Assembly (NCBI GenBank): GCA_024679645.1
Contig: JAIBCZ010000002.1
Span: 1-51,793 of the forward strand
Length of the DNA: 51,793 nucleotides
Direction: 5' to 3'
Source of the DNA: Amphritea sp.
Lineage (GTDB): Bacteria > Pseudomonadota > Gammaproteobacteria > Pseudomonadales > Balneatricaceae
Each line of letters starts with the position of its first letter. Positions within the stretch are counted from its first letter, which is position 1. Shown here in pieces: positions 1 to 51,793 of this stretch. The notes beneath the pieces were generated by a model. It was given only the letters and a program-made list of their open reading frames with translations, did not search any database and had not been told where the DNA came from. Both the position numbers and the translations under genes were made by a program.

Positions 1-199
1 ATCGCAGATTTTCTCTGGTTTGGCTGACCCTTTTATTATACTAAAAACGACTATTTAATAGATTTCGACGTTAAGACTGATTGATCATAAAAGCACAATG
101 GATAGTCCAACAGGTAATCAATAGTTTTCACACAGTCTGGGCACAAAGCATATATAAAAAGAGCGCTGAATTGGCTCTCTGTGGTGTTTTTTCTAGCAA

Positions 200-306
200 G
201 GAAAACGAAGTTTTCCGTCGAGCCACTAGCAAGTGACGCAGTCACGTTCTAGCTAGCCGCGTAGCGGCGGTCTGCCTGGTAATAAGCGTTCCGCTTATTA
301 CCAGGC
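200..306. repeat. Cluster of four tight triloop hairpins beyond the 3' end of flgT
   Basis: Four inverted repeats lie almost end to end. GGAAAAC-GAA-GTTTTCC (200-216) and GCCGC-GTA-GCGGC (256-268) are perfect. GTGAC-GCA-GTCAC (233-245) can be extended with bulges by CTAG/CTAG arms at 226-252. A perfect 15-bp stem with loop TTC (274-306; GAA on the minus strand) contains the flgT stop codon and its last codons. The last stem could act as transcript end protection or a weak terminator for flgT, although no T run follows. The first 199 bases of the window show no recognisable gene. Confidence 0.8.
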
Positions 307-1518
307 GATAACAACATCATCCGGTTGAATATTATAAACCGCCCCATCCTCAGACAAACGGCCTATCGCAAACATCGGCTGTACTTCAGTAACGGTTAGT
401 GTTTTGCGGGTATTGGTAAGTTGCACATGGCTGCGCATATCTTCAGTAAAGAAGCTGGATTTACGGTAGACCGTGAGCTTATCTCCAGCGTTTATCCCGG
501 CTAAGGCCCCGGCGTTAAACCAGAGAAATTTGCCGTCACTTTTCGTTATGCTGGCTGAAAAGGGCATGCAGCGAAGCTCATCATTCAGATCGGAAGTAAC
601 CTGACTGAGCAGTTCTCGAGTCTGCTTGCCGTAGTCCTGACGCCAGAATTCGGCGCTGGCAAAACCGGGACGTGCTTCGGGTTCGAGGTTCCAGCGGCCA
701 GCGGTTGCATACTGCTTGCTGAAGAGTAGAGCGCCAGAGAAGCCATCGTGGATATACAGGTCAAGGGCCAGGCTTCGCAAATGCCGCTTGCTGCGATAAT
801 CCATTCGATTATAGAAATCGATCAAAATATTCCGCTTTGGATCAGTGACGGAGCTGTCAGACATAGTCAGATCTCGAATCACCCCGGAGACAATGTATTG
901 CACATCCAGCTGTCGGGTGTGGTCAAGTACCGTAGTCAGAGCGCCGGCACTCAGCTGTCTTGTCGGAGCGGTTGATGCCGTTTGGTGAACGTTGAGCATG
1001 CCTGCGTTTAGCGCTCGAAGATTGCTTGTCTGATTAATCTGGTTACTGAGAATATTGCTCAGCTCGGTCTGGATGTTACTGAGATTACCCAGATTAGCTT
1101 GCTGTGGGTAAAGTAGAGGAAAGGCGGTGATGGCGACGGATTTTTGATACCCATGGCCCGATACTCCGGCAGGGCAGCCCTTTTCGAAATCGACGTTAGC
1201 ACGAATTTTTACCCATAGCGTGCGTCCCTGAATTTTTTCGTCCAGCACCTCAATATTGCTTACCATGCCGAGGGTGCTCACCTGCATATTGTCGATACTC
1301 AGTACCCCCTGATTAATGGTCTGGGTACTGCTGACAATGGCGCTGGCCTGAAGCGAAGCCTGTTGCGTGGCGTTCTTAATGGCGGCCTGACGGGCAGAGT
1401 CGAGATCTTTGTTAAATATCAGGGCTTGTCCCTCTGCTTCCATCGTGACGGCATGCAGTGACAGGCTGATAAAACTAACGATTAAAGCGGCGAGGATACG
1501 TAGCATAGAATTAAACAT
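298..1518 (-). CDS. flgT: Flagellar assembly protein FlgT (H-ring component)
   Basis: FlgT-type periplasmic protein that builds the H ring around the LP ring of the polar flagellar basal body in Vibrio-like motors, and stabilises sodium-driven rotation. The 406-residue ORF begins with a signal peptide (hydrophobic stretch about residues 5-22, ending SLHA). It continues with the FlgT N-terminal segment (EAEGQA, then an alanine-rich helix and DNMQVST), a middle domain, and a C-terminal domain with FNAGALAGINAGDKLTVY. The length fits the family. The gene diverges from flgOP, whose products are its usual partners. No clear ribosome binding site precedes either candidate start (Met1 or Met5). The C-terminal codons fall inside a perfect inverted repeat, so the end of the protein may vary between relatives. 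Identity is confident; the start is less so. Confidence 0.88.
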   Translation of the reverse strand: MFNSMLRILAALIVSFISLSLHAVTMEAEGQALIFNKDLDSARQAAIKNATQQASLQASAIVSSTQTINQGVLSIDNMQVSTLGMVSNIEVLDEKIQGRTLWVKIRANVDFEKGCPAGVSGHGYQKSVAITAFPLLYPQQANLGNLSNIQTELSNILSNQINQTSNLRALNAGMLNVHQTASTAPTRQLSAGALTTVLDHTRQLDVQYIVSGVIRDLTMSDSSVTDPKRNILIDFYNRMDYRSKRHLRSLALDLYIHDGFSGALLFSKQYATAGRWNLEPEARPGFASAEFWRQDYGKQTRELLSQVTSDLNDELRCMPFSASITKSDGKFLWFNAGALAGINAGDKLTVYRKSSFFTEDMRSHVQLTNTRKTLTVTEVQPMFAIGRLSEDGAVYNIQPDDVVIAW

Positions 1519-1538
1519 AACTTATAGCTGACCGATAA
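1512..1538 (+). promoter_or_regulatory. Candidate sigma-28 (FliA) promoter for flgOP
   Basis: TAAA at 1512-1515, then exactly 15 bases, then ACCGATAA at 1531-1538. The FliA consensus is TAAA-N15-GCCGATAA, so only one base differs. It points toward flgO, about 110 bases upstream of its start, and slightly overlaps the 5' end of divergent flgT. This would place flgOP in the late flagellar class. It was found by eye, not tested. Confidence 0.65.
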
Positions 1539-1646
1539 TACTCTAAGGTATGCAAATTATTGACTTGATGCAATACAGCAGGGACTGTTTAAGTGCCTGA
1601 TTTATGTTAGTTTAAACGGATATTTAATTCTGGGTGTCTGGTGTTG

Positions 1647-2357
1647 ATGAGATATTCTTTACTGCTTGTTCCTATTCTGTTGTCTGGCCTGTTGTCTGGG
1701 TGCATGCTGAAAGAGCCCGTTCCGGTTGTGGTGCAGAGTGTCGATCCGCAGGTCGTTGAGCAGATGCGTGAAGCTGAAGCGGCTAATCTGGAAGCTCGGC
1801 GAGAGCTGGCTAAGCATGAGGTGAGCGTCGTTGGTGATCAGTCAACAGGTGCGGATCCGCTGAGTGAGGCGGTGTCACAGATGGCGATTCAGCTGAATGT
1901 GGGTCTGACTGAGAATCGGATAAAGCGACTACCCATTGCAATCCTTCCCTTTGTTCAATTAGGGAGTAAAGCATCCGGAACCCCTACCGGCGAGCGGCTG
2001 AGCGAAAATTTTATTTTTCAATTGCAGCAGCATGGTTATAACCTGATCGATTTTCGGGCAGTGAGCTTAAATACCTCAGCCAAAGAGCCTCTGTCTACCG
2101 CTAATCTGTCGGCATTGCATAATCGCTTTCGTATTCATTTTGTTCTTACCGGAACCTATAGTCAGCATCAGGATGGCATTATTATCAATGCCCGGGTGTT
2201 GGATACGACCACTCGACAAATTCTGGCTGCGTCACAAACGAATATACCTTCGGCCCGGCTAGAAGGGGCTTTGCCGGGGTACGACCCGATTAAAGCGATG
2301 GATGAGGGGATGATAATTGAAAACGGCACACGCAAGGCAACTGAGGTCGTGAAATGA
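1647..2357 (+). CDS. flgO: FlgO-family outer-membrane flagellar lipoprotein
   Basis: FlgO-like lipoprotein needed for full motility in vibrios, thought to act at the outer membrane together with FlgP and FlgT. The N-terminus has a short hydrophobic signal ending in lipobox LLSGC (Cys about residue 19). Later it has the FlgO domain: IKRLPIAILPFVQLG, then GERLSENFIFQLQQHGY, and a C-terminal VLTGTYSQH...INARVLDTTT beta region. The ORF track starts at GTG 1641. I prefer ATG 1647 because it gives a standard lipoprotein signal (MRYSLLL), although no strong ribosome binding site separates the options. It overlaps flgP by four bases (ATGA), implying translational coupling. A sigma-28-like promoter lies upstream. 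Confidence 0.85.
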   Translation: MRYSLLLVPILLSGLLSGCMLKEPVPVVVQSVDPQVVEQMREAEAANLEARRELAKHEVSVVGDQSTGADPLSEAVSQMAIQLNVGLTENRIKRLPIAILPFVQLGSKASGTPTGERLSENFIFQLQQHGYNLIDFRAVSLNTSAKEPLSTANLSALHNRFRIHFVLTGTYSQHQDGIIINARVLDTTTRQILAASQTNIPSARLEGALPGYDPIKAMDEGMIIENGTRKATEVVK

Positions 2358-2836
2358 TCTTATCCCATGCTGTAAAAAAAATGTTTCAAGGTGTTTTGGT
2401 TTTGATGCTGGCGATAACGTTGGGAGGCTGCGAAACGTTTGTCGAGTCGACCAAGGATATTGTTTCGGCACTGCCTGATCTTCCTCCACAGGTTGATAGT
2501 ACACCGGTGGAGCCTAACTGGGCTCAGGTGACAGGTTATGCGCCGATCAGTCTGCAAGGAGGGTTGAGTAAGCAGCATAAAATGCTGATGGCCATGAAGG
2601 CTTCTAAACTGGATGCATACCGTGAGTTGACGGTATTAGTGCACGGGCAATATCTGGCAGGTACTACCTCAGTTAAAGATATGGTGCTGCAAAATGATCA
2701 GTTTCAGGGGGCTGTGGCGGGCATTGTGCGTGGTGCGCGGGTGGTGAAGAGCTATCCGATACAGACCGATGTCTATGCCACGATTCTGGAGATTGATTTG
2801 AATCAGGTGCAGCGGGCCTGGCAGTCGAGTCAGTAA
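2354..2836 (+). CDS. flgP: FlgP-like outer-membrane flagellar lipoprotein (LPP20 family)
   Basis: 160-residue lipoprotein with a signal peptide and lipobox LGGC (Cys about residue 26), followed by a mature domain of the LPP20/FlgP type: KHKMLMAMKASKLDAYRELT, then a VYGQ-like LVHGQYL and a GAVAGIVRGARVVKSYP segment. In Vibrio cholerae FlgP is an outer-membrane protein needed for motility; in Campylobacter it forms the basal disk. The start overlaps the flgO stop (ATGA), so the two are co-translated. With FlgT across the divergent promoter this forms a complete flgT/flgOP module; no other flagellar genes are in the window. Confidence 0.85.
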   Translation: MILSHAVKKMFQGVLVLMLAITLGGCETFVESTKDIVSALPDLPPQVDSTPVEPNWAQVTGYAPISLQGGLSKQHKMLMAMKASKLDAYRELTVLVHGQYLAGTTSVKDMVLQNDQFQGAVAGIVRGARVVKSYPIQTDVYATILEIDLNQVQRAWQSSQ

Positions 2837-2875
2837 GTGTCTTGGTTAAACAAGAACGCAGGCTTTGTGAAGTGA

Positions 2876-2906
2876 CCCCCAATAGTTGAATAACCAACAC
2901 TGGGGG
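2876..2906. other. C5/G7 inverted repeat between converging genes
   Basis: CCCCCA (2876-2881) can pair with TGGGGG (2901-2906) across a 19-base loop, between converging flgP and the DUF1244 gene. The flanking text (gtgacccccaatagttg) also resembles IS3-family element ends, so this may be a relic. No T run follows, so a terminator role is uncertain. Confidence 0.35.
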
Positions 2907-2945
2907 GGCTAAAACCTTGGGTGGCGACCTGAGCGCTGCGGTGGA

Positions 2946-3242
2946 TTATTTAGGTTTTTGGGTCGCCTCAAAAGCAGCCAGCTGTTCTGGTGTTGCTGGC
3001 TTCTGATGTTGTTTTTTCCATTCGGAATATGGCATGCCATAGACCTGCTCGCAGGCTGACTCGTAGCTGATCTCTACACCCTGGTCGTCGGCTGCGGCTT
3101 TATACCATTTAGACAAGCAATTACGGCAAAAACCAGCCAGAATCATTAGGTCGATATTTTGTACATCCTTACGTTCATCCAGATGTTGTACTAAGCGACG
3201 AAAAGCTGCGGCTTCAAGTTCGGTTTGTGTTTGTTTGTCCAT
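2946..3242 (-). CDS. DUF1244 family small protein
   Basis: 98-residue protein of the DUF1244 (SMc04008-like) family, function unknown. The conserved core is visible: AAAFRRLVQHLDERKDVQNIDLM, then LAGFCRNCLSKWY containing a CxxC pair, then YGMPYSEWKKQHQ. The ORF track extends further upstream, but the start at 3242 is preceded by AAAAGGA at good spacing and matches the usual family start, so the upstream 25 residues are probably not translated. It lies 52 bases downstream of glnD on the same strand and may be co-transcribed. A metal- or nucleotide-binding role for the cysteines would be speculation. Confidence 0.85.
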   Translation of the reverse strand: MDKQTQTELEAAAFRRLVQHLDERKDVQNIDLMILAGFCRNCLSKWYKAAADDQGVEISYESACEQVYGMPYSEWKKQHQKPATPEQLAAFEATQKPK

Positions 3243-3294
3243 GTTCGGTCCTTTTAATCTAAGCAGTGCCTGATTTTTAGTATGATCTTTGAGA

Positions 3295-5985
3295 TCAGGT
3301 TGACTGACTGTGTTCATCGAGTTGCTGGCAGATGGTCTGTTTCAGGCTTTCGCAAAGCTCAGGATCAGTTATAGGCTGCCCGTCGTCATCATTAATGTAG
3401 AAAAGGTCTTCCACTCGCTCGCCAATACTGGTGATCATCGCTTTTCGTACATGGATTCCCAGGTCTACGAAGATGCCGCCAAGGCGGGCCAGCAGGCCGG
3501 GACGGTCGGGAGTTACTACCTTGACTACTGTTAGCTGTGTTGCCGGGTCAGTACTTAGGCTGACCTGAGTCGGGTAGGCAAAGAGTTTCATTTGGCGAGG
3601 TATTCGTCGCTGGATAATGGCCGGAAAATCATCAGGGTCATCCAGTTCTTCAATGAGATGGATACGGATCCGCTCAAGATAATCATCATCTTCCGGCAGC
3701 GGCAGGTTATCCTCGGTCAGAACGGTGTAAGTATTCAGGGCCTGGTTGTTATCGGCCACCATGATCTGGGCGTCCTGAATGGTCAGATTTAACTGGTCAA
3801 GCGCAGACGCTGTTGCTGCAAACAGGTTGGGCAGGTCTTGCATGTAGACGAACACCTCCGTCGCACCTTCGTAGGCCCTGTAAGAGGTCTTGCGGATCAT
3901 TACCAGTGGTAAGGTCGAATCGCCATGTTCAAGTATTGCCTGGGTTTGCCAGGCAATATGCTGAGGTTGTTCCCGCAGAAAGTAATCTTCGCCCAGCATG
4001 TTCCAGAATTGTTCAACTTCAGTTGAGCTGTGGCCTTTACGTTGTAATATGGCCAGTGATTCATTTTGCGTTTGTTCAATTCGATCGTCTTTATTGACGG
4101 GGTTTTCCAGTCCGCGACGCAGCGTGCGCTTTGTTTCAGTGTAGAGCTGGCGCATCAGGGTCGCACGCCAGCTGTTCCATAGGGTGTGGTTAGTCGCGTT
4201 AATGTCGGCCACAGTGAGGATATAAAGGTAATCAAGGTGGACAACGTCGCCGATCTGTTCCGCAAAACGGACGATGACATCCGGATCAGATATGTCTTTA
4301 CGTTGTGCCGTCATGGACATTAGAAGGTGGTTTTTGACCAGCCATTGAACCAAATAAGTATCCCATTTGCCTAAGTGATGTCGTTGGCAAAATTCGATGG
4401 CATCAGTTGCTCCCAGTTCTGAGTGATCACCACCACGGCCCTTGGCTATATCATGGTATAAGCCGGCAATATAGATAAGTTCAATCTTGGGCAGTTGATT
4501 CACCACCCGGTGGGCGATCGGGAACTTCTCCCTTTGATCCTCGTGACGGAACTGACGGATATTCTGAATTACTTTGAGTGTGTGGGCATCCACGGTATAG
4601 ATGTGAAAAAGGTCATGCTGCATCTGGCCGATGATTCGTCCGAATTCCGGCAGGTAAAGGCCGAGTATGCCATAACGGTTCATCCGTTTGAGTTCGGTGG
4701 AGACTCTTGCATCCTGGCGCAGTAGTTCCATAAAGAGCGATGTGTTGCGAATGTCATTACGGAAATCATCGTCGATTCGGTGTCGGTTGTTCCGGATTAA
4801 CCGAATGGTGGAAGCACGAACACCTTTGATTTTCTCATTTTGTGCCAGTAGAACAAACATCTCCAACATGGCGAAGGGTTTGTGCTCGAAGACGGACTCA
4901 TGGGAGACCCGAATGAAGCCGTTGTGCAGGTTGAAGCGATTATTCAGCGGGACAATAACCTGTTCTTCTTCGTGTCGTAGAATGACTTCATCAAAATACT
5001 GCAAAAGCATACCGTTAAACTCGGACATCGCTTTAGCGACCCGGTAATACTTATACATGAACTGTTCGACGGCCAGTGCACCGTTCTGGTCGGTGTAGCC
5101 AAAAAATTCCGCCAGTGTCCGCTGATGGTCGAATAGCAGGCGATCTTCGCGGCGGTTACAGAGCATATGCATTGCATACCGAATGCTCCAGAGGTACAGC
5201 TCACCTTTGTTCAGGGTATCCAGCTCTATTTCGGTAACAAAGCCGTGATCAACCAGGTCGCGAATATAGGTGGCTCCGAAATGTCGTTTGGCAACCCAGC
5301 CGATGGTCTGAAGGTCGCGCAACCCTCCGGGAGAGTTCTTTAGATTGGGTTCCAGATTGTATTCGGTATCGTTAGTCTTATCGTGTCGCCGTGATTGCTC
5401 GTCAACTTTGGCCAGGAAGAACTCTTTATCGGTCCAGGCTCCTTCAGAAGTGACCTTCAGGTACATCTGAATATGCAGATCTTCATTGCCCACCAGTGGA
5501 CGCGATTCAATGAGATTGGTGGCAATGGTGATATCGTTTTTAGCTTCCTCGTAACACTCATCCAGGGTCCGCACGCTGGATCCGATATCCAGATTAATAT
5601 CCCAGAGCAATGTGAGAAAGCCGCTGATGCTTTCTTGTACTTCGGCATCTTCGACATCATGAAGCAAGATCAGAAGGTCTACGTCTGAACGGGGGTGTAG
5701 TTCGCCGCGGCCATAGCCGCCGACAGCTATCAGGGACACATGTTGCTCTGAAGGCCATGTGAACAGGTTCCAGGCCTGGAGGAGAAGCTGGTCAACCAGC
5801 CAGGCCCGGCCATAAACCAGCTTGCGAATATCTTCACCATCTTTGAATCGCTGGTCCATGGTGTCCTGAGCGGACTTCAGGGCCTGCTTGAATACCGGTA
5901 AAGGTGAGCTGGATTCCGCTAGCGCGGCAGTAAATTCACAAGCTGAGAACAGTGTTTCATCAGCAGCAAAAGCAGTATTCGACAT
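3295..5985 (-). CDS. glnD: Bifunctional [protein-PII] uridylyltransferase/uridylyl-removing enzyme GlnD
   Basis: GlnD senses glutamine and adds or removes UMP on PII proteins (GlnB/GlnK), controlling glutamine synthetase and Ntr regulation. With the start at 5985 (MSNTAF) it has 896 residues, close to the 890 of E. coli. Domains in order: nucleotidyltransferase with GGYGRGELHPRSDVD (about residues 89-103, the GxDxD acid pair); PII-uridylyltransferase helical region with NLKNSPGGLRDLQT; HD hydrolase domain with LYHDIAKGRGGDHSELG; and two C-terminal ACT domains, the second containing VVTPDRPGLLARLGGIF. The ORF track start at 6012 is a TTG; 5985 is an ATG with GGGA upstream. It follows map on the same strand, a common gammaproteobacterial order. 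Confidence 0.97.
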   Translation of the reverse strand: MSNTAFAADETLFSACEFTAALAESSSPLPVFKQALKSAQDTMDQRFKDGEDIRKLVYGRAWLVDQLLLQAWNLFTWPSEQHVSLIAVGGYGRGELHPRSDVDLLILLHDVEDAEVQESISGFLTLLWDINLDIGSSVRTLDECYEEAKNDITIATNLIESRPLVGNEDLHIQMYLKVTSEGAWTDKEFFLAKVDEQSRRHDKTNDTEYNLEPNLKNSPGGLRDLQTIGWVAKRHFGATYIRDLVDHGFVTEIELDTLNKGELYLWSIRYAMHMLCNRREDRLLFDHQRTLAEFFGYTDQNGALAVEQFMYKYYRVAKAMSEFNGMLLQYFDEVILRHEEEQVIVPLNNRFNLHNGFIRVSHESVFEHKPFAMLEMFVLLAQNEKIKGVRASTIRLIRNNRHRIDDDFRNDIRNTSLFMELLRQDARVSTELKRMNRYGILGLYLPEFGRIIGQMQHDLFHIYTVDAHTLKVIQNIRQFRHEDQREKFPIAHRVVNQLPKIELIYIAGLYHDIAKGRGGDHSELGATDAIEFCQRHHLGKWDTYLVQWLVKNHLLMSMTAQRKDISDPDVIVRFAEQIGDVVHLDYLYILTVADINATNHTLWNSWRATLMRQLYTETKRTLRRGLENPVNKDDRIEQTQNESLAILQRKGHSSTEVEQFWNMLGEDYFLREQPQHIAWQTQAILEHGDSTLPLVMIRKTSYRAYEGATEVFVYMQDLPNLFAATASALDQLNLTIQDAQIMVADNNQALNTYTVLTEDNLPLPEDDDYLERIRIHLIEELDDPDDFPAIIQRRIPRQMKLFAYPTQVSLSTDPATQLTVVKVVTPDRPGLLARLGGIFVDLGIHVRKAMITSIGERVEDLFYINDDDGQPITDPELCESLKQTICQQLDEHSQST

Positions 5986-6025
5986 TGAGGGTCCCGTTAG
6001 AGGCCTGACCAAAAATGGGTCAGGC

Positions 6026-6796
6026 TTAGAAGTTTTCTTCCTTGCGTTTGGTTAAAACTTCACAGCCATCGGCGGTGACTAATAGCGTGTGTTCCCATTG
6101 GGCAGATAAACGTTTGTCTGTTGTTTCGACTGTCCAGCCATCCCGTTTAAGTAATTTTACGTGGCGTTTGCCTGCGTTAATCATTGGTTCGATGGTAAAG
6201 CACATGCCTTCCTGTAATTCGAAGCCGGTACCGGGTTTGCCATAATGAACAACCTGAGGTTCTTCATGGAAATCTTTGCCGATGCCGTGTCCACAGTACT
6301 CTCTTACAACGGAATAATGGTTGGATTCAGCCAGTTCCTGGATTACATGGCCAATATCGCCTAATCGAGCGCCCGGTTTAACCAGTGCTATGCCTTTATA
6401 GAGGCAGTCCAGTGTGATCTCGCAGAGACGTTCGGCATGGGGTGGTGCTTTACCTACGTAGAACATCTTACTGGTATCGCCGTGGTATCCGTCTTTGATA
6501 ACAGTGATATCAATATTGATAATATCGCCGTTTTTCAATTTCTTATCGTTAGGGATGCCGTGGCATACAACGTGGTTGACAGAGGTGCAGATCGATTTTG
6601 GAAAACCATGATAGTTCAGCGGTGCCGGGATCGCATTCTGTTCGTTGACGATATAATCATGGCAGATCTTGTTGATCTCTTCGGTCGTTACGCCGGGCTT
6701 TACAAAGGGCTCGATCATTTCTAATACTTCCGCAGCCAGACGGCCTGCGACACGCATTTTTTCGATCTCATCCGGTGTTTTGATAGTGATGCTCAT
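6026..6796 (-). CDS. map: Methionine aminopeptidase type I
   Basis: Removes the initiator methionine from nascent proteins. The 256-residue product has the five metal ligands in their family motifs: DINIDI (first Asp) and GYHGDTS (second Asp), GHGIGKDFHEEP (His), FTIEPMIN (Glu), and QWEHTLLV (Glu). Start 6796 (MSITIKTP) is chosen over the ORF-track start because it matches the normal N-terminus IKTPDEIEKMR. It diverges from rpsB, the classic map/rpsB arrangement, and is followed by glnD on the same strand. Confidence 0.97.
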   Translation of the reverse strand: MSITIKTPDEIEKMRVAGRLAAEVLEMIEPFVKPGVTTEEINKICHDYIVNEQNAIPAPLNYHGFPKSICTSVNHVVCHGIPNDKKLKNGDIINIDITVIKDGYHGDTSKMFYVGKAPPHAERLCEITLDCLYKGIALVKPGARLGDIGHVIQELAESNHYSVVREYCGHGIGKDFHEEPQVVHYGKPGTGFELQEGMCFTIEPMINAGKRHVKLLKRDGWTVETTDKRLSAQWEHTLLVTADGCEVLTKRKEENF

Positions 6797-6916
6797 ATAA
6801 ACCCTTAATAATGTAAGCCTTTGGGGCATAAGAAAATATGTGAAGATAGTTGAGCGATTGTAGCTAATTAACCACTCAAGAACAAAAAAACGCTATAAAT
6901 AGATTATAATTTCTGC

Positions 6917-6947
6917 TTCATATATGCGGGGATTTATGGTATAAAAT
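6917..6947 (+). promoter_or_regulatory. Candidate rpsB promoter
   Basis: TTCATA (6917-6922), 17 bases, then TATAAA (6940-6945) preceded by TGG, an extended -10 pattern. A GC-rich discriminator (TCGCGC) follows. That is typical of ribosomal-protein promoters under stringent control. The -35 element is imperfect; the call is by eye. Confidence 0.5.
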
Positions 6948-6969
6948 CGCGCTCGAAATTTGTGTATGA

Positions 6970-7078
6970 AATGCAAATTTTTAAATCCACACATGTTACC
7001 GACACATACTCTTGGGTGCCGCTTGCGGTTGGGGTATGGGGTGCATGGAGGTCTAACCCTAAACTTTAGGAAATTATA
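6970..7078 (+). promoter_or_regulatory. rpsB 5' leader, probable S2 autoregulatory element
   Basis: The long untranslated leader before rpsB contains a hairpin-prone stretch (acacatactcttgggtgcc, ggggtatggggtgcatgg) and then GGAGGTCTAACCC just ahead of the true ribosome binding site. This resembles the conserved gammaproteobacterial rpsB leader, in which GGAGGCATAACCCC takes part in a structure that lets S2 repress its own mRNA. Resemblance is from memory of the E. coli leader; exact boundaries are not known. Confidence 0.6.
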
Positions 7079-7819
7079 ATGGCAAAAGTTACAATGCGTG
7101 ACCTGCTTAAAGCAGGTGTTCACTTCGGTCACCAGACCCGTTACTGGAACCCGAAAATGGGTAAGTACATTTTCGGTGCTCGTAACAAAATTCATATCAT
7201 CAACCTTGAGCACACTCTGCCTGCCCTGAACGGTGCGCTGGATGTTGTTAAAGGTATGGCTGTGAACAAGAACAAAATCTTGTTCGTTGGTACTAAGCGT
7301 GCTGCTAGCAAAACTGTTAAAGAAGAAGCTAGCCGTGCAAACATGCCGTACGTAAACCACCGCTGGTTGGGTGGTATGCTGACGAACTACAAGACTATCC
7401 GTCAGTCTATCCGTCGTTACCGCGATCTGGAAGGACAGAGCCAGGATGGTACTTTCGCTCAGTTGACTAAGAAAGAAGCTTTGATGCGTCAGCGTGAGAT
7501 GGAAAAGCTGGAACGTTCTATTGGTGGTATCAAGGACATGGGTGGTCTTCCAGACGCACTGTTTGTTATCGATGTTGATCATGAGCGTATCGCTATCAAC
7601 GAAGCAAACAAGCTGGGTATCCCTGTTATTGGTATCGTTGATACTAACAGCAACCCTGATGGTGTTGACTACGTAATCCCAGGTAATGACGATGCTCTGC
7701 GCGCAATTCAGATCTACGTTAAAGCTGCTGCGGATGCATGTTCTGAAGGCACTGAAGTGAATGCTGGTGACAAGAGCGAATTCGTTGAAGTTGAAAACAA
7801 CGAAGCTGCTGCTGAGTAA
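7079..7819 (+). CDS. rpsB: 30S ribosomal protein S2
   Basis: 246-residue S2 with the family signature segments [20 protein letters not shown], the [12 protein letters not shown] region, [11 protein letters not shown], and [18 protein letters not shown]. It sits on the head side of the small subunit and is one of the last proteins assembled. Codon use is strongly biased, as expected for high expression; this creates long antisense shadow ORFs. It is preceded by TTTAGGA and an autoregulatory-looking leader, and followed by an intrinsic terminator before tsf, which likely acts as an attenuator giving separate S2 and EF-Ts levels. Confidence 0.99.
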
Positions 7820-7864
7820 TCAGACTGTCAGGCGATTTGGATAAATTATTCAAGTACGCCGGAG

Positions 7865-7888
7865 GGGGAGCTTAGCTCCCCTTTTTTT
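7865..7888 (+). terminator. rpsB-tsf intergenic terminator/attenuator
   Basis: Perfect stem GGGGAGC / GCTCCCC with a TTA loop, followed directly by seven T. It sits between rpsB and tsf, 38 bases ahead of the tsf start, so it probably lowers read-through rather than fully ending the operon. Confidence 0.85.
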
Positions 7889-7926
7889 GAATTTGAATCT
7901 ATAGATTGTTAATGGGGTAAAACCAA

Positions 7927-8787
7927 ATGGCAAAGTTCTCCGCTAAGCAGGTTAAAGAACTGCGCGATCGTACCGGTCTGGGTATGATGGAGTGTAAAAA
8001 AGCGCTGGCTGCTGCTGATGGCGACGTTGATAAGGCGATCGAAGAGCTGCGTAAAGCTTCAGGCATGAAGGCTGCTAAGAAAGCCGGTCGTACCGCTGCT
8101 GAAGGTGTTGTTGTAGTACAAGTTGCAGATGATAATAGCTACGCTGTTGCTGTAGAAGTTAACTCTGAAACCGACTTTGCTGCGCGTGATGCTAACTTCC
8201 TGGCATTTACTCAGACTGTGCTGGCGAAAGCGTTCGCTGAGAAACAGACTGATGTTGAAGCGCTGATGGCTGGCGAACTGACTGATGTTCGTGATGCTCT
8301 GGTTCAGAAGATTGGTGAGAACATCGGCGTGCGCCGTGTTTTGATCGTTGAAGGTGCTGTTGTTGCAGCTTACGTTCACGGTACTGGTACTTTGGCAGCA
8401 CTGGTTGCTCTGAGTGGTGGTGATGCTGAACTGGCTAAAGATGTTGCGATGCATGTGACAGCTGTTAACCCACAAGTGGTTAGCAAAGAAGATATGCCTG
8501 CTGATGTTGTAGCTAAAGAGAAAGAGATCATTCTGGCGCAGCCTGATATGGCGAGCAAGCCTGCTGAAATCGCTGAAAAGATGGTTGTTGGTCGTATCAA
8601 CAAATACCTGGCTGAAAATAGCCTGGTTGAACAGCCATTTGTTAAGAACCCAGATGTTAAAGTGGGTCAGCTGGTTAAAGATGCGGGCGCGTCCGTTGCA
8701 TCTTTCATCCGCATTGAAGTAGGTGAAGGTATCGAAGTTGAAGAGAAAGACTTCGCTACAGAGGTTGCTGAGCAACTGAAGGGTTAA
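7927..8787 (+). CDS. tsf: Elongation factor Ts
   Basis: Nucleotide exchange factor for EF-Tu, 286 residues (E. coli 283). The N-terminal UBA-like domain contains [19 protein letters not shown], followed by the Tsf core with [16 protein letters not shown] that contacts EF-Tu, and the coiled-coil and C-terminal modules ending [11 protein letters not shown]. Codon use is highly biased. An intrinsic terminator lies on each side, so tsf can be a separate transcript end or a read-through unit with pyrH. Confidence 0.99.
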
Positions 8788-8802
8788 ATACTGACCCTGC
8801 AC

Positions 8803-8841
8803 AGATTGTGCGCCTGTTCTGGGTGCGCAATCTCTTTTTTT
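8803..8841 (+). terminator. tsf downstream terminator
   Basis: AGATTGTGCGC (8803-8813) pairs with GTGCGCAATCT (8823-8833), 11 pairs including two G-T wobbles, followed by C and seven T. It separates the abundant tsf mRNA from pyrH. Confidence 0.85.
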
Positions 8842-8884
8842 ATTGATACACTGGTACGAACTCAGTCTGGGTGGAGACGAACCA

Positions 8885-9643
8885 ATGCCTGCCTCAAATA
8901 AGCATTCCAAGTACAAACGTATTCTTCTTAAGTTAAGCGGCGAAGCCCTGATGGGAGAAGAAAATTTCGGGATCGATCCTAAAGTAATGAACCGCATGGC
9001 CCTTGAAATTGGCCAGTTAGTGGGTATTGGTGTGCAGATCGGTATGGTTATCGGAGGTGGTAACCTGTTTCGCGGTGCTGCACTGAGTGCTGCAGGCCTT
9101 GATCGGGTAACCGGCGATCATATGGGTATGCTGGCAACCGTGATGAACGCGCTGGCGATGCGGGATGCGCTGGAACGTAGTAACATAGCTACCCGGGTTA
9201 TGTCTGCAATACCGATGACCGGTGTAGTGGATGATTATGATCGTCGTAATGCGGTCCGTTATCTGGACCAGGGCGATGTTGTTATTTTTTCTGCGGGTAC
9301 CGGTAACCCGTTTTTTACCACGGACTCAGCCGCCTGTTTGCGGGGCATCGAGATTGATGCTGATGTGGTAATTAAAGCCACCAAAGTTGATGGTGTGTAT
9401 ACTGCGGATCCGATGAAAGACCCTTCTGCCAAGCGTTATCTACATCTGAATTTCGATGAAGCGCTTGAAAAACAGTTGGGAGTAATGGATCTGACTGCAA
9501 TCTGTCTGGCCCGTGACCATGAGATGCCGGTTCGGGTTTTCAATATGAATAAGCCAGGTGCGCTGGCCAATCTGATTGTTGGCAGCGACGAGGGAACTCT
9601 CATTGATAACAATGAGACGGTAGGAGATAAATATGCTGAATGA
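8885..9643 (+). CDS. pyrH: Uridylate kinase
   Basis: Phosphorylates UMP to UDP; bacterial hexameric amino-acid-kinase fold. With the start at 8885 (MPASNKH) it has 252 residues. Visible motifs: [13 protein letters not shown] (phosphate-binding start), [26 protein letters not shown], and [20 protein letters not shown]. The chosen ATG has GGAG upstream; the ORF-track start further 5' runs back toward the tsf terminator and is unlikely. It overlaps frr by 11 bases, so the two are tightly coupled. Confidence 0.97.
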
Positions 9644-10190
9644 AATCGCTCAGGATGCCCAGGATCGTATGGGTAAAAGTCTGGAAGCTTTAGCGACTAA
9701 CCTGAAGAAAATTCGTACAGGCCGTGCTCATCCTAGTATTTTGGAAACTGTACAGGTGAACTATTATGGTTCTAATGTACCGCTGAGTCAGGTTGCCAAT
9801 ATTAGTGTTGAGGATGGTCGTACTTTGTCGATATCTCCATGGGAATCTAATCTGGTTCCGGATATTGAAAAAGCGATTATGAAATCAGATCTGGGATTGA
9901 ATCCTTCAACCGCGGGCGCGGTTATCCGTGTGCCAATGCCAGCGCTGACGGAAGAGACACGTAAGGGTTATATTCGACAGGCGCGCCAGGAAGCGGAGAA
10001 CGGTCGGGTATCAATTCGAAGTGTGCGTCGTGATGCGAACGGTGATGTTAAAGAACTGCTGAAGGAAAAAGAGATCACTGAAGATGAAGCGCGTGGCAGT
10101 GATGATCGGATTCAAAAGTTGACGGATAAGTTTATCGCTGAAGTAGATGTATTACTTCAGGCGAAAGAAGCTGATTTGATGGAAATTTGA
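9633..10190 (+). CDS. frr: Ribosome recycling factor
   Basis: 185 residues, the exact size of the E. coli protein. With EF-G it splits post-termination ribosomes. Characteristic segments: [38 protein letters not shown], and [25 protein letters not shown]. The start lies inside the 3' end of pyrH behind AGGAG. It is followed by a small hairpin and then uppS. In E. coli dxr comes next; here it does not. Confidence 0.98.
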
Positions 10191-10199
10191 TAAGGAATA

Positions 10200-10221
10200 A
10201 CCGGTAACTTAGGTTGCCGGT
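10200..10221 (+). promoter_or_regulatory. Hairpin just upstream of the uppS start
   Basis: ACCGGTAAC and GTTGCCGGT form a 9-bp stem (one wobble) with a four-base loop, ending 7 bases before the uppS ATG. The only AGG near this start lies at the loop/3' arm edge, so the hairpin may limit uppS translation or act as a weak attenuator. No proper T run is present. Confidence 0.5.
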
Positions 10222-10228
10222 ATTTGAT

Positions 10229-10990
10229 ATGTCTGAAAAATTACAACTCAGCCTGCCTGCGGGTAAATCTGTTCCACGTCATATAGCTTTGATTATGGAT
10301 GGCAATAATCGGTGGGCTAAAAAGCATGGAAAGGGAAGTCTTGCAGGTCACCGGGCTGGTGTTGACAGCGTTCGTAGTGTTATACAGGGTTGCGCTGAGC
10401 TGGGCGTGGAAGCGCTGACATTGTTTGCTTTTAGTAGTGAAAATTGGCAGCGACCTCCTCTTGAAGTCAAAGGTTTGATGGAGTTGTTTGCACTGGCGCT
10501 TGATCGCGAGGTGAAAAAGCTTCACAAGCACAATATCAAGTTGCATGTGATTGGGGATAAAAGTCGTTTCAGTCAGTCGTTACAGAAGAAGATCGCTAAA
10601 GCTGAACAGCTGACGGCTGATAATACGGGTTTGATTGTCAATGTAGCGGCCAATTACGGCGGCAAGTGGGATATTGTTCAGGCGGCTAAGCGCTTTGCTC
10701 AGGGCTGCTTAGATGGTCAGTATACGCCCGATCAGCTTGATGCGGACTTATTGGGTTCAATGATTTCTTTAAGTGATCAGCCAGCACCGGATCTGTGTAT
10801 TCGTACGGCGGGTGAGCAAAGAATAAGCAATTTTCTGATTTGGCAGATGGCCTACAGTGAATATTTTTTTAGTGACTTGTTGTGGCCAGACTTCAATAAG
10901 TATGCCTTAGGCGCAGCTATACAGAGTTATGCAACTCGTGAGCGCCGTTTTGGTAAGACCAGCGAACAGTTAGAGGCGGATGATGCTTAA
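10229..10990 (+). CDS. uppS: Undecaprenyl diphosphate synthase (cis-prenyltransferase)
   Basis: Adds isopentenyl units to farnesyl diphosphate to make the C55 carrier for peptidoglycan and O-antigen. With ATG 10229 (MSEKLQ) it has 253 residues. Motifs: HIALIMDGNNRWAKKHG (catalytic Asp in MDGN), GHRAGVDSVR, LTLFAFSSENWQRP, and DLCIRTAGEQRISNFLIWQMAYSEYFF near the C-terminus. It overlaps cdsA by a few bases. Its isoprenoid precursors would normally come from the MEP pathway, whose genes are missing from their usual slots nearby. Confidence 0.96.
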   Translation: MSEKLQLSLPAGKSVPRHIALIMDGNNRWAKKHGKGSLAGHRAGVDSVRSVIQGCAELGVEALTLFAFSSENWQRPPLEVKGLMELFALALDREVKKLHKHNIKLHVIGDKSRFSQSLQKKIAKAEQLTADNTGLIVNVAANYGGKWDIVQAAKRFAQGCLDGQYTPDQLDADLLGSMISLSDQPAPDLCIRTAGEQRISNFLIWQMAYSEYFFSDLLWPDFNKYALGAAIQSYATRERRFGKTSEQLEADDA

Positions 10991-11795
10991 ACAGAGGGTA
11001 TGGACTGCTGTCCTGTTAGCACCATTAGTCTTGGCGGGGCTTTTTTTTACTAGTTTTGATGTCTTTAAAGTGTTTGTCGCGGGTATTGTGCTGTTAGGTG
11101 CCTGGGAATGGGCAAATCTGGCAGGTCTGACCTCGTTGTCTTCTCGTTTTGGATACACTTCTCTGATTGCTGCTTTGATAGCAGCGCTAAACTATGTTTC
11201 TCCTCAGGCTGATTTTATTAGTTATCTTTCGGGGGCGGTACTTTTTTGGGTCGTTGCTCTGTTCTGGGTGGTTCGTTATCCCGTGGCCGGTTCCTGGAGT
11301 TCGGTATGGCAGCGTGCTCTGATCGGTATTGTCGTTCTTTTGCCTTGTTGGATGGGTTTGGTAAGTCTGCAAAGCCTTCCGTCCGGTGATGCGCTAATGT
11401 TGATGCTGTTGCTGTTGGTCTGGGGTGCCGATATAGGTGCTTATTTTTCAGGTAAAACCTGGGGGCGGACGAAGCTTGCGCCTAATGTCAGTCCCGGCAA
11501 AACCCGGGCTGGAATGTGGGGCGGTCTGGCGGCTTGTGCCGTGATAGCGCTTGGTTTTGTTATCTATCTTGAACTTGCGCTGCTGGATGGAGTCTATCTG
11601 TTGCTGTTAGCGATGATTGCCGGGATTGCTTCGGTTCTCGGTGATCTGTTTGAAAGTATGCTGAAGCGTCACCGTGGTATAAAAGATAGTAGCCAGTTAT
11701 TGCCGGGGCATGGTGGCATACTTGATCGAATTGATAGTATTACTTCGGCTGCACCGGTGTTTGTTTTGGGTGTGCAGTTGTTGGCGATCTCCTGA
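10983..11795 (+). CDS. cdsA: Phosphatidate cytidylyltransferase
   Basis: Makes CDP-diacylglycerol from phosphatidate and CTP, the branch point of phospholipid synthesis. About 270 residues, a multi-pass membrane protein with the CDP-signature region near the C-terminus (SVLGDLFESMLKRHRGIKDSSQLLPGHGG split over the usual S-x(8)-K-R-x(4)-K-D pattern). The second of two tandem ATGs (10983) is preferred from its spacing to GAGG and its alignment with MLK at the E. coli start. It is followed after only 12 bases by rseP; in Pseudomonas dxr lies at this point. Confidence 0.95.
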   Translation: MLKQRVWTAVLLAPLVLAGLFFTSFDVFKVFVAGIVLLGAWEWANLAGLTSLSSRFGYTSLIAALIAALNYVSPQADFISYLSGAVLFWVVALFWVVRYPVAGSWSSVWQRALIGIVVLLPCWMGLVSLQSLPSGDALMLMLLLLVWGADIGAYFSGKTWGRTKLAPNVSPGKTRAGMWGGLAACAVIALGFVIYLELALLDGVYLLLLAMIAGIASVLGDLFESMLKRHRGIKDSSQLLPGHGGILDRIDSITSAAPVFVLGVQLLAIS

Positions 11796-11807
11796 ATCTG
11801 AGGCTTA

Positions 11808-13160
11808 ATGGATATTCTTAATACCGTATTCGCATTAATTGTTACGTTGGGCATCCTGGTAACAATTCATGAATATGGACATTTCTGGGTTGCTCGACGC
11901 TGTGGTGTCAAAGTGCTGCGGTTTTCGGTTGGCTTTGGTACGCCGCTGATTCGTTGGCGTGACAAATTGGACACCGAGTACGTTATCGCGATGATCCCTT
12001 TAGGGGGGTATGTTTCGATGCTGGATGAGCGGGAGGCCGAGGTTGAGCCTGCGTTACAGAGACAGGCCTTTAATCGAAAACCGGTGTTGCAACGTATCGC
12101 TATTGTCGCAGCGGGTCCTATTGTTAATCTTATCTTTGCTGTAATTGTCTACTGGGCGATGTTTGTGTCCGGTGTGGAGAAAGTTGTGCCTGTCGTCGGT
12201 AGTGTGGCCCCGGCCAGTATTGCGGAACAGGCGGGATTGCAAAAAGGTGTTGAGGTGCTTTCAGTCGCAGGCCGCGACACACCTTCATGGGATGATGTTA
12301 ATCTGGCTTTGGCTGCGTATATCGGAGAGTCTGCTGTTGTGCCAGTTACGGTGCGTCAGTCAGTACAAGGGCTAAGGCAGGATCTTCAATTGAATCTGCA
12401 GGGGTGGCATTTTAATCCAGAGGCGGAAAGTCCGCTTTCGGCGTTAGGTATCATTCCTTTTCGGCCTGTTTATCCAGCCGTTATTGGGCAGGTTGTTGAA
12501 ACGGGAGCTGCCAGTCGGGCAGGGGTGCTGGTTGCTGATCAGGTGGTTGCTGTTGATGGTGTAGCGGTTACTGAGTGGCTTGAGTTCGTTCAGTTGGTCA
12601 GGGGGAGTCCAGGCCAGCAAATGACTATTGATGTGTTGCGTAATGGTCAACAGTTATCTCTGGCGTTAACACCGGTAGAGCAATATGAAGGCGGACAGGC
12701 AGTAGGTAAGATAGGTGCTGCGGTAGCCCCTGTCAGCTGGCCTCCGGAGATGCTGCGGCAGGTGCGTTACGGTGTTCTGGAGTCAATTCAGCAGGCGTTT
12801 TCTAAAACCTGGCAGATGATCACACTAACCCTTGATTCTATTTGGAAAATGTTTGAAGGGATCTTATCTGTAAAAAACTTGAGTGGACCGATAACCATTG
12901 CTAAAGTGGCGGGGGCTTCTGCTGCTTCGGGGGTGGAGGCGTTCGCAAGTTTTTTGGCGTATCTGAGTATTAGTCTCGGTATTCTTAACTTATTGCCTAT
13001 CCCTATGTTGGATGGTGGTCATCTACTGTATTACGCGGTGGAGCTACTAAGAGGGCGGCCTGTATCTGAAAAGGTGCAGATGATCGGTTTAAAAATCGGG
13101 ATGGCAGTTTTGTTTTCGATTATGGGCGTCGCTATTTTTAATGATTTGATGCGACTTTAA
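11808..13160 (+). CDS. rseP: RIP zinc metalloprotease RseP (site-2 protease)
   Basis: Inner-membrane protease that cleaves anti-sigma factor RseA and also clears signal peptides. 450 residues, same as E. coli. Zinc motif HEYGH at about residues 21-25 in the first membrane helix; two PDZ domains in the periplasmic middle ([15 protein letters not shown] and [15 protein letters not shown]); and the C-terminal LDGGHL motif with the third zinc ligand. It sits between cdsA and bamA as in most gammaproteobacteria. Reading of the family and motifs is unambiguous. Confidence 0.97.
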
Positions 13161-13189
13161 TTTTTCTATTTCAACATAAGAACGAGTTC

Positions 13190-15490
13190 ATGAAGATCAG
13201 AATCGGACTTCTCTTTACCCTGGCTTTACTGTCATCATTCACGTGGGCGCAATCATTTACCGTTGAGGATGTGCGGCTGGAAGGTTTGCAGCGCGTAGAA
13301 CCTGGACTCGTCTTGCGAAATTTTGACATAGATTCCGGTCAGAGTGTTGACCAGGGAACGCTTGCTGAGGCGACGCGTCGGGTATTTCGCACCGGGTATT
13401 TTGATGATATTCAGATTGCCCGTGACGGCAACGTGTTGATTATCAAAGTACAAGAGCGTCCTGCGGTTAGTATTATTCGTCTGGAAGGTAATAAAGTACT
13501 GGAAGATGAAATGCTGCTGGACGGGCTGAAGCAGAACGGTCTTCGTGAGGGTGATGTTTTCAAGCGCGCGACACTGGATAAGATCCGTCAGGATCTGTTG
13601 AGACTTTATGCCGGTCAGGGCCGTTATGGTGCAGCGATTGAAGCAGAAGTGGAAACGCTATCTGAAAACCGTGTAGCGCTGAATATTGATATTAAAGAGG
13701 GTAAAGTCGCTACCATTCAACATGTCAATATTGTTGGTAACACGGTCTTTACTAATGAAGAGTTACAAGAAGAGTTCTCATTAAAATTACCCGGATTTTG
13801 GGACTTTTTCAGTGATTCTGATAAGTACGCCCGGGAGAAACTGGCAGGTGATTTAGAGCGGCTACGTTCATATTATCTTGATCGGGGATATATTAATTTC
13901 ACGATTGACTCCTCTCAGGTCTCTTTAACGCCTGACAAAAAGCATGTTTATATTACTATTAGTGTCACCGAAGGTGAGCAGTTCAGTATTGGTGAGATTA
14001 CGGTTGCGGGTGAACTGGTCGTTGAGGAACAGGAACTGCTGAGTGAGATATCAGTCACAGAGGGGGCAATCTTCTCTCGCCGTGAAATGACTGAGTCTCA
14101 GGATGCACTGATTCGTAAGCTGGGTGATAGCGGCTATCTGTTTGCAAATGTGAGCCCTGTGCCGAAGGTTGTTGAAGGTAATACCGTTAATTTGCAGTTC
14201 TTCGTTGCTCCGGGAAAGCGTACCTACGTCCGTCGTATCTCCATAAAGGGAAATACTAAGACTGCTGATGTAGTGGTGCGACGCTCGTTGTCTCAAATGG
14301 AAGGTGGCATCGCTTCGACTGCTTCAGTTGAAAGATCGAAGCAGCGTATTGCGCAAACGGGTTATTTTAAAGATATAAACGTGGCAACGACACCTGTACC
14401 AGGCACGGATGATCTGGTTGATCTGCAGTACAGTGTTATTGAAGATAATACCGGTAATTTTGCCGCCAGTGTTGGTTTTTCACAAACCAGTGGAGCAATT
14501 TTTAACCTGAGTGTTGAACAGGAAAACTTCCTTGGCTCAGGTGATAGTGTAGGCTTTGGTATTACACAAAGTGACACTATTACTGAGTATAAATTTAGCT
14601 ACGTAGAGCCTTACTATACTGTCGATGGTGTTAGCCGCGGATACAATGTTTACTCACGTGAAACTAATTACGATGAGGAAAATGTGAGTAATTACTCTAC
14701 CGATGCTCTAGGCGGCGGGGTTAATTTTGGTTATCCGATGGACGATTATCAACGGCTTAATTTCAGCTTTAACTACGAAAGGCTGACAGTGAAGACAGTT
14801 TCTGATACGTCTGATGAAGTGTTTGATTTCCTGGACGCAGAGGGTGACGAATATAATATCTTTAATACGAAGCTGTCGTGGAGTGATAACCACCTGGACC
14901 GAAAGGTATTTCCTACTAAAGGCTATTCTCAGAGTGCCTCAATTGAGATAGGCATCCCAGGCAGTGACCTGTCTTATCATAAGGAGCAGTATAGGGGGCG
15001 AATTTACTATCCCCTTTATGATGGCGGGTATATAGCATCTGTGCGGGGTCGCTTGGCCTACGCAGGTAAGTTAGGTGATAACGCTTATCCTTTCTTTAAA
15101 AACTATTACAGCGGCGGTCTGAGTTCTGTACGGGGGTTTAAAGCTAACTCTCTGGGGCCTCGTGATTCTAAAAGCGACCCCTTCGGCGGCAACGTTGCTA
15201 TTGATTTCAGTGGTGAACTGATCTTCCCGGTGCCTTTCTTAGAAGATACTGATTCAATGCGGACGTTGATATTTGCCGATGCCGGTAATGTTTTCCAAAC
15301 AGAGTGTCCAGCCGGTAGTGCTAATTGTGATAATGGTATTAAACTGGATGAGCTGCGTTATTCTGCCGGCTTAGGCTTTAGTTGGCTGACACCGATTGGC
15401 CCAATTTCTATTGCGCTTTCCAAGACCCTGAATGCTGAAGATACAGATGATGAGCGGTTCTTTGAATTTGCTCTTGGCCGAACTTTCTAA
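13190..15490 (+). CDS. bamA: Outer-membrane protein assembly factor BamA
   Basis: Central barrel of the BAM complex, inserting beta-barrel proteins into the outer membrane. 766 residues with a signal peptide cleaved after about residue 20 (TWA-Q). Five POTRA repeats follow (starting [14 protein letters not shown]; others begin [35 protein letters not shown]). The C-terminal 16-strand barrel contains the conserved VRGF loop motif ([15 protein letters not shown]) and ends in phenylalanine, the outer-membrane protein signal. It lies directly ahead of skp, whose product escorts the same clients. Confidence 0.98.
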
Positions 15491-15500
15491 GGAAAAAAAT

Positions 15501-15992
15501 ATGTTTCGATCATTGATGATAATTACAGGATTACTGTTCAGCCTTAATGTAATGGCAGAGAAAATAGGTACCTTGAGTGTTCAACAGGCATTGTTGACCA
15601 GTAAAGCTGCGGTAGCGTTTCGTAATCAGCTTAAGTCGGAATTTAGTGGCGATCAGAAACAGCTAATGGACTTGGAAGCACAGGCAAAAAAGCTTCAGGA
15701 AAATATTCAAAAAGGTCAGGGTACTCAGTCTAAGGAAGTACAAGACCAGCAGCGAGTGCAATTTCAGAAAGCCTACGGTGAGTTTCAGCGCCTTGCTCAG
15801 GAGTTGCAGCAAAAGCAGCGTCAGCGCGAAGAGGCCTTCTTGCAAGAGATGCGGCCTAAGCTGGATAAGGTTATCCGTGGTTTAATTGATGATGAGGGCT
15901 ATGATCTTGTCGTAAATAAAGAAGCGACTATATTTGCTAAACCTGAACTGGATATCACCGCGCAGGTGGTTGAACTGCTAAATAAGCAGTAA
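15501..15992 (+). CDS. skp: Periplasmic chaperone Skp/OmpH
   Basis: 163-residue OmpH-family protein, a trimeric periplasmic chaperone for unfolded outer-membrane proteins. The start at 15501 (MFRSLM) follows AAGGA and gives a clear signal peptide ending NVMA. The mature part has KIGTLSVQQALLTSK, then a long glutamine- and lysine-rich coiled coil (about residues 50-120), and a C-terminal YDLVVNKEATIFAKPELDIT beta segment. The longer ORF-track version would overlap bamA by nearly 60 bases and bury the signal peptide, so it is rejected. Confidence 0.94.
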   Translation: MFRSLMIITGLLFSLNVMAEKIGTLSVQQALLTSKAAVAFRNQLKSEFSGDQKQLMDLEAQAKKLQENIQKGQGTQSKEVQDQQRVQFQKAYGEFQRLAQELQQKQRQREEAFLQEMRPKLDKVIRGLIDDEGYDLVVNKEATIFAKPELDITAQVVELLNKQ

Positions 15993-15998
15993 TTACTG

Positions 15999-17045
15999 AT
16001 GTCTGAATCGAGTTACTCTGTAACTGAGCTGGCGCTACTGTTAGGTGCAGAGGCTGTTTCCTCGAATGATCTGATTGATGGGATCGGAACGTTGGAGTCG
16101 GCGACTGGTACTCAGTTGTCGTTTCTTCATAATAGCCGCTATGAGTCGCAACTTACTGCGAGCACTGCAGGTGCGATATTAGTAACAGAGGCGCACCGAA
16201 ACGATGTGCCGACCCTGGCGCTTGTGGTAGATGACCCATATCTGGCTTATGCCAGGGCGACGGCATTGTTTGCAGTTAATGGGCATGCGACAGGTGAGAC
16301 AGTGAGTCCCTCGGCTGTTATCAGCTCCGATGCTAAGGTTGCTGCTGATGCGATTATTGGTCCAAATGTGGTTATTGGTGACAGAGTAATTATCGCTTCA
16401 GGGGTTACCATCGAAGCGAACTGTGTCATTGGTGACGCTTGCTCAATAGATGAAAACACCCGCCTGGCTGCCAATGTAACTTTGTATAGCGACTCTCGAG
16501 TTGGGAAAAATTGTCTTATTCATAGTGGGGCGGTCATTGGTGCGGATGGTTTTGGTTTTGCCAATAGCAACGGAGAGTGGGTCAAGATACATCAGTTGGG
16601 TGGTGTTCGCATCGGCGATGGTGTTGAAATAGGTGCGGGTACAACAATCGACCGTGGCGCTCTGGACGATACTATTATAGGCAACGGTGTGATTCTGGAT
16701 AACCAGATTCAGATAGGCCATAACACGATTATTGGTGATCATACGGCGATTGCCGCTTGTACGGCGATCGCCGGTAGTACTCGTATAGGAAGAAGATGTA
16801 CCATCGCCGGAGCTTGTGCAATAGCGGGGCATTTAACCATTGTAGAGGGAACGCATATTACGGGAATGTCGATGGTTAGTCGGTCGATTTCACAGCCCGG
16901 TGCTTATTCCTCCGGAACTGCGGCAGAGCCGCATCAGCAATGGAAACGCAATGCGGTGAGATTTCGTCAGTTGGATGAGATGTCTCGGCGCATTAAAAAA
17001 TTAGAAAAAACTGTTAAGCAGCAGAACATTGAAGGTCAGTCTTAA
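15999..17045 (+). CDS. lpxD: UDP-3-O-(3-hydroxyacyl)glucosamine N-acyltransferase
   Basis: Third committed step of lipid A synthesis: transfers a 3-hydroxyacyl chain from ACP to the amine of UDP-3-O-acyl-glucosamine. 348 residues. N-terminal uridine-binding domain (ending about residue 100), then a left-handed parallel beta-helix of hexapeptide repeats ([23 protein letters not shown] onwards), the catalytic region with GADGFGFAN and [26 protein letters not shown], and a C-terminal helix. Begins 6 bases after skp and its stop overlaps the fabZ start by one base. Confidence 0.97.
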
Positions 17046-17482
17046 TGATGGATGTAAACGAGATCCGCAAATATTTACCACACCGTTACCCTTTCCTGTT
17101 GGTTGATCGGGTGGTTGAGTTGATTCCGGGAGAATCAATTGTTGCTTATAAGAACGTTACTGTGAATGAGCCGTTCTTTAATGGACATTTTCCGGACCAC
17201 CCGGTCATGCCCGGTGTATTAATTCAGGAAGCGATGGCACAAGCTGCGGGTATCCTGGGCTTTAAAACCATGGATAAAACACCTCAGGATGGCTCAATTT
17301 ATTACTTTGTAGGTTCTGATAAGCTACGTTTTAAGCGCCCGGTTGTTCCAGGTGACCGTCTGCAGTTAGAAGCTAAAATTGTTTCTGAAAAACGCGGTAT
17401 CTGGAAATTTGATGTTCGTGCTACAGTAGACGGTGAGCTGGCAAGCTCAGCGACTATTCTTTGTGCAGATAGAAAGGTTTAA
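17045..17482 (+). CDS. fabZ: 3-hydroxyacyl-ACP dehydratase FabZ
   Basis: Dehydrates 3-hydroxyacyl-ACP during fatty acid elongation and competes with LpxA/LpxD for the same substrates. 145 residues. The N-terminus [23 protein letters not shown] is split from the Pseudomonas form by only a few residues, supporting the start that overlaps lpxD by one base. Catalytic His is in [14 protein letters not shown] and the Glu in [10 protein letters not shown]. Position between lpxD and lpxA is standard. Confidence 0.97.
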
Positions 17483-17484
17483 AA

Positions 17485-18255
17485 TTGATCCACTCAAGCG
17501 CCATTATTGATCCGACTGCTCGCCTTGCTGATGATGTTGAGGTGGGACCCTGGACTGTTATAGGTCCTCAGGTTGAGATCGGATCCGGGACCAAAATAAA
17601 CTCTCATGTGGTTATCAAAGGGCCAACAAAAATTGGTTCAGGTAATCATATCTTTCAGTTCGCCAGTATTGGTGAAGACTGTCAGGACAAAAAGTATAAC
17701 GGTGAGCCAACTGAGCTTCTGATTGGCAACAATAATGTGTTTCGTGAAGGTTGCACTGTTCATCGGGGTACGGTTCAGGATAACAGCGTTACTATCATAG
17801 GCAGCGATAACCTGTTTATGGCTAATGTCCACGTTGCTCATGATTGCGTGGTGGGAAACGATAATATACTGGCCAATAATTGTGCAATTGCAGGCCACGT
17901 TAAGATGGGTGATAACATCATTCTGGGCGGCTTTACTGCGGTACATCAGTTCTGTGTCATTGGATCTCATAGTATGTGTGGCGCGGGTACTGTTGTACTA
18001 AAGGATATCCCGGCATTTGTAATGTCAAACGGCAACAGTGCGCAACCTCATGGTATCAATGCTGAAGGTTTGCGGCGTCGTGGTTTCTCTGTTGAAGCGA
18101 TTCAGCAGATTAAGCGCGCCTATAAAATTATATATCGTCAGGGTTTAAAGCTGGATCAGGCTATCGAACAGCTCGATTTGATGGTGAGTGGAACTCCCGA
18201 AATACAGTTGCTGACGGACTCTCTAAAGGCCTCGACTCGAGGCATCATTCGATAG
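17485..18255 (+). CDS. lpxA: UDP-N-acetylglucosamine O-acyltransferase LpxA
   Basis: First step of lipid A synthesis. 256 residues of hexapeptide-repeat left-handed beta-helix plus a C-terminal helical domain (RRRGFSVEAIQQIKRAYK). The catalytic His corresponds to H119 in VHVAHDC. The start codon is TTG at 17485, backed by AAAGG seven bases upstream and by alignment of the N-terminus (SSAIIDPTARLADDV) with other LpxA. The residue at the acyl-chain ruler position (Gly173 in E. coli, Met169 in P. aeruginosa) is Ala167 here, placed by counting 48 residues from the catalytic His in both proteins. Confidence 0.96.
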   Translation: MIHSSAIIDPTARLADDVEVGPWTVIGPQVEIGSGTKINSHVVIKGPTKIGSGNHIFQFASIGEDCQDKKYNGEPTELLIGNNNVFREGCTVHRGTVQDNSVTIIGSDNLFMANVHVAHDCVVGNDNILANNCAIAGHVKMGDNIILGGFTAVHQFCVIGSHSMCGAGTVVLKDIPAFVMSNGNSAQPHGINAEGLRRRGFSVEAIQQIKRAYKIIYRQGLKLDQAIEQLDLMVSGTPEIQLLTDSLKASTRGIIR

Positions 18256-18262
18256 GCTGTTA

Positions 18263-19435
18263 ATGAATCCCCTCCGTATAGGCATCGTTGCAGGTGAGGC
18301 GTCGGGAGATATTCTCGGCGCTGGATTGTTGGCAGAACTAAATCGTCGTTTTCCTGATATTGAGATTGAAGGTATTGGTGGTGAGCTGATGCAGGGAGAA
18401 GGCTGTCATAGCCTTTATCCTATGGATCGTTTGTCGGTGATGGGGCTGGTAGAAGTACTGAGCCGGTTGCGAGAGTTATTGGGTATCCGCAAATCACTGG
18501 TGACTCACTTTTCTGATCAGAAGCCGGATCTCTTTATCGGTATTGATGCGCCTGATTTTACGTTGAACCTGGAAGGTAAGCTGCGCCGTATAGGTATTCC
18601 AACGGTACATTACGTCAGTCCGTCGGTCTGGGCGTGGCGTAGTAAACGGGTTTTTAAAATTCTCAAAACAACAGATCTGATGCTGACTTTGTTTCCATTT
18701 GAGGCAAAGTTTTATGAAAAGCACGCTATGCCCGTTGAGTTTGTCGGTCATCCGCTTGCGAATATGATTCCTCTTGAGGTGGATCAGGCTGAAGCCCGGT
18801 CAGCGTTAGCGCTGTCACCGGAACAGCGGGTTGTGGCGTTAATGCCGGGTAGTCGCAGCGGTGAGCTTAAGTACCTGGCTGTTCCCTTCTTAGAGACGGC
18901 ACGCTGGTTGCTAAAGCGGCAGCCTGATCTGACTTTTGTCATGCCTGCGGCAAACCAGCAGCGGTTTGAACATCTGCGTGAACTGTTAGATCAGGATTAC
19001 AGTGACTTACCCGTAACGCTTATTTTAAAAAGGTCCCGTGAAGTGATGACGGCAGCCGATGCGGTTTTGCTGGCATCGGGGACAGCAACCCTGGAAGCAT
19101 TATTATTAAAGAAGCCGATGGTTGTTGCTTATCGAATGGCGCCACTCACCTATACAATCCTTTCGCGCTTAGTGAAGAGTGATCATATTTCCTTACCGAA
19201 TCTCCTGGCCGATGCGTCTCTGGTTCCGGAAATTCTTCAGGATGACGTAAGGCCGGCTGTCCTCGGGCCAGCTATTGAACAAGCGTTACTGGACAGTGAT
19301 GATAGCAGTGAATTGAAACAGCGGTTTATCGATATTCATCATCAATTACGTCAGGATGCCAGTAAAAAAGCGGTGGATGCGATTGTTAAATTGTTACAGG
19401 CACGAGGACGGTTAGATGCAGACGTCGGCTTTTGA
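18263..19435 (+). CDS. lpxB: Lipid-A-disaccharide synthase
   Basis: Glycosyltransferase (GT19) joining UDP-2,3-diacylglucosamine and lipid X into the lipid A disaccharide. 390 residues. Visible: [16 protein letters not shown] at the N-terminus, [12 protein letters not shown], the [15 protein letters not shown] segment, [12 protein letters not shown] and a C-terminal donor-binding [20 protein letters not shown]. Overlaps rnhB by 20 bases. Confidence 0.97.
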
Positions 19436-20033
19436 CTTTTCCGCGAGAAAACTGATCGCGGGTGTGGATGAAGTGGGGCGGGGACCTCTGATTGGCAACG
19501 TTGTCACTGCGGCGGTTATTCTTGATCCGGCTAATCCTATCGATGGCTTAACTGACTCTAAGAAGCTTAGCGAGAAGAAACGTGAGCAGTTATTCCCATT
19601 GATCCAGGAGCGTGCGTTGGCCTGGTCGATCGCCTGGGCGACCCCTGCAGAAATCGATGAACTGAATATTCTTCATGCGACGATGCTGGCGATGCAACGG
19701 GCTGTGAATCAGCTGAGTGTGACGCCGGAATTTGCATTAATCGACGGTAACCGTTGTCCTCCAGGGCTGCCCTGTCCTGCCGAGGCGATAGTGAAAGGGG
19801 ACCTGAAAGAGCCGGCGATAAGTGCTGCGTCTATTTTGGCGAAGGTTTATCGGGACCGGGAGATGCTCGCGTTGGATCTCCGTCATCCTGACTATGGGTT
19901 TGCAAAACATAAGGGTTACCCTACGGCGCTGCATATGGAAAAATTGCGTCAGCATGGCCCTCTTCCTGAACACCGCCGTAGCTTTAGACCGGTGGCTGAC
20001 TTGTTAGCGTTAACTTCTACTGAAACTGAGTAA
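19416..20033 (+). CDS. rnhB: Ribonuclease HII
   Basis: Cuts RNA in RNA-DNA hybrids and removes single ribonucleotides from DNA. 205 residues. Active-site motifs: [19 protein letters not shown] (Asp and Glu), LIDGNRCP (Asp), and [17 protein letters not shown] with the downstream Asp. The start lies inside lpxB behind GAGG. The placement before dnaE, a replication gene, is conserved. Confidence 0.97.
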
Positions 20034-20043
20034 ATGAACTGAA

Positions 20044-23000
20044 ATGACTGATCCGGCATTTGTACATCTGCGCATGCATACCGAGTTTTCACTGGTCGAT
20101 GGTCTGGTGCGTATAAAAGAGCTGGTTGGTGTAGCCAAAGACCAGCAGATTCCAGCGATTGCAATTACCGATCAGGTGAACCTTTTTGCTTTAGTTAAGT
20201 TCTTTAAAGCAACAACCGGTGCCGGGATTAAACCGATATTTGGCGCGGATGTGTGGCTTGAAAACGAATCTGAGCCTGAGTCGCCGCCCCATAGGCTGAC
20301 CCTGTTGGCGATGAACGAAAAGGGTTATCGGAACCTGATGGAGCTCATCTCACTGGCTTATGAGCAAGGGCAGAGCGTACAGCCGGAGTTGGCACTGCTA
20401 AAGAAAAGCTGGATCTTTGATCGCTCCCAGGGGTTGATCGTTTTGTCAGGTGCTAAAGAAGGCGAAGTGGGGCGGGCTCTGTCTGATAATGATTCAGCCC
20501 GGGCTGTTGTTGAACAGTGGCAGCAGGTGTTCCAGGACCGCTTTTATTTAGAGATTCAACGTACAGGCCGTGCAGGCGATGAAAGTTGTGTGCATGCTTC
20601 GGTTCAGTTGGCGCATGAAACAGGTTGCCCGTTGGTTGCGACCAACGAGGTGATGTTTATCCGGCCAGAGGATTTTGAGGCCCATGAGGTTCGTGTTTGT
20701 ATTAACCAGAGCCGGACCCTGGAAGATCCTAACCGTCCCAAGAACTACACCGAACAGCAGTACCTTCGCTCTGCTGAAGAGATGGCTGAGCTGTTTAGTG
20801 ATATTCCCTCCGCTGTGGAAAACAGTGTTGAGATCGCTAAGCGGTGTAATGTCGAACTTGATCTGGGGACTTACTACCTGCCGAAATATCCGATCCCCGC
20901 AGGGATGACGATGGATCAGTTTTTTGCTGATGTCTCCTGGAAGGGGCTGGAAGAGCGGCTTGATATTTTACTGGATAAAGATGCCCCTGATTATGCTGAA
21001 AAGCGTAAGCCCTATGAAGAACGGATGGTATTTGAACTCGATATCATTACGCAGATGGGTTTTCCAGGCTACTTTCTGATCGTAATGGACTTCATTCAGT
21101 GGGGTAAAGATAACGGCGTACCGGTTGGTCCTGGTCGAGGGTCAGGTGCGGGCTCACTGGTTGCTTATGCGCAGAAGATTACCGACCTTGATCCGCTTGA
21201 ATATGATTTGCTGTTCGAACGGTTCTTGAATCCGGAACGGGTATCAATGCCCGATTTCGATATCGATTTCTGTATGGATAACCGGGATAAGGTTATCGAC
21301 TATGTGGCAGAAACTTACGGCCGTGATGCCGTATCTCAGATTGTAACCTTTGGTACGATGGCGGCGAAAGCGGTTGTACGTGATGTTGCCCGGGTGCAGG
21401 GTAAGCCCTTTGGTCTGGCCGATAAACTGTCTAAGCTGATCCCTTTTGAGATTGGCATGACGCTGACCAGGGCTATGGATGAAGAGCCTTTGATGCGGGA
21501 GTTTGTTGAAGGTAACGAAGAAGCCCAGGAAATTATGGAGATGGCCTTTAAGTTAGAAGGTCTGACCCGAAATGTGGGTAAGCATGCCGGGGGTGTGGTA
21601 ATCGCACCGACTAAGTTGACTGACTTCTCTGCTACTTATTGCGATGAACTGGGGCAGGGGTTGGTCACTCAGTTCGACAAGAACGATGTCGAGGAAGCGG
21701 GGTTGGTTAAGTTCGACTTCCTGGGTCTTCGTACCCTGACCATTGTCGACTGGGCGGTCAAAACTATCGACCGTATACGGGCGAAAACGGGCGAAGAACC
21801 GTTGGACATTGCTCTGATCGATCTTGAAGACCGACCGACCTTTGATCTGTTGCAATCGGCCGAAACCACTGCGGTATTTCAGCTTGAATCCAGCGGTATG
21901 AAAGATCTGGTGCGCCGTTTGCAGCCGGATCGCTTTGAAGATATTGTCGCTTTGGTGGCGCTATTCCGGCCGGGGCCGCTTCAGTCAGGCATGGTGGATG
22001 ACTTTATCCTGCGAAAGCATGGTCAGGCTGAATTGGCATACCCTCATGCTGACTATCAGCTGGATAGCTTGCAGCCAGTATTGGAACCTACTTACGGTAT
22101 TATCCTGTATCAGGAACAGGTCATGCAGATCGCTCAGGTGATGGCAGGCTATACCCTGGGTGGTGCAGATATGCTCCGTCGGGCGATGGGTAAGAAAAAA
22201 CCTGAAGAGATGGCTAAGCAGCGTACCTCTTTTCTTGAGGGTTCAGAGCAGAACGGAATTGATGCTGATCTGGCGGGTAATATCTTTGATCTGGTAGAGA
22301 AATTTGCCGGCTATGGCTTCAATAAATCCCACTCGGCTGCTTATGCGTTGGTGTCCTATCAGACCGCCTGGTTAAAAACGCATTATCCGGCGCCTTTCAT
22401 GGCAGCAGTATTATCATCTGATATGCAGAACACCGATAAAGTGGTGATCTTCGTTGAAGAGTGCCGCACCATGAAGTTGCCATTAGTGTTGCCTGATGTG
22501 AATTTCGGTGAGTATATGTTCACCGTGAATGATGAGGGTGAAATCGTTTATGGTCTGGGGGCTGTAAAGGGCGTTGGTGAAGGGCCGATAGAGGCGATAG
22601 TTGAAGCTCGTAATGACGGCGGCGAATTTTCCGATATTTTTGATTTTTGTAAGCGCGTGGGCAGTAAAAAGCTGAATAAACGTGTTTTGGAGGCGTTGGT
22701 ACGCTCCGGTGCGCTGGAGCATATGGGGCCTGATCGGGCTCAAATCTGGGCCTGTATACCCGAAGCTCTGAAAGCTGCAGATCAGTCGGAACGCAATCAG
22801 AATGCAGGAATGTTTGATCTGTTTGGTGAGGTTGAAGCTGAGCAGCCGAGAGATCCCTACGCTGAGTATATGAAACTCCGTAAATGGACCGATAAAGAGC
22901 GCTTGCAGGGCGAACGAGAGACTTTGGGTCTCTATGTTACCGGGCATCCCATTGATGAGTATGAATCCGAATTGCCGCACTTTATCTCCAAACGCATCGG

Positions 23001-23538
23001 TGAGCTGCAGCCTCAGCGGGGGCAGCAGCAGAAGATGTTAGGTTTGGTGGTGGATGTTCGGGTTATGAAAACGAAGAAAGGCGATCCGCTGTGTTTCGTT
23101 ACCCTGGATGACCGCACCTCGCGGATTGAAGTCTCTCTGTTTGGTGAGGCTTACGATGAGTACCGGACGGTATTGGTCAAAGATGCTGTGTTGCTAATTG
23201 AGGGTGAAATTACTGTCGATAGCTATTCCGGGACGGATAAACTTAAAGTACGAGGTAATTCTGTTGTCGATATTACCCAGTGCAGAGCGCGGTATGGTAA
23301 GCATATAGAGATAGATTGCGATGAGCAGCAGCTGCGGGAGCGTCCTTTGAAGGCCTTTGGAGAACTGCTTACAGCGCATAAAAGCAGTGTGAAAATGCCT
23401 GTTGCATTGAAGTATAGCCGCATTGATGCTTCGGCTCTCCTGACGTTGGGTGAAGCCTGGCAAGTACCGCCAACCGATGAGCTACTGCTTAAACTGAAAG
23501 ATCAGTTTGGTGGTGATGCGGTCCGTATTCGCTATTGA
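20044..23538 (+). CDS. dnaE: DNA polymerase III alpha subunit
   Basis: Replicative polymerase catalytic subunit, 1164 residues (E. coli 1160). Order: N-terminal PHP domain (FVHLRMHTEFSLVDGLV), family C palm with VGPGRGSGAGSLVAYA and the catalytic pair in MPDFDIDFCMDNRD, the thumb/fingers with GYGFNKSHSAAYALVSYQTAWLK, a helix-hairpin-helix, an OB-fold (KMLGLVVDVRVMKTKKGDPLCFVTLDD) and a C-terminal tau-binding region. Eleven bases after rnhB. The PHP metal residues partly differ from those of active PHP domains, as usual for this group. Confidence 0.98.
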   Translation: MTDPAFVHLRMHTEFSLVDGLVRIKELVGVAKDQQIPAIAITDQVNLFALVKFFKATTGAGIKPIFGADVWLENESEPESPPHRLTLLAMNEKGYRNLMELISLAYEQGQSVQPELALLKKSWIFDRSQGLIVLSGAKEGEVGRALSDNDSARAVVEQWQQVFQDRFYLEIQRTGRAGDESCVHASVQLAHETGCPLVATNEVMFIRPEDFEAHEVRVCINQSRTLEDPNRPKNYTEQQYLRSAEEMAELFSDIPSAVENSVEIAKRCNVELDLGTYYLPKYPIPAGMTMDQFFADVSWKGLEERLDILLDKDAPDYAEKRKPYEERMVFELDIITQMGFPGYFLIVMDFIQWGKDNGVPVGPGRGSGAGSLVAYAQKITDLDPLEYDLLFERFLNPERVSMPDFDIDFCMDNRDKVIDYVAETYGRDAVSQIVTFGTMAAKAVVRDVARVQGKPFGLADKLSKLIPFEIGMTLTRAMDEEPLMREFVEGNEEAQEIMEMAFKLEGLTRNVGKHAGGVVIAPTKLTDFSATYCDELGQGLVTQFDKNDVEEAGLVKFDFLGLRTLTIVDWAVKTIDRIRAKTGEEPLDIALIDLEDRPTFDLLQSAETTAVFQLESSGMKDLVRRLQPDRFEDIVALVALFRPGPLQSGMVDDFILRKHGQAELAYPHADYQLDSLQPVLEPTYGIILYQEQVMQIAQVMAGYTLGGADMLRRAMGKKKPEEMAKQRTSFLEGSEQNGIDADLAGNIFDLVEKFAGYGFNKSHSAAYALVSYQTAWLKTHYPAPFMAAVLSSDMQNTDKVVIFVEECRTMKLPLVLPDVNFGEYMFTVNDEGEIVYGLGAVKGVGEGPIEAIVEARNDGGEFSDIFDFCKRVGSKKLNKRVLEALVRSGALEHMGPDRAQIWACIPEALKAADQSERNQNAGMFDLFGEVEAEQPRDPYAEYMKLRKWTDKERLQGERETLGLYVTGHPIDEYESELPHFISKRIGELQPQRGQQQKMLGLVVDVRVMKTKKGDPLCFVTLDDRTSRIEVSLFGEAYDEYRTVLVKDAVLLIEGEITVDSYSGTDKLKVRGNSVVDITQCRARYGKHIEIDCDEQQLRERPLKAFGELLTAHKSSVKMPVALKYSRIDASALLTLGEAWQVPPTDELLLKLKDQFGGDAVRIRY

Positions 23539-23656
23539 TCGGGGTGGTTCTTAAACCCAACAAAGAGTAGAATTAGGCCAATTTTTTATCGTCGGTCGCA
23601 ACCTGTTGCCTCTGTATCGCGGCCGAAACGAAGCAAAACTTACGGAAGATCACTAT

Positions 23657-24610
23657 ATGAATCCCAATTATCTGGATTTTGAACAGCCTATCGCTGATCT
23701 GGAAGCAAAGATCGAAGAGCTGCGCCTAGTTGGCGATGACAATGAGCTGAATATTGAGGAAGAGATTACCAAGCTGCAGGGTAAAAGCCGTAGTCTCACA
23801 GAGTCTCTGTTTAGTGATCTGAGCGAGTGGCAGATTTCTCAAATAGCGCGTCATCCTTTACGTCCTTATACGCTGGACTATGTAAAGTTGATTTTTGATG
23901 ACTTTGAAGAGCTGCATGGTGATCGTCATTTTGCTGATGATCAGGCGCTTGTTGGTGGTATCGCCCGACTGGAAGGTCGCCCAGTCATGGTAATCGGTCA
24001 TCAAAAAGGGCGTGAAGTTAAAGAAAAAGTTCGCCGTAATTTTGGTATGCCGCGTCCTGAGGGCTACCGTAAAGCACTACGGTTGATGGAGATGGCAGAA
24101 CGTTTCAAAATGCCTATCCTGACGTTTATTGATACGCCAGGCGCTTATCCGGGTATTGATGCCGAGGAGCGTGGTCAGTCTGAAGCCATTGCGTTTAATC
24201 TGGCCGCAATGTCTCGCTTAAAAACACCTATTATCGCCACAGTTGTAGGTGAAGGTGGGTCTGGTGGTGCATTAGCCATCGGTGTTTGCGATGAGTTGAT
24301 GATGTTACAGTACTCAACTTACTCCGTTATCTCCCCGGAAGGCTGTGCTTCTATCCTGTGGAAGAGTGCAGATAAGGCGCCAGACGCTGCGCGGGCAATG
24401 GGCCTGACCTCTGATCGTCTTCACGGGCATGGATTGGTTGATCAGATAGTTGATGAACCATTGGGTGGAGCACATCGTGATCACGGGTTGATTGCGGCTA
24501 ACCTGAAGAAACATTTGCTGGAAACGCTGGAGCGGTTATCCGAGATAGAGCAGGATGAGCTTCTCGAACGGCGTTACGAACGTCTGATGTCTTACGGCAT
24601 CAGCCAGTAA
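23657..24610 (+). CDS. accA: Acetyl-CoA carboxylase carboxyltransferase subunit alpha
   Basis: With AccD forms the carboxyltransferase that makes malonyl-CoA, first step of fatty acid synthesis. 317 residues (E. coli 319) from ATG 23657 ([12 protein letters not shown]). Motifs: [62 protein letters not shown], and [17 protein letters not shown] (oxyanion region). The ORF-track start 51 bases upstream is not needed. An intrinsic terminator follows, ending this long gene block. Confidence 0.97.
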
Positions 24611-24618
24611 CATTGAGA

Positions 24619-24645
24619 CCGTCGGCCAGCCCGGCGGTTTTTTTT
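24619..24645 (+). terminator. accA terminator
   Basis: CCGTCGG (24619-24625) pairs with CCGGCGG (24631-24637), one wobble, five-base loop, followed by eight T. It marks the end of the rpsB-accA block; the tilS start is 16 bases further on. Confidence 0.85.
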
Positions 24646-24660
24646 GCATCCTGAATATCT

Positions 24661-25980
24661 ATGAATAACCTCCAATGTCACTTTAATCAGCAGCTCGATA
24701 CCTGTCGTAAAGAGACTCGGCGCTGGGTCGTAGGGTTGAGTGGAGGTCTGGATTCAATTGTTTTGCTGCACCTGGCGGCCAGATCAATCCCGGCCGATCA
24801 ACTGCTGGTTGTAAATATCGATCATCAGCTTCAACAACAATCATCACAATGGGCTGTTTTTTGTGAAAAGCAGGCCGCGTCGCTTAATCTCCCCTTTCAG
24901 TGCCTAAAAGTTTCTGTTGATGTTTCGGCCAGCATAGAACGTGCTGCACGAAATGCGCGTTATCAGGCGTTTGATGAACTGCTTCAGCCCGGTGATTGTT
25001 TGCTGCTGGCGCATCATCTTGATGATCAGGCTGAAACGATGTTGTTTCGGTTGTTGAGAGGCGCGGGATTGCGTGGTCTGGCGGGGGTGCCGGTGACGCG
25101 TAAACTGGGGCAGGCTAAGCTCTTAAGGCCTCTGCTGAATACCTATCGACATGAGTTGCTGAGTTGGGCTGAACTGGAGCAATTACAGTGGATAGAGGAT
25201 CCTAGTAATAGTGAGTTGGTGTTTGATCGAAACTATCTCAGGCATGAGGTTATGCCGCTGTTGCAAGTCAGGTGGCCTGGGTTTGCCCGGCGTTGGGGTG
25301 AGACTGCTCGCTATCTTCGAGAAGCTGAACAGTTACAGAATGAACTGGCGGAGATTGATCTTGCCAGTGTGGGAGAGCGGTTGTCACTTAACTGTGAGTC
25401 GTTGGTCAGTCTTAGTCGCCCGCGTAGAAATAACCTGTTGCGCTACTGGTTTAAACAGGCGGGCTTTTCCATTGGAGAGCGCCAGATTCAAAGTGTCTTG
25501 CAGTTAGTTAATGCTGCCGCAGACCGCCAGCCAGAGCTTAAGCTTCCTGGATTAAGAGTACTGCGCTATCAGGGTGTTCTCAGGCTGCATCCGGATCTGC
25601 CAGAAACGCAGTGGGGTAATCGACCTGTAACTGAGAATGGCCTTGAAACTCAGCAGGGCGTTCTTACTGTGCAACTGGACTCCGAAGAAACCGGTTTGAG
25701 TTCGCTGTCGGGAGTGACAGTACGCAACCGACTGGAAGGTGATCGATGTCAGCCATTGGGGCGGGGTGGTTCCTGTAGTCTGAAAAAGTTATTTCAGGAA
25801 CATAATGTTCCTCCCTGGCAGCGAAATTCATGGCCTGTTTGTATTGTAGAAGAGGAAATTGTTGCTTTGCCGGGAATCTGTGTTTGTGATGGCTGGCAGA
25901 GTGAAAAAAAAGGCCATGGTTTTGCATTGAAATGGTCGCCAACTGCATTGTCTGTCAGAGTCGATTCTGATACCCTGTAG
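24661..25980 (+). CDS. tilS: tRNA(Ile)-lysidine synthetase
   Basis: Modifies C34 of tRNA-Ile(CAU) to lysidine so it reads AUA. 439 residues. PP-loop motif GLSGGLDSIVLLHLA at about residues 25-39, then NIDHQLQQQS, AHHLDDQAETMLFRLLRGAGLRGLAG, and IEDPSN...RNYLRHEVMPLL. C-terminal TilS substrate-binding domain ends with GDRCQPLG and SLKKLFQEHNVPPWQRNSWP. Conserved position after accA as in E. coli and Pseudomonas. Confidence 0.96.
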   Translation: MNNLQCHFNQQLDTCRKETRRWVVGLSGGLDSIVLLHLAARSIPADQLLVVNIDHQLQQQSSQWAVFCEKQAASLNLPFQCLKVSVDVSASIERAARNARYQAFDELLQPGDCLLLAHHLDDQAETMLFRLLRGAGLRGLAGVPVTRKLGQAKLLRPLLNTYRHELLSWAELEQLQWIEDPSNSELVFDRNYLRHEVMPLLQVRWPGFARRWGETARYLREAEQLQNELAEIDLASVGERLSLNCESLVSLSRPRRNNLLRYWFKQAGFSIGERQIQSVLQLVNAAADRQPELKLPGLRVLRYQGVLRLHPDLPETQWGNRPVTENGLETQQGVLTVQLDSEETGLSSLSGVTVRNRLEGDRCQPLGRGGSCSLKKLFQEHNVPPWQRNSWPVCIVEEEIVALPGICVCDGWQSEKKGHGFALKWSPTALSVRVDSDTL

Positions 25981-25993
25981 CCCCATCTTTACT

Positions 25994-27678
<1,685 letters not shown>

Positions 27679-27704
27679 AGACTAAATAAATTTTAGGAGT
27701 TTGA

Positions 27705-29003
<1,299 letters not shown>

Positions 29004-29028
29004 TTTTTAACTGATCTGTGAAATACTA

Positions 29029-29052
29029 AGGGGGCTTGATGCTCCCTTTTTT
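29029..29052 (+). terminator. eno terminator
   Basis: AGGGGGC (29029-29035), loop TTGAT, GCTCCCT (29041-29047), one wobble, running into six T. It stands between eno and ftsB and would keep abundant eno mRNA from reading fully into the division gene. Confidence 0.85.
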
Positions 29053-29086
29053 GATTATAAATACCGAGTAAGAGTGCTGCCTGACT

Positions 29087-29410
29087 GTGTTTCGCTGGAG
29101 TTTGTTTCACTGGATTATGTTGTTACTGCTGGTCTGTCTGATTGGGCTGCAGTATCGGCTATGGTTTGGTGAAGCCAATCTTGGCGAGGTGCAGATGCTA
29201 CAGCAGGAGATTGAACGGCAACGATCTGAGAATGACCTTCTGGTGAATAGAAACCACCAGTTAGATGCTGAGGTTAAAGACCTTAAGCAGGGGTTGGAGG
29301 CGCTTGAAGAGCGGGCTCGGAATCAGTTGGGCATGGTGAAAGAAGGCGAGTCTTTCTTTCAGCTGGTTCCCTCATTGCCGGAACGATCGCCAACCAATAC
29401 CGGCCAGTAA
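29087..29410 (+). CDS. ftsB: Cell division protein FtsB
   Basis: Small bitopic membrane protein of the FtsQLB divisome activator. 107 residues with one N-terminal membrane helix (about residues 7-24, WIMLLLLVCLIGLQYRLWFG) and a leucine-rich coiled coil (about 30-75), then the family signature LEERARNQLGMVKEGESFFQLVP. Start is GTG 29087; the next Met would cut into the membrane helix. In E. coli and Pseudomonas ispD follows; here truD starts after 16 bases. Confidence 0.94.
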   Translation: MFRWSLFHWIMLLLLVCLIGLQYRLWFGEANLGEVQMLQQEIERQRSENDLLVNRNHQLDAEVKDLKQGLEALEERARNQLGMVKEGESFFQLVPSLPERSPTNTGQ

Positions 29411-29426
29411 TGGAATCATAGCGTTC

Positions 29427-30479
29427 ATGAATTTCCCATCTGAGTTAAATTATCTCTACGGTGAACCGGCATCTTCAGCTGTGATCCGCACCCAGCCTGA
29501 TGACTTCAGAGTCACTGAAGATCTGTCATTTGAGCCTGAAGGTAGCGGTGACCATGTTTTTTTATATATCCGCAAAACCGGTGAGAATACTGACTGGGTT
29601 GCGCGTCAGTTAGCGCATTTCTGTCAGGTCAGCCCTCGTGAAGTGGGCTATGCCGGCAAAAAAGATCGCCATGCCGTGACTGAACAATGGTTTAGCGTAC
29701 ATCTGCCGGGGCGCTCACCGCTTACCTGGTCATTGTTTGAAACCGATACAATTAAAGTGCTTAAAGCGGTCAAGCATACCCGTAAACTACGTTTGGGAAG
29801 TCTTACCGGGAATCGGTTTCAGATTCGCCTGCGACAGGTAACAGAAGCTGACGCGCTGTTAAGCAGAGCCGAGCAAATCAAAGAGGGCGTGCCTAATTAT
29901 TTTGGTGAACAACGCTTTGGACATCATCAGGGTAATCTGACCAAAGGTGCCGCTTTGATAGCTGGTAAATTGAAAGAGCGGCAGCGGCATAAGAAAGGCC
30001 TTTATATATCAGCAGTGCGCTCATTTATGTTTAACCAACTAGTCTCGCAGCGTATCGGGCAAGCGTTTTATGCTGTGCCTATGGCCGGTGATGTGCTGAT
30101 GATCAATGGCAGCCAGAGTTGTTTTGTCTATGATCCTGAAGATGACACTATTTTGCCGCGTTTATTAAATGGTGAATTACATCTGACGGCAGCCATGTGG
30201 GGGCGGGGGCGTTCAATCTGTACCGATGTCGCAGCCGAGTGGGAAACCGGGCAGCTGCAGGAATGGCAGGAGCAGTTGGAGGGTTTGGAACGTTTGGGTC
30301 TGAATCAGGAGCGACGCTCGGCTCGATTGTTGCCCGGTAATCTGGTTGTTGAAAAAGAGACTGAAGATCAGTTTGTAGTGTCGTTTGATCTTCCGGCAGG
30401 TAGCTTTGCCACAAGCGTATTACGTGAGTTGGTACAAGTGAACTCAGCTGCAGGTCCTAAGGAAGTGGAGGTAGAATAA
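29427..30479 (+). CDS. truD: tRNA pseudouridine(13) synthase TruD
   Basis: Makes pseudouridine at position 13 of tRNA-Glu and others. 350 residues. Catalytic Asp80 is in GYAGKKDRHAVTEQWFS; further motifs are KLRLGSLTGNRFQIRLR, NYFGEQRFG and the TRUD insertion domain, ending with FDLPAGSFATSVLRELV. Its stop overlaps the surE start by one base (TAATG). The truD-surE-pcm order is conserved with E. coli but normally follows ispD and ispF, which are absent. Confidence 0.97.
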   Translation: MNFPSELNYLYGEPASSAVIRTQPDDFRVTEDLSFEPEGSGDHVFLYIRKTGENTDWVARQLAHFCQVSPREVGYAGKKDRHAVTEQWFSVHLPGRSPLTWSLFETDTIKVLKAVKHTRKLRLGSLTGNRFQIRLRQVTEADALLSRAEQIKEGVPNYFGEQRFGHHQGNLTKGAALIAGKLKERQRHKKGLYISAVRSFMFNQLVSQRIGQAFYAVPMAGDVLMINGSQSCFVYDPEDDTILPRLLNGELHLTAAMWGRGRSICTDVAAEWETGQLQEWQEQLEGLERLGLNQERRSARLLPGNLVVEKETEDQFVVSFDLPAGSFATSVLRELVQVNSAAGPKEVEVE

Positions 30480-31228
30480 TGAGGCTTCTGTTATCGAATG
30501 ATGATGGAGTTCATGCGCCAGGGCTGGAAGTTCTGGCAAGAGTGCTGGGACAGGATGCTGAACTGGATGTTGTCGCACCTGATCGAAACCGTAGCGGCGC
30601 CAGCAACTCGCTAACCCTTGATCGCCCTTTGGAAGCTCACCATCATAAAAATGGTTTTATAGGTATCAATGGTACCCCGACCGATTGTGTTCATTTGGGG
30701 ACCTCTGCTGTCTTTAATGCTGCGCCTGATATGGTCGTGTCCGGAATCAATTGTGGCGGAAATCTTGGCGATGATGTTATTTATTCCGGAACGGTTGCGG
30801 CCGCGATGGAAGGGCGCCACCTTGAATTGCCACCGATTGCTGTTTCGTCGGTTAGTAGCAATCCTCAGCACTATGATGCTGCAGCGGAAGTTGTCAGGCA
30901 GCTGGTAAAAGATATCCGTACGTTGATTCTGGCTCCGCGCACTGTGTTGAATATAAATGTGCCAGATCTTCCTCTGGATCAGATTAAAGGGATTCATGTA
31001 ACTCGCTTAGGGCATCGTTCACTGGCAGATGCGCCGGTCGAGTCGATTGATCCCAGAGGAGCGGTTCGCTACTGGATCTCAGGTGTCGGCGCGGCCGAAG
31101 ATTGTGGCCCGGGTACTGATTTTTTTGCGGTTAAATCCGGTTATGTTTCAATTACACCGATAAATATTGATATGACTCAGTATTCTGGAATGGATAACCT
31201 GGGTAACTGGCTTGAGGAGTTAACGTGA
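30479..31228 (+). CDS. surE: 5'-nucleotidase SurE
   Basis: Divalent-metal nucleoside monophosphatase linked to stationary-phase survival. 249 residues. Metal site [13 protein letters not shown] (Asp8, Asp9), Ser in [10 protein letters not shown], and Asn in [21 protein letters not shown]. Overlaps truD by one base and pcm by four (GTGA). Part of the stationary-phase group leading to nlpD-rpoS. Confidence 0.97.
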
Positions 31229-31893
31229 ATAAGTTGCAGTTGCAGGGGATTGGGATGACTTCCCAGCGTACCCGCAGCAGGTTGGTGCAGCGGCTAAAGG
31301 ATCAGGGAATTACTGATCAGCAGGTGCTGGATGTGGTGGCGGGTACACCCCGTCATATATTTATTGATGAGGCCTTGTCTCACCGGGCTTATGAAGATAC
31401 GGCACTGCCTATCGGTTTTAATCAGACAATCTCACAACCCTATATTGTCGCCCGAATGACCGAGATTTTACTCGCTGAAGGGCCTGTCGAACGGGTGCTT
31501 GAAGTGGGTACCGGTTCCGGTTATCAGACCACAATACTTGCCCAGTTGGTCGATAAAGTGTTCAGTGTTGAGCGTATAAAACCGTTACAGGATAAGGCGC
31601 GACAGCGATTTTCTTTGCTTAAAATCAGAAATATTTCGTTACAGCATAGTGATGGGGGAATGGGGTGGCCTGACAGAGGGCCTTTCGATGGCATTATGGT
31701 GACTGCGGCGCCTGAGGAGGTTCCTTCAGAGTTATTGGCTCAGTTGTCTGTGGGTGGTCGTCTGGTAATTCCTGTTGGTGGCAGCCAAAATCAGCAACTT
31801 AAACTGGTTATCAGGGTCACAGAAACAGAATATGAAACCTCGGTTCTTGAAGGGGTTAAGTTTGTGCCGCTGTTAAGCGGTACGGTACGCTGA
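31225..31893 (+). CDS. pcm: Protein-L-isoaspartate O-methyltransferase
   Basis: Repairs isoaspartyl damage in ageing proteins using SAM. 222 residues from a GTG start coupled to the surE stop, with GAGGAG upstream. Motifs: [19 protein letters not shown], the SAM site [28 protein letters not shown] and [14 protein letters not shown]. Slightly longer at the N-terminus than E. coli Pcm (208), so an internal start near GMTSQRTR cannot be excluded. Confidence 0.96.
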
Positions 31894-31918
31894 ACTGATA
31901 GATGTAACGGAATATTGA

Positions 31919-32857
31919 ATGAATACTAAGCGTACAATGCAGCAATATATTGCCTTGTTCTTCAAAGGGGTGATGATGGGGGCTGCCGATGTGGTTCCCG
32001 GTGTTTCTGGTGGCACTATCGCTTTTATAACCGGAATATATGAAGAGCTGATTAATACCATTAAGAGCTTCAATTTAGCCGCATTAAAAGTCTTGTTTGC
32101 CGAGGGGCCTAAGGTTTTCTGGCGTCAGGTGAATGGCAATTTTCTCATTGTGTTGTTAGCGGGGATTATCGCCAGTATTGCCACTATCGCAGGCGGGGTG
32201 CTTTTCCTGCTGGCGAATCATCCGATTCTTCTTTGGTCATTTTTCTTCGGTTTGATCCTGGCATCGGTGTGGTTGGTCATGAGTCACATCGAAAAATGGG
32301 ATCTTAATCTGGTCTGTAGCTTTATATTAGGCACTTTGGTGGCGTACCTGGTGACCAGTATTGCGCCTGTTAGTGTTGAGCCTACAGCCTTGATGGTGTT
32401 TATTTCGGGTGCAATAGCTATATGTGCCATGATTCTACCGGGTATTTCCGGTAGTTTTATTCTTTTACTGCTGGGTATGTATGCTCATATTCTTGCCGCA
32501 GTGAAAGGTGTTGATCTGCAGTTGATAGGTCTGTTCATGCTGGGCTGTGTGGTAGGCATTATGAGTTTCTCTCGTCTACTGAGCTGGATGTTTAGTCGTT
32601 ATCATCAGATGACGCTGGCGCTTCTTGCCGGTTTTATGCTGGGTTCGCTGAATAAGGTCTGGCCCTGGAAATATACCCTGGCTTACACGCTTAACCGACA
32701 TGGTGAGCAAGTGCCTCTGCAGCAGGAAAATATTCTCCCCTGGCACTTTGAGAGTATAACCGGCAGTCCCTCTTATATGCTTTTAGCCGCTGCCTTGATG
32801 CTGGGCGGTATAGCGATTATCGTAGTGATGGAGCGCTTTCAGGCAGCTAAAGGATAA
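31919..32857 (+). CDS. DUF368 family membrane protein, probable polyprenyl-phosphate translocase (PopT-like)
   Basis: 312-residue multi-pass membrane protein of the DUF368 family. The signature MMGAADVVPGVSGGTIAFITGIYE is at about residues 19-42 and the second copy-like motif ICAMILPGISGSFILLLLGMY in the middle, as expected for an internally duplicated transporter fold. DUF368 proteins (PopT) have been shown to recycle undecaprenyl phosphate across the inner membrane, alongside DedA proteins. Assignment of that activity here is by family. It lies between pcm and nlpD, where E. coli has no gene, in a stretch devoted to envelope and stationary-phase functions. A weak CGGA precedes the start. 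Confidence 0.88.
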   Translation: MNTKRTMQQYIALFFKGVMMGAADVVPGVSGGTIAFITGIYEELINTIKSFNLAALKVLFAEGPKVFWRQVNGNFLIVLLAGIIASIATIAGGVLFLLANHPILLWSFFFGLILASVWLVMSHIEKWDLNLVCSFILGTLVAYLVTSIAPVSVEPTALMVFISGAIAICAMILPGISGSFILLLLGMYAHILAAVKGVDLQLIGLFMLGCVVGIMSFSRLLSWMFSRYHQMTLALLAGFMLGSLNKVWPWKYTLAYTLNRHGEQVPLQQENILPWHFESITGSPSYMLLAAALMLGGIAIIVVMERFQAAKG

Positions 32858-32860
32858 ACT

Positions 32861-33715
32861 ATGGTGAGAGCAGTTGCAGATTGCATCAAAGTAGCGGCAG
32901 TGATTGTCGGTACCCTGATATTGTCTGCCTGTAGCTCCAATAGTCTCTATTCTCCTGTGGACGATCGCTCCATCGGCGGCCGCCAGCCGGTAAAAATTGT
33001 CTCGAGCCAGTCCCGTCCTGATCAGTATCGAGTGAGAAGGGGGGATACGCTTTACTCCATTGCTTTTCGTTACGGTTTGGATTTTCGTCAGCTGGCCCAC
33101 AGTAATGGCATCAGTAATCGCTATGAAATCTATCCGGGTCAAACATTAAAACTAAAAACTACAGCTTCCCCCCGAGCCGTAGCGTCAAGCGCTCCTGCTA
33201 AGTCATATCCTAAGAAAACGGTTCCAGCGCAGAAACCAGTCGTTACTCAAAAGCCAGCGAAGTCGGTCACTCAAGCTAAGCCTGTCGCCGTCAGACAGGC
33301 AGCTCCCGTTCGTAAAAAAGCAACATCTTCGACTAACCGGGCTCTGAGCTGGCGTTGGCCGGTGTCGGGTAAGATTATTCAAGGTTATAGCAGTCGCGGG
33401 AAAGTGAACAAGGGGATAAATTTTGCGGGGGCTAAGGGCGACCCGGTACGCGCGGCTGAAGCAGGCAAAGTGGTGTATGCAGGTAGTGGTTTGCTTGGAT
33501 ACGGAAAGCTTGTCATTATCAATCACAATCAGAAATACCTGAGTGCTTATGCTCATAACAGTCGCATTCATGTAAAAGAAAATGATATGGTAAAAATAGG
33601 CGACAAAATTGCTGAGATAGGCAGCAGTGGAGCTGCCCGTACAATGCTGCATTTTGAGATCCGTAAAGATGGCCAACCTGTGGATCCAATGAAGTATCTG
33701 CCGCGTAAACGATAA
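32861..33715 (+). CDS. nlpD: LytM-domain lipoprotein NlpD (amidase activator)
   Basis: Outer-membrane lipoprotein that activates the division amidase AmiC. 284 residues. Lipobox LSACSS (Cys about residue 25), LysM domain (YRVRRGDTLYSIAFRYGLDF...YEIYPGQTLKL, about 55-105), a lysine/alanine/proline-rich linker, and a C-terminal M23/LytM domain (KGINFAGAKGDPVRAAEAGKVVYAG ... LHFEIRKDGQPVDPMKYLP). The usual metal-binding residues of active M23 peptidases are not all present, as in E. coli NlpD, so it is likely a non-catalytic activator. rpoS follows; in E. coli the main rpoS promoter lies inside nlpD. Confidence 0.95.
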   Translation: MVRAVADCIKVAAVIVGTLILSACSSNSLYSPVDDRSIGGRQPVKIVSSQSRPDQYRVRRGDTLYSIAFRYGLDFRQLAHSNGISNRYEIYPGQTLKLKTTASPRAVASSAPAKSYPKKTVPAQKPVVTQKPAKSVTQAKPVAVRQAAPVRKKATSSTNRALSWRWPVSGKIIQGYSSRGKVNKGINFAGAKGDPVRAAEAGKVVYAGSGLLGYGKLVIINHNQKYLSAYAHNSRIHVKENDMVKIGDKIAEIGSSGAARTMLHFEIRKDGQPVDPMKYLPRKR

Positions 33716-33784
33716 ACATATCATTAATTGTAAAAATCTGTAACTAATAAGAATATAAGAAAAAGGTTACACGGGGTTATCGCA

Positions 33785-34777
33785 ATGGAAAATGTAGAAA
33801 ATAGCGAGCAGGACCTGGATCAGGTAGCGGTTGATTCAGATGCAAAGGAAACAGCGAAAGCCAAACCAGGCGCAGATCCTGCCTTTTTAAATAGCGGACG
33901 CGGCAAGGGCAGTATGGCTCATAATGACCTGCTCAACGCTAAGTCTCTGGACGCCACACAGCTGTATCTGAATGAGATAGGCTTCTCACCGCTGCTGACT
34001 GCGGAGGAGGAGGTTTACTTCTCTCGTCGGGCCTTGAAAGGGGATGAAGCGTCCCGTAAGCGTATGATTGAAAGTAATTTACGTCTGGTGGTAAAAATTG
34101 CCCGTCGTTACATCAATCGCGGGCTCACGCTGCTAGATCTTATTGAAGAGGGCAACCTCGGGCTGATTAGAGCGGTAGAAAAATTCGACCCTGAGCGGGG
34201 TTTTCGTTTCTCTACTTACGCTACCTGGTGGATACGCCAGACGATTGAACGGGCAATTATGAATCAGACCCGGACAATTCGTTTACCCATTCATGTTGTG
34301 AAAGAGCTCAATGTATATCTGCGTGCTGCCCTTGAGCTGGCGCAGAAACTTGATCATGAGCCAACGGTTGAAGAGATCGCTGATGCGGTAGATAAGCCGG
34401 TGGAAAATGTCGAAAAGATGTTCGGCCTGAATGAGCGGGTTACCTCGGTAGATGTCCCTGTGGGTAAAGATTCTGACAAAATGCTGTTGGAAACGATTGC
34501 CGATGAAGAGTCGTCAGATCCTGAGACGTTGCTGCAAAAATCCAATATTAGCGGCAACCTTGAAAACTGGTTGAGTTTATTACCTGAGAAGCATTCGGAG
34601 GTTCTGTCCCGCCGGTTTGGATTGCGGGGGTATGAGATGAGTACCCTTGAAGAGGTGGGTAAAGAGATCGGTCTGACCCGGGAGCGAGTACGTCAGATTC
34701 AGGTAGAAGCGCTACGTAAATTGCGTGAAATTGTTGAGCGTAACGGCCTGAGTGGCGAAGATCTGCTTAAAGAATAG
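33785..34777 (+). CDS. rpoS: RNA polymerase sigma factor RpoS
   Basis: Stationary-phase and general stress sigma factor. 330 residues. Region 1.2 ([21 protein letters not shown]), region 2 ([55 protein letters not shown]), region 3 with [11 protein letters not shown] (the region around E. coli Lys173 recognised by RssB), and region 4 ([20 protein letters not shown]). The 69-base gap after nlpD contains no obvious terminator. A bidirectional terminator follows. Confidence 0.98.
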
Positions 34778-34792
34778 TTTAAGTTTGTAAGT

Positions 34793-34835
34793 AAAAAAGG
34801 CTGTGGATAGATTAATATCCACAGCCTTTTTTTTT
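34793..34835. terminator. Bidirectional terminator between rpoS and mutS
   Basis: AAAAAAGGCTGTGGATA pairs with TATCCACAGCCTTTTTTTTT around a six-base loop. A tract of A precedes and nine T follow, so it serves both converging genes. mutS ends 8 bases beyond. Confidence 0.95.
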
Positions 34836-34842
34836 ACTGGTT

Positions 34843-37434
34843 TTAGCGTCTTTCTGCAGTCTTCTTTAGGCTGTAGACCAGATCCAGTGCCTGTCTGGGT
34901 GTCAGGTTATCGGGATCAAGGGCTTTCAGTTGCTCCAGAGCCGGGTGGGGCTTGGGCGCGACGAACAGATCATCCTGGACAGGAGGGGGCTGGCGGCGTT
35001 GTTCGGCCTGTCCGGTATCTTCTTCCAACTGTATCAGCTTTTGTCTGGCCCGGAGAATAACGTGTTCCGGAACCCCCGCCAGCTGGGCTACCTGAAGGCC
35101 ATAGCTCTGGCTGGCAGGACCTTCCTGAACTTCATGCATAAAGACGATATGGTCCTGATGTTCCATTGCGGTCAGGTGTACATTAAAGACTCCCTGGCAT
35201 AGTTCTGGTAGCACAGTGAGCTCAAAATAATGGGTGGCAAACAGGGTCATCGCTTTGACATCATTGGCCAGATATTCAGCGGCGGACCAGGCTAGCGACA
35301 GGCCGTCGAAGGTACTGGTACCTCGGCCAACCTCATCCATCAAGACCAGGCTTTGTTCAGTGGCGTTGTGCAAAATATTGGCGGTTTCAGTCATCTCCAC
35401 CATAAAGGTAGAGCGTCCGCCAGCCAGATCATCGGAAGATCCCATGCGGGTGAAAATACGGTCTACCAGTCCGATGGATGCGGCTTGTGCCGGCACGTAA
35501 CTGCCGATGTGAGCCAACAAAGTGATCAGGGCTGCCTGGCGCATATAGGTCGATTTACCGCCCATGTTGGGGCCTGTGATAATCAACATTTGTCGTTCAG
35601 GCGACAGGCTTAGGCTATTGGCGACAAAGGGATCATCCAACACATCTTCAACCACCGGGTGACGACCAGAGGTAATGTTAATTGACGGTGCTTCGGTGAG
35701 TGTGGGTGCGACATAATCAAGACTATCGGCACGTTCGGCCAGATTGGCCAGTACATCAAGTTCCGCAAGGGCTGCGGCACTGTCCTGTAAGTCGGCCAGT
35801 TGGGCGGCAAGGGTTTCTACTAATGCTTCATAAAGCGCTTTCTCGCGTCCCAGTGCTCTGCTCTTAGCGCTGAGGGCTTTGTCTTCAAACTCTTTGAGTT
35901 CAGGCGTGATATAGCGTTCAGCATTTTTCAGGGTTTGACGGCGGATATAGTCTGCGGGTATTTCAGCGTTTTGGGCTTTGCCAATTTCGATGAAATAACC
36001 ATGCACACGGTTGTAGCCTACTTTAAGTGTGGCTATCCCGGTGCGCTCTCGCTCCCGGGTTTCAAGCTCTACCAGGTAAGCGCCGGCATTTTCGCTCAGG
36101 CCTCTCAGTTCATCCAGTTCAGCATCGTAGCCGTTTGCTATGACCCCGCCATCGCGAATGACGACAGGAGGATTTTCAACAATAGCCTTAGTTAACAGGT
36201 CGCTTAGCTCTGGGAAGGTGCGAGCCGTTTCTTTGAGGCTATTGAGAAGAGGTGCCTGCGCTGTGTCTAATAGATCTTGTAGCTCAGGTAAAACCTGAAA
36301 GGCATTTTTAAGTCGTTCCAGATCACGAGGGCGTGCAGAACGGAGCGCTACCCGTGCCAGTACTCGTTCAATATCACCGATCTGTTTAAGAGAGGGTGAA
36401 AGTTGTTCAAAGCGATAATCACTGATTAGCCACTGCAGTGCTTCCTGCCTTGATGTCAGTGTGTTTAAACAGCGCAGGGGGCGATTAAGCCAACGACGTA
36501 GCATCCGGCTGCCCATCGGCGTGGCTGTTTTATCGATCACAGACGCCAGGGTATTATCCCGGCCTCCTGCCAGGTTTATATCTATTTCAAGGTTTTTCCG
36601 GGTAGCAGCATCAAGGATGACGCTTTCATCTCGTTGTTCCAGGGTTAAGCGGCGAATATGGGGCAGAGAGGTGCGCTGGGTGTCCTTGGCGTATTGCAGC
36701 AAGCACCCTGCAGCGCCCAGAGCAACGGGTAGATGATCACACCCGAATCCGGTCAGATCTTTTGTGTGAAACTGCTGGCAAAGCAGGCGTTCAGCGGTTT
36801 CCAGCTCAAAATTCCAGGGTGCCTGGGGACGAAGTCCTTTATAGACTTTTAATTGTTCCGATAGTGAGTGCGCATCGTTGAATAGCACTTCGGCAGGTTT
36901 AAGCCGTTCCAGTTCACCATGAAGCGCTTCTTCGCCTTGAATCTCAAGCAGGCTGAAGCGCCCGGTGCTGATATCGACAATGGCGATACCGTAGTGTTGT
37001 AAATTAGTATTAACAGCGATGAGAAGGCTGTCACTGCGCTCATCAAGCAAGGCCTCGTCGCTGAGTGTGCCCGGCGTGACAATGCGCATGACCTTGCGCT
37101 CAACCGGTCCTTTACTGGTGGCTGGGTCGCCGACCTGCTCACAGATAGCGACTGATTCGCCTGCACGGACAATTTTAGCAATATAACCATCAGCAGAATG
37201 GTAAGGAATACCGGCCATCGGAATAGGATCACCACCTGACTTCCCTCTAGCTGTTAGCGAAATATCCAGTAGTTGAGACGCTTTCTTAGCATCATCAAAA
37301 AACAGCTCATAGAAATCACCCATCCGATAAAAAACCAGCTGATCAGGATGTTCAGCTTTGATTTTCAGATACTGCTGCATCATCGGGGTGTGTTCGGGTT
37401 TGTTGGCCTTTGCGGTCGCTGTGTTTTTGCTCAT
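34843..37434 (-). CDS. mutS: DNA mismatch repair protein MutS
   Basis: Recognises mismatches and small loops. 863 residues (E. coli 853). N-terminal mismatch-binding domain with [11 protein letters not shown] (the Phe-x-Glu wedge), connector and lever domains, and ABC ATPase with [13 protein letters not shown] (Walker A) and [21 protein letters not shown] (Walker B/signature). Ends with helix-turn-helix dimer contacts and a short tail. It converges on rpoS. Upstream of it begins the accessory block; normally pncC/cinA-recA is close by. Confidence 0.98.
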
Positions 37435-38150
37435 TATCTGTCTATTCTACCGCTATAAAACGAGTGGTTAGGTTTGGATGATTAGTTTTTTATTTCTATG
37501 GGACTAAATAGTAACTGCTGAATAATTCAAAATTGTAGTTTTGGTTTGAGAGGTAAACACTATGATTGTAGTGTCCAGCTAGCCTAAGCACTTAACCGCG
37601 CATTAACGAGGCGGTGATGTTCAGTAAGGCGTTTCAAACACGCCATGCAGGTTACCAAATCAGTTACTAAACCGCTATCGTCAAGAGCAAAAGAAGCGCA
37701 AGACTGTCGAACAAGAAACGTTAGATTTTACTTTGTCTGAAATGGTCGAATTGGACCTCAGGTAACAAATTGAGGATTGTTGGGTTCGTGGGAAAAAGAT
37801 GTTCCAAGTATAAGAACGAAGTAAGGATAGAAATAGGTAAGTATAGCTCTTGAGGGTGATGTTATCCGTGTTCGGGGTAACAGGGTAAAACCACTCGTTA
37901 CCTTAATAGCCATCGTCAGATACTTCATAAAATTGGGCCAGCTCTATGACAGGTATAGCTTCTTCAAGATGCTTTTTTGCAATTAGCCTTCTTATGTATG
38001 GCTGTTCGCTTGTTTGATTGATGCTGCTGGTTTCGTAACCAGCAGCGTCTAGTACAATCAAGTTGTGAACAACCTCTCAGAATTGCATAGCTAGGTTTTA
38101 TAGGTAGCGAGCCCTCGCGGCGATTTTAGATTTATTTCAGGTCCCAGCCC
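37435..38150. other. Gene-poor stretch between mutS and cysN/C
   Basis: About 716 bases with no ORF above the track's cut-off and no RNA gene I can recognise. One plus-strand frame (37628-37762, 45 codons, ending in a stop) reads like a coding remnant: a charged helix-like run with NRYRQEQKKRK and TLDFTLSEMVELDLR. I cannot assign it. The stretch must hold the mutS promoter and the end of the cysD-cysN/C transcript, but I see no strong terminator. Confidence 0.5.
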
Positions 38151-40052
38151 CTAAATCATCTGCTTAGATTTAAGAAGTTCGATGACTTTGTCGGCGGCCT
38201 GTTCAGGTGTCATCTCTACTGTTTTAAGGTCGAGCTCCGGAGCCTGGGGTACTTCGTAAGGCGAGTCAATGCCGGTGAAATTTTTCAATTCTCCGCGGCG
38301 TGCTTTCTTATAAAGGCCTTTGACATCCCGGTTTTCTGCGACTTCAAGCGGGGTGTTTACATAGATTTCAATAAACTCTCCCTCTTCCAACATATCTCTG
38401 GCCATCTTTCTTTCAGCCCGGAAGGGTGAAATGAAGGATGAAAGTACGATCAGACCAGCATCAACCATTAGCTTCGACACTTCTGAGATTCGACGGATAT
38501 TTTCTACTCGGTCTTGATCGGTGAATCCCAGGTCTTTGTTCAGACCGTGGCGGACATTGTCACCATCCAACAGGTAGGTATGGTGTCCAGAGGCCAGTAG
38601 TTTTTGCTCCACCAGATCAGCGATGGTAGATTTGCCTGAACCGGAGAGTCCGGTAAACCAGATCACGCAAGGCTTCTGGCTTTTTAGTGTTGCCCGTACT
38701 TCTTTATTCACTTCAGTATGTTGAACGGTAATGTTTGTACTTCTGCGAAGTTCAAAGTTTATCAGGCCAGCGCCGACTGTGTTATTGGTCATCCGATCGA
38801 TCAGTATAAAGCTACCAGTATCACGGTTGGCTTTATAGGAATCGAAGGCTATCTCCTGGTCAATGCTGATATTGCATTCGCCTATCCCGTTCAGGTCTAG
38901 TTTCTTGGCCGCCAGGTGCTCCATCGTATTGACGTTCACCTGATGCTTGATATCAGTGATTGAGGCGGTGACAGTTTTGGTGCCGATCTGCATCAAGTAA
39001 GTACGACCTGGCATCAGTGCTTCTTCGTGCATCCAGATGATAGTCGTCTCGAACTGTTTACCGATAGAGGCAGGATGTTCGGCTGAGGTGATCATATCGC
39101 CGCGAGAGATGTCGATCTCGTCATTCAGTGTCAGGGTAATAGACTGACCTGCTACTGCCTGAGGAAGGTTGCCATCATAGGTTGAGATGGTAGCAACGGT
39201 GCTCTCTTTTCCAGAGGGCAGTGCGCGAATCTTGTCACCCGGTTTGATAACACCACTGGCAAGCTGCCCCGAGAAACCCCGGAAGTCCAGGTTTGGCCTG
39301 TTAACCCACTGAACTGCCATGCGGAATGGTTCTTTCTGCATGAGTTCATCATCAACCTGAACCGTTTCCAGGTAGCCCATCAGTGTAGTGCCGTGGTACC
39401 AGGTCATGTTGTTACTTGGCTCGGTGATGTTGTCACCGGCCAGTGCAGACATTGGAATAAAAGTGATCTTCGTAATACCGATCTGCTTTGCAAATTCGAT
39501 ATAGTCTTCTTTTATCTTGTTGAAGGTGCTTTCTGAGTAATCGACCAGATCCATCTTGTTGATGGCAACTACAACATGAGGGATACCGATCAAGGATGCC
39601 AGGTAACTATGACGGCGAGTCTGGGTAAGGATGCCGCGGCGGGCATCTACCATCAGAATTGCTACGTCAGCTGTGGATGCGCCGGTAACCATGTTGCGGG
39701 TGTATTGCTCATGCCCGGGGGTGTCGGCAACGATAAATTTACGCTTATCGGTTGAGAAGAAGCGGTAGGCAACATCTATGGTGATGCCCTGTTCCCGTTC
39801 GGCGGCTAAGCCGTCAACCAGTAGAGCAAAGTCGATATTGTCACCCTGGGTGCCAAACTTTTTCGATTCAGATTCTACCGCTGCAAGCTGGTCTTCAAAG
39901 AGAAGCTTTGATTCGTACAGCAGCCGCCCAATCAGAGTGCTTTTACCGTCATCCACGCTGCCGCAGGTGATGAAGCGTAGCAGGCTTTTCTGTTCGTGGT
40001 CTTTTAGGTATTGGACGATATCTTCGGATATCAGGTCTGATGAATGTGCCAT
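38151..40052 (-). CDS. cysNC: Bifunctional CysN-CysC: ATP sulfurylase GTPase subunit fused to APS kinase
   Basis: 633 residues combining two steps of sulfate activation. Residues about 1-445 are CysN: GTPase P-loop [10 protein letters not shown] (31-40), [19 protein letters not shown], and EF-Tu-like beta-barrel domains; with CysD it forms APS from ATP and sulfate at the expense of GTP. From about residue 455 it is CysC, APS kinase, with P-loop GLSGSGKS (468-475), the [16 protein letters not shown] segment and [10 protein letters not shown], giving PAPS. Its start overlaps the cysD stop by one base (TAATG) with GGAGG upstream, so the subunits are co-translated. Such fusions (also called NodQ-like) are common in proteobacteria. 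Confidence 0.97.
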
Positions 40053-41812
40053 TAGAAGTAGCCCTCCTGCTTTTTCTTCTCCATGGATGCGGCGGAATCG
40101 TGGTCGATCATCCGGCCCTGACGTTCAGATGTTTTCGTTAGCAGCATCTCTTGAATGATGGCTGGCAAGGTGTCGGCGTCAGATTCAACGGCACCGGTGA
40201 GCGGGTAGCAGCCCAGGGTTCTGAAACGAACGTTCTTCATCATGGGCACTTCATTTGGCAATAGAGGCATGCGCTCATCATCCACCATGATTAGCGTACC
40301 ATCCCGTTCAACTACTGGACGCTCTGCTGCAAGGTAGAGCGGTACAATGGGGATCTGTTCCAGATAGATATATTGCCAGATATCCAATTCAGTCCAGTTA
40401 GATATAGGGAATGCCCGAATTGATTCGCCAGGGCGCTTGTTGGCGTTGTAGTTTTTCCACAACTCAGGGCGTTGGTTTTTCGGGTCCCAACGGTGATTAG
40501 AGGTGCGGAAGGAGAATATACGTTCTTTAGCTCGAGATTTTTCTTCATCACGACGAGCGCCGCCGAAGGCGACATCAAATTTGTATTTATTCAACGCCTG
40601 CTTCAGGCCTTCTGTTTTCATAATGTCGGTATGAAGAGCCGAACCGTGGGTGAATGGATTTATATCTTTCTCAACCCCTTCCGGGTTCTTGTAGGTGATC
40701 AGCTCGACACCCAGGTTTTTAACCAGCTCATCGCGGAAAGTGTACATCTCGCGGAACTTCCAGCCAGTATCTACGTGCAGAAGAGGGAAGGGAGGCTTCG
40801 AAGGATGAAAAGCTTTCATCGCCAGATGTAACATCACGGCGCTGTCCTTGCCGATGGAATACATCATGACTGGATTGTCTGCTTTGGAAGCTACTTCGCG
40901 CATTATTTGAATGCTTTCTGCTTCCAGTCTCTGTAAATGTGTTAGTGACATCGTGGTCCTCACATGTGCCTGAGTTGAAACGTTTTCACCCTTTTGCGGA
41001 GGTTGTTCCGTCTGGGTACTGTGTATTGATGTAGCATAAGTCAACAGGGTAAGCTTTGACTGATTAGCCAGCCATTGTTGAATATCAGTGAGCTTTGTTA
41101 AGGGGCTGCTATGAAAAGAAAGGACTATGTCCGACTTTACCTGATTGCTCAGTAATTCAAGAAAGCGAAGTATGCTTTTGCTATCCGGTTTGCTGCTAGT
41201 TGCAAGCCAGTATAGTTTGCCTCTGAAATCCTGAGCGTAGATAAAGTAACCGTTCAGTCCTGCTTCTTTCTGTTCTGCAGAATGTGATAGAGAGGACATA
41301 CCCCCTTTAAGTACTTTACCTTTAAATATCCTGGCTTTAAGCGCTTTGCCGGTTGCATCATTATCGTTGCCATTAAGTTCGGGGTGATGCTGTAATAGCC
41401 ACTCTTTAACGGTTTTTATTTTTTGATGTGCTGTCGGAACAGTGATCCCCCAGTCCTTTAGGTACCGATTGATCGTTTTAGCTGATAGCTCATGGTGGTG
41501 AATACTAAACCACTCCTGAACCTGCTGGGTGCTCCAGAGTGTGTTCTCTGCAGGCGGGCTTGAAAGCATAAATTCAAGGCAGTTATTTTGAGAGCCGGGG
41601 CCGGACTGTTGCGTTTTAGGGCGTCCGCGTTTGCCGGTGTTAACCGCTTTCCAGCCGCCTTCTATAAAACATTTATGGGCTGAGATTATAGTTGGATTAG
41701 AAAGTCCGGTCTTTTGTTTTATGGTGGCAAGCGTTTCTCCGCTAAGACGCAGCTGTACCGCTTCTTTTCTTAGCTTGTCTAGTTCTTTTGGCGAAAGACG
41801 CTTACCGCTCAT
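40052..41812 (-). CDS. cysD: Sulfate adenylyltransferase subunit CysD with an N-terminal IS630-transposase-like DNA-binding extension
   Basis: 586-residue frame. Residues 288-586 are a complete Cys[17 protein letters not shown]-loop [43 protein letters not shown] and C-terminal QEGYF. CysD normally has about 300 residues, so the first 287 are extra. They resemble an IS630-family transposase: helix-turn-helix about 18-50 ([22 protein letters not shown]), GKRGRPK linker about 60-66, winged-helix-like region about 90-125 ([10 protein letters not shown]...[14 protein letters not shown]), and a DDE-fold remnant about 188-260 ([16 protein letters not shown], then [20 protein letters not shown]). 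There the acidic residues are absent: the usual LDN motif reads LSF. ATG 41812 has AGGA eight bases upstream and a good promoter; a second, stronger ribosome binding site marks the standard CysD start at 40951. CysD is certain; the origin of the extension is an inference. Confidence 0.9.
40949..40962 (-). promoter_or_regulatory. Internal ribosome binding site and start for free CysD
   Basis: On the minus strand TGAGGA lies five bases before ATG at 40951, which begins [13 protein letters not shown], the usual CysD N-terminus. This would give a 299-residue normal CysD from within the longer frame. No stop codon separates the upstream extension, whose last residues are VRTT. Whether both products are made is open. 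Confidence 0.7.
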
Positions 41813-41838
41813 TCTGAATGTCCTGTATAAGAATTGAG

Positions 41839-41867
41839 ATCATACAAAATTAACGGTATGCTGACAA
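41839..41867 (-). promoter_or_regulatory. Sigma-70-type promoter for the extended cysD-cysN/C operon
   Basis: On the minus strand TTGTCA, exactly 17 bases, then TATGAT preceded by TG. Predicted transcription start is about 20 bases before ATG 41812. This supports the long frame being transcribed from its own start. The divergent permease gene begins 143 bases away, so the same gap may hold a shared regulatory site; I did not recognise a CysB site. Confidence 0.65.
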
Positions 41868-41955
41868 ATATTCTTTGTTAAACATAATGTGTCTCGATTG
41901 GCTTGCTGTGAGATCTCTTTCAAGTTTGAATGACACTAATTAAATAAGTCGAAAT

Positions 41956-43722
41956 ATGGATTTTTCAGCCGGATTAACACTCTTTGTTCTCGTTTCGGTA
42001 CTGATGCTGCTGGTTTTTAGTCATATCGCCGCCGATATGGTGCTAATGGCAGCGATGGGCGTGTTAATTATCTTTAAAGTACTTTCACCTTCTGAAGCGC
42101 TGGTGGGTTTTTCAAACCCTGGTGTGATTACTATTGCTGCTTTCTACGTTATTGCTGCTGGTCTTAAAGAGACCGGTGCGGTTCGTTGGATCGGTCAACT
42201 GTTACTTGGTTTACCCGATACTGAGAGGCGATCATTGTTTAGGGTGCTAATGCCGTCGGCGCTATTAAGCGCTTTTATGAATAATACCGCAGTAGTGGCG
42301 ATGTTTATTCCAGCGGTTCAGGAATGGGCGAGACGCATTAAAATTCCAGTTTCTAAGCTTCTCTTACCTTTGAGTTACGCTGCTATTCTTGGCGGAACCT
42401 GCACTCTGATTGGTACTAGCACTAATCTGGTGGTTGATGGTTTGCTGCAGGCGGAGACAGGAGTCGCGCTGGGGATGTTTGATCTGGCGTGGGTTGGCGT
42501 GCCGGTGCTGTTAATAGGGGGAGGCATGATTGTTCTGTTGGCGCCTGTTTTGTTGCCAGACAGAAAAGGTGTGGTTGAACAGCTTGAGTCGGCTCGAGAA
42601 TATGTTGTTGAACTCATTGTAAATCCTGCGGGCCCTATCGTTGGGAAAACTGTTGCTCAGGCGGGCTTAAGACATCTTACCTATGGTTACCTTGTTGATA
42701 TTAAAAGGAGAGAGCAGTTAATAACGGCGGTATCGCCTGATATCGTTCTGGAAGCCGATGATGTGCTGGTGTTTATCGGTGCTGCGGAAAGCGCCCGTGA
42801 GCTTCGAGGGGTGCGGGGGCTAGTGCCTACGCATGATGATGTGGACAAGCTGGATATCGCTTTGCAGGAACGCTGTCTGGTAGAGGCAGTGGTTGGTCCT
42901 GAGTTTTTTGGTCTGGATCAGACTGTTAGAGAATCTCGGTTTCGAAGTCGTTTTCGGGCGGCTATTTTATCCGTTTGTCGGCAAGGCCATCGTCTGGATG
43001 GCAAGATAGGTGATATTCAGCTTCAAACGGGTGATACGTTATTATTGGAAGCCAGTGATGATTTCGTGAGTCAGTATCGTTCGCGAAGAGATTTTCTCTT
43101 GGTGAGTGCGCTGAATGAATCGACCCCGCCTGATTTTGCCAAAGCGCCTGTTGCCATCGGGACACTGCTTTTGATGGTGCTAGTGAGTGCGTCAGGTGTG
43201 TTATCAATTCTAGAGGCCTCCCTTGTTGCTGCGGGGGTTATGTTGGCAAGCCGGTGTGTGTCTGTATCCAAGGCCCGTCGTAATGTTGATCTGTCTGTGC
43301 TGGTGGTGATTGCGTCCTCATTTGCACTGGGTGCGGCTATGGTGAAAACGGGAAATGCCAGCATGATAGCAAATGGGTTGCTGTTTTTTGATGGTATAAG
43401 TCCCTGGCAGGTGCTGATTTTAATGTACCTGATAACCGTGATATTCACTGAATTAATCACCAATAATGCTGCTGCAGTGCTTATGTTTCCGGTCGCTATG
43501 GCTTTGGCTGATCAATTGGGTGTGAGCTATATGCCGTTTGTTATTGCGATTATGTTTGCGGCTTCTGCCAGTTTTATAACACCATTGGGTTATCAGACTA
43601 ATTTGATGGTATACGGGCCTGGAGGGTATCGTTTTACCGATTATGCCCGTTTAGGAATGCCGCTTAGTATAACTGCCGGTGTGGTATCGCTGTCTCTGAT
43701 TCCGCAATTCTGGAGTTTTTAA
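41956..43722 (+). CDS. SLC13-family permease with two RCK-C (TrkA-C) domains, probable sulfate transporter
   Basis: 588-residue membrane protein. N-terminal helices with the family motif GGTCTLIGTSTNLVVDGLL (about residues 150-170), a cytoplasmic insert of two TrkA-C-like domains (about 205-375; VVELIVNPAGPIVGKTVAQAGLRH and RCLVEAVVGPEFFGLDQTV), then a second membrane half with FTELITNNAAAVLMFPVAMA and PLGYQTNLMVYGPGGY. This DASS/SLC13 layout occurs in sulfate and other anion transporters. Divergence from cysD-cysN/C and position before cysQ argue for sulfate, but substrate is inferred. There is no clear ribosome binding site before ATG 41956, so translation may be weak or start elsewhere. 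Confidence 0.87.
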   Translation: MDFSAGLTLFVLVSVLMLLVFSHIAADMVLMAAMGVLIIFKVLSPSEALVGFSNPGVITIAAFYVIAAGLKETGAVRWIGQLLLGLPDTERRSLFRVLMPSALLSAFMNNTAVVAMFIPAVQEWARRIKIPVSKLLLPLSYAAILGGTCTLIGTSTNLVVDGLLQAETGVALGMFDLAWVGVPVLLIGGGMIVLLAPVLLPDRKGVVEQLESAREYVVELIVNPAGPIVGKTVAQAGLRHLTYGYLVDIKRREQLITAVSPDIVLEADDVLVFIGAAESARELRGVRGLVPTHDDVDKLDIALQERCLVEAVVGPEFFGLDQTVRESRFRSRFRAAILSVCRQGHRLDGKIGDIQLQTGDTLLLEASDDFVSQYRSRRDFLLVSALNESTPPDFAKAPVAIGTLLLMVLVSASGVLSILEASLVAAGVMLASRCVSVSKARRNVDLSVLVVIASSFALGAAMVKTGNASMIANGLLFFDGISPWQVLILMYLITVIFTELITNNAAAVLMFPVAMALADQLGVSYMPFVIAIMFAASASFITPLGYQTNLMVYGPGGYRFTDYARLGMPLSITAGVVSLSLIPQFWSF

Positions 43723-43752
43723 AATTTAATTTTTTAGAGTGAAAAGGACATC

Positions 43753-44532
43753 ATGTTCAATAATCAAGATATTATCGACCTGGCTAAACAAGCTGGCGCT
43801 GCCATCATGGAAATTTATCAGCGTGATTTTGCTATCTATGAGAAAAACGACGAAAGCCCGCTAACTGAAGCTGATTTAGCATCTCACCATTGTATTGTTG
43901 ATGCGCTAAATAAATTGACGCCAGAGATTCCTGTGTTGTCTGAAGAGTCGGGTGCAGATGAGCATCTGGATCGCATGACATGGCAGACATATTGGCTGAT
44001 TGATCCATTGGATGGCACCAAAGAGTTTATTAAAAAGAATGGTGAGTTTACCGTCAATATTGCTCTGATTGATCAGGGTAAGGCGGTATTTGGGGTGGTC
44101 TATGCGCCTGCCCTTGAGGTGGCTTACTGGGGTGATGCAGAGGGCGCTTTCAAAGAGAAAAGTGGCCAGGTTAAGCCTATCCAGGTGTCTGGTATTCCAG
44201 CTGATGGCGCGGTTTGGCGTGTTGTTGGAAGTCGTTCACACCAGTCTGATGAGTTTAAAGCTTTTGTAAAAGGTCTGCCGGCAACTGAAGTGGTCTCAAT
44301 GGGCAGTTCCCTTAAGCTTTGTCTCGTTGCTGAAGGCGTTGCTGATTTGTATCCGCGTCTGGGTTTGACCAGCGAATGGGATACCGCTGCCGCACATGCT
44401 GTTGTAACAGCAGCGGGTGGTAAGGTTTTGCAGTACCCTGAATTGACCCCTTTGCTTTACAACACAAGACCGGAGACCTTGCTGAACCCGTTCTTTATCG
44501 TTTGTGCTGATAAATCTGAAGCTTGGGGGTAA
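43753..44532 (+). CDS. cysQ: 3'(2'),5'-bisphosphate nucleotidase CysQ
   Basis: Hydrolyses PAP (left over from PAPS use) to AMP, relieving its toxicity. 259 residues of the inositol monophosphatase fold. Metal-binding motifs: PVLSEESG (Glu pair about residues 64-65), WLIDPLDGTKEFIKKNGEFTVN (Asp84, Asp87) and SEWDTAAAHAVV. AAAAGGA lies ahead of the start. It follows the permease by 30 bases, probably one operon. Grouping with cysD-cysN/C makes a sulfate uptake, activation and PAP-removal set. Confidence 0.96.
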   Translation: MFNNQDIIDLAKQAGAAIMEIYQRDFAIYEKNDESPLTEADLASHHCIVDALNKLTPEIPVLSEESGADEHLDRMTWQTYWLIDPLDGTKEFIKKNGEFTVNIALIDQGKAVFGVVYAPALEVAYWGDAEGAFKEKSGQVKPIQVSGIPADGAVWRVVGSRSHQSDEFKAFVKGLPATEVVSMGSSLKLCLVAEGVADLYPRLGLTSEWDTAAAHAVVTAAGGKVLQYPELTPLLYNTRPETLLNPFFIVCADKSEAWG

Positions 44533-44890
44533 GGGGCCAGGCTGGAGCGGACTACTGACTCTTTTTCTTTTGTAGGAGGCGTGCCGGGAAAAGTCGAAGC
44601 CGGAAAATGCGGACATGTAAAATTTGTGTTGTATTCGGGCTTCAGTCAAACGTCTTGCTCGGGTGTTAGGTCGCAACAGGTATAGTAGCTCTTCCGTTTT
44701 GGCCTTTATTAAGGTTACGTTACCATTGGTTTCGGCGTTTAGATGAACGACGAGTTCGTTTTTTGATGCGAGCTTCTGTTTACTTGTTAAGTTAATCGCT
44801 AACAACGTTCGATAAAACTGGTTTTGCTCCAGTGGTCTTTCTCAACAAATCTATAGGCAATATAGCCCCGGTGTCCGTAATCTTCTCTAG
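44533..44890. other. Gene-poor stretch between cysQ and the IS5-type element
   Basis: About 358 bases with no gene I recognise. A minus-strand ORF (44296-44805) crosses it but mostly shadows cysQ and resembles nothing known to me. No terminator with a clear T run was found after cysQ. The stretch ends at CTAG, the presumed IS5 target site. Confidence 0.4.
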
Positions 44891-45020
44891 GGAACCTGCG
44901 ATTAAGTTACCAAAAGTAGCCTAACTTCGTTGTTTTGTCTTAAGTCCCGAGCTAGAAGCTGAAAATTCCTCTGATTTCTATGTCTGAATGCTGGTTTCTC
45001 AGCATTCAGACGGATTAACC

Positions 45021-45996
45021 CTATGCTCTTAACATCTGATCGACTCGTACAATGTTGGCAGAGCGAATAACATGGCTAATTTACTATCGTTTTTCTTCAA
45101 GCCACGATAGCGGGCTTCCACAAAACCAAACTGGCATGTGATAATCCGAAACGGGTGCTCTACTTTCGCTCGGATACTGGCCTTCAAATATTCTGTCTTG
45201 ATTTAAGTTTTATTGATCCTCGGGTGTTGCTTGAGTGTCCGAATCGTTCCTGGTCTCTCAGCAATATGCCAGTCAGCTTTGACTCGCCTTAGCTCCTTAT
45301 GCTTTTCTGCCCCCCCCCCTGTAACCTGCATCAGCAAAAATATACCATGCAGCAAATTACCTGCTTGATTAAGATCATGCTCATTGGCCGCCGTCGTGGT
45401 GAAGCTATGAGTGATGCCTGTACGGGCATCAACACCGGTATGAGCTTTCATCCCAAAATGGCACTCATTTCCCTTCTTGGTCTGGTTAATTCAGGATTAT
45501 GCTCAATTGTTTTGTTTTGTTTTGTTTTGTTTTGTTTTGGGTAGATGTGGGGGCTTCAATGATGGTTGTATCAACCAATGTATCTTCTTTTAATAAGATC
45601 CCAGAATCTGACAGCCACAGGCTAGCCTCATTGAATAGCTTGCGAGACAACCTCTTACGTTCCAGAAGGTGACGGAAGTTCATGATGGTAGTGAGGTCAG
45701 GAATTGTTTTGTCCAGGGATAAATCAGCAAATAGGCGCATTGAGCAATTTCATATAACGCATCGTCCATTGTTGGATCACTCAGGCTGTACCAGTTCTGC
45801 ATGCAGTGAATGCGTAGCATTGAAGAGAGAGTGTATGGGCGACGACCATTCCCTGTTTTGGGGTAATGTGGCTTAATGATCCCCTCCAGACACTTCCAAG
45901 GGTTGAATTTATCAGTAAGTCCAAGAAAGATCTCTTAACAGTTTTTCTGTGTTTCTGACTAAACTCGCTATCGGCAAAAGTGAGCTGATGATCCAT
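45021..45996 (-). pseudogene. IS5-family transposase, frameshifted remnant
   Basis: Pieces in different frames together cover a full IS5-group transposase. The N-terminus is MDHQLTFADSEFSQKHRKT; the next frame has [27 protein letters not shown] and the first catalytic Asp in [19 protein letters not shown]. Then come [43 protein letters not shown], and a C-terminal piece [12 protein letters not shown] ending at a stop at 45021. Disruptions include a shift near residue 30, a TTTTG repeat after TQNK, a run of ten G in the GYQGA region, and a stop after RINKT. It was identified from memory of the conserved family sequence. Confidence 0.9.
45510..45539 (+). repeat. (TTTTG)6 microsatellite inside the transposase remnant
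   Basis: Six exact tandem copies of TTTTG (CAAAA on the coding strand), translated as repeating NKTKQ. The five-base unit changes the reading frame with each gain or loss. A second slippage-prone tract, ten C at 45310-45319, lies 190 bases away in the same remnant. Confidence 0.95.
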
Positions 45997-46208
45997 GACT
46001 TATCTCGGAGAAGGTTGTTCCGCAGACTGTCTCAAGCGGTGGGACTTATTCGCAACTTCCTTAGTTCAGGCTGGTGAAAATACGTTATCTAATTTTTTAT
46101 AAGACTAAAATAAAGAAATTAAAGTGTAGAGGTTTTTCGCTGTTTTGGGGGCCACCCCTGAAACATTGCCAGACAGCAGGGTATAGTTGGTTTTGTATGT
46201 TACCTTAA

Positions 46209-46385
46209 TTTTCCTGGATACGATGGGTAGAGCTGAATCAAGATCTGGTCGATCAACTGATTTATTTTATGGATGATGATCTGTTTGAGGCTTCGAGCCA
46301 TCAGAGGCTATCTTTGGTATATCGCTGGAAATTTTATCTGAATGCTAGACGTTTCAGGTCATGGTTCCTCAGTTTGTTGATTTAG
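46209..46385 (+). pseudogene. Unassigned coding-like fragment upstream of pgm
   Basis: Within the otherwise empty stretch 46061-46496, one plus-strand frame is open for 58 codons and looks protein-like: WIRWVELNQDLVDQLIYFM, then FEASSHQRLSLVYRWKFYLNARRF, then a stop. There is an in-frame ATG only part-way in, with no ribosome binding site. It reads like the C-terminal tail of a lost enzyme, but I cannot name the family. The rest of the stretch holds the pgm upstream region and nothing else I recognise. Confidence 0.35.
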
Positions 46386-46496
46386 ATACTATTGTACGCC
46401 ATACCTGGTATGGGAAAAGAAACAGGCTCTCGTTTAACTGCTCTGTATTAGAGCAGCCGGTAATCTTTACTCCGGTTTATTTATTAAGGATTTAGT

Positions 46497-48077
46497 ATGT
46501 CGGTTCAGATTCCCGCGCTTATCTCTGCTTATTTTCAGCAGGTTCCAGATGTCTCTTTAGCTGCGCAGCAGGTGTCTTTTGGTACTTCAGGCCACCGTGG
46601 TAGTGCGCTGAAAAACAGCTTTAATGAGCAGCATATCCTGGCGATTAGCCAGGCAGTGGTTGAGTTCAGAAAACAGCAAGGTATATCCGGCCCAATGTAT
46701 GTCGGCATCGATACCCACGCCCTGTCAGTGCCAGCATTTGGTTCTGTGTTGCAGGTTCTGGTGGCTAATGGTGTGCAGGTTAAAGTGGATAGTGAGCAGG
46801 GCTTTACGCCGACACCGTTGGTTTCCAGAGCGATTATCCAGTATAACCAGAGTGGATCGGCAGGCCAGGCTGATGGTTTGATTATTACACCGTCCCATAA
46901 CCCGCCTGAAGATGGCGGTATTAAGTACAACAGTCCTGATGGTGGGCCTGCGGCTGCGGATATTACCAACTGGATTCAGCAGCGAGCCAATGCCTTGCTG
47001 ACGGATAAATTGCAAGACGTTAAGCGTGTTTCATTGAATCACGCACTGGGTCAGGTTGAACGGTATGACTTTGTTACCGAATATGTTGAGCAGTTAGGTT
47101 CTGTGGTCGACATGTCCGTGCTGCAATCGAAGAAGCTGAAGATCGGGGTTGATCCGATGGGGGGGGCTTCACTTGCAGCATGGCAGGCAATAGCTGCGCG
47201 TCACCAACTGGATCTGGAGATCGTGAATACCTCGCAGGCACCGGATTTCGGGTTTATGCCGCCGGATCATGATGGCAAAATTCGTATGGATTGCTCTAGT
47301 TCTGCCGCGATGGCCAATCTGCTGGCGGTTAGTAGTTCGTTTGATCTGGCATTTGGTAATGATCCTGATGCGGATCGCCATGGTATTGTCGATAGCCAGG
47401 GGCTGCTGAATCCAAACCACTATCTGGCGGTATGTATCGATTACCTGCTCAGTCATCGACCTGACTGGTCTGAACAGTTGATGGTGGGTAAGACGCTGGT
47501 CTCCTCCTCTATGATCGATCGAGTTGTCGCGGGTCGTAAGCGCAAGCTTTACGAAGTGCCGGTGGGCTTTAAGTGGTTTGTTGATGGACTAAGTGAGGGA
47601 TCCGTTGCATTTGCAGGCGAAGAGAGTGCCGGTGCAAGTTTTCTGACCTTTGATGGTAAGCCCTGGAGTACGGATAAAGATGGCATCATTCTTTGCTTGC
47701 TGGCCGCTGAGATCATGGCTGTTACCGGCAAAACACCCCATCAGTACTACCATGAACTGACCGAACAGTATGGCAGTTCGGTTTATCAGCGGGTTGATAG
47801 TCCGGCGACTCAGGAACAAAAGGATCGCTTTGCCGCTCTGCGCCCGGATACCCTGGGCATTGATGTTCTTGCAGGTGATAAGGTGCTTGATTGTTTCAGT
47901 GAGGCACCGGGTAATGGGGCTTCCATTGGCGGCATTAAGCTGGTCACTGAGAATGGTTGGCTAGCTGCCCGGCCAAGCGGAACTGAGGCGATCTGCAAAG
48001 TGTATGCAGAGAGCTTTAAGGGGCAGGCACATCTGGCGCAGTTACTTGAGCAGAGTGGGCAACTGTTTGAAAAATAA
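46497..48077 (+). CDS. pgm: Phosphoglucomutase (alpha-D-glucose-specific)
   Basis: Interconverts glucose-1-phosphate and glucose-6-phosphate, feeding UDP-glucose and glycogen or storage/trehalose pathways. 526 residues, slightly shorter than E. coli Pgm (546). Motifs: VSFGTSGHRGSALKNSFNE, the phosphoserine loop IITPSHNPPEDGGIKYNSPDGGPA, metal-binding FGNDPDADRHGIV, sugar-binding AGEESAGASFL and the C-terminal ARPSGTEAICKVYAES. AAGGA precedes the start. Next to manC, it suggests sugar-nucleotide supply for polysaccharide. Confidence 0.97.
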   Translation: MSVQIPALISAYFQQVPDVSLAAQQVSFGTSGHRGSALKNSFNEQHILAISQAVVEFRKQQGISGPMYVGIDTHALSVPAFGSVLQVLVANGVQVKVDSEQGFTPTPLVSRAIIQYNQSGSAGQADGLIITPSHNPPEDGGIKYNSPDGGPAAADITNWIQQRANALLTDKLQDVKRVSLNHALGQVERYDFVTEYVEQLGSVVDMSVLQSKKLKIGVDPMGGASLAAWQAIAARHQLDLEIVNTSQAPDFGFMPPDHDGKIRMDCSSSAAMANLLAVSSSFDLAFGNDPDADRHGIVDSQGLLNPNHYLAVCIDYLLSHRPDWSEQLMVGKTLVSSSMIDRVVAGRKRKLYEVPVGFKWFVDGLSEGSVAFAGEESAGASFLTFDGKPWSTDKDGIILCLLAAEIMAVTGKTPHQYYHELTEQYGSSVYQRVDSPATQEQKDRFAALRPDTLGIDVLAGDKVLDCFSEAPGNGASIGGIKLVTENGWLAARPSGTEAICKVYAESFKGQAHLAQLLEQSGQLFEK

Positions 48078-48256
48078 TAGTAATAATTTGAGACTGATAA
48101 TCTGCTGCACTGCTTATGAAGCATAACTATTGGCTGATACAGGCGGGTGATAATCCGTCTGCGGCCTTTTTCATCCCATTTTCCTAAGCTTCTGGATGCT
48201 GAAGATGTACATCGCCACTCTAAGTGGTATTTCATGAACGAAAATGGATACTCCGT

Positions 48257-49690
48257 ATGATCCCTGTAATTATGGCTGGCGGCTCTGGTACTCGCCTTTG
48301 GCCTCTATCTCGTACTCAGTATCCGAAGCAGTTTTTGGCGCTCAATAGCGACCTTTCGATGTTGCAGGAGACGGTTAAGCGTTTGGGTAATGTTGCTCAG
48401 GTGAGTTTGATCTGTAATGAAGAACACCGTTTCTTGGCAGCTGAGCAGATGCGACTGCTAGATCAATCTTGCTCAATTTATCTTGAGCCAGTAGGGCGAA
48501 ATACGGCACCGGCGATTGCTTTGGCTGCGATAGACGCTGTCACTAAAGGCCAGGGTAGTGAGTGTCTGTTAGTGCTAGCTGCTGATCATGTGATTGAAGA
48601 TGAGCAGATATTTCAAAAGGTGATTGCTCAGTCTGAATCTCTGGCAAAAGAGGGGGTGTTGGTTACTTTTGGAATTGTGCCGACGCATCCTGAAGTCGGC
48701 TATGGCTATATAAAGGCCAATACCAACGGGTGGCAGTCTGAACAGCAAAAGGCAGAAGCTTATCCGGTTGCTGAGTTTGTGGAAAAGCCAAACCTGACGA
48801 AGGCTAAGTCTTATTTGTCTGAAGGCGGTTATTACTGGAACAGTGGCATGTTTATGTTTCGTGCGGATCGTTATTTAGAGGAGCTGGGTAAGTTTCGTCC
48901 GGATATCCTAGCGGCTTGTCAGAAGGCGATGGCGGATACGGCTGTGGATATGGACTTTATCCGTGTAAACGCTGAGGCGTTCGAGGCTTGTCCGGATGAG
49001 TCGGTTGATTATGCTGTGATGGAACCTCTTTGTTCGGCTGAAGGCTCTAATCAGGTCGTTGTGTTACCGTTGGATGCTGGCTGGAGTGATGTGGGTAGTT
49101 GGGCTGGGTTTTGGGGAATTAAAGATAAAGACGCCGGCGGTAATGTGCTGGCTGGCGATATTATAGCCCACAGTACTACTGACTCATTTGTGATGTCTTC
49201 TGATCGTTTGGTGACAACACTGGGTGTGGATAACTTAATCATTGTTGATACCCCTGATGCTTTATTGGTGGCTGATAAAAGCCGCATTCAGGATGTTAAA
49301 AAGATTGTTGCAGACATCAAAGCGACTGGCCGTAATGAAACCGTTCAGCACCGTGAGGTGTATCGTCCTTGGGGTAAGTATGACTCTATCGATATGGGTG
49401 AGCGCTACCAGGTAAAACGTATTACGATGAAGCCGGGGGCTAAGCTATCGCTACAAAAGCATCACCACCGTGCTGAGCATTGGATTGTGGTGAGTGGTAC
49501 TGCCAGGGTCACCATAGGGGAAGTGACTGCCCTGATGACTGAAAACCAGTCGACCTATATTCCATTAGGTGAAGTCCACTGCCTTGAAAATCCGGGTAAG
49601 GTGGACTTGGAACTGATTGAGATTCAGACGGGGTCTTATTTGGGTGAAGATGATATCGTTCGGTTGCACGATGATTACGGAAGGGTGTAA
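48257..49690 (+). CDS. manC: Bifunctional mannose-1-phosphate guanylyltransferase / mannose-6-phosphate isomerase
   Basis: Type II GMP-PMI (AlgA/CpsB/XanB-like), making GDP-mannose. 477 residues from ATG 48257 ([26 protein letters not shown], the nucleotidyl-transfer loop). Next are [29 protein letters not shown] and [10 protein letters not shown]. The C-terminal cupin isomerase domain is from about residue 365 ([53 protein letters not shown]). The ORF-track start is a GTG 33 bases upstream and less likely. GDP-mannose can serve LPS, exopolysaccharide or alginate-like polymers; which one cannot be told here. Confidence 0.96.
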
Positions 49691-49773
49691 GGGCAGCGGC
49701 TTGTTACCGAAAGTGCGTTGTTCGGGAAAGGTCGTCGTCCGTTAAAAAACAAAAGATAAAATTCTATGATTCA

Positions 49774-49795
49774 GTTATCGTAACGGTACGATAAC
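49774..49795. promoter_or_regulatory. Perfect palindrome upstream of the metallo-hydrolase gene
   Basis: GTTATCGTA-ACGG-TACGATAAC, two perfect 9-base arms, ending 34 bases before ATG 49830. The size and symmetry suit an operator for a dimeric regulator, or an RNA hairpin. There is no T run for a terminator of manC. Confidence 0.5.
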
Positions 49796-49829
49796 GTTGA
49801 AAGTTAAATTTGGAACAAGGAGTGTTCTG

Positions 49830-51206
49830 ATGGTTTCTATTCTTCATCATGGGGCGGTTACTGGAGTGACCGGTTCGTGTCATCAGCTGGTGTTGGGTTC
49901 TGATACCAGTGTCTTGATTGATTGCGGTTTGTTTCAGGGGGCGGAATCTGCTGAGCGTGAACTGAGTAATCAGCAGATTGATTTTCCTATTGATACTGTT
50001 AAAGCGTTGTTTATTACTCATTGTCATATTGACCACGTGGGGCGTCTGCCCTGGTTGCTGGCGGCGGGGTTTGATGGGCCGGTGTATGCCTCAGAGGCCA
50101 CTGCTCGGTTACTGCCTTTGGTGATTGAGGATGCACTAAAACTTGGTGTAACCCGTGATAAGCAGCTGATCGATAGAGTTATTCACAGGCTTGAACAGAT
50201 GTTGGTGCCATTGAAGTATGGTGTCTGGTTATCTACTCCGTTTGGGCAATCTGTTGTGAATCAGGTGCTTAAGGTGCGTTATCAACCTGCTGGGCATATT
50301 CTGGGGTCTGCATATCTAGAGTTTAAGTATCAGGGTGAAATCATAGTCTTTTCGGGCGATTTGGGCGCGCCTTATGCGCCGCTGTTGCCGGCCCCTAAAT
50401 CTCCTTGGCGGGCTGATCGGTTGGTTATTGAAAGTACTTACGGCGATAAATTGCATGAGAACCGTAAGCAGCGTCGATTATTGTTGAAGCAGATAATTGA
50501 GCGTTCACTGATGAACTCTGGCACTGTGCTTATCCCTGCTTTCAGTATCGGCCGTACGCAGGAGTTATTGTATGAGCTGGAAAGTATTATCCACAGTAGC
50601 AAGCAGAGTGACTGGCAGCAGATAGATATAATTGTCGATTCACCGCTAGCGGCTAAATTTACCGAATGTTACCGCGAATTGCAGTACCTATGGGATGCAG
50701 AGGCTCAGAAGCGTAAACGCGCTGGCAGGCATCCGTTGTCCTTTGATCAGTTGATTACAGTTGAAAGTCATCAGCAGCATATGACACTGGTGAATTATCT
50801 ACAGCAAAGTGGTCGCTCGTCAATTGTTGTTGCTGCCAGTGGTATGTGTGCCGGTGGGCGAATGGTGAATTATCTTAAAGCATTATTGCCTGATGCGCGG
50901 ACGGATGTGTTGTTTGTAGGTTATCAGGAAAAAGGTACGCCGGGTCGCGATATTCAGCAATATGGCCCTAAGGGCGGCTATGTTTATCTGGACGATGAAC
51001 GGATTGATATTAATGCTGCGGTGCATACGATTGGAGGCTATTCTGCGCATGCCGACCAGAAAGATCTGGTTAACTTTGTGAAGCGGATGCGGCATAAACC
51101 GAATGAAATTCGGATTGTTCATGGGGAACAGGAAGCTAAACTGAAATATCAAAGCTTATTGGCTGACGTGGTGCCGGATGCGCGCATCGTTATACCGGAT
51201 AAATAG
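49830..51206 (+). CDS. Beta-CASP family metallo-hydrolase (RNA-specificity MBL fold)
   Basis: 458 residues from ATG 49830 (MVSILHHGAVTGVTGSCH), with AAGGAG seven bases upstream; the longer ORF-track start lacks this. Metallo-beta-lactamase core: LIDCGLFQGAE, zinc motif ITHCHIDHVGRLPWLL, YQPAGHILGSAYLEF and VFSGDLGAPYAPLLP. Beta-CASP domain: ESTYGDKLH, VLIPAFSIGRTQELLYEL, VAASGMCAGGRMVNYL. C-terminal RMMBL motif with GGYSAHADQKDLVNF and IVHGEQEA. Family members related to CPSF-73 and archaeal aCPSF are ribonucleases; bacterial relatives of this type are widespread but mostly uncharacterised. RNA processing is inferred; substrate unknown. Confidence 0.92.
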   Translation: MVSILHHGAVTGVTGSCHQLVLGSDTSVLIDCGLFQGAESAERELSNQQIDFPIDTVKALFITHCHIDHVGRLPWLLAAGFDGPVYASEATARLLPLVIEDALKLGVTRDKQLIDRVIHRLEQMLVPLKYGVWLSTPFGQSVVNQVLKVRYQPAGHILGSAYLEFKYQGEIIVFSGDLGAPYAPLLPAPKSPWRADRLVIESTYGDKLHENRKQRRLLLKQIIERSLMNSGTVLIPAFSIGRTQELLYELESIIHSSKQSDWQQIDIIVDSPLAAKFTECYRELQYLWDAEAQKRKRAGRHPLSFDQLITVESHQQHMTLVNYLQQSGRSSIVVAASGMCAGGRMVNYLKALLPDARTDVLFVGYQEKGTPGRDIQQYGPKGGYVYLDDERIDINAAVHTIGGYSAHADQKDLVNFVKRMRHKPNEIRIVHGEQEAKLKYQSLLADVVPDARIVIPDK

Positions 51207-51669
51207 CAATGTGTTGTTGATCCAGGTGGTTGAAAGGGCGAGAGGTAAAACCTAAGAGAGTGATGTATAGGTTAGACAAGTTACAATCCATTCTTATGTG
51301 CTATTTATTTTTTGAGAGCTTAGAGAACAAGGTGGGCAGTGGAGGTATCTTCTCCCGCTGACTAAACGTTAATTTGTTTGTGTACTGCCGTGCTATAACC
51401 TTGATATTTAATCTCTGATCATGCGGGTATTTTTAGGTACATCATTTGTCTGAGTCCTTATTGCCGATAGTTCACTATAATCATTGTGCATTAATAACCT
51501 CTCAATTAAGGCTGGTTTATCTGCCTAAAGAAATAGGGCCAGTACAGATATAGGGCCAGTACAGAAACAGGGGCAGTATTTTTATACTGTAAGAGGTAGG
51601 GGCTGACGAGATCAGGGCTTGAGCATAGGCTCTTTAATTTAAAATCAAGATGCTGAATTTGGATTGTTT
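51207..51669. other. Intergenic stretch before pncC with a 17-bp tandem repeat
   Basis: 463 bases without a gene I recognise. Near its end ATAGGGCCAGTACAGA occurs twice in tandem (51533-51548 and 51550-51565, period 17), followed by a third degenerate copy (ACAGGGGCAGTA) and a small hairpin CAGTAT-TTTT-ATACTG. The stretch presumably includes the pncC (and possibly recA) promoter region, but I see no unambiguous -35/-10 pair. Confidence 0.6.
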
Positions 51670-51793
51670 ATGGAAAAGATAAAAGCGCTGGTCGAAGAGT
51701 TGGCAAAGCATGCGCTTGATCAACAGGTGCGTATTGCGACGGCAGAGTCTTGCACCGGCGGATGGGTAGCGCAGGAGGTTACGGCGTTGGCCG
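51670..51793 (+). CDS. pncC: Nicotinamide-nucleotide amidohydrolase PncC (CinA C-terminal family), truncated by window end
   Basis: Only 41 codons are visible: MEKIKALVEELAKHAL, then VRIATAESCTGGWVAQEVTALA. The AESCTGG motif is typical of the CinA C-terminal/PncC domain, which deamidates NMN for pyridine nucleotide recycling. In gammaproteobacteria this gene usually lies near mutS and just ahead of recA, so recA may follow outside the window. The end is not seen, so length and completeness are unknown. Confidence 0.88.
   Translation, partial: MEKIKALVEELAKHALDQQVRIATAESCTGGWVAQEVTALA

Follow-up and report, generated by a model that had tools for sequence, protein, structure and literature searches.

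A dispersed, genus-specific family of GNA-loop hairpin arrays with covarying stems behind Amphritea genes

The hairpin cluster that follows a flgT-like gene in the Amphritea window analysed here (the whole 51.8-kb stretch of DNA) almost certainly belongs to a dispersed, genus-specific family of hairpin arrays with covarying stems. Copies are dispersed through the genome and restricted to the genus, they keep a fixed orientation to the gene upstream, their linkers and loops are conserved, their stems covary, and their sites are common to species.

The hairpins behind the flgT-like gene and the anatomy of the unit

A sequence-only reading of the window had pointed to four consecutive triloop hairpins at 200-306, all of which were located there. 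On the plus strand, the orientation in which the array loops read GNA, the array is bordered 5' by a T-run (186-192), and this run is followed by the heptamer linker CTAGCAA (193-199; consensus CKAGCNA), which is common to copies across the genome. Hairpin 1 (200-216, GGAAAAC-GAA-GTTTTCC) has a 7-bp stem and a C-GAA-G triloop, the linker GTCGAGCCACTAGCAA (217-232), made of two heptamers, leads to hairpin 2 (233-245, GTGAC-GCA-GTCAC; 5-bp stem, C-GCA-G triloop), and the linker GTTCTAGCTA (246-255) lies between this and hairpin 3 (256-268, GCCGC-GTA-GCGGC; 5-bp stem, C-GTA-G triloop). The 3' side is marked by a GGTCT border (269-273), the same border as in other copies. From the linkers they have in common, these first three hairpins read as units of one array starting at the T-run.

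The fourth hairpin (274-306, minus strand) is a gene-end palindrome with 15-bp arms. It does show GAA on the minus strand (TTC on the plus strand), as had been noted; its closing pair is, however, G-C in place of C-G, and it is not a unit of the same kind as the other three. Its right arm (292-306) holds the stop codon (298-300), as had also been read, together with the two last sense codons of the gene at 298-1518 (minus strand), called flgT in that reading and which we take to be flgT-like, whilst the left arm (274-288) is an inverted copy of the right. The array follows the 3' end of this gene, and in the flgT sense its 3' UTR runs from the palindrome with the stop codon through three C(UNC)G-loop hairpins, with CUAG-containing linkers between them, to an A-run.

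A chance origin had been judged unlikely, and simulation agrees: four triloop hairpins with stems of at least 5 bp within 110 nt occurred in none of 200 first-order Markov simulations of the 51.8-kb window, and once in the real window. Folding of both strands, suggested as a check, gave the same picture, the RNA folding of 190-316 scoring z = -5.05 (plus) and -4.97 (minus) with none of 200 shuffles folding as well.

Throughout the family, units are put together from a heptamer linker (CKAGCNA), a short stem without mismatches, a triloop of the form C-GNA-G and a second linker, GT(T)CKAGC, and arrays are ordered, in GNA orientation, as T-run, CKAGCNA, hairpin, GT(T)CKAGC..., hairpin, repeating. 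Stems are mostly 4-7 bp and start with G-C, loops are 3 nt, and heptamers can occur in tandem (contig C179 of the window's own genome; a related 7-mer at the G006 flgT site). The GNA loops first noticed in the window proved to be a property of the whole family. A search with the 5' linker only, loop unspecified, recovered 121 hairpins in 251 linkers (reversed control: 1 in 114), and 102 of the 106 triloops among them were GNA, a fraction somewhat inflated because part of the stretches had been picked with GNA patterns; in linker-defined units the loop orientation was 239 GNA vs. 0 TNC. A second class of hairpin, with CTTTTT-type loops (GTCACGCTTTTTGTGAC), occurs with the same linkers at loci of the own genome and G016, an example being GTCACGCTTTTTGTGACGTTCGAGC, with relatives such as GCAACGCGCTTTTCGTTGC.

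DNA mini-hairpins of extraordinary stability follow the C-GNA-G rule (PMC4686876), and the d(GCGAAGC)-type mini-hairpins (PMC4686876 and references therein) have the same loop with its middle base free; their stability is known as a property of synthetic DNA. Nearest-neighbour energy models do not score triloop sequence, and the RNA and DNA parameter sets score the triloops alike, save one in the RNA set.

Copy number and spread among genomes

The window's own genome is a 2.33 Mb assembly in 288 contigs (76% complete). BLAST of 170-320 against it found 26 places, and a sequence model based on 18 copies matched it 53 times at E ≤ 1; this one array model was built without structure and served only for copy finding. 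A first unit finder was loose (385 matches vs. 284 in the reversed control), and a strict finder was used instead (104 vs. 7). Strict units are those with linker and loop fixed. As only 5-bp units with exact linkers are counted, true unit numbers are higher than the strict counts, which reached 51 in G016 and 68-102 in six other array-rich genomes (backwards control pattern 0-2), 11 in G009, and 0-1 in the clade G008/G012/G015. Array copies number from dozens to about a hundred or more per Amphritea genome, and the proposal of a dispersed REP-like repeat is upheld both in the own genome and in array-rich relatives.

A single-unit covariance model run on 146 related genomes from 65 genera gave many matches in Amphritea only, with one or two weak matches each in three genomes of two other genera. 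Similarly, a pattern scan of 84,980 species genomes found matches only in Amphritea and in one unclassified Oceanospirillales MAG. In a FlgT tree, G001, G002, G003 and G014 form the deepest branches; G001, G003 and G014 had neither a covariance-model nor a strict-pattern match, and G002 had two weak model matches. The array-poor clade G008/G012/G015 is nested among array-bearing species, for which loss of the arrays in that clade would be the simpler reading. The arrays are not essential, since this closely related clade lives without them.

The only plasmid match was to an Amphritea japonica record of chromosomal appearance, and no phage or viral carriage of the array was found. The record, the 94-kb 'plasmid' pJCM14782 (NZ_AP025762.1; L201, L202), carries the core genes nusA, infB, rpsO, pnp, ftsH, dksA, tyrS and pcnB and a tRNA-Ala near its start, and could represent either an unusual second replicon or a piece of the chromosome that was separated during assembly. 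In the own genome, many arrays are found close to a contig end, at most a few hundred bases away (e.g. C155:188, C193:188, C49:164, C242:182, and also C202:68, C229:22 and C171:12058 of 12177), and the window opens 187 bases ahead of its array. With so many arrays near contig ends, the repeat probably breaks this assembly. Contig C49 has arrays at its start, beside what seems to be the gene that in relatives is convergent to flgT.

Position behind genes and the search for a mover

Within array-bearing stretches of five genomes, 181 of 185 arrays were intergenic and 4 lay inside called genes. For the 94 arrays with a stop codon as the nearest gene boundary (≤120 nt), the GNA strand was antisense to the gene in 90 and sense in 4 (p = 3e-22), a count that rests on gene calls by a simple script and on stretches picked because they bear arrays, with some arrays being mutual orthologues and not all independent. 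The bias held in tandem gene contexts alone (39 antisense vs. 17 sense, p = 0.005), and the median distance from stop codon to array was 28 nt in these gene-end arrays. The gene 3'-end position seen at flgT is therefore the rule for the family. The annotated A. japonica record has one usable array (within 150 nt of a stop). It is antisense to a convergent YciC-family gene and 4 nt away from the stop codon of this gene, which by direct reading of the sequence is supplied by the GGTCTA border of the array itself. On the other side, a TTTT run lies directly 5' of 62 of 115 arrays, vs. 98 of 816 random intergenic points.

Because the orientation to the upstream gene is fixed, the reading that fits best is a transcribed 3'-UTR structural element, a REP/BIME-like hairpin block behind the stop codon, which we favour tentatively and put a little below an even chance. 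The array would form the 3' end of the transcript of the upstream gene, where, as for REP/BIME, the hairpin block may shield the mRNA 3' end and separate neighbouring transcription units; REP hairpins behind genes have been discussed as barriers to exoribonucleases (PMC12306157). Against this stands the loop rule, which is that of stable DNA mini-hairpins (PMC4686876) and applies on the strand opposite the mRNA, a feature that an RNA role leaves unexplained. The energy models skip triloop sequence and so do not separate an RNA from a DNA role.

The same position behind stop codons would also suit a transcription terminator of the upstream gene, and hairpin clusters have been proposed to end transcription (PMC8355165). 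We consider this very improbable, as no U-tract follows the array in the gene sense, the far border being an A-run, and no terminator-like site was found on either strand of window positions 1-700. Terminator-type palindromes do occur within ~92 nt on the T-run side (30 of 180 arrays vs. 8 of 125 random intergenic stretches); these are separate from the array.

The arrays could instead be a non-autonomous, single-strand DNA mobile element. By analogy with IS200/IS605 TnpA and RAYTs, an HUH-type or other enzyme would recognise the GNA hairpin and the CKAGC foot and place copies next to T-runs and gene ends. High copy number and hairpin-plus-foot anatomy agree with this, as do the T-run often found at the 5' border and loops that obey the stable DNA mini-hairpin rule (PMC4686876) in one orientation (239 GNA, 0 TNC). 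The RAYT/REP-type transposase link that the sequence-only reading had suggested did not hold, however, since Y1_Tnp genes are neither directly flanked by arrays nor match them in distribution: of 30 Y1_Tnp loci only 2 had model matches in the vicinity, in each case at a distance of at least several hundred bases, arrays occur in G009 without a Y1_Tnp hit, and G008/G012 have Y1_Tnp genes without the repeat. We rejected a RAYT as the mover on these grounds, and also a reverse transcriptase, as RVT_1 was present in only 4 of 18 genomes and did not track the repeat. GC skew in G016 places the origin near 0 and the terminus close to 1.93 Mb, and array strands look balanced on both halves when judged by eye from the table, with no lagging-strand bias of insertion apparent. 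Array sites are mostly common to species, so recent movement is not evident, and simple mobility leaves the 90:4 gene orientation unexplained unless insertion were coupled to transcription or to terminators. Taken together, we regard a mobile element as unlikely, if still worth serious weight.

On both sides of the Y1_Tnp gene of the own genome (RAYT-like; contig C240, L023, 1357-1983, minus strand) lies a palindromic repeat of another, GTAG type (GTAGGTTGGGATCGTAATCCCAAC, with a related copy; about 1320-1345 and 1998-2025), so that a classical GTAG REP family seems to be present in this genome alongside the GNA arrays. An integron-like cassette array was considered and set aside for the dense cluster at 3.199-3.218 Mb of G016, where the translations read as ordinary core genes. 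Integron attC sites are likewise structured single-strand hairpins in repeated arrays. Unlike these, the Amphritea arrays sit between ordinary core genes and no attC-type core sites were seen in them.

Stem turnover, gene-end palindromes and comparison with known repeats

Linkers and loops are conserved, whilst stems vary freely yet stay complementary. With linkers and loop kept constant and three pairs of the stem free to vary, perfect complementarity was found in 169 of 200 units (84.5%), vs. 15.3% expected with shuffled arms, with 15 different stems in use. In a curated unit alignment 96.9% of cells pair (75.0% in shuffles) and the covariation score is 0.589 (0.184 shuffled), with none of 500 shuffles reaching either the score or the pairing fraction; the open-stem test is the cleaner of the two, as the curated alignment was partly picked for pairing. 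Single unpaired cells comprised 16 G.T and 12 A.C (p = 0.57), a balance that does not discriminate between RNA and DNA or between the two strands, and as wobble pairs show no strand preference, selection at the RNA level leaves no visible mark. The sequence-only reading had raised the prospect of stems destroyed by uncompensated changes in close strains. In relatives, the stems are instead kept paired by compensated changes.

Comparison of orthologous arrays shows that site and borders are kept between species whilst stems and unit numbers vary. The flgT array is present in the window genome, G010, G011, G007, G004 and G017, absent from the flgT site of G013, G012, G015 and G008, and apparently degenerate in G009; in G016 the site has the gene-end palindrome only, and in G006 it has 7-mer repeats in place of the array (L133; about ten copies of GAGTGGC/GAGTAGC directly after the flgT stop-codon palindrome). 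Hairpin 1 has orthologues in G010, G011 and G004 and a diverged one in G007. The stem of hairpin 2 is GTGAC/GTCAC in the window genome and G007, and GCGAC/GTCGC, a compensated change, in G010, G011 and G004. The loop of hairpin 3, in gene sense, is TTC in G010 and GAA in G004 and G017, an exact inversion.

Template switching is described as leaving two marks, homogenised arms and inverted spacers (PMC8604942). Both are seen in the arrays, a likeness to the quasipalindrome mutagenesis treated in PMC8604942 and PMC7202029. The Amphritea case would differ from template switching as described there in acting repeatedly on one dispersed family and in copying host gene ends into palindromes. Hairpin 4 is such an inverted copy of the flgT 3' end, with one arm carrying the codons GCC TGG TAA, and related flgT palindromes are found in G007, G010 and, imperfectly, G004. 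The palindrome of G011 differs, with TGTCGTGATCTC of its own coding end copied around a TTGGT loop, and those of G006 and G009 are shorter and come with a changed last residue of FlgT (W in most species, H in G006, Q in G009). From these differing palindromes we infer repeated fold-back copying of the coding end. By script, stop-overlapping palindromes were found at 3 of 46 genes with an adjacent array vs. 5 of 191 others; two of those five lie beside array linkers by eye and a third is the G016 flgT site, and an association between palindromes and arrays is thus suggestive.

Added to a transcribed 3'-UTR element, template switching by DNA polymerase at the hairpins would let stems stay perfect and yet turn over, selection would act on loop and linker, and some switches would copy the neighbouring coding end to give the gene-end palindromes. 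The hairpins could also be a passive product of replication error, in which template switching and local duplication perfect hairpins in poorly constrained gene-end DNA with no benefit to the cell. Perfect arms, loop inversion and inverted copies of gene ends would all follow, and the loss in one clade also fits, as do the segments with arrays that are duplicated in tandem in G011 and G017. Nevertheless, unselected template switching also inverts spacers, which sits poorly with the 239:0 loop orientation and with linkers kept while stems vary, nor is a 90:4 gene orientation expected from it, and we think a purely passive origin rather unlikely. The tandem segments have a period of about 205-210 bp in G011 (L181, G011:C1:368000-382000, 749-2043; seven or so copies) and ~159 bp in G017 (L183, G017:C20, 1931-2422; four copies). 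A further proposal, which we rate as quite improbable, is that the hairpins are made and not merely kept, with fold-back DNA synthesis, guided by CKAGC feet and GNA loops, repeatedly rewriting short stems at gene 3' termini and so giving an oriented array. Array stems, if this were true, would be local copies, the adjoining gene's end included, and not descendants of one stem.

Amongst known repeats, the RAYT-associated GTAG REPs, BIMEs and REPINs (PMC3733652, PMC3116915) are likewise short, high-copy intergenic palindromes found mainly downstream of genes, and they also share with the arrays compensated stem changes and mosaic clusters. The Amphritea arrays differ from them in having the feet CKAGCNA and GT(T)CKAGC and no GTAG foot, in free stems with a fixed loop and linker, in an orientation locked to the upstream gene and in that no RAYT link was found; their units also run head-to-tail, whereas those of the RAYT-associated repeats are mainly opposed pairs. 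CGTC REPs (PMC3733652) resemble the arrays in that no dedicated transposase is known and in that many Amphritea units are followed by C-GTC (stem end plus linker). By their description, CGTC REPs have stems of 8-9 bp that start with AT pairs, loops of 4-5 nt, and unpaired tails of which most fit CCA (PMC3733652), unlike the stems of mostly 4-7 bp starting with G-C and the GNA triloops of Amphritea. The array is therefore REP/BIME-like in copy number and place, and lacks defining features of both the GTAG and CGTC REP super-families. Positions 100-400 had no match to a curated Rfam covariance model up to E = 1; the only gathering-level match in the window was t44 RNA (RF00127) at 6970-7057 on the plus strand (72.2 bits, E = 2.6e-14). 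A literature search, with most subscription journals outside its range, found no description of the Amphritea array.

A REP-type family is normally identified by stem conservation and by a foot linked to a transposase. In the Amphritea array linker and loop are fixed, stems are free but paired, the orientation is locked to the upstream gene and no sign of the usual transposase was found, and this family makes it testable what selects the loop and the foot. It also offers a natural, repeated record of template switching, including inverted gene-end copies by which the final codons of genes may be altered.

Follow-up and report, generated by a model that had tools for sequence, protein, structure and literature searches.

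The second CysD of an Amphritea genome is fused, in a single open frame, to an N-terminal extension that descends from an IS630 transposase. This extension and its relatives have one origin, and have lost the catalytic acids; purifying selection maintains them, either fused to a second CysD or directly upstream of one, in a cluster for PAPS synthesis. We consider it likely that the product unites an autoregulatory transcription factor and an ATP sulfurylase subunit in one chain (a "trigger enzyme"), the dead-transposase front half probably being the switch of its own gene cluster in many marine, freshwater and soil bacteria. The gene is carried by the 51,793-nucleotide stretch of DNA analysed here (the window), whose features are given in Table 1.

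Table 1. Position, strand and basis of the features discussed in the text
Feature	Coordinates	Strand	Basis or remark
cysNC (GTPase subunit fused to APS kinase)	38151..40052	-	overlaps the fused cysD stop by 1 base
Fused gene (IS630-transposase-derived extension plus CysD)	40052..41812	-	586 codons
CysD part, residues 288-586	40052..40951	-	own ATG at 40951
Extension, residues 1-287	40952..41812	-	profile, alignment, AlphaFold model
Linker, residues 263-287	40952..41026	-	poorly conserved, low-confidence in the model
GAGGA, Shine-Dalgarno of the probable internal start	40957..40961	-	junction codons, codon conservation
DDE / RNase H-like core remnant, residues 153-262	41027..41356	-	catalytic acids lost
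Second, winged HTH, residues 75-130	41423..41590	-	hhalign to IS630, model
GRP-type linker GKRGRPK, residues 60-66	41615..41635	-	conservation in 62 sequences
HTH1, residues 8-57, probable operator-binding domain	41642..41791	-	best conserved part, GLSxPTII..K.F..GGW
AGGA, Shine-Dalgarno of the long form	41821..41824	-	sequence
Sigma-70-like promoter TTGTCA-17-TATGAT	41839..41867	-	conserved in the genus
Conserved upstream block GACACATTATGTTTAACA...TTGTCA, overlapping the -35	41862..41893	-	candidate operator core TGTTTAACA at 41876-41884
Divergent permease of the citrate/Na-sulfate (SLC13-like) group with TrkA-C domains, probable sulfate importer	41956..43722	+	synteny
cysQ-like phosphatase (inositol monophosphatase family)	43753..44532	+	synteny

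The fused gene and its CysD part

The frame opens with an ATG at 41812, runs through its 586 codons with no internal stop and closes with a stop codon ending at 40052. This confirms, on the minus strand, that 287 residues precede a complete CysD in one frame, as a first-pass annotation had claimed; that annotation was right about the fusion and its transposase character, and missed the strand, the dedication of this second CysD to PAPS, the probable second start inside the frame and how widespread the fusion is. The CysD part scores above both curated cut-offs (505 bits against 396.6 for TIGR02039, and 539.6 against 413 for NF009214), and residues 289-586 cover the solved CysD 1ZUN_A from end to end in alignment (E=3e-148). 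As in ordinary CysD, the enzyme part is complete and the gene of the GTPase partner is adjacent; in contrast, ordinary CysD is a protein of about 300 amino acids without a DNA-binding part. In family terms, the fused protein belongs to CysD and descends from IS630 transposases without belonging to them. Assembly error and chance are excluded because the same in-frame extension was found in ten more Amphritea genomes, some of them from isolates (Amphritea atlantica DSM 18887 and A. balenae among others), as well as outside the genus.

Descent of the extension from an IS630 transposase

The IS630-like order of motifs proposed for residues 1-287 was found as described, with every quoted motif present: as in the IS630 and Tc1-mariner transposases (NF033545, DDE_3), an HTH is followed by a GRP linker, a winged HTH and an RNase H-like core. 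Single-sequence matches were weak, that to the IS630 transposase model NF033545 being below its cut-off (47.8 bits against 100, E=1e-12, residues 15-130) and those of HTH1 to Pfam HTH_29/HTH_28 below threshold. A profile of 62 extensions, however, matched intact multi-copy IS630 transposases with hhalign (P=100, E=3.9e-43, 255 columns) across the two HTHs and the greater part of the DDE core, and the same kind of profile picks up multi-copy live IS630 elements in other genomes. The AlphaFold model of the extension (pLDDT 87.5) presents HTH, linker, winged HTH, RNase H-like core and a low-confidence linker in this order, and Foldseek returned the mariner Mos1 transposase as top PDB match (E=7e-5), followed by TnsB and Pax paired domains. 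The idea of a domesticated transposase, for which a lack of structural match to HTH or DDE folds had been named as a refutation, is therefore upheld by profile and fold alike.

Loss of the acidic residues, also claimed beforehand, was borne out across the extensions: the first catalytic Asp is retained in one of the 62 extensions, the second site holds mostly His or Arg with no Asp among the residues listed, and the third, terminal acidic motif of the core is absent. Within the GRP linker of the same sequences, G63 is invariant and R64 nearly so. At residues 229-240 of the window protein, in the place of the IS630 LILDN, FHG or FHS is common (His in 29 of 62) and may constitute a new ligand site. 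With IS630 as the root, the tree unites the 62 extensions in a single clade (100/100), and a Gammaproteobacterial transposase (L162) branches beside it. The extension is consequently a catalytically dead descendant of an IS630 transposase, with a single origin. Unlike IS630 transposases, it has no catalytic acids, misses the C-terminal end of the core and is fused to an enzyme; moreover, the fusion occurs in one copy per genome with no matching IS ends nearby. An IS630 end of the type TATTAACCCGGCG was not found near the fused gene, its matches in the window being at chance level, and no terminal repeats could be defined around L162, the closest transposase. The IS630 transposases found on plasmids were only remote ones.

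Distribution, forms and selection

Among the 58 related genomes searched, extension and CysD share one open frame in 11 of the 18 from Amphritea; identity of the extension was 46-68% within this genus outside the window genome and 32-43% in other genera of the family. A scan seeded with the extension sequence alone returned 49 loci in Gamma- and Betaproteobacteria, of which 47 have the extension fused in frame to CysD and the remaining two (L095, L096) are truncated by a contig edge. On the gamma side they belong to Amphritea, Marinobacterium, Neptuniibacter, Pokkaliibacter, Zobellella, Oceanimonas and Granulosicoccus, and on the beta side to Azohydromonas, Achromobacter, Polynucleobacter, Caenimonas, Pusillimonas, Rhodocyclaceae and others. 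Long CysD proteins, the search for which had been suggested as a check, are indeed common in the family, with a CysD frame of more than 490 amino acids in 34 of 117 genomes. The selection test suggested at the same time gave dN/dS values of 0.09-0.32 for the extension in six Amphritea pairs, that is, purifying selection; the CysD part gave 0.01-0.02 in five of these pairs and had no replacement in the sixth. Within the extension, HTH1 showed the lowest nonsynonymous change. These values and the spread over two classes identify the extension as a maintained protein domain.

Three forms were distinguished. The first consists of long fusions of the window gene type. In the second, a standalone gene of about 252-261 amino acids lies directly upstream of cysD and cysNC, divergent from the permease (L156, L157, L158, L159, L167, and L068 with an uncertain start). 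The third comprises short fusions that lack HTH1 and keep the rest; their homology rests on profile comparison (P=97.5, E=5e-12), Foldseek of a short-type model having given weak RNase H-like matches. A stop codon between the two parts together with an unconserved extension had been proposed as the mark of a dying insertion; where a stop does separate them, the extension is still conserved as a gene of its own. The standalone forms nest among fused ones in both the tree rooted on IS630 and that rooted on assimilatory CysD, a pattern suggestive of a single fusion and later fissions; support is weak at some of the deep branches. For the same reason, and with the same reservation about deep branches, a standalone gene as the ancestral state is disfavoured. 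The fusion is apparently reversible, as some members have standalone genes or have lost the extension altogether, so that covalent linkage is not essential everywhere. In one Amphritea genome (G014) the extension is lost and a LysR-type gene, possibly a replacement regulator, stands in its place in front of cysD (L067, 4614-6613), where the junction leader CATGTAAGGATTACG is still recognisable. One Amphritea MAG (G007) has an incomplete extension and an additional copy of the permease gene immediately upstream of an intact fusion (L059, 2646-9299; L019), a tandem partial duplication that is either recent or an effect of assembly.

A cluster for PAPS supply

The fused CysD is a second copy and lies in a cysD-cysNC-cysQ-permease cluster. 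The ordinary cysD of the window genome (L064) is a frame of 310 amino acids accompanied by a cysN without APS kinase domain, and its assimilatory cysH is of the four-cysteine APS-reductase type. In six of ten Amphritea genomes (with cysD fused in five and unfused in G014), APS kinase occurs once per genome and in this cluster, and it is absent from the other four, which lack the cluster. This confinement indicates that the cluster supplies PAPS. Sulfotransfer_3 genes were present in 24 of the 34 family genomes with a long CysD frame against 25 of the 83 without one (Fisher p=8e-5, uncorrected). Since none was found in the window genome, which is incomplete, we can only infer that PAPS from the cluster is used for sulfation. 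At another locus (L053, 1507-2962), a Sulfotransfer_2 gene and a similar-looking P-loop gene lie downstream of cysNC. Two distantly related types of divergent permease occupy the same syntenic place (L038, L042, L053 and L160 versus L032, L051, L156 and L157), about 62-65% or about 34-36% identical to that of the window, as if the transporter had been exchanged and the regulator-enzyme kept.

A probable internal start at the junction

In the window, the last extension codons are GTG AGG ACC ACG, followed by ATG, which places GAGGA five bases ahead of the CysD start. The GTG AGG codons are invariant in the 11 Amphritea genes, whose synonymous sites are strongly diverged elsewhere; AGG stands at the junction in 11 of 11, against 9 of 356 among the Arg codons. 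A Shine-Dalgarno match of at least 4 bases was found in 34 of the 42 fused loci with a start codon there, compared with 16% of control positions. A start at the exact junction position is missing from 13 long-type loci (some with a start codon a few codons away), and nine of the ten short-type loci have no ATG at the junction. Retention of both signals in most fused genes suggests that free CysD is probably also made. On the basis of these signals, most long forms would probably make two proteins, and some lineages the fusion alone.

A candidate operator

The Amphritea gap between the fused gene and the divergent permease contains the conserved block GACA...ATGTTTAACA...TTGTCA-17-TATGAT, and three genomes (G000, G016 and G011) each contain a single copy of the longer pattern GACA-N3-6-ATGTTTAACA, at the fused-gene locus. 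In most of the other lineages a related site precedes the gene, whether fused or standalone, and a TGTTTAAY-like site lies ahead of the gene in both classes. Kinship among loci being ignored in all these counts, exact TGTTTAAYA was found in 18 of 51 non-Amphritea loci against 0.2 in shuffles, and TTTAAT in 17 of 21 beta loci against 7 of 96 upstream regions of other genes at the same loci, and in 20 of 25 gamma loci against 11 of 88. A further 18 of the 51 loci outside Amphritea differ from TGTTTAAY at 2 or 3 positions, and several of them have other TTAA-type inverted repeats. No enrichment of the site was found upstream of ten fusions without HTH1 or of nine cysD genes without extension. That the candidate operator tracks the presence of HTH1 fits putative binding of HTH1 there, and lends support to the early reading of the extension as a DNA-binding regulator. 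As a fossil IS630 end the site was rejected, because it has only TTAA in common with the ends of multi-copy IS630 elements, and in inverted orientation.

Discussion

PutA, NadR and BirA are trigger enzymes, that is, enzymes with a DNA-binding domain. The fused CysD likewise has enzyme and DNA-binding domain in one chain, and its gene lies beside a likely operator; unlike them, it acts in sulfate activation, derives its DNA-binding part from a DDE transposase and has an internal start for the bare enzyme. We know of no bacterial DDE transposase that became a regulator and was fused to a metabolic enzyme, and none was found in the papers searched, nor any description of a transposase-CysD fusion, in line with the first-pass statement that no described CysD of this type was known. 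The closest parallels are partial. TldR proteins are nuclease-dead repressors derived from TnpB and resemble the present case as bacterial transposon nucleases that were inactivated and exapted, with strong gene associations; however, they are RNA-guided and TnpB-derived, being neither DDE transposases nor fused to a metabolic enzyme (PMC13418256, citing Wiegand 2024). In fungal PAPS reductase A, a sulfur-assimilation enzyme has similarly gained transcription activity through an added segment, a transcription-activating tail, but this is a short activation peptide, involves no transposase and does not concern CysD (PMC4848566). Fusions of enzyme and regulator of this kind seem to constitute a family that has escaped description, occurs in many Gamma- and Betaproteobacteria and is probably annotated as plain CysD. 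Because standalone, fused-with-internal-start and obligate-fusion forms coexist, they make up a traceable natural series of domestication, fusion and fission, and the predicted operator offers a way to learn how cells control their supply of PAPS for sulfation separately from cysteine synthesis.

In the mechanism that we propose, HTH1 would bind the TGTTTAAY-type operator, which lies immediately ahead of the gene's own promoter in the region shared with the divergent permease, and would in this way likely autoregulate sulfate import and PAPS synthesis. The junction Shine-Dalgarno and ATG would likely allow one mRNA to yield both a small CysD and a long HTH-CysD. Since CysD and its GTPase partner CysNC associate in a complex, the long form could report the state of this complex, or ligands such as sulfate, APS/PAPS or nucleotides, to the promoter, and the transposase core, remodelled as it is at the second Asp, may be a sensor or dimer domain. 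The direction of control (repression or activation) and the benefit of covalent linkage belong to what we infer. Taken in full, this would make a sulfate-activation enzyme its own transcription factor, in a widespread family born of a single DDE transposase domestication, which would sense the state of sulfate activation through CysD and switch the PAPS-synthesis and sulfate-import cluster via the TGTTTAAY operator, with bare enzyme from the internal start; on this complete version our belief and our doubt are in balance.

DNA binding is not the whole function, given that the short-type fusions have neither HTH1 nor operator and keep the rest; in such obligate fusions the remaining part presumably acts on the enzyme and not on DNA. 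It might then be argued that the extension is in general an enzyme-side domain, which tunes assembly or activity of CysD/CysNC as a scaffold or allosterically, DNA binding being gone. The second HTH and core do persist there without HTH1, the domain being an obligatory part of the enzyme where the internal ATG is missing, and the 13 long-type loci with no start at the exact junction position point the same way. Nevertheless, HTH1 is the most conserved part of the long type, the candidate operator follows it, and the standalone form does without covalent linkage, so we regard this reading as unlikely.

We give somewhat less credit still to a real regulator whose fusion is incidental, the stop between two co-transcribed genes drifting neutrally, most of the CysD being translated from the internal start and nothing being added by the long form. 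This would agree with the junction signals kept in most long-type fusions and with the nested standalone versions, but the fused state predominates and persists across two classes, and several lineages have lost the internal start, which leaves the fusion as their only source of that CysD. An autoregulatory enzyme is also a far better account than a domain whose targets are still transposons, such as one that silences live IS630 copies by attaching to their ends: even if fusion and live IS630 copies coexist in some genomes (G425) and the operator has TTAA in common with the ends, this motif is short and inverted, and the synteny of the cluster and the operator at the gene's own promoter argue for local control, which makes such a role very improbable. 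Finally, a decaying IS630 insertion reading by chance into cysD would explain the sub-threshold transposase match and the lost catalytic residues, but its probability is negligible in view of the single copy, the terminal repeats not above chance in the window, and the conservation across classes and dN/dS values, which rule out chance read-through. A true chance read-through was seen elsewhere (L030 in G061, 4783-6138), as a CysD ORF of 451 codons in which the 155 residues before CysD are encoded antisense to the permease and are unlike the extension.
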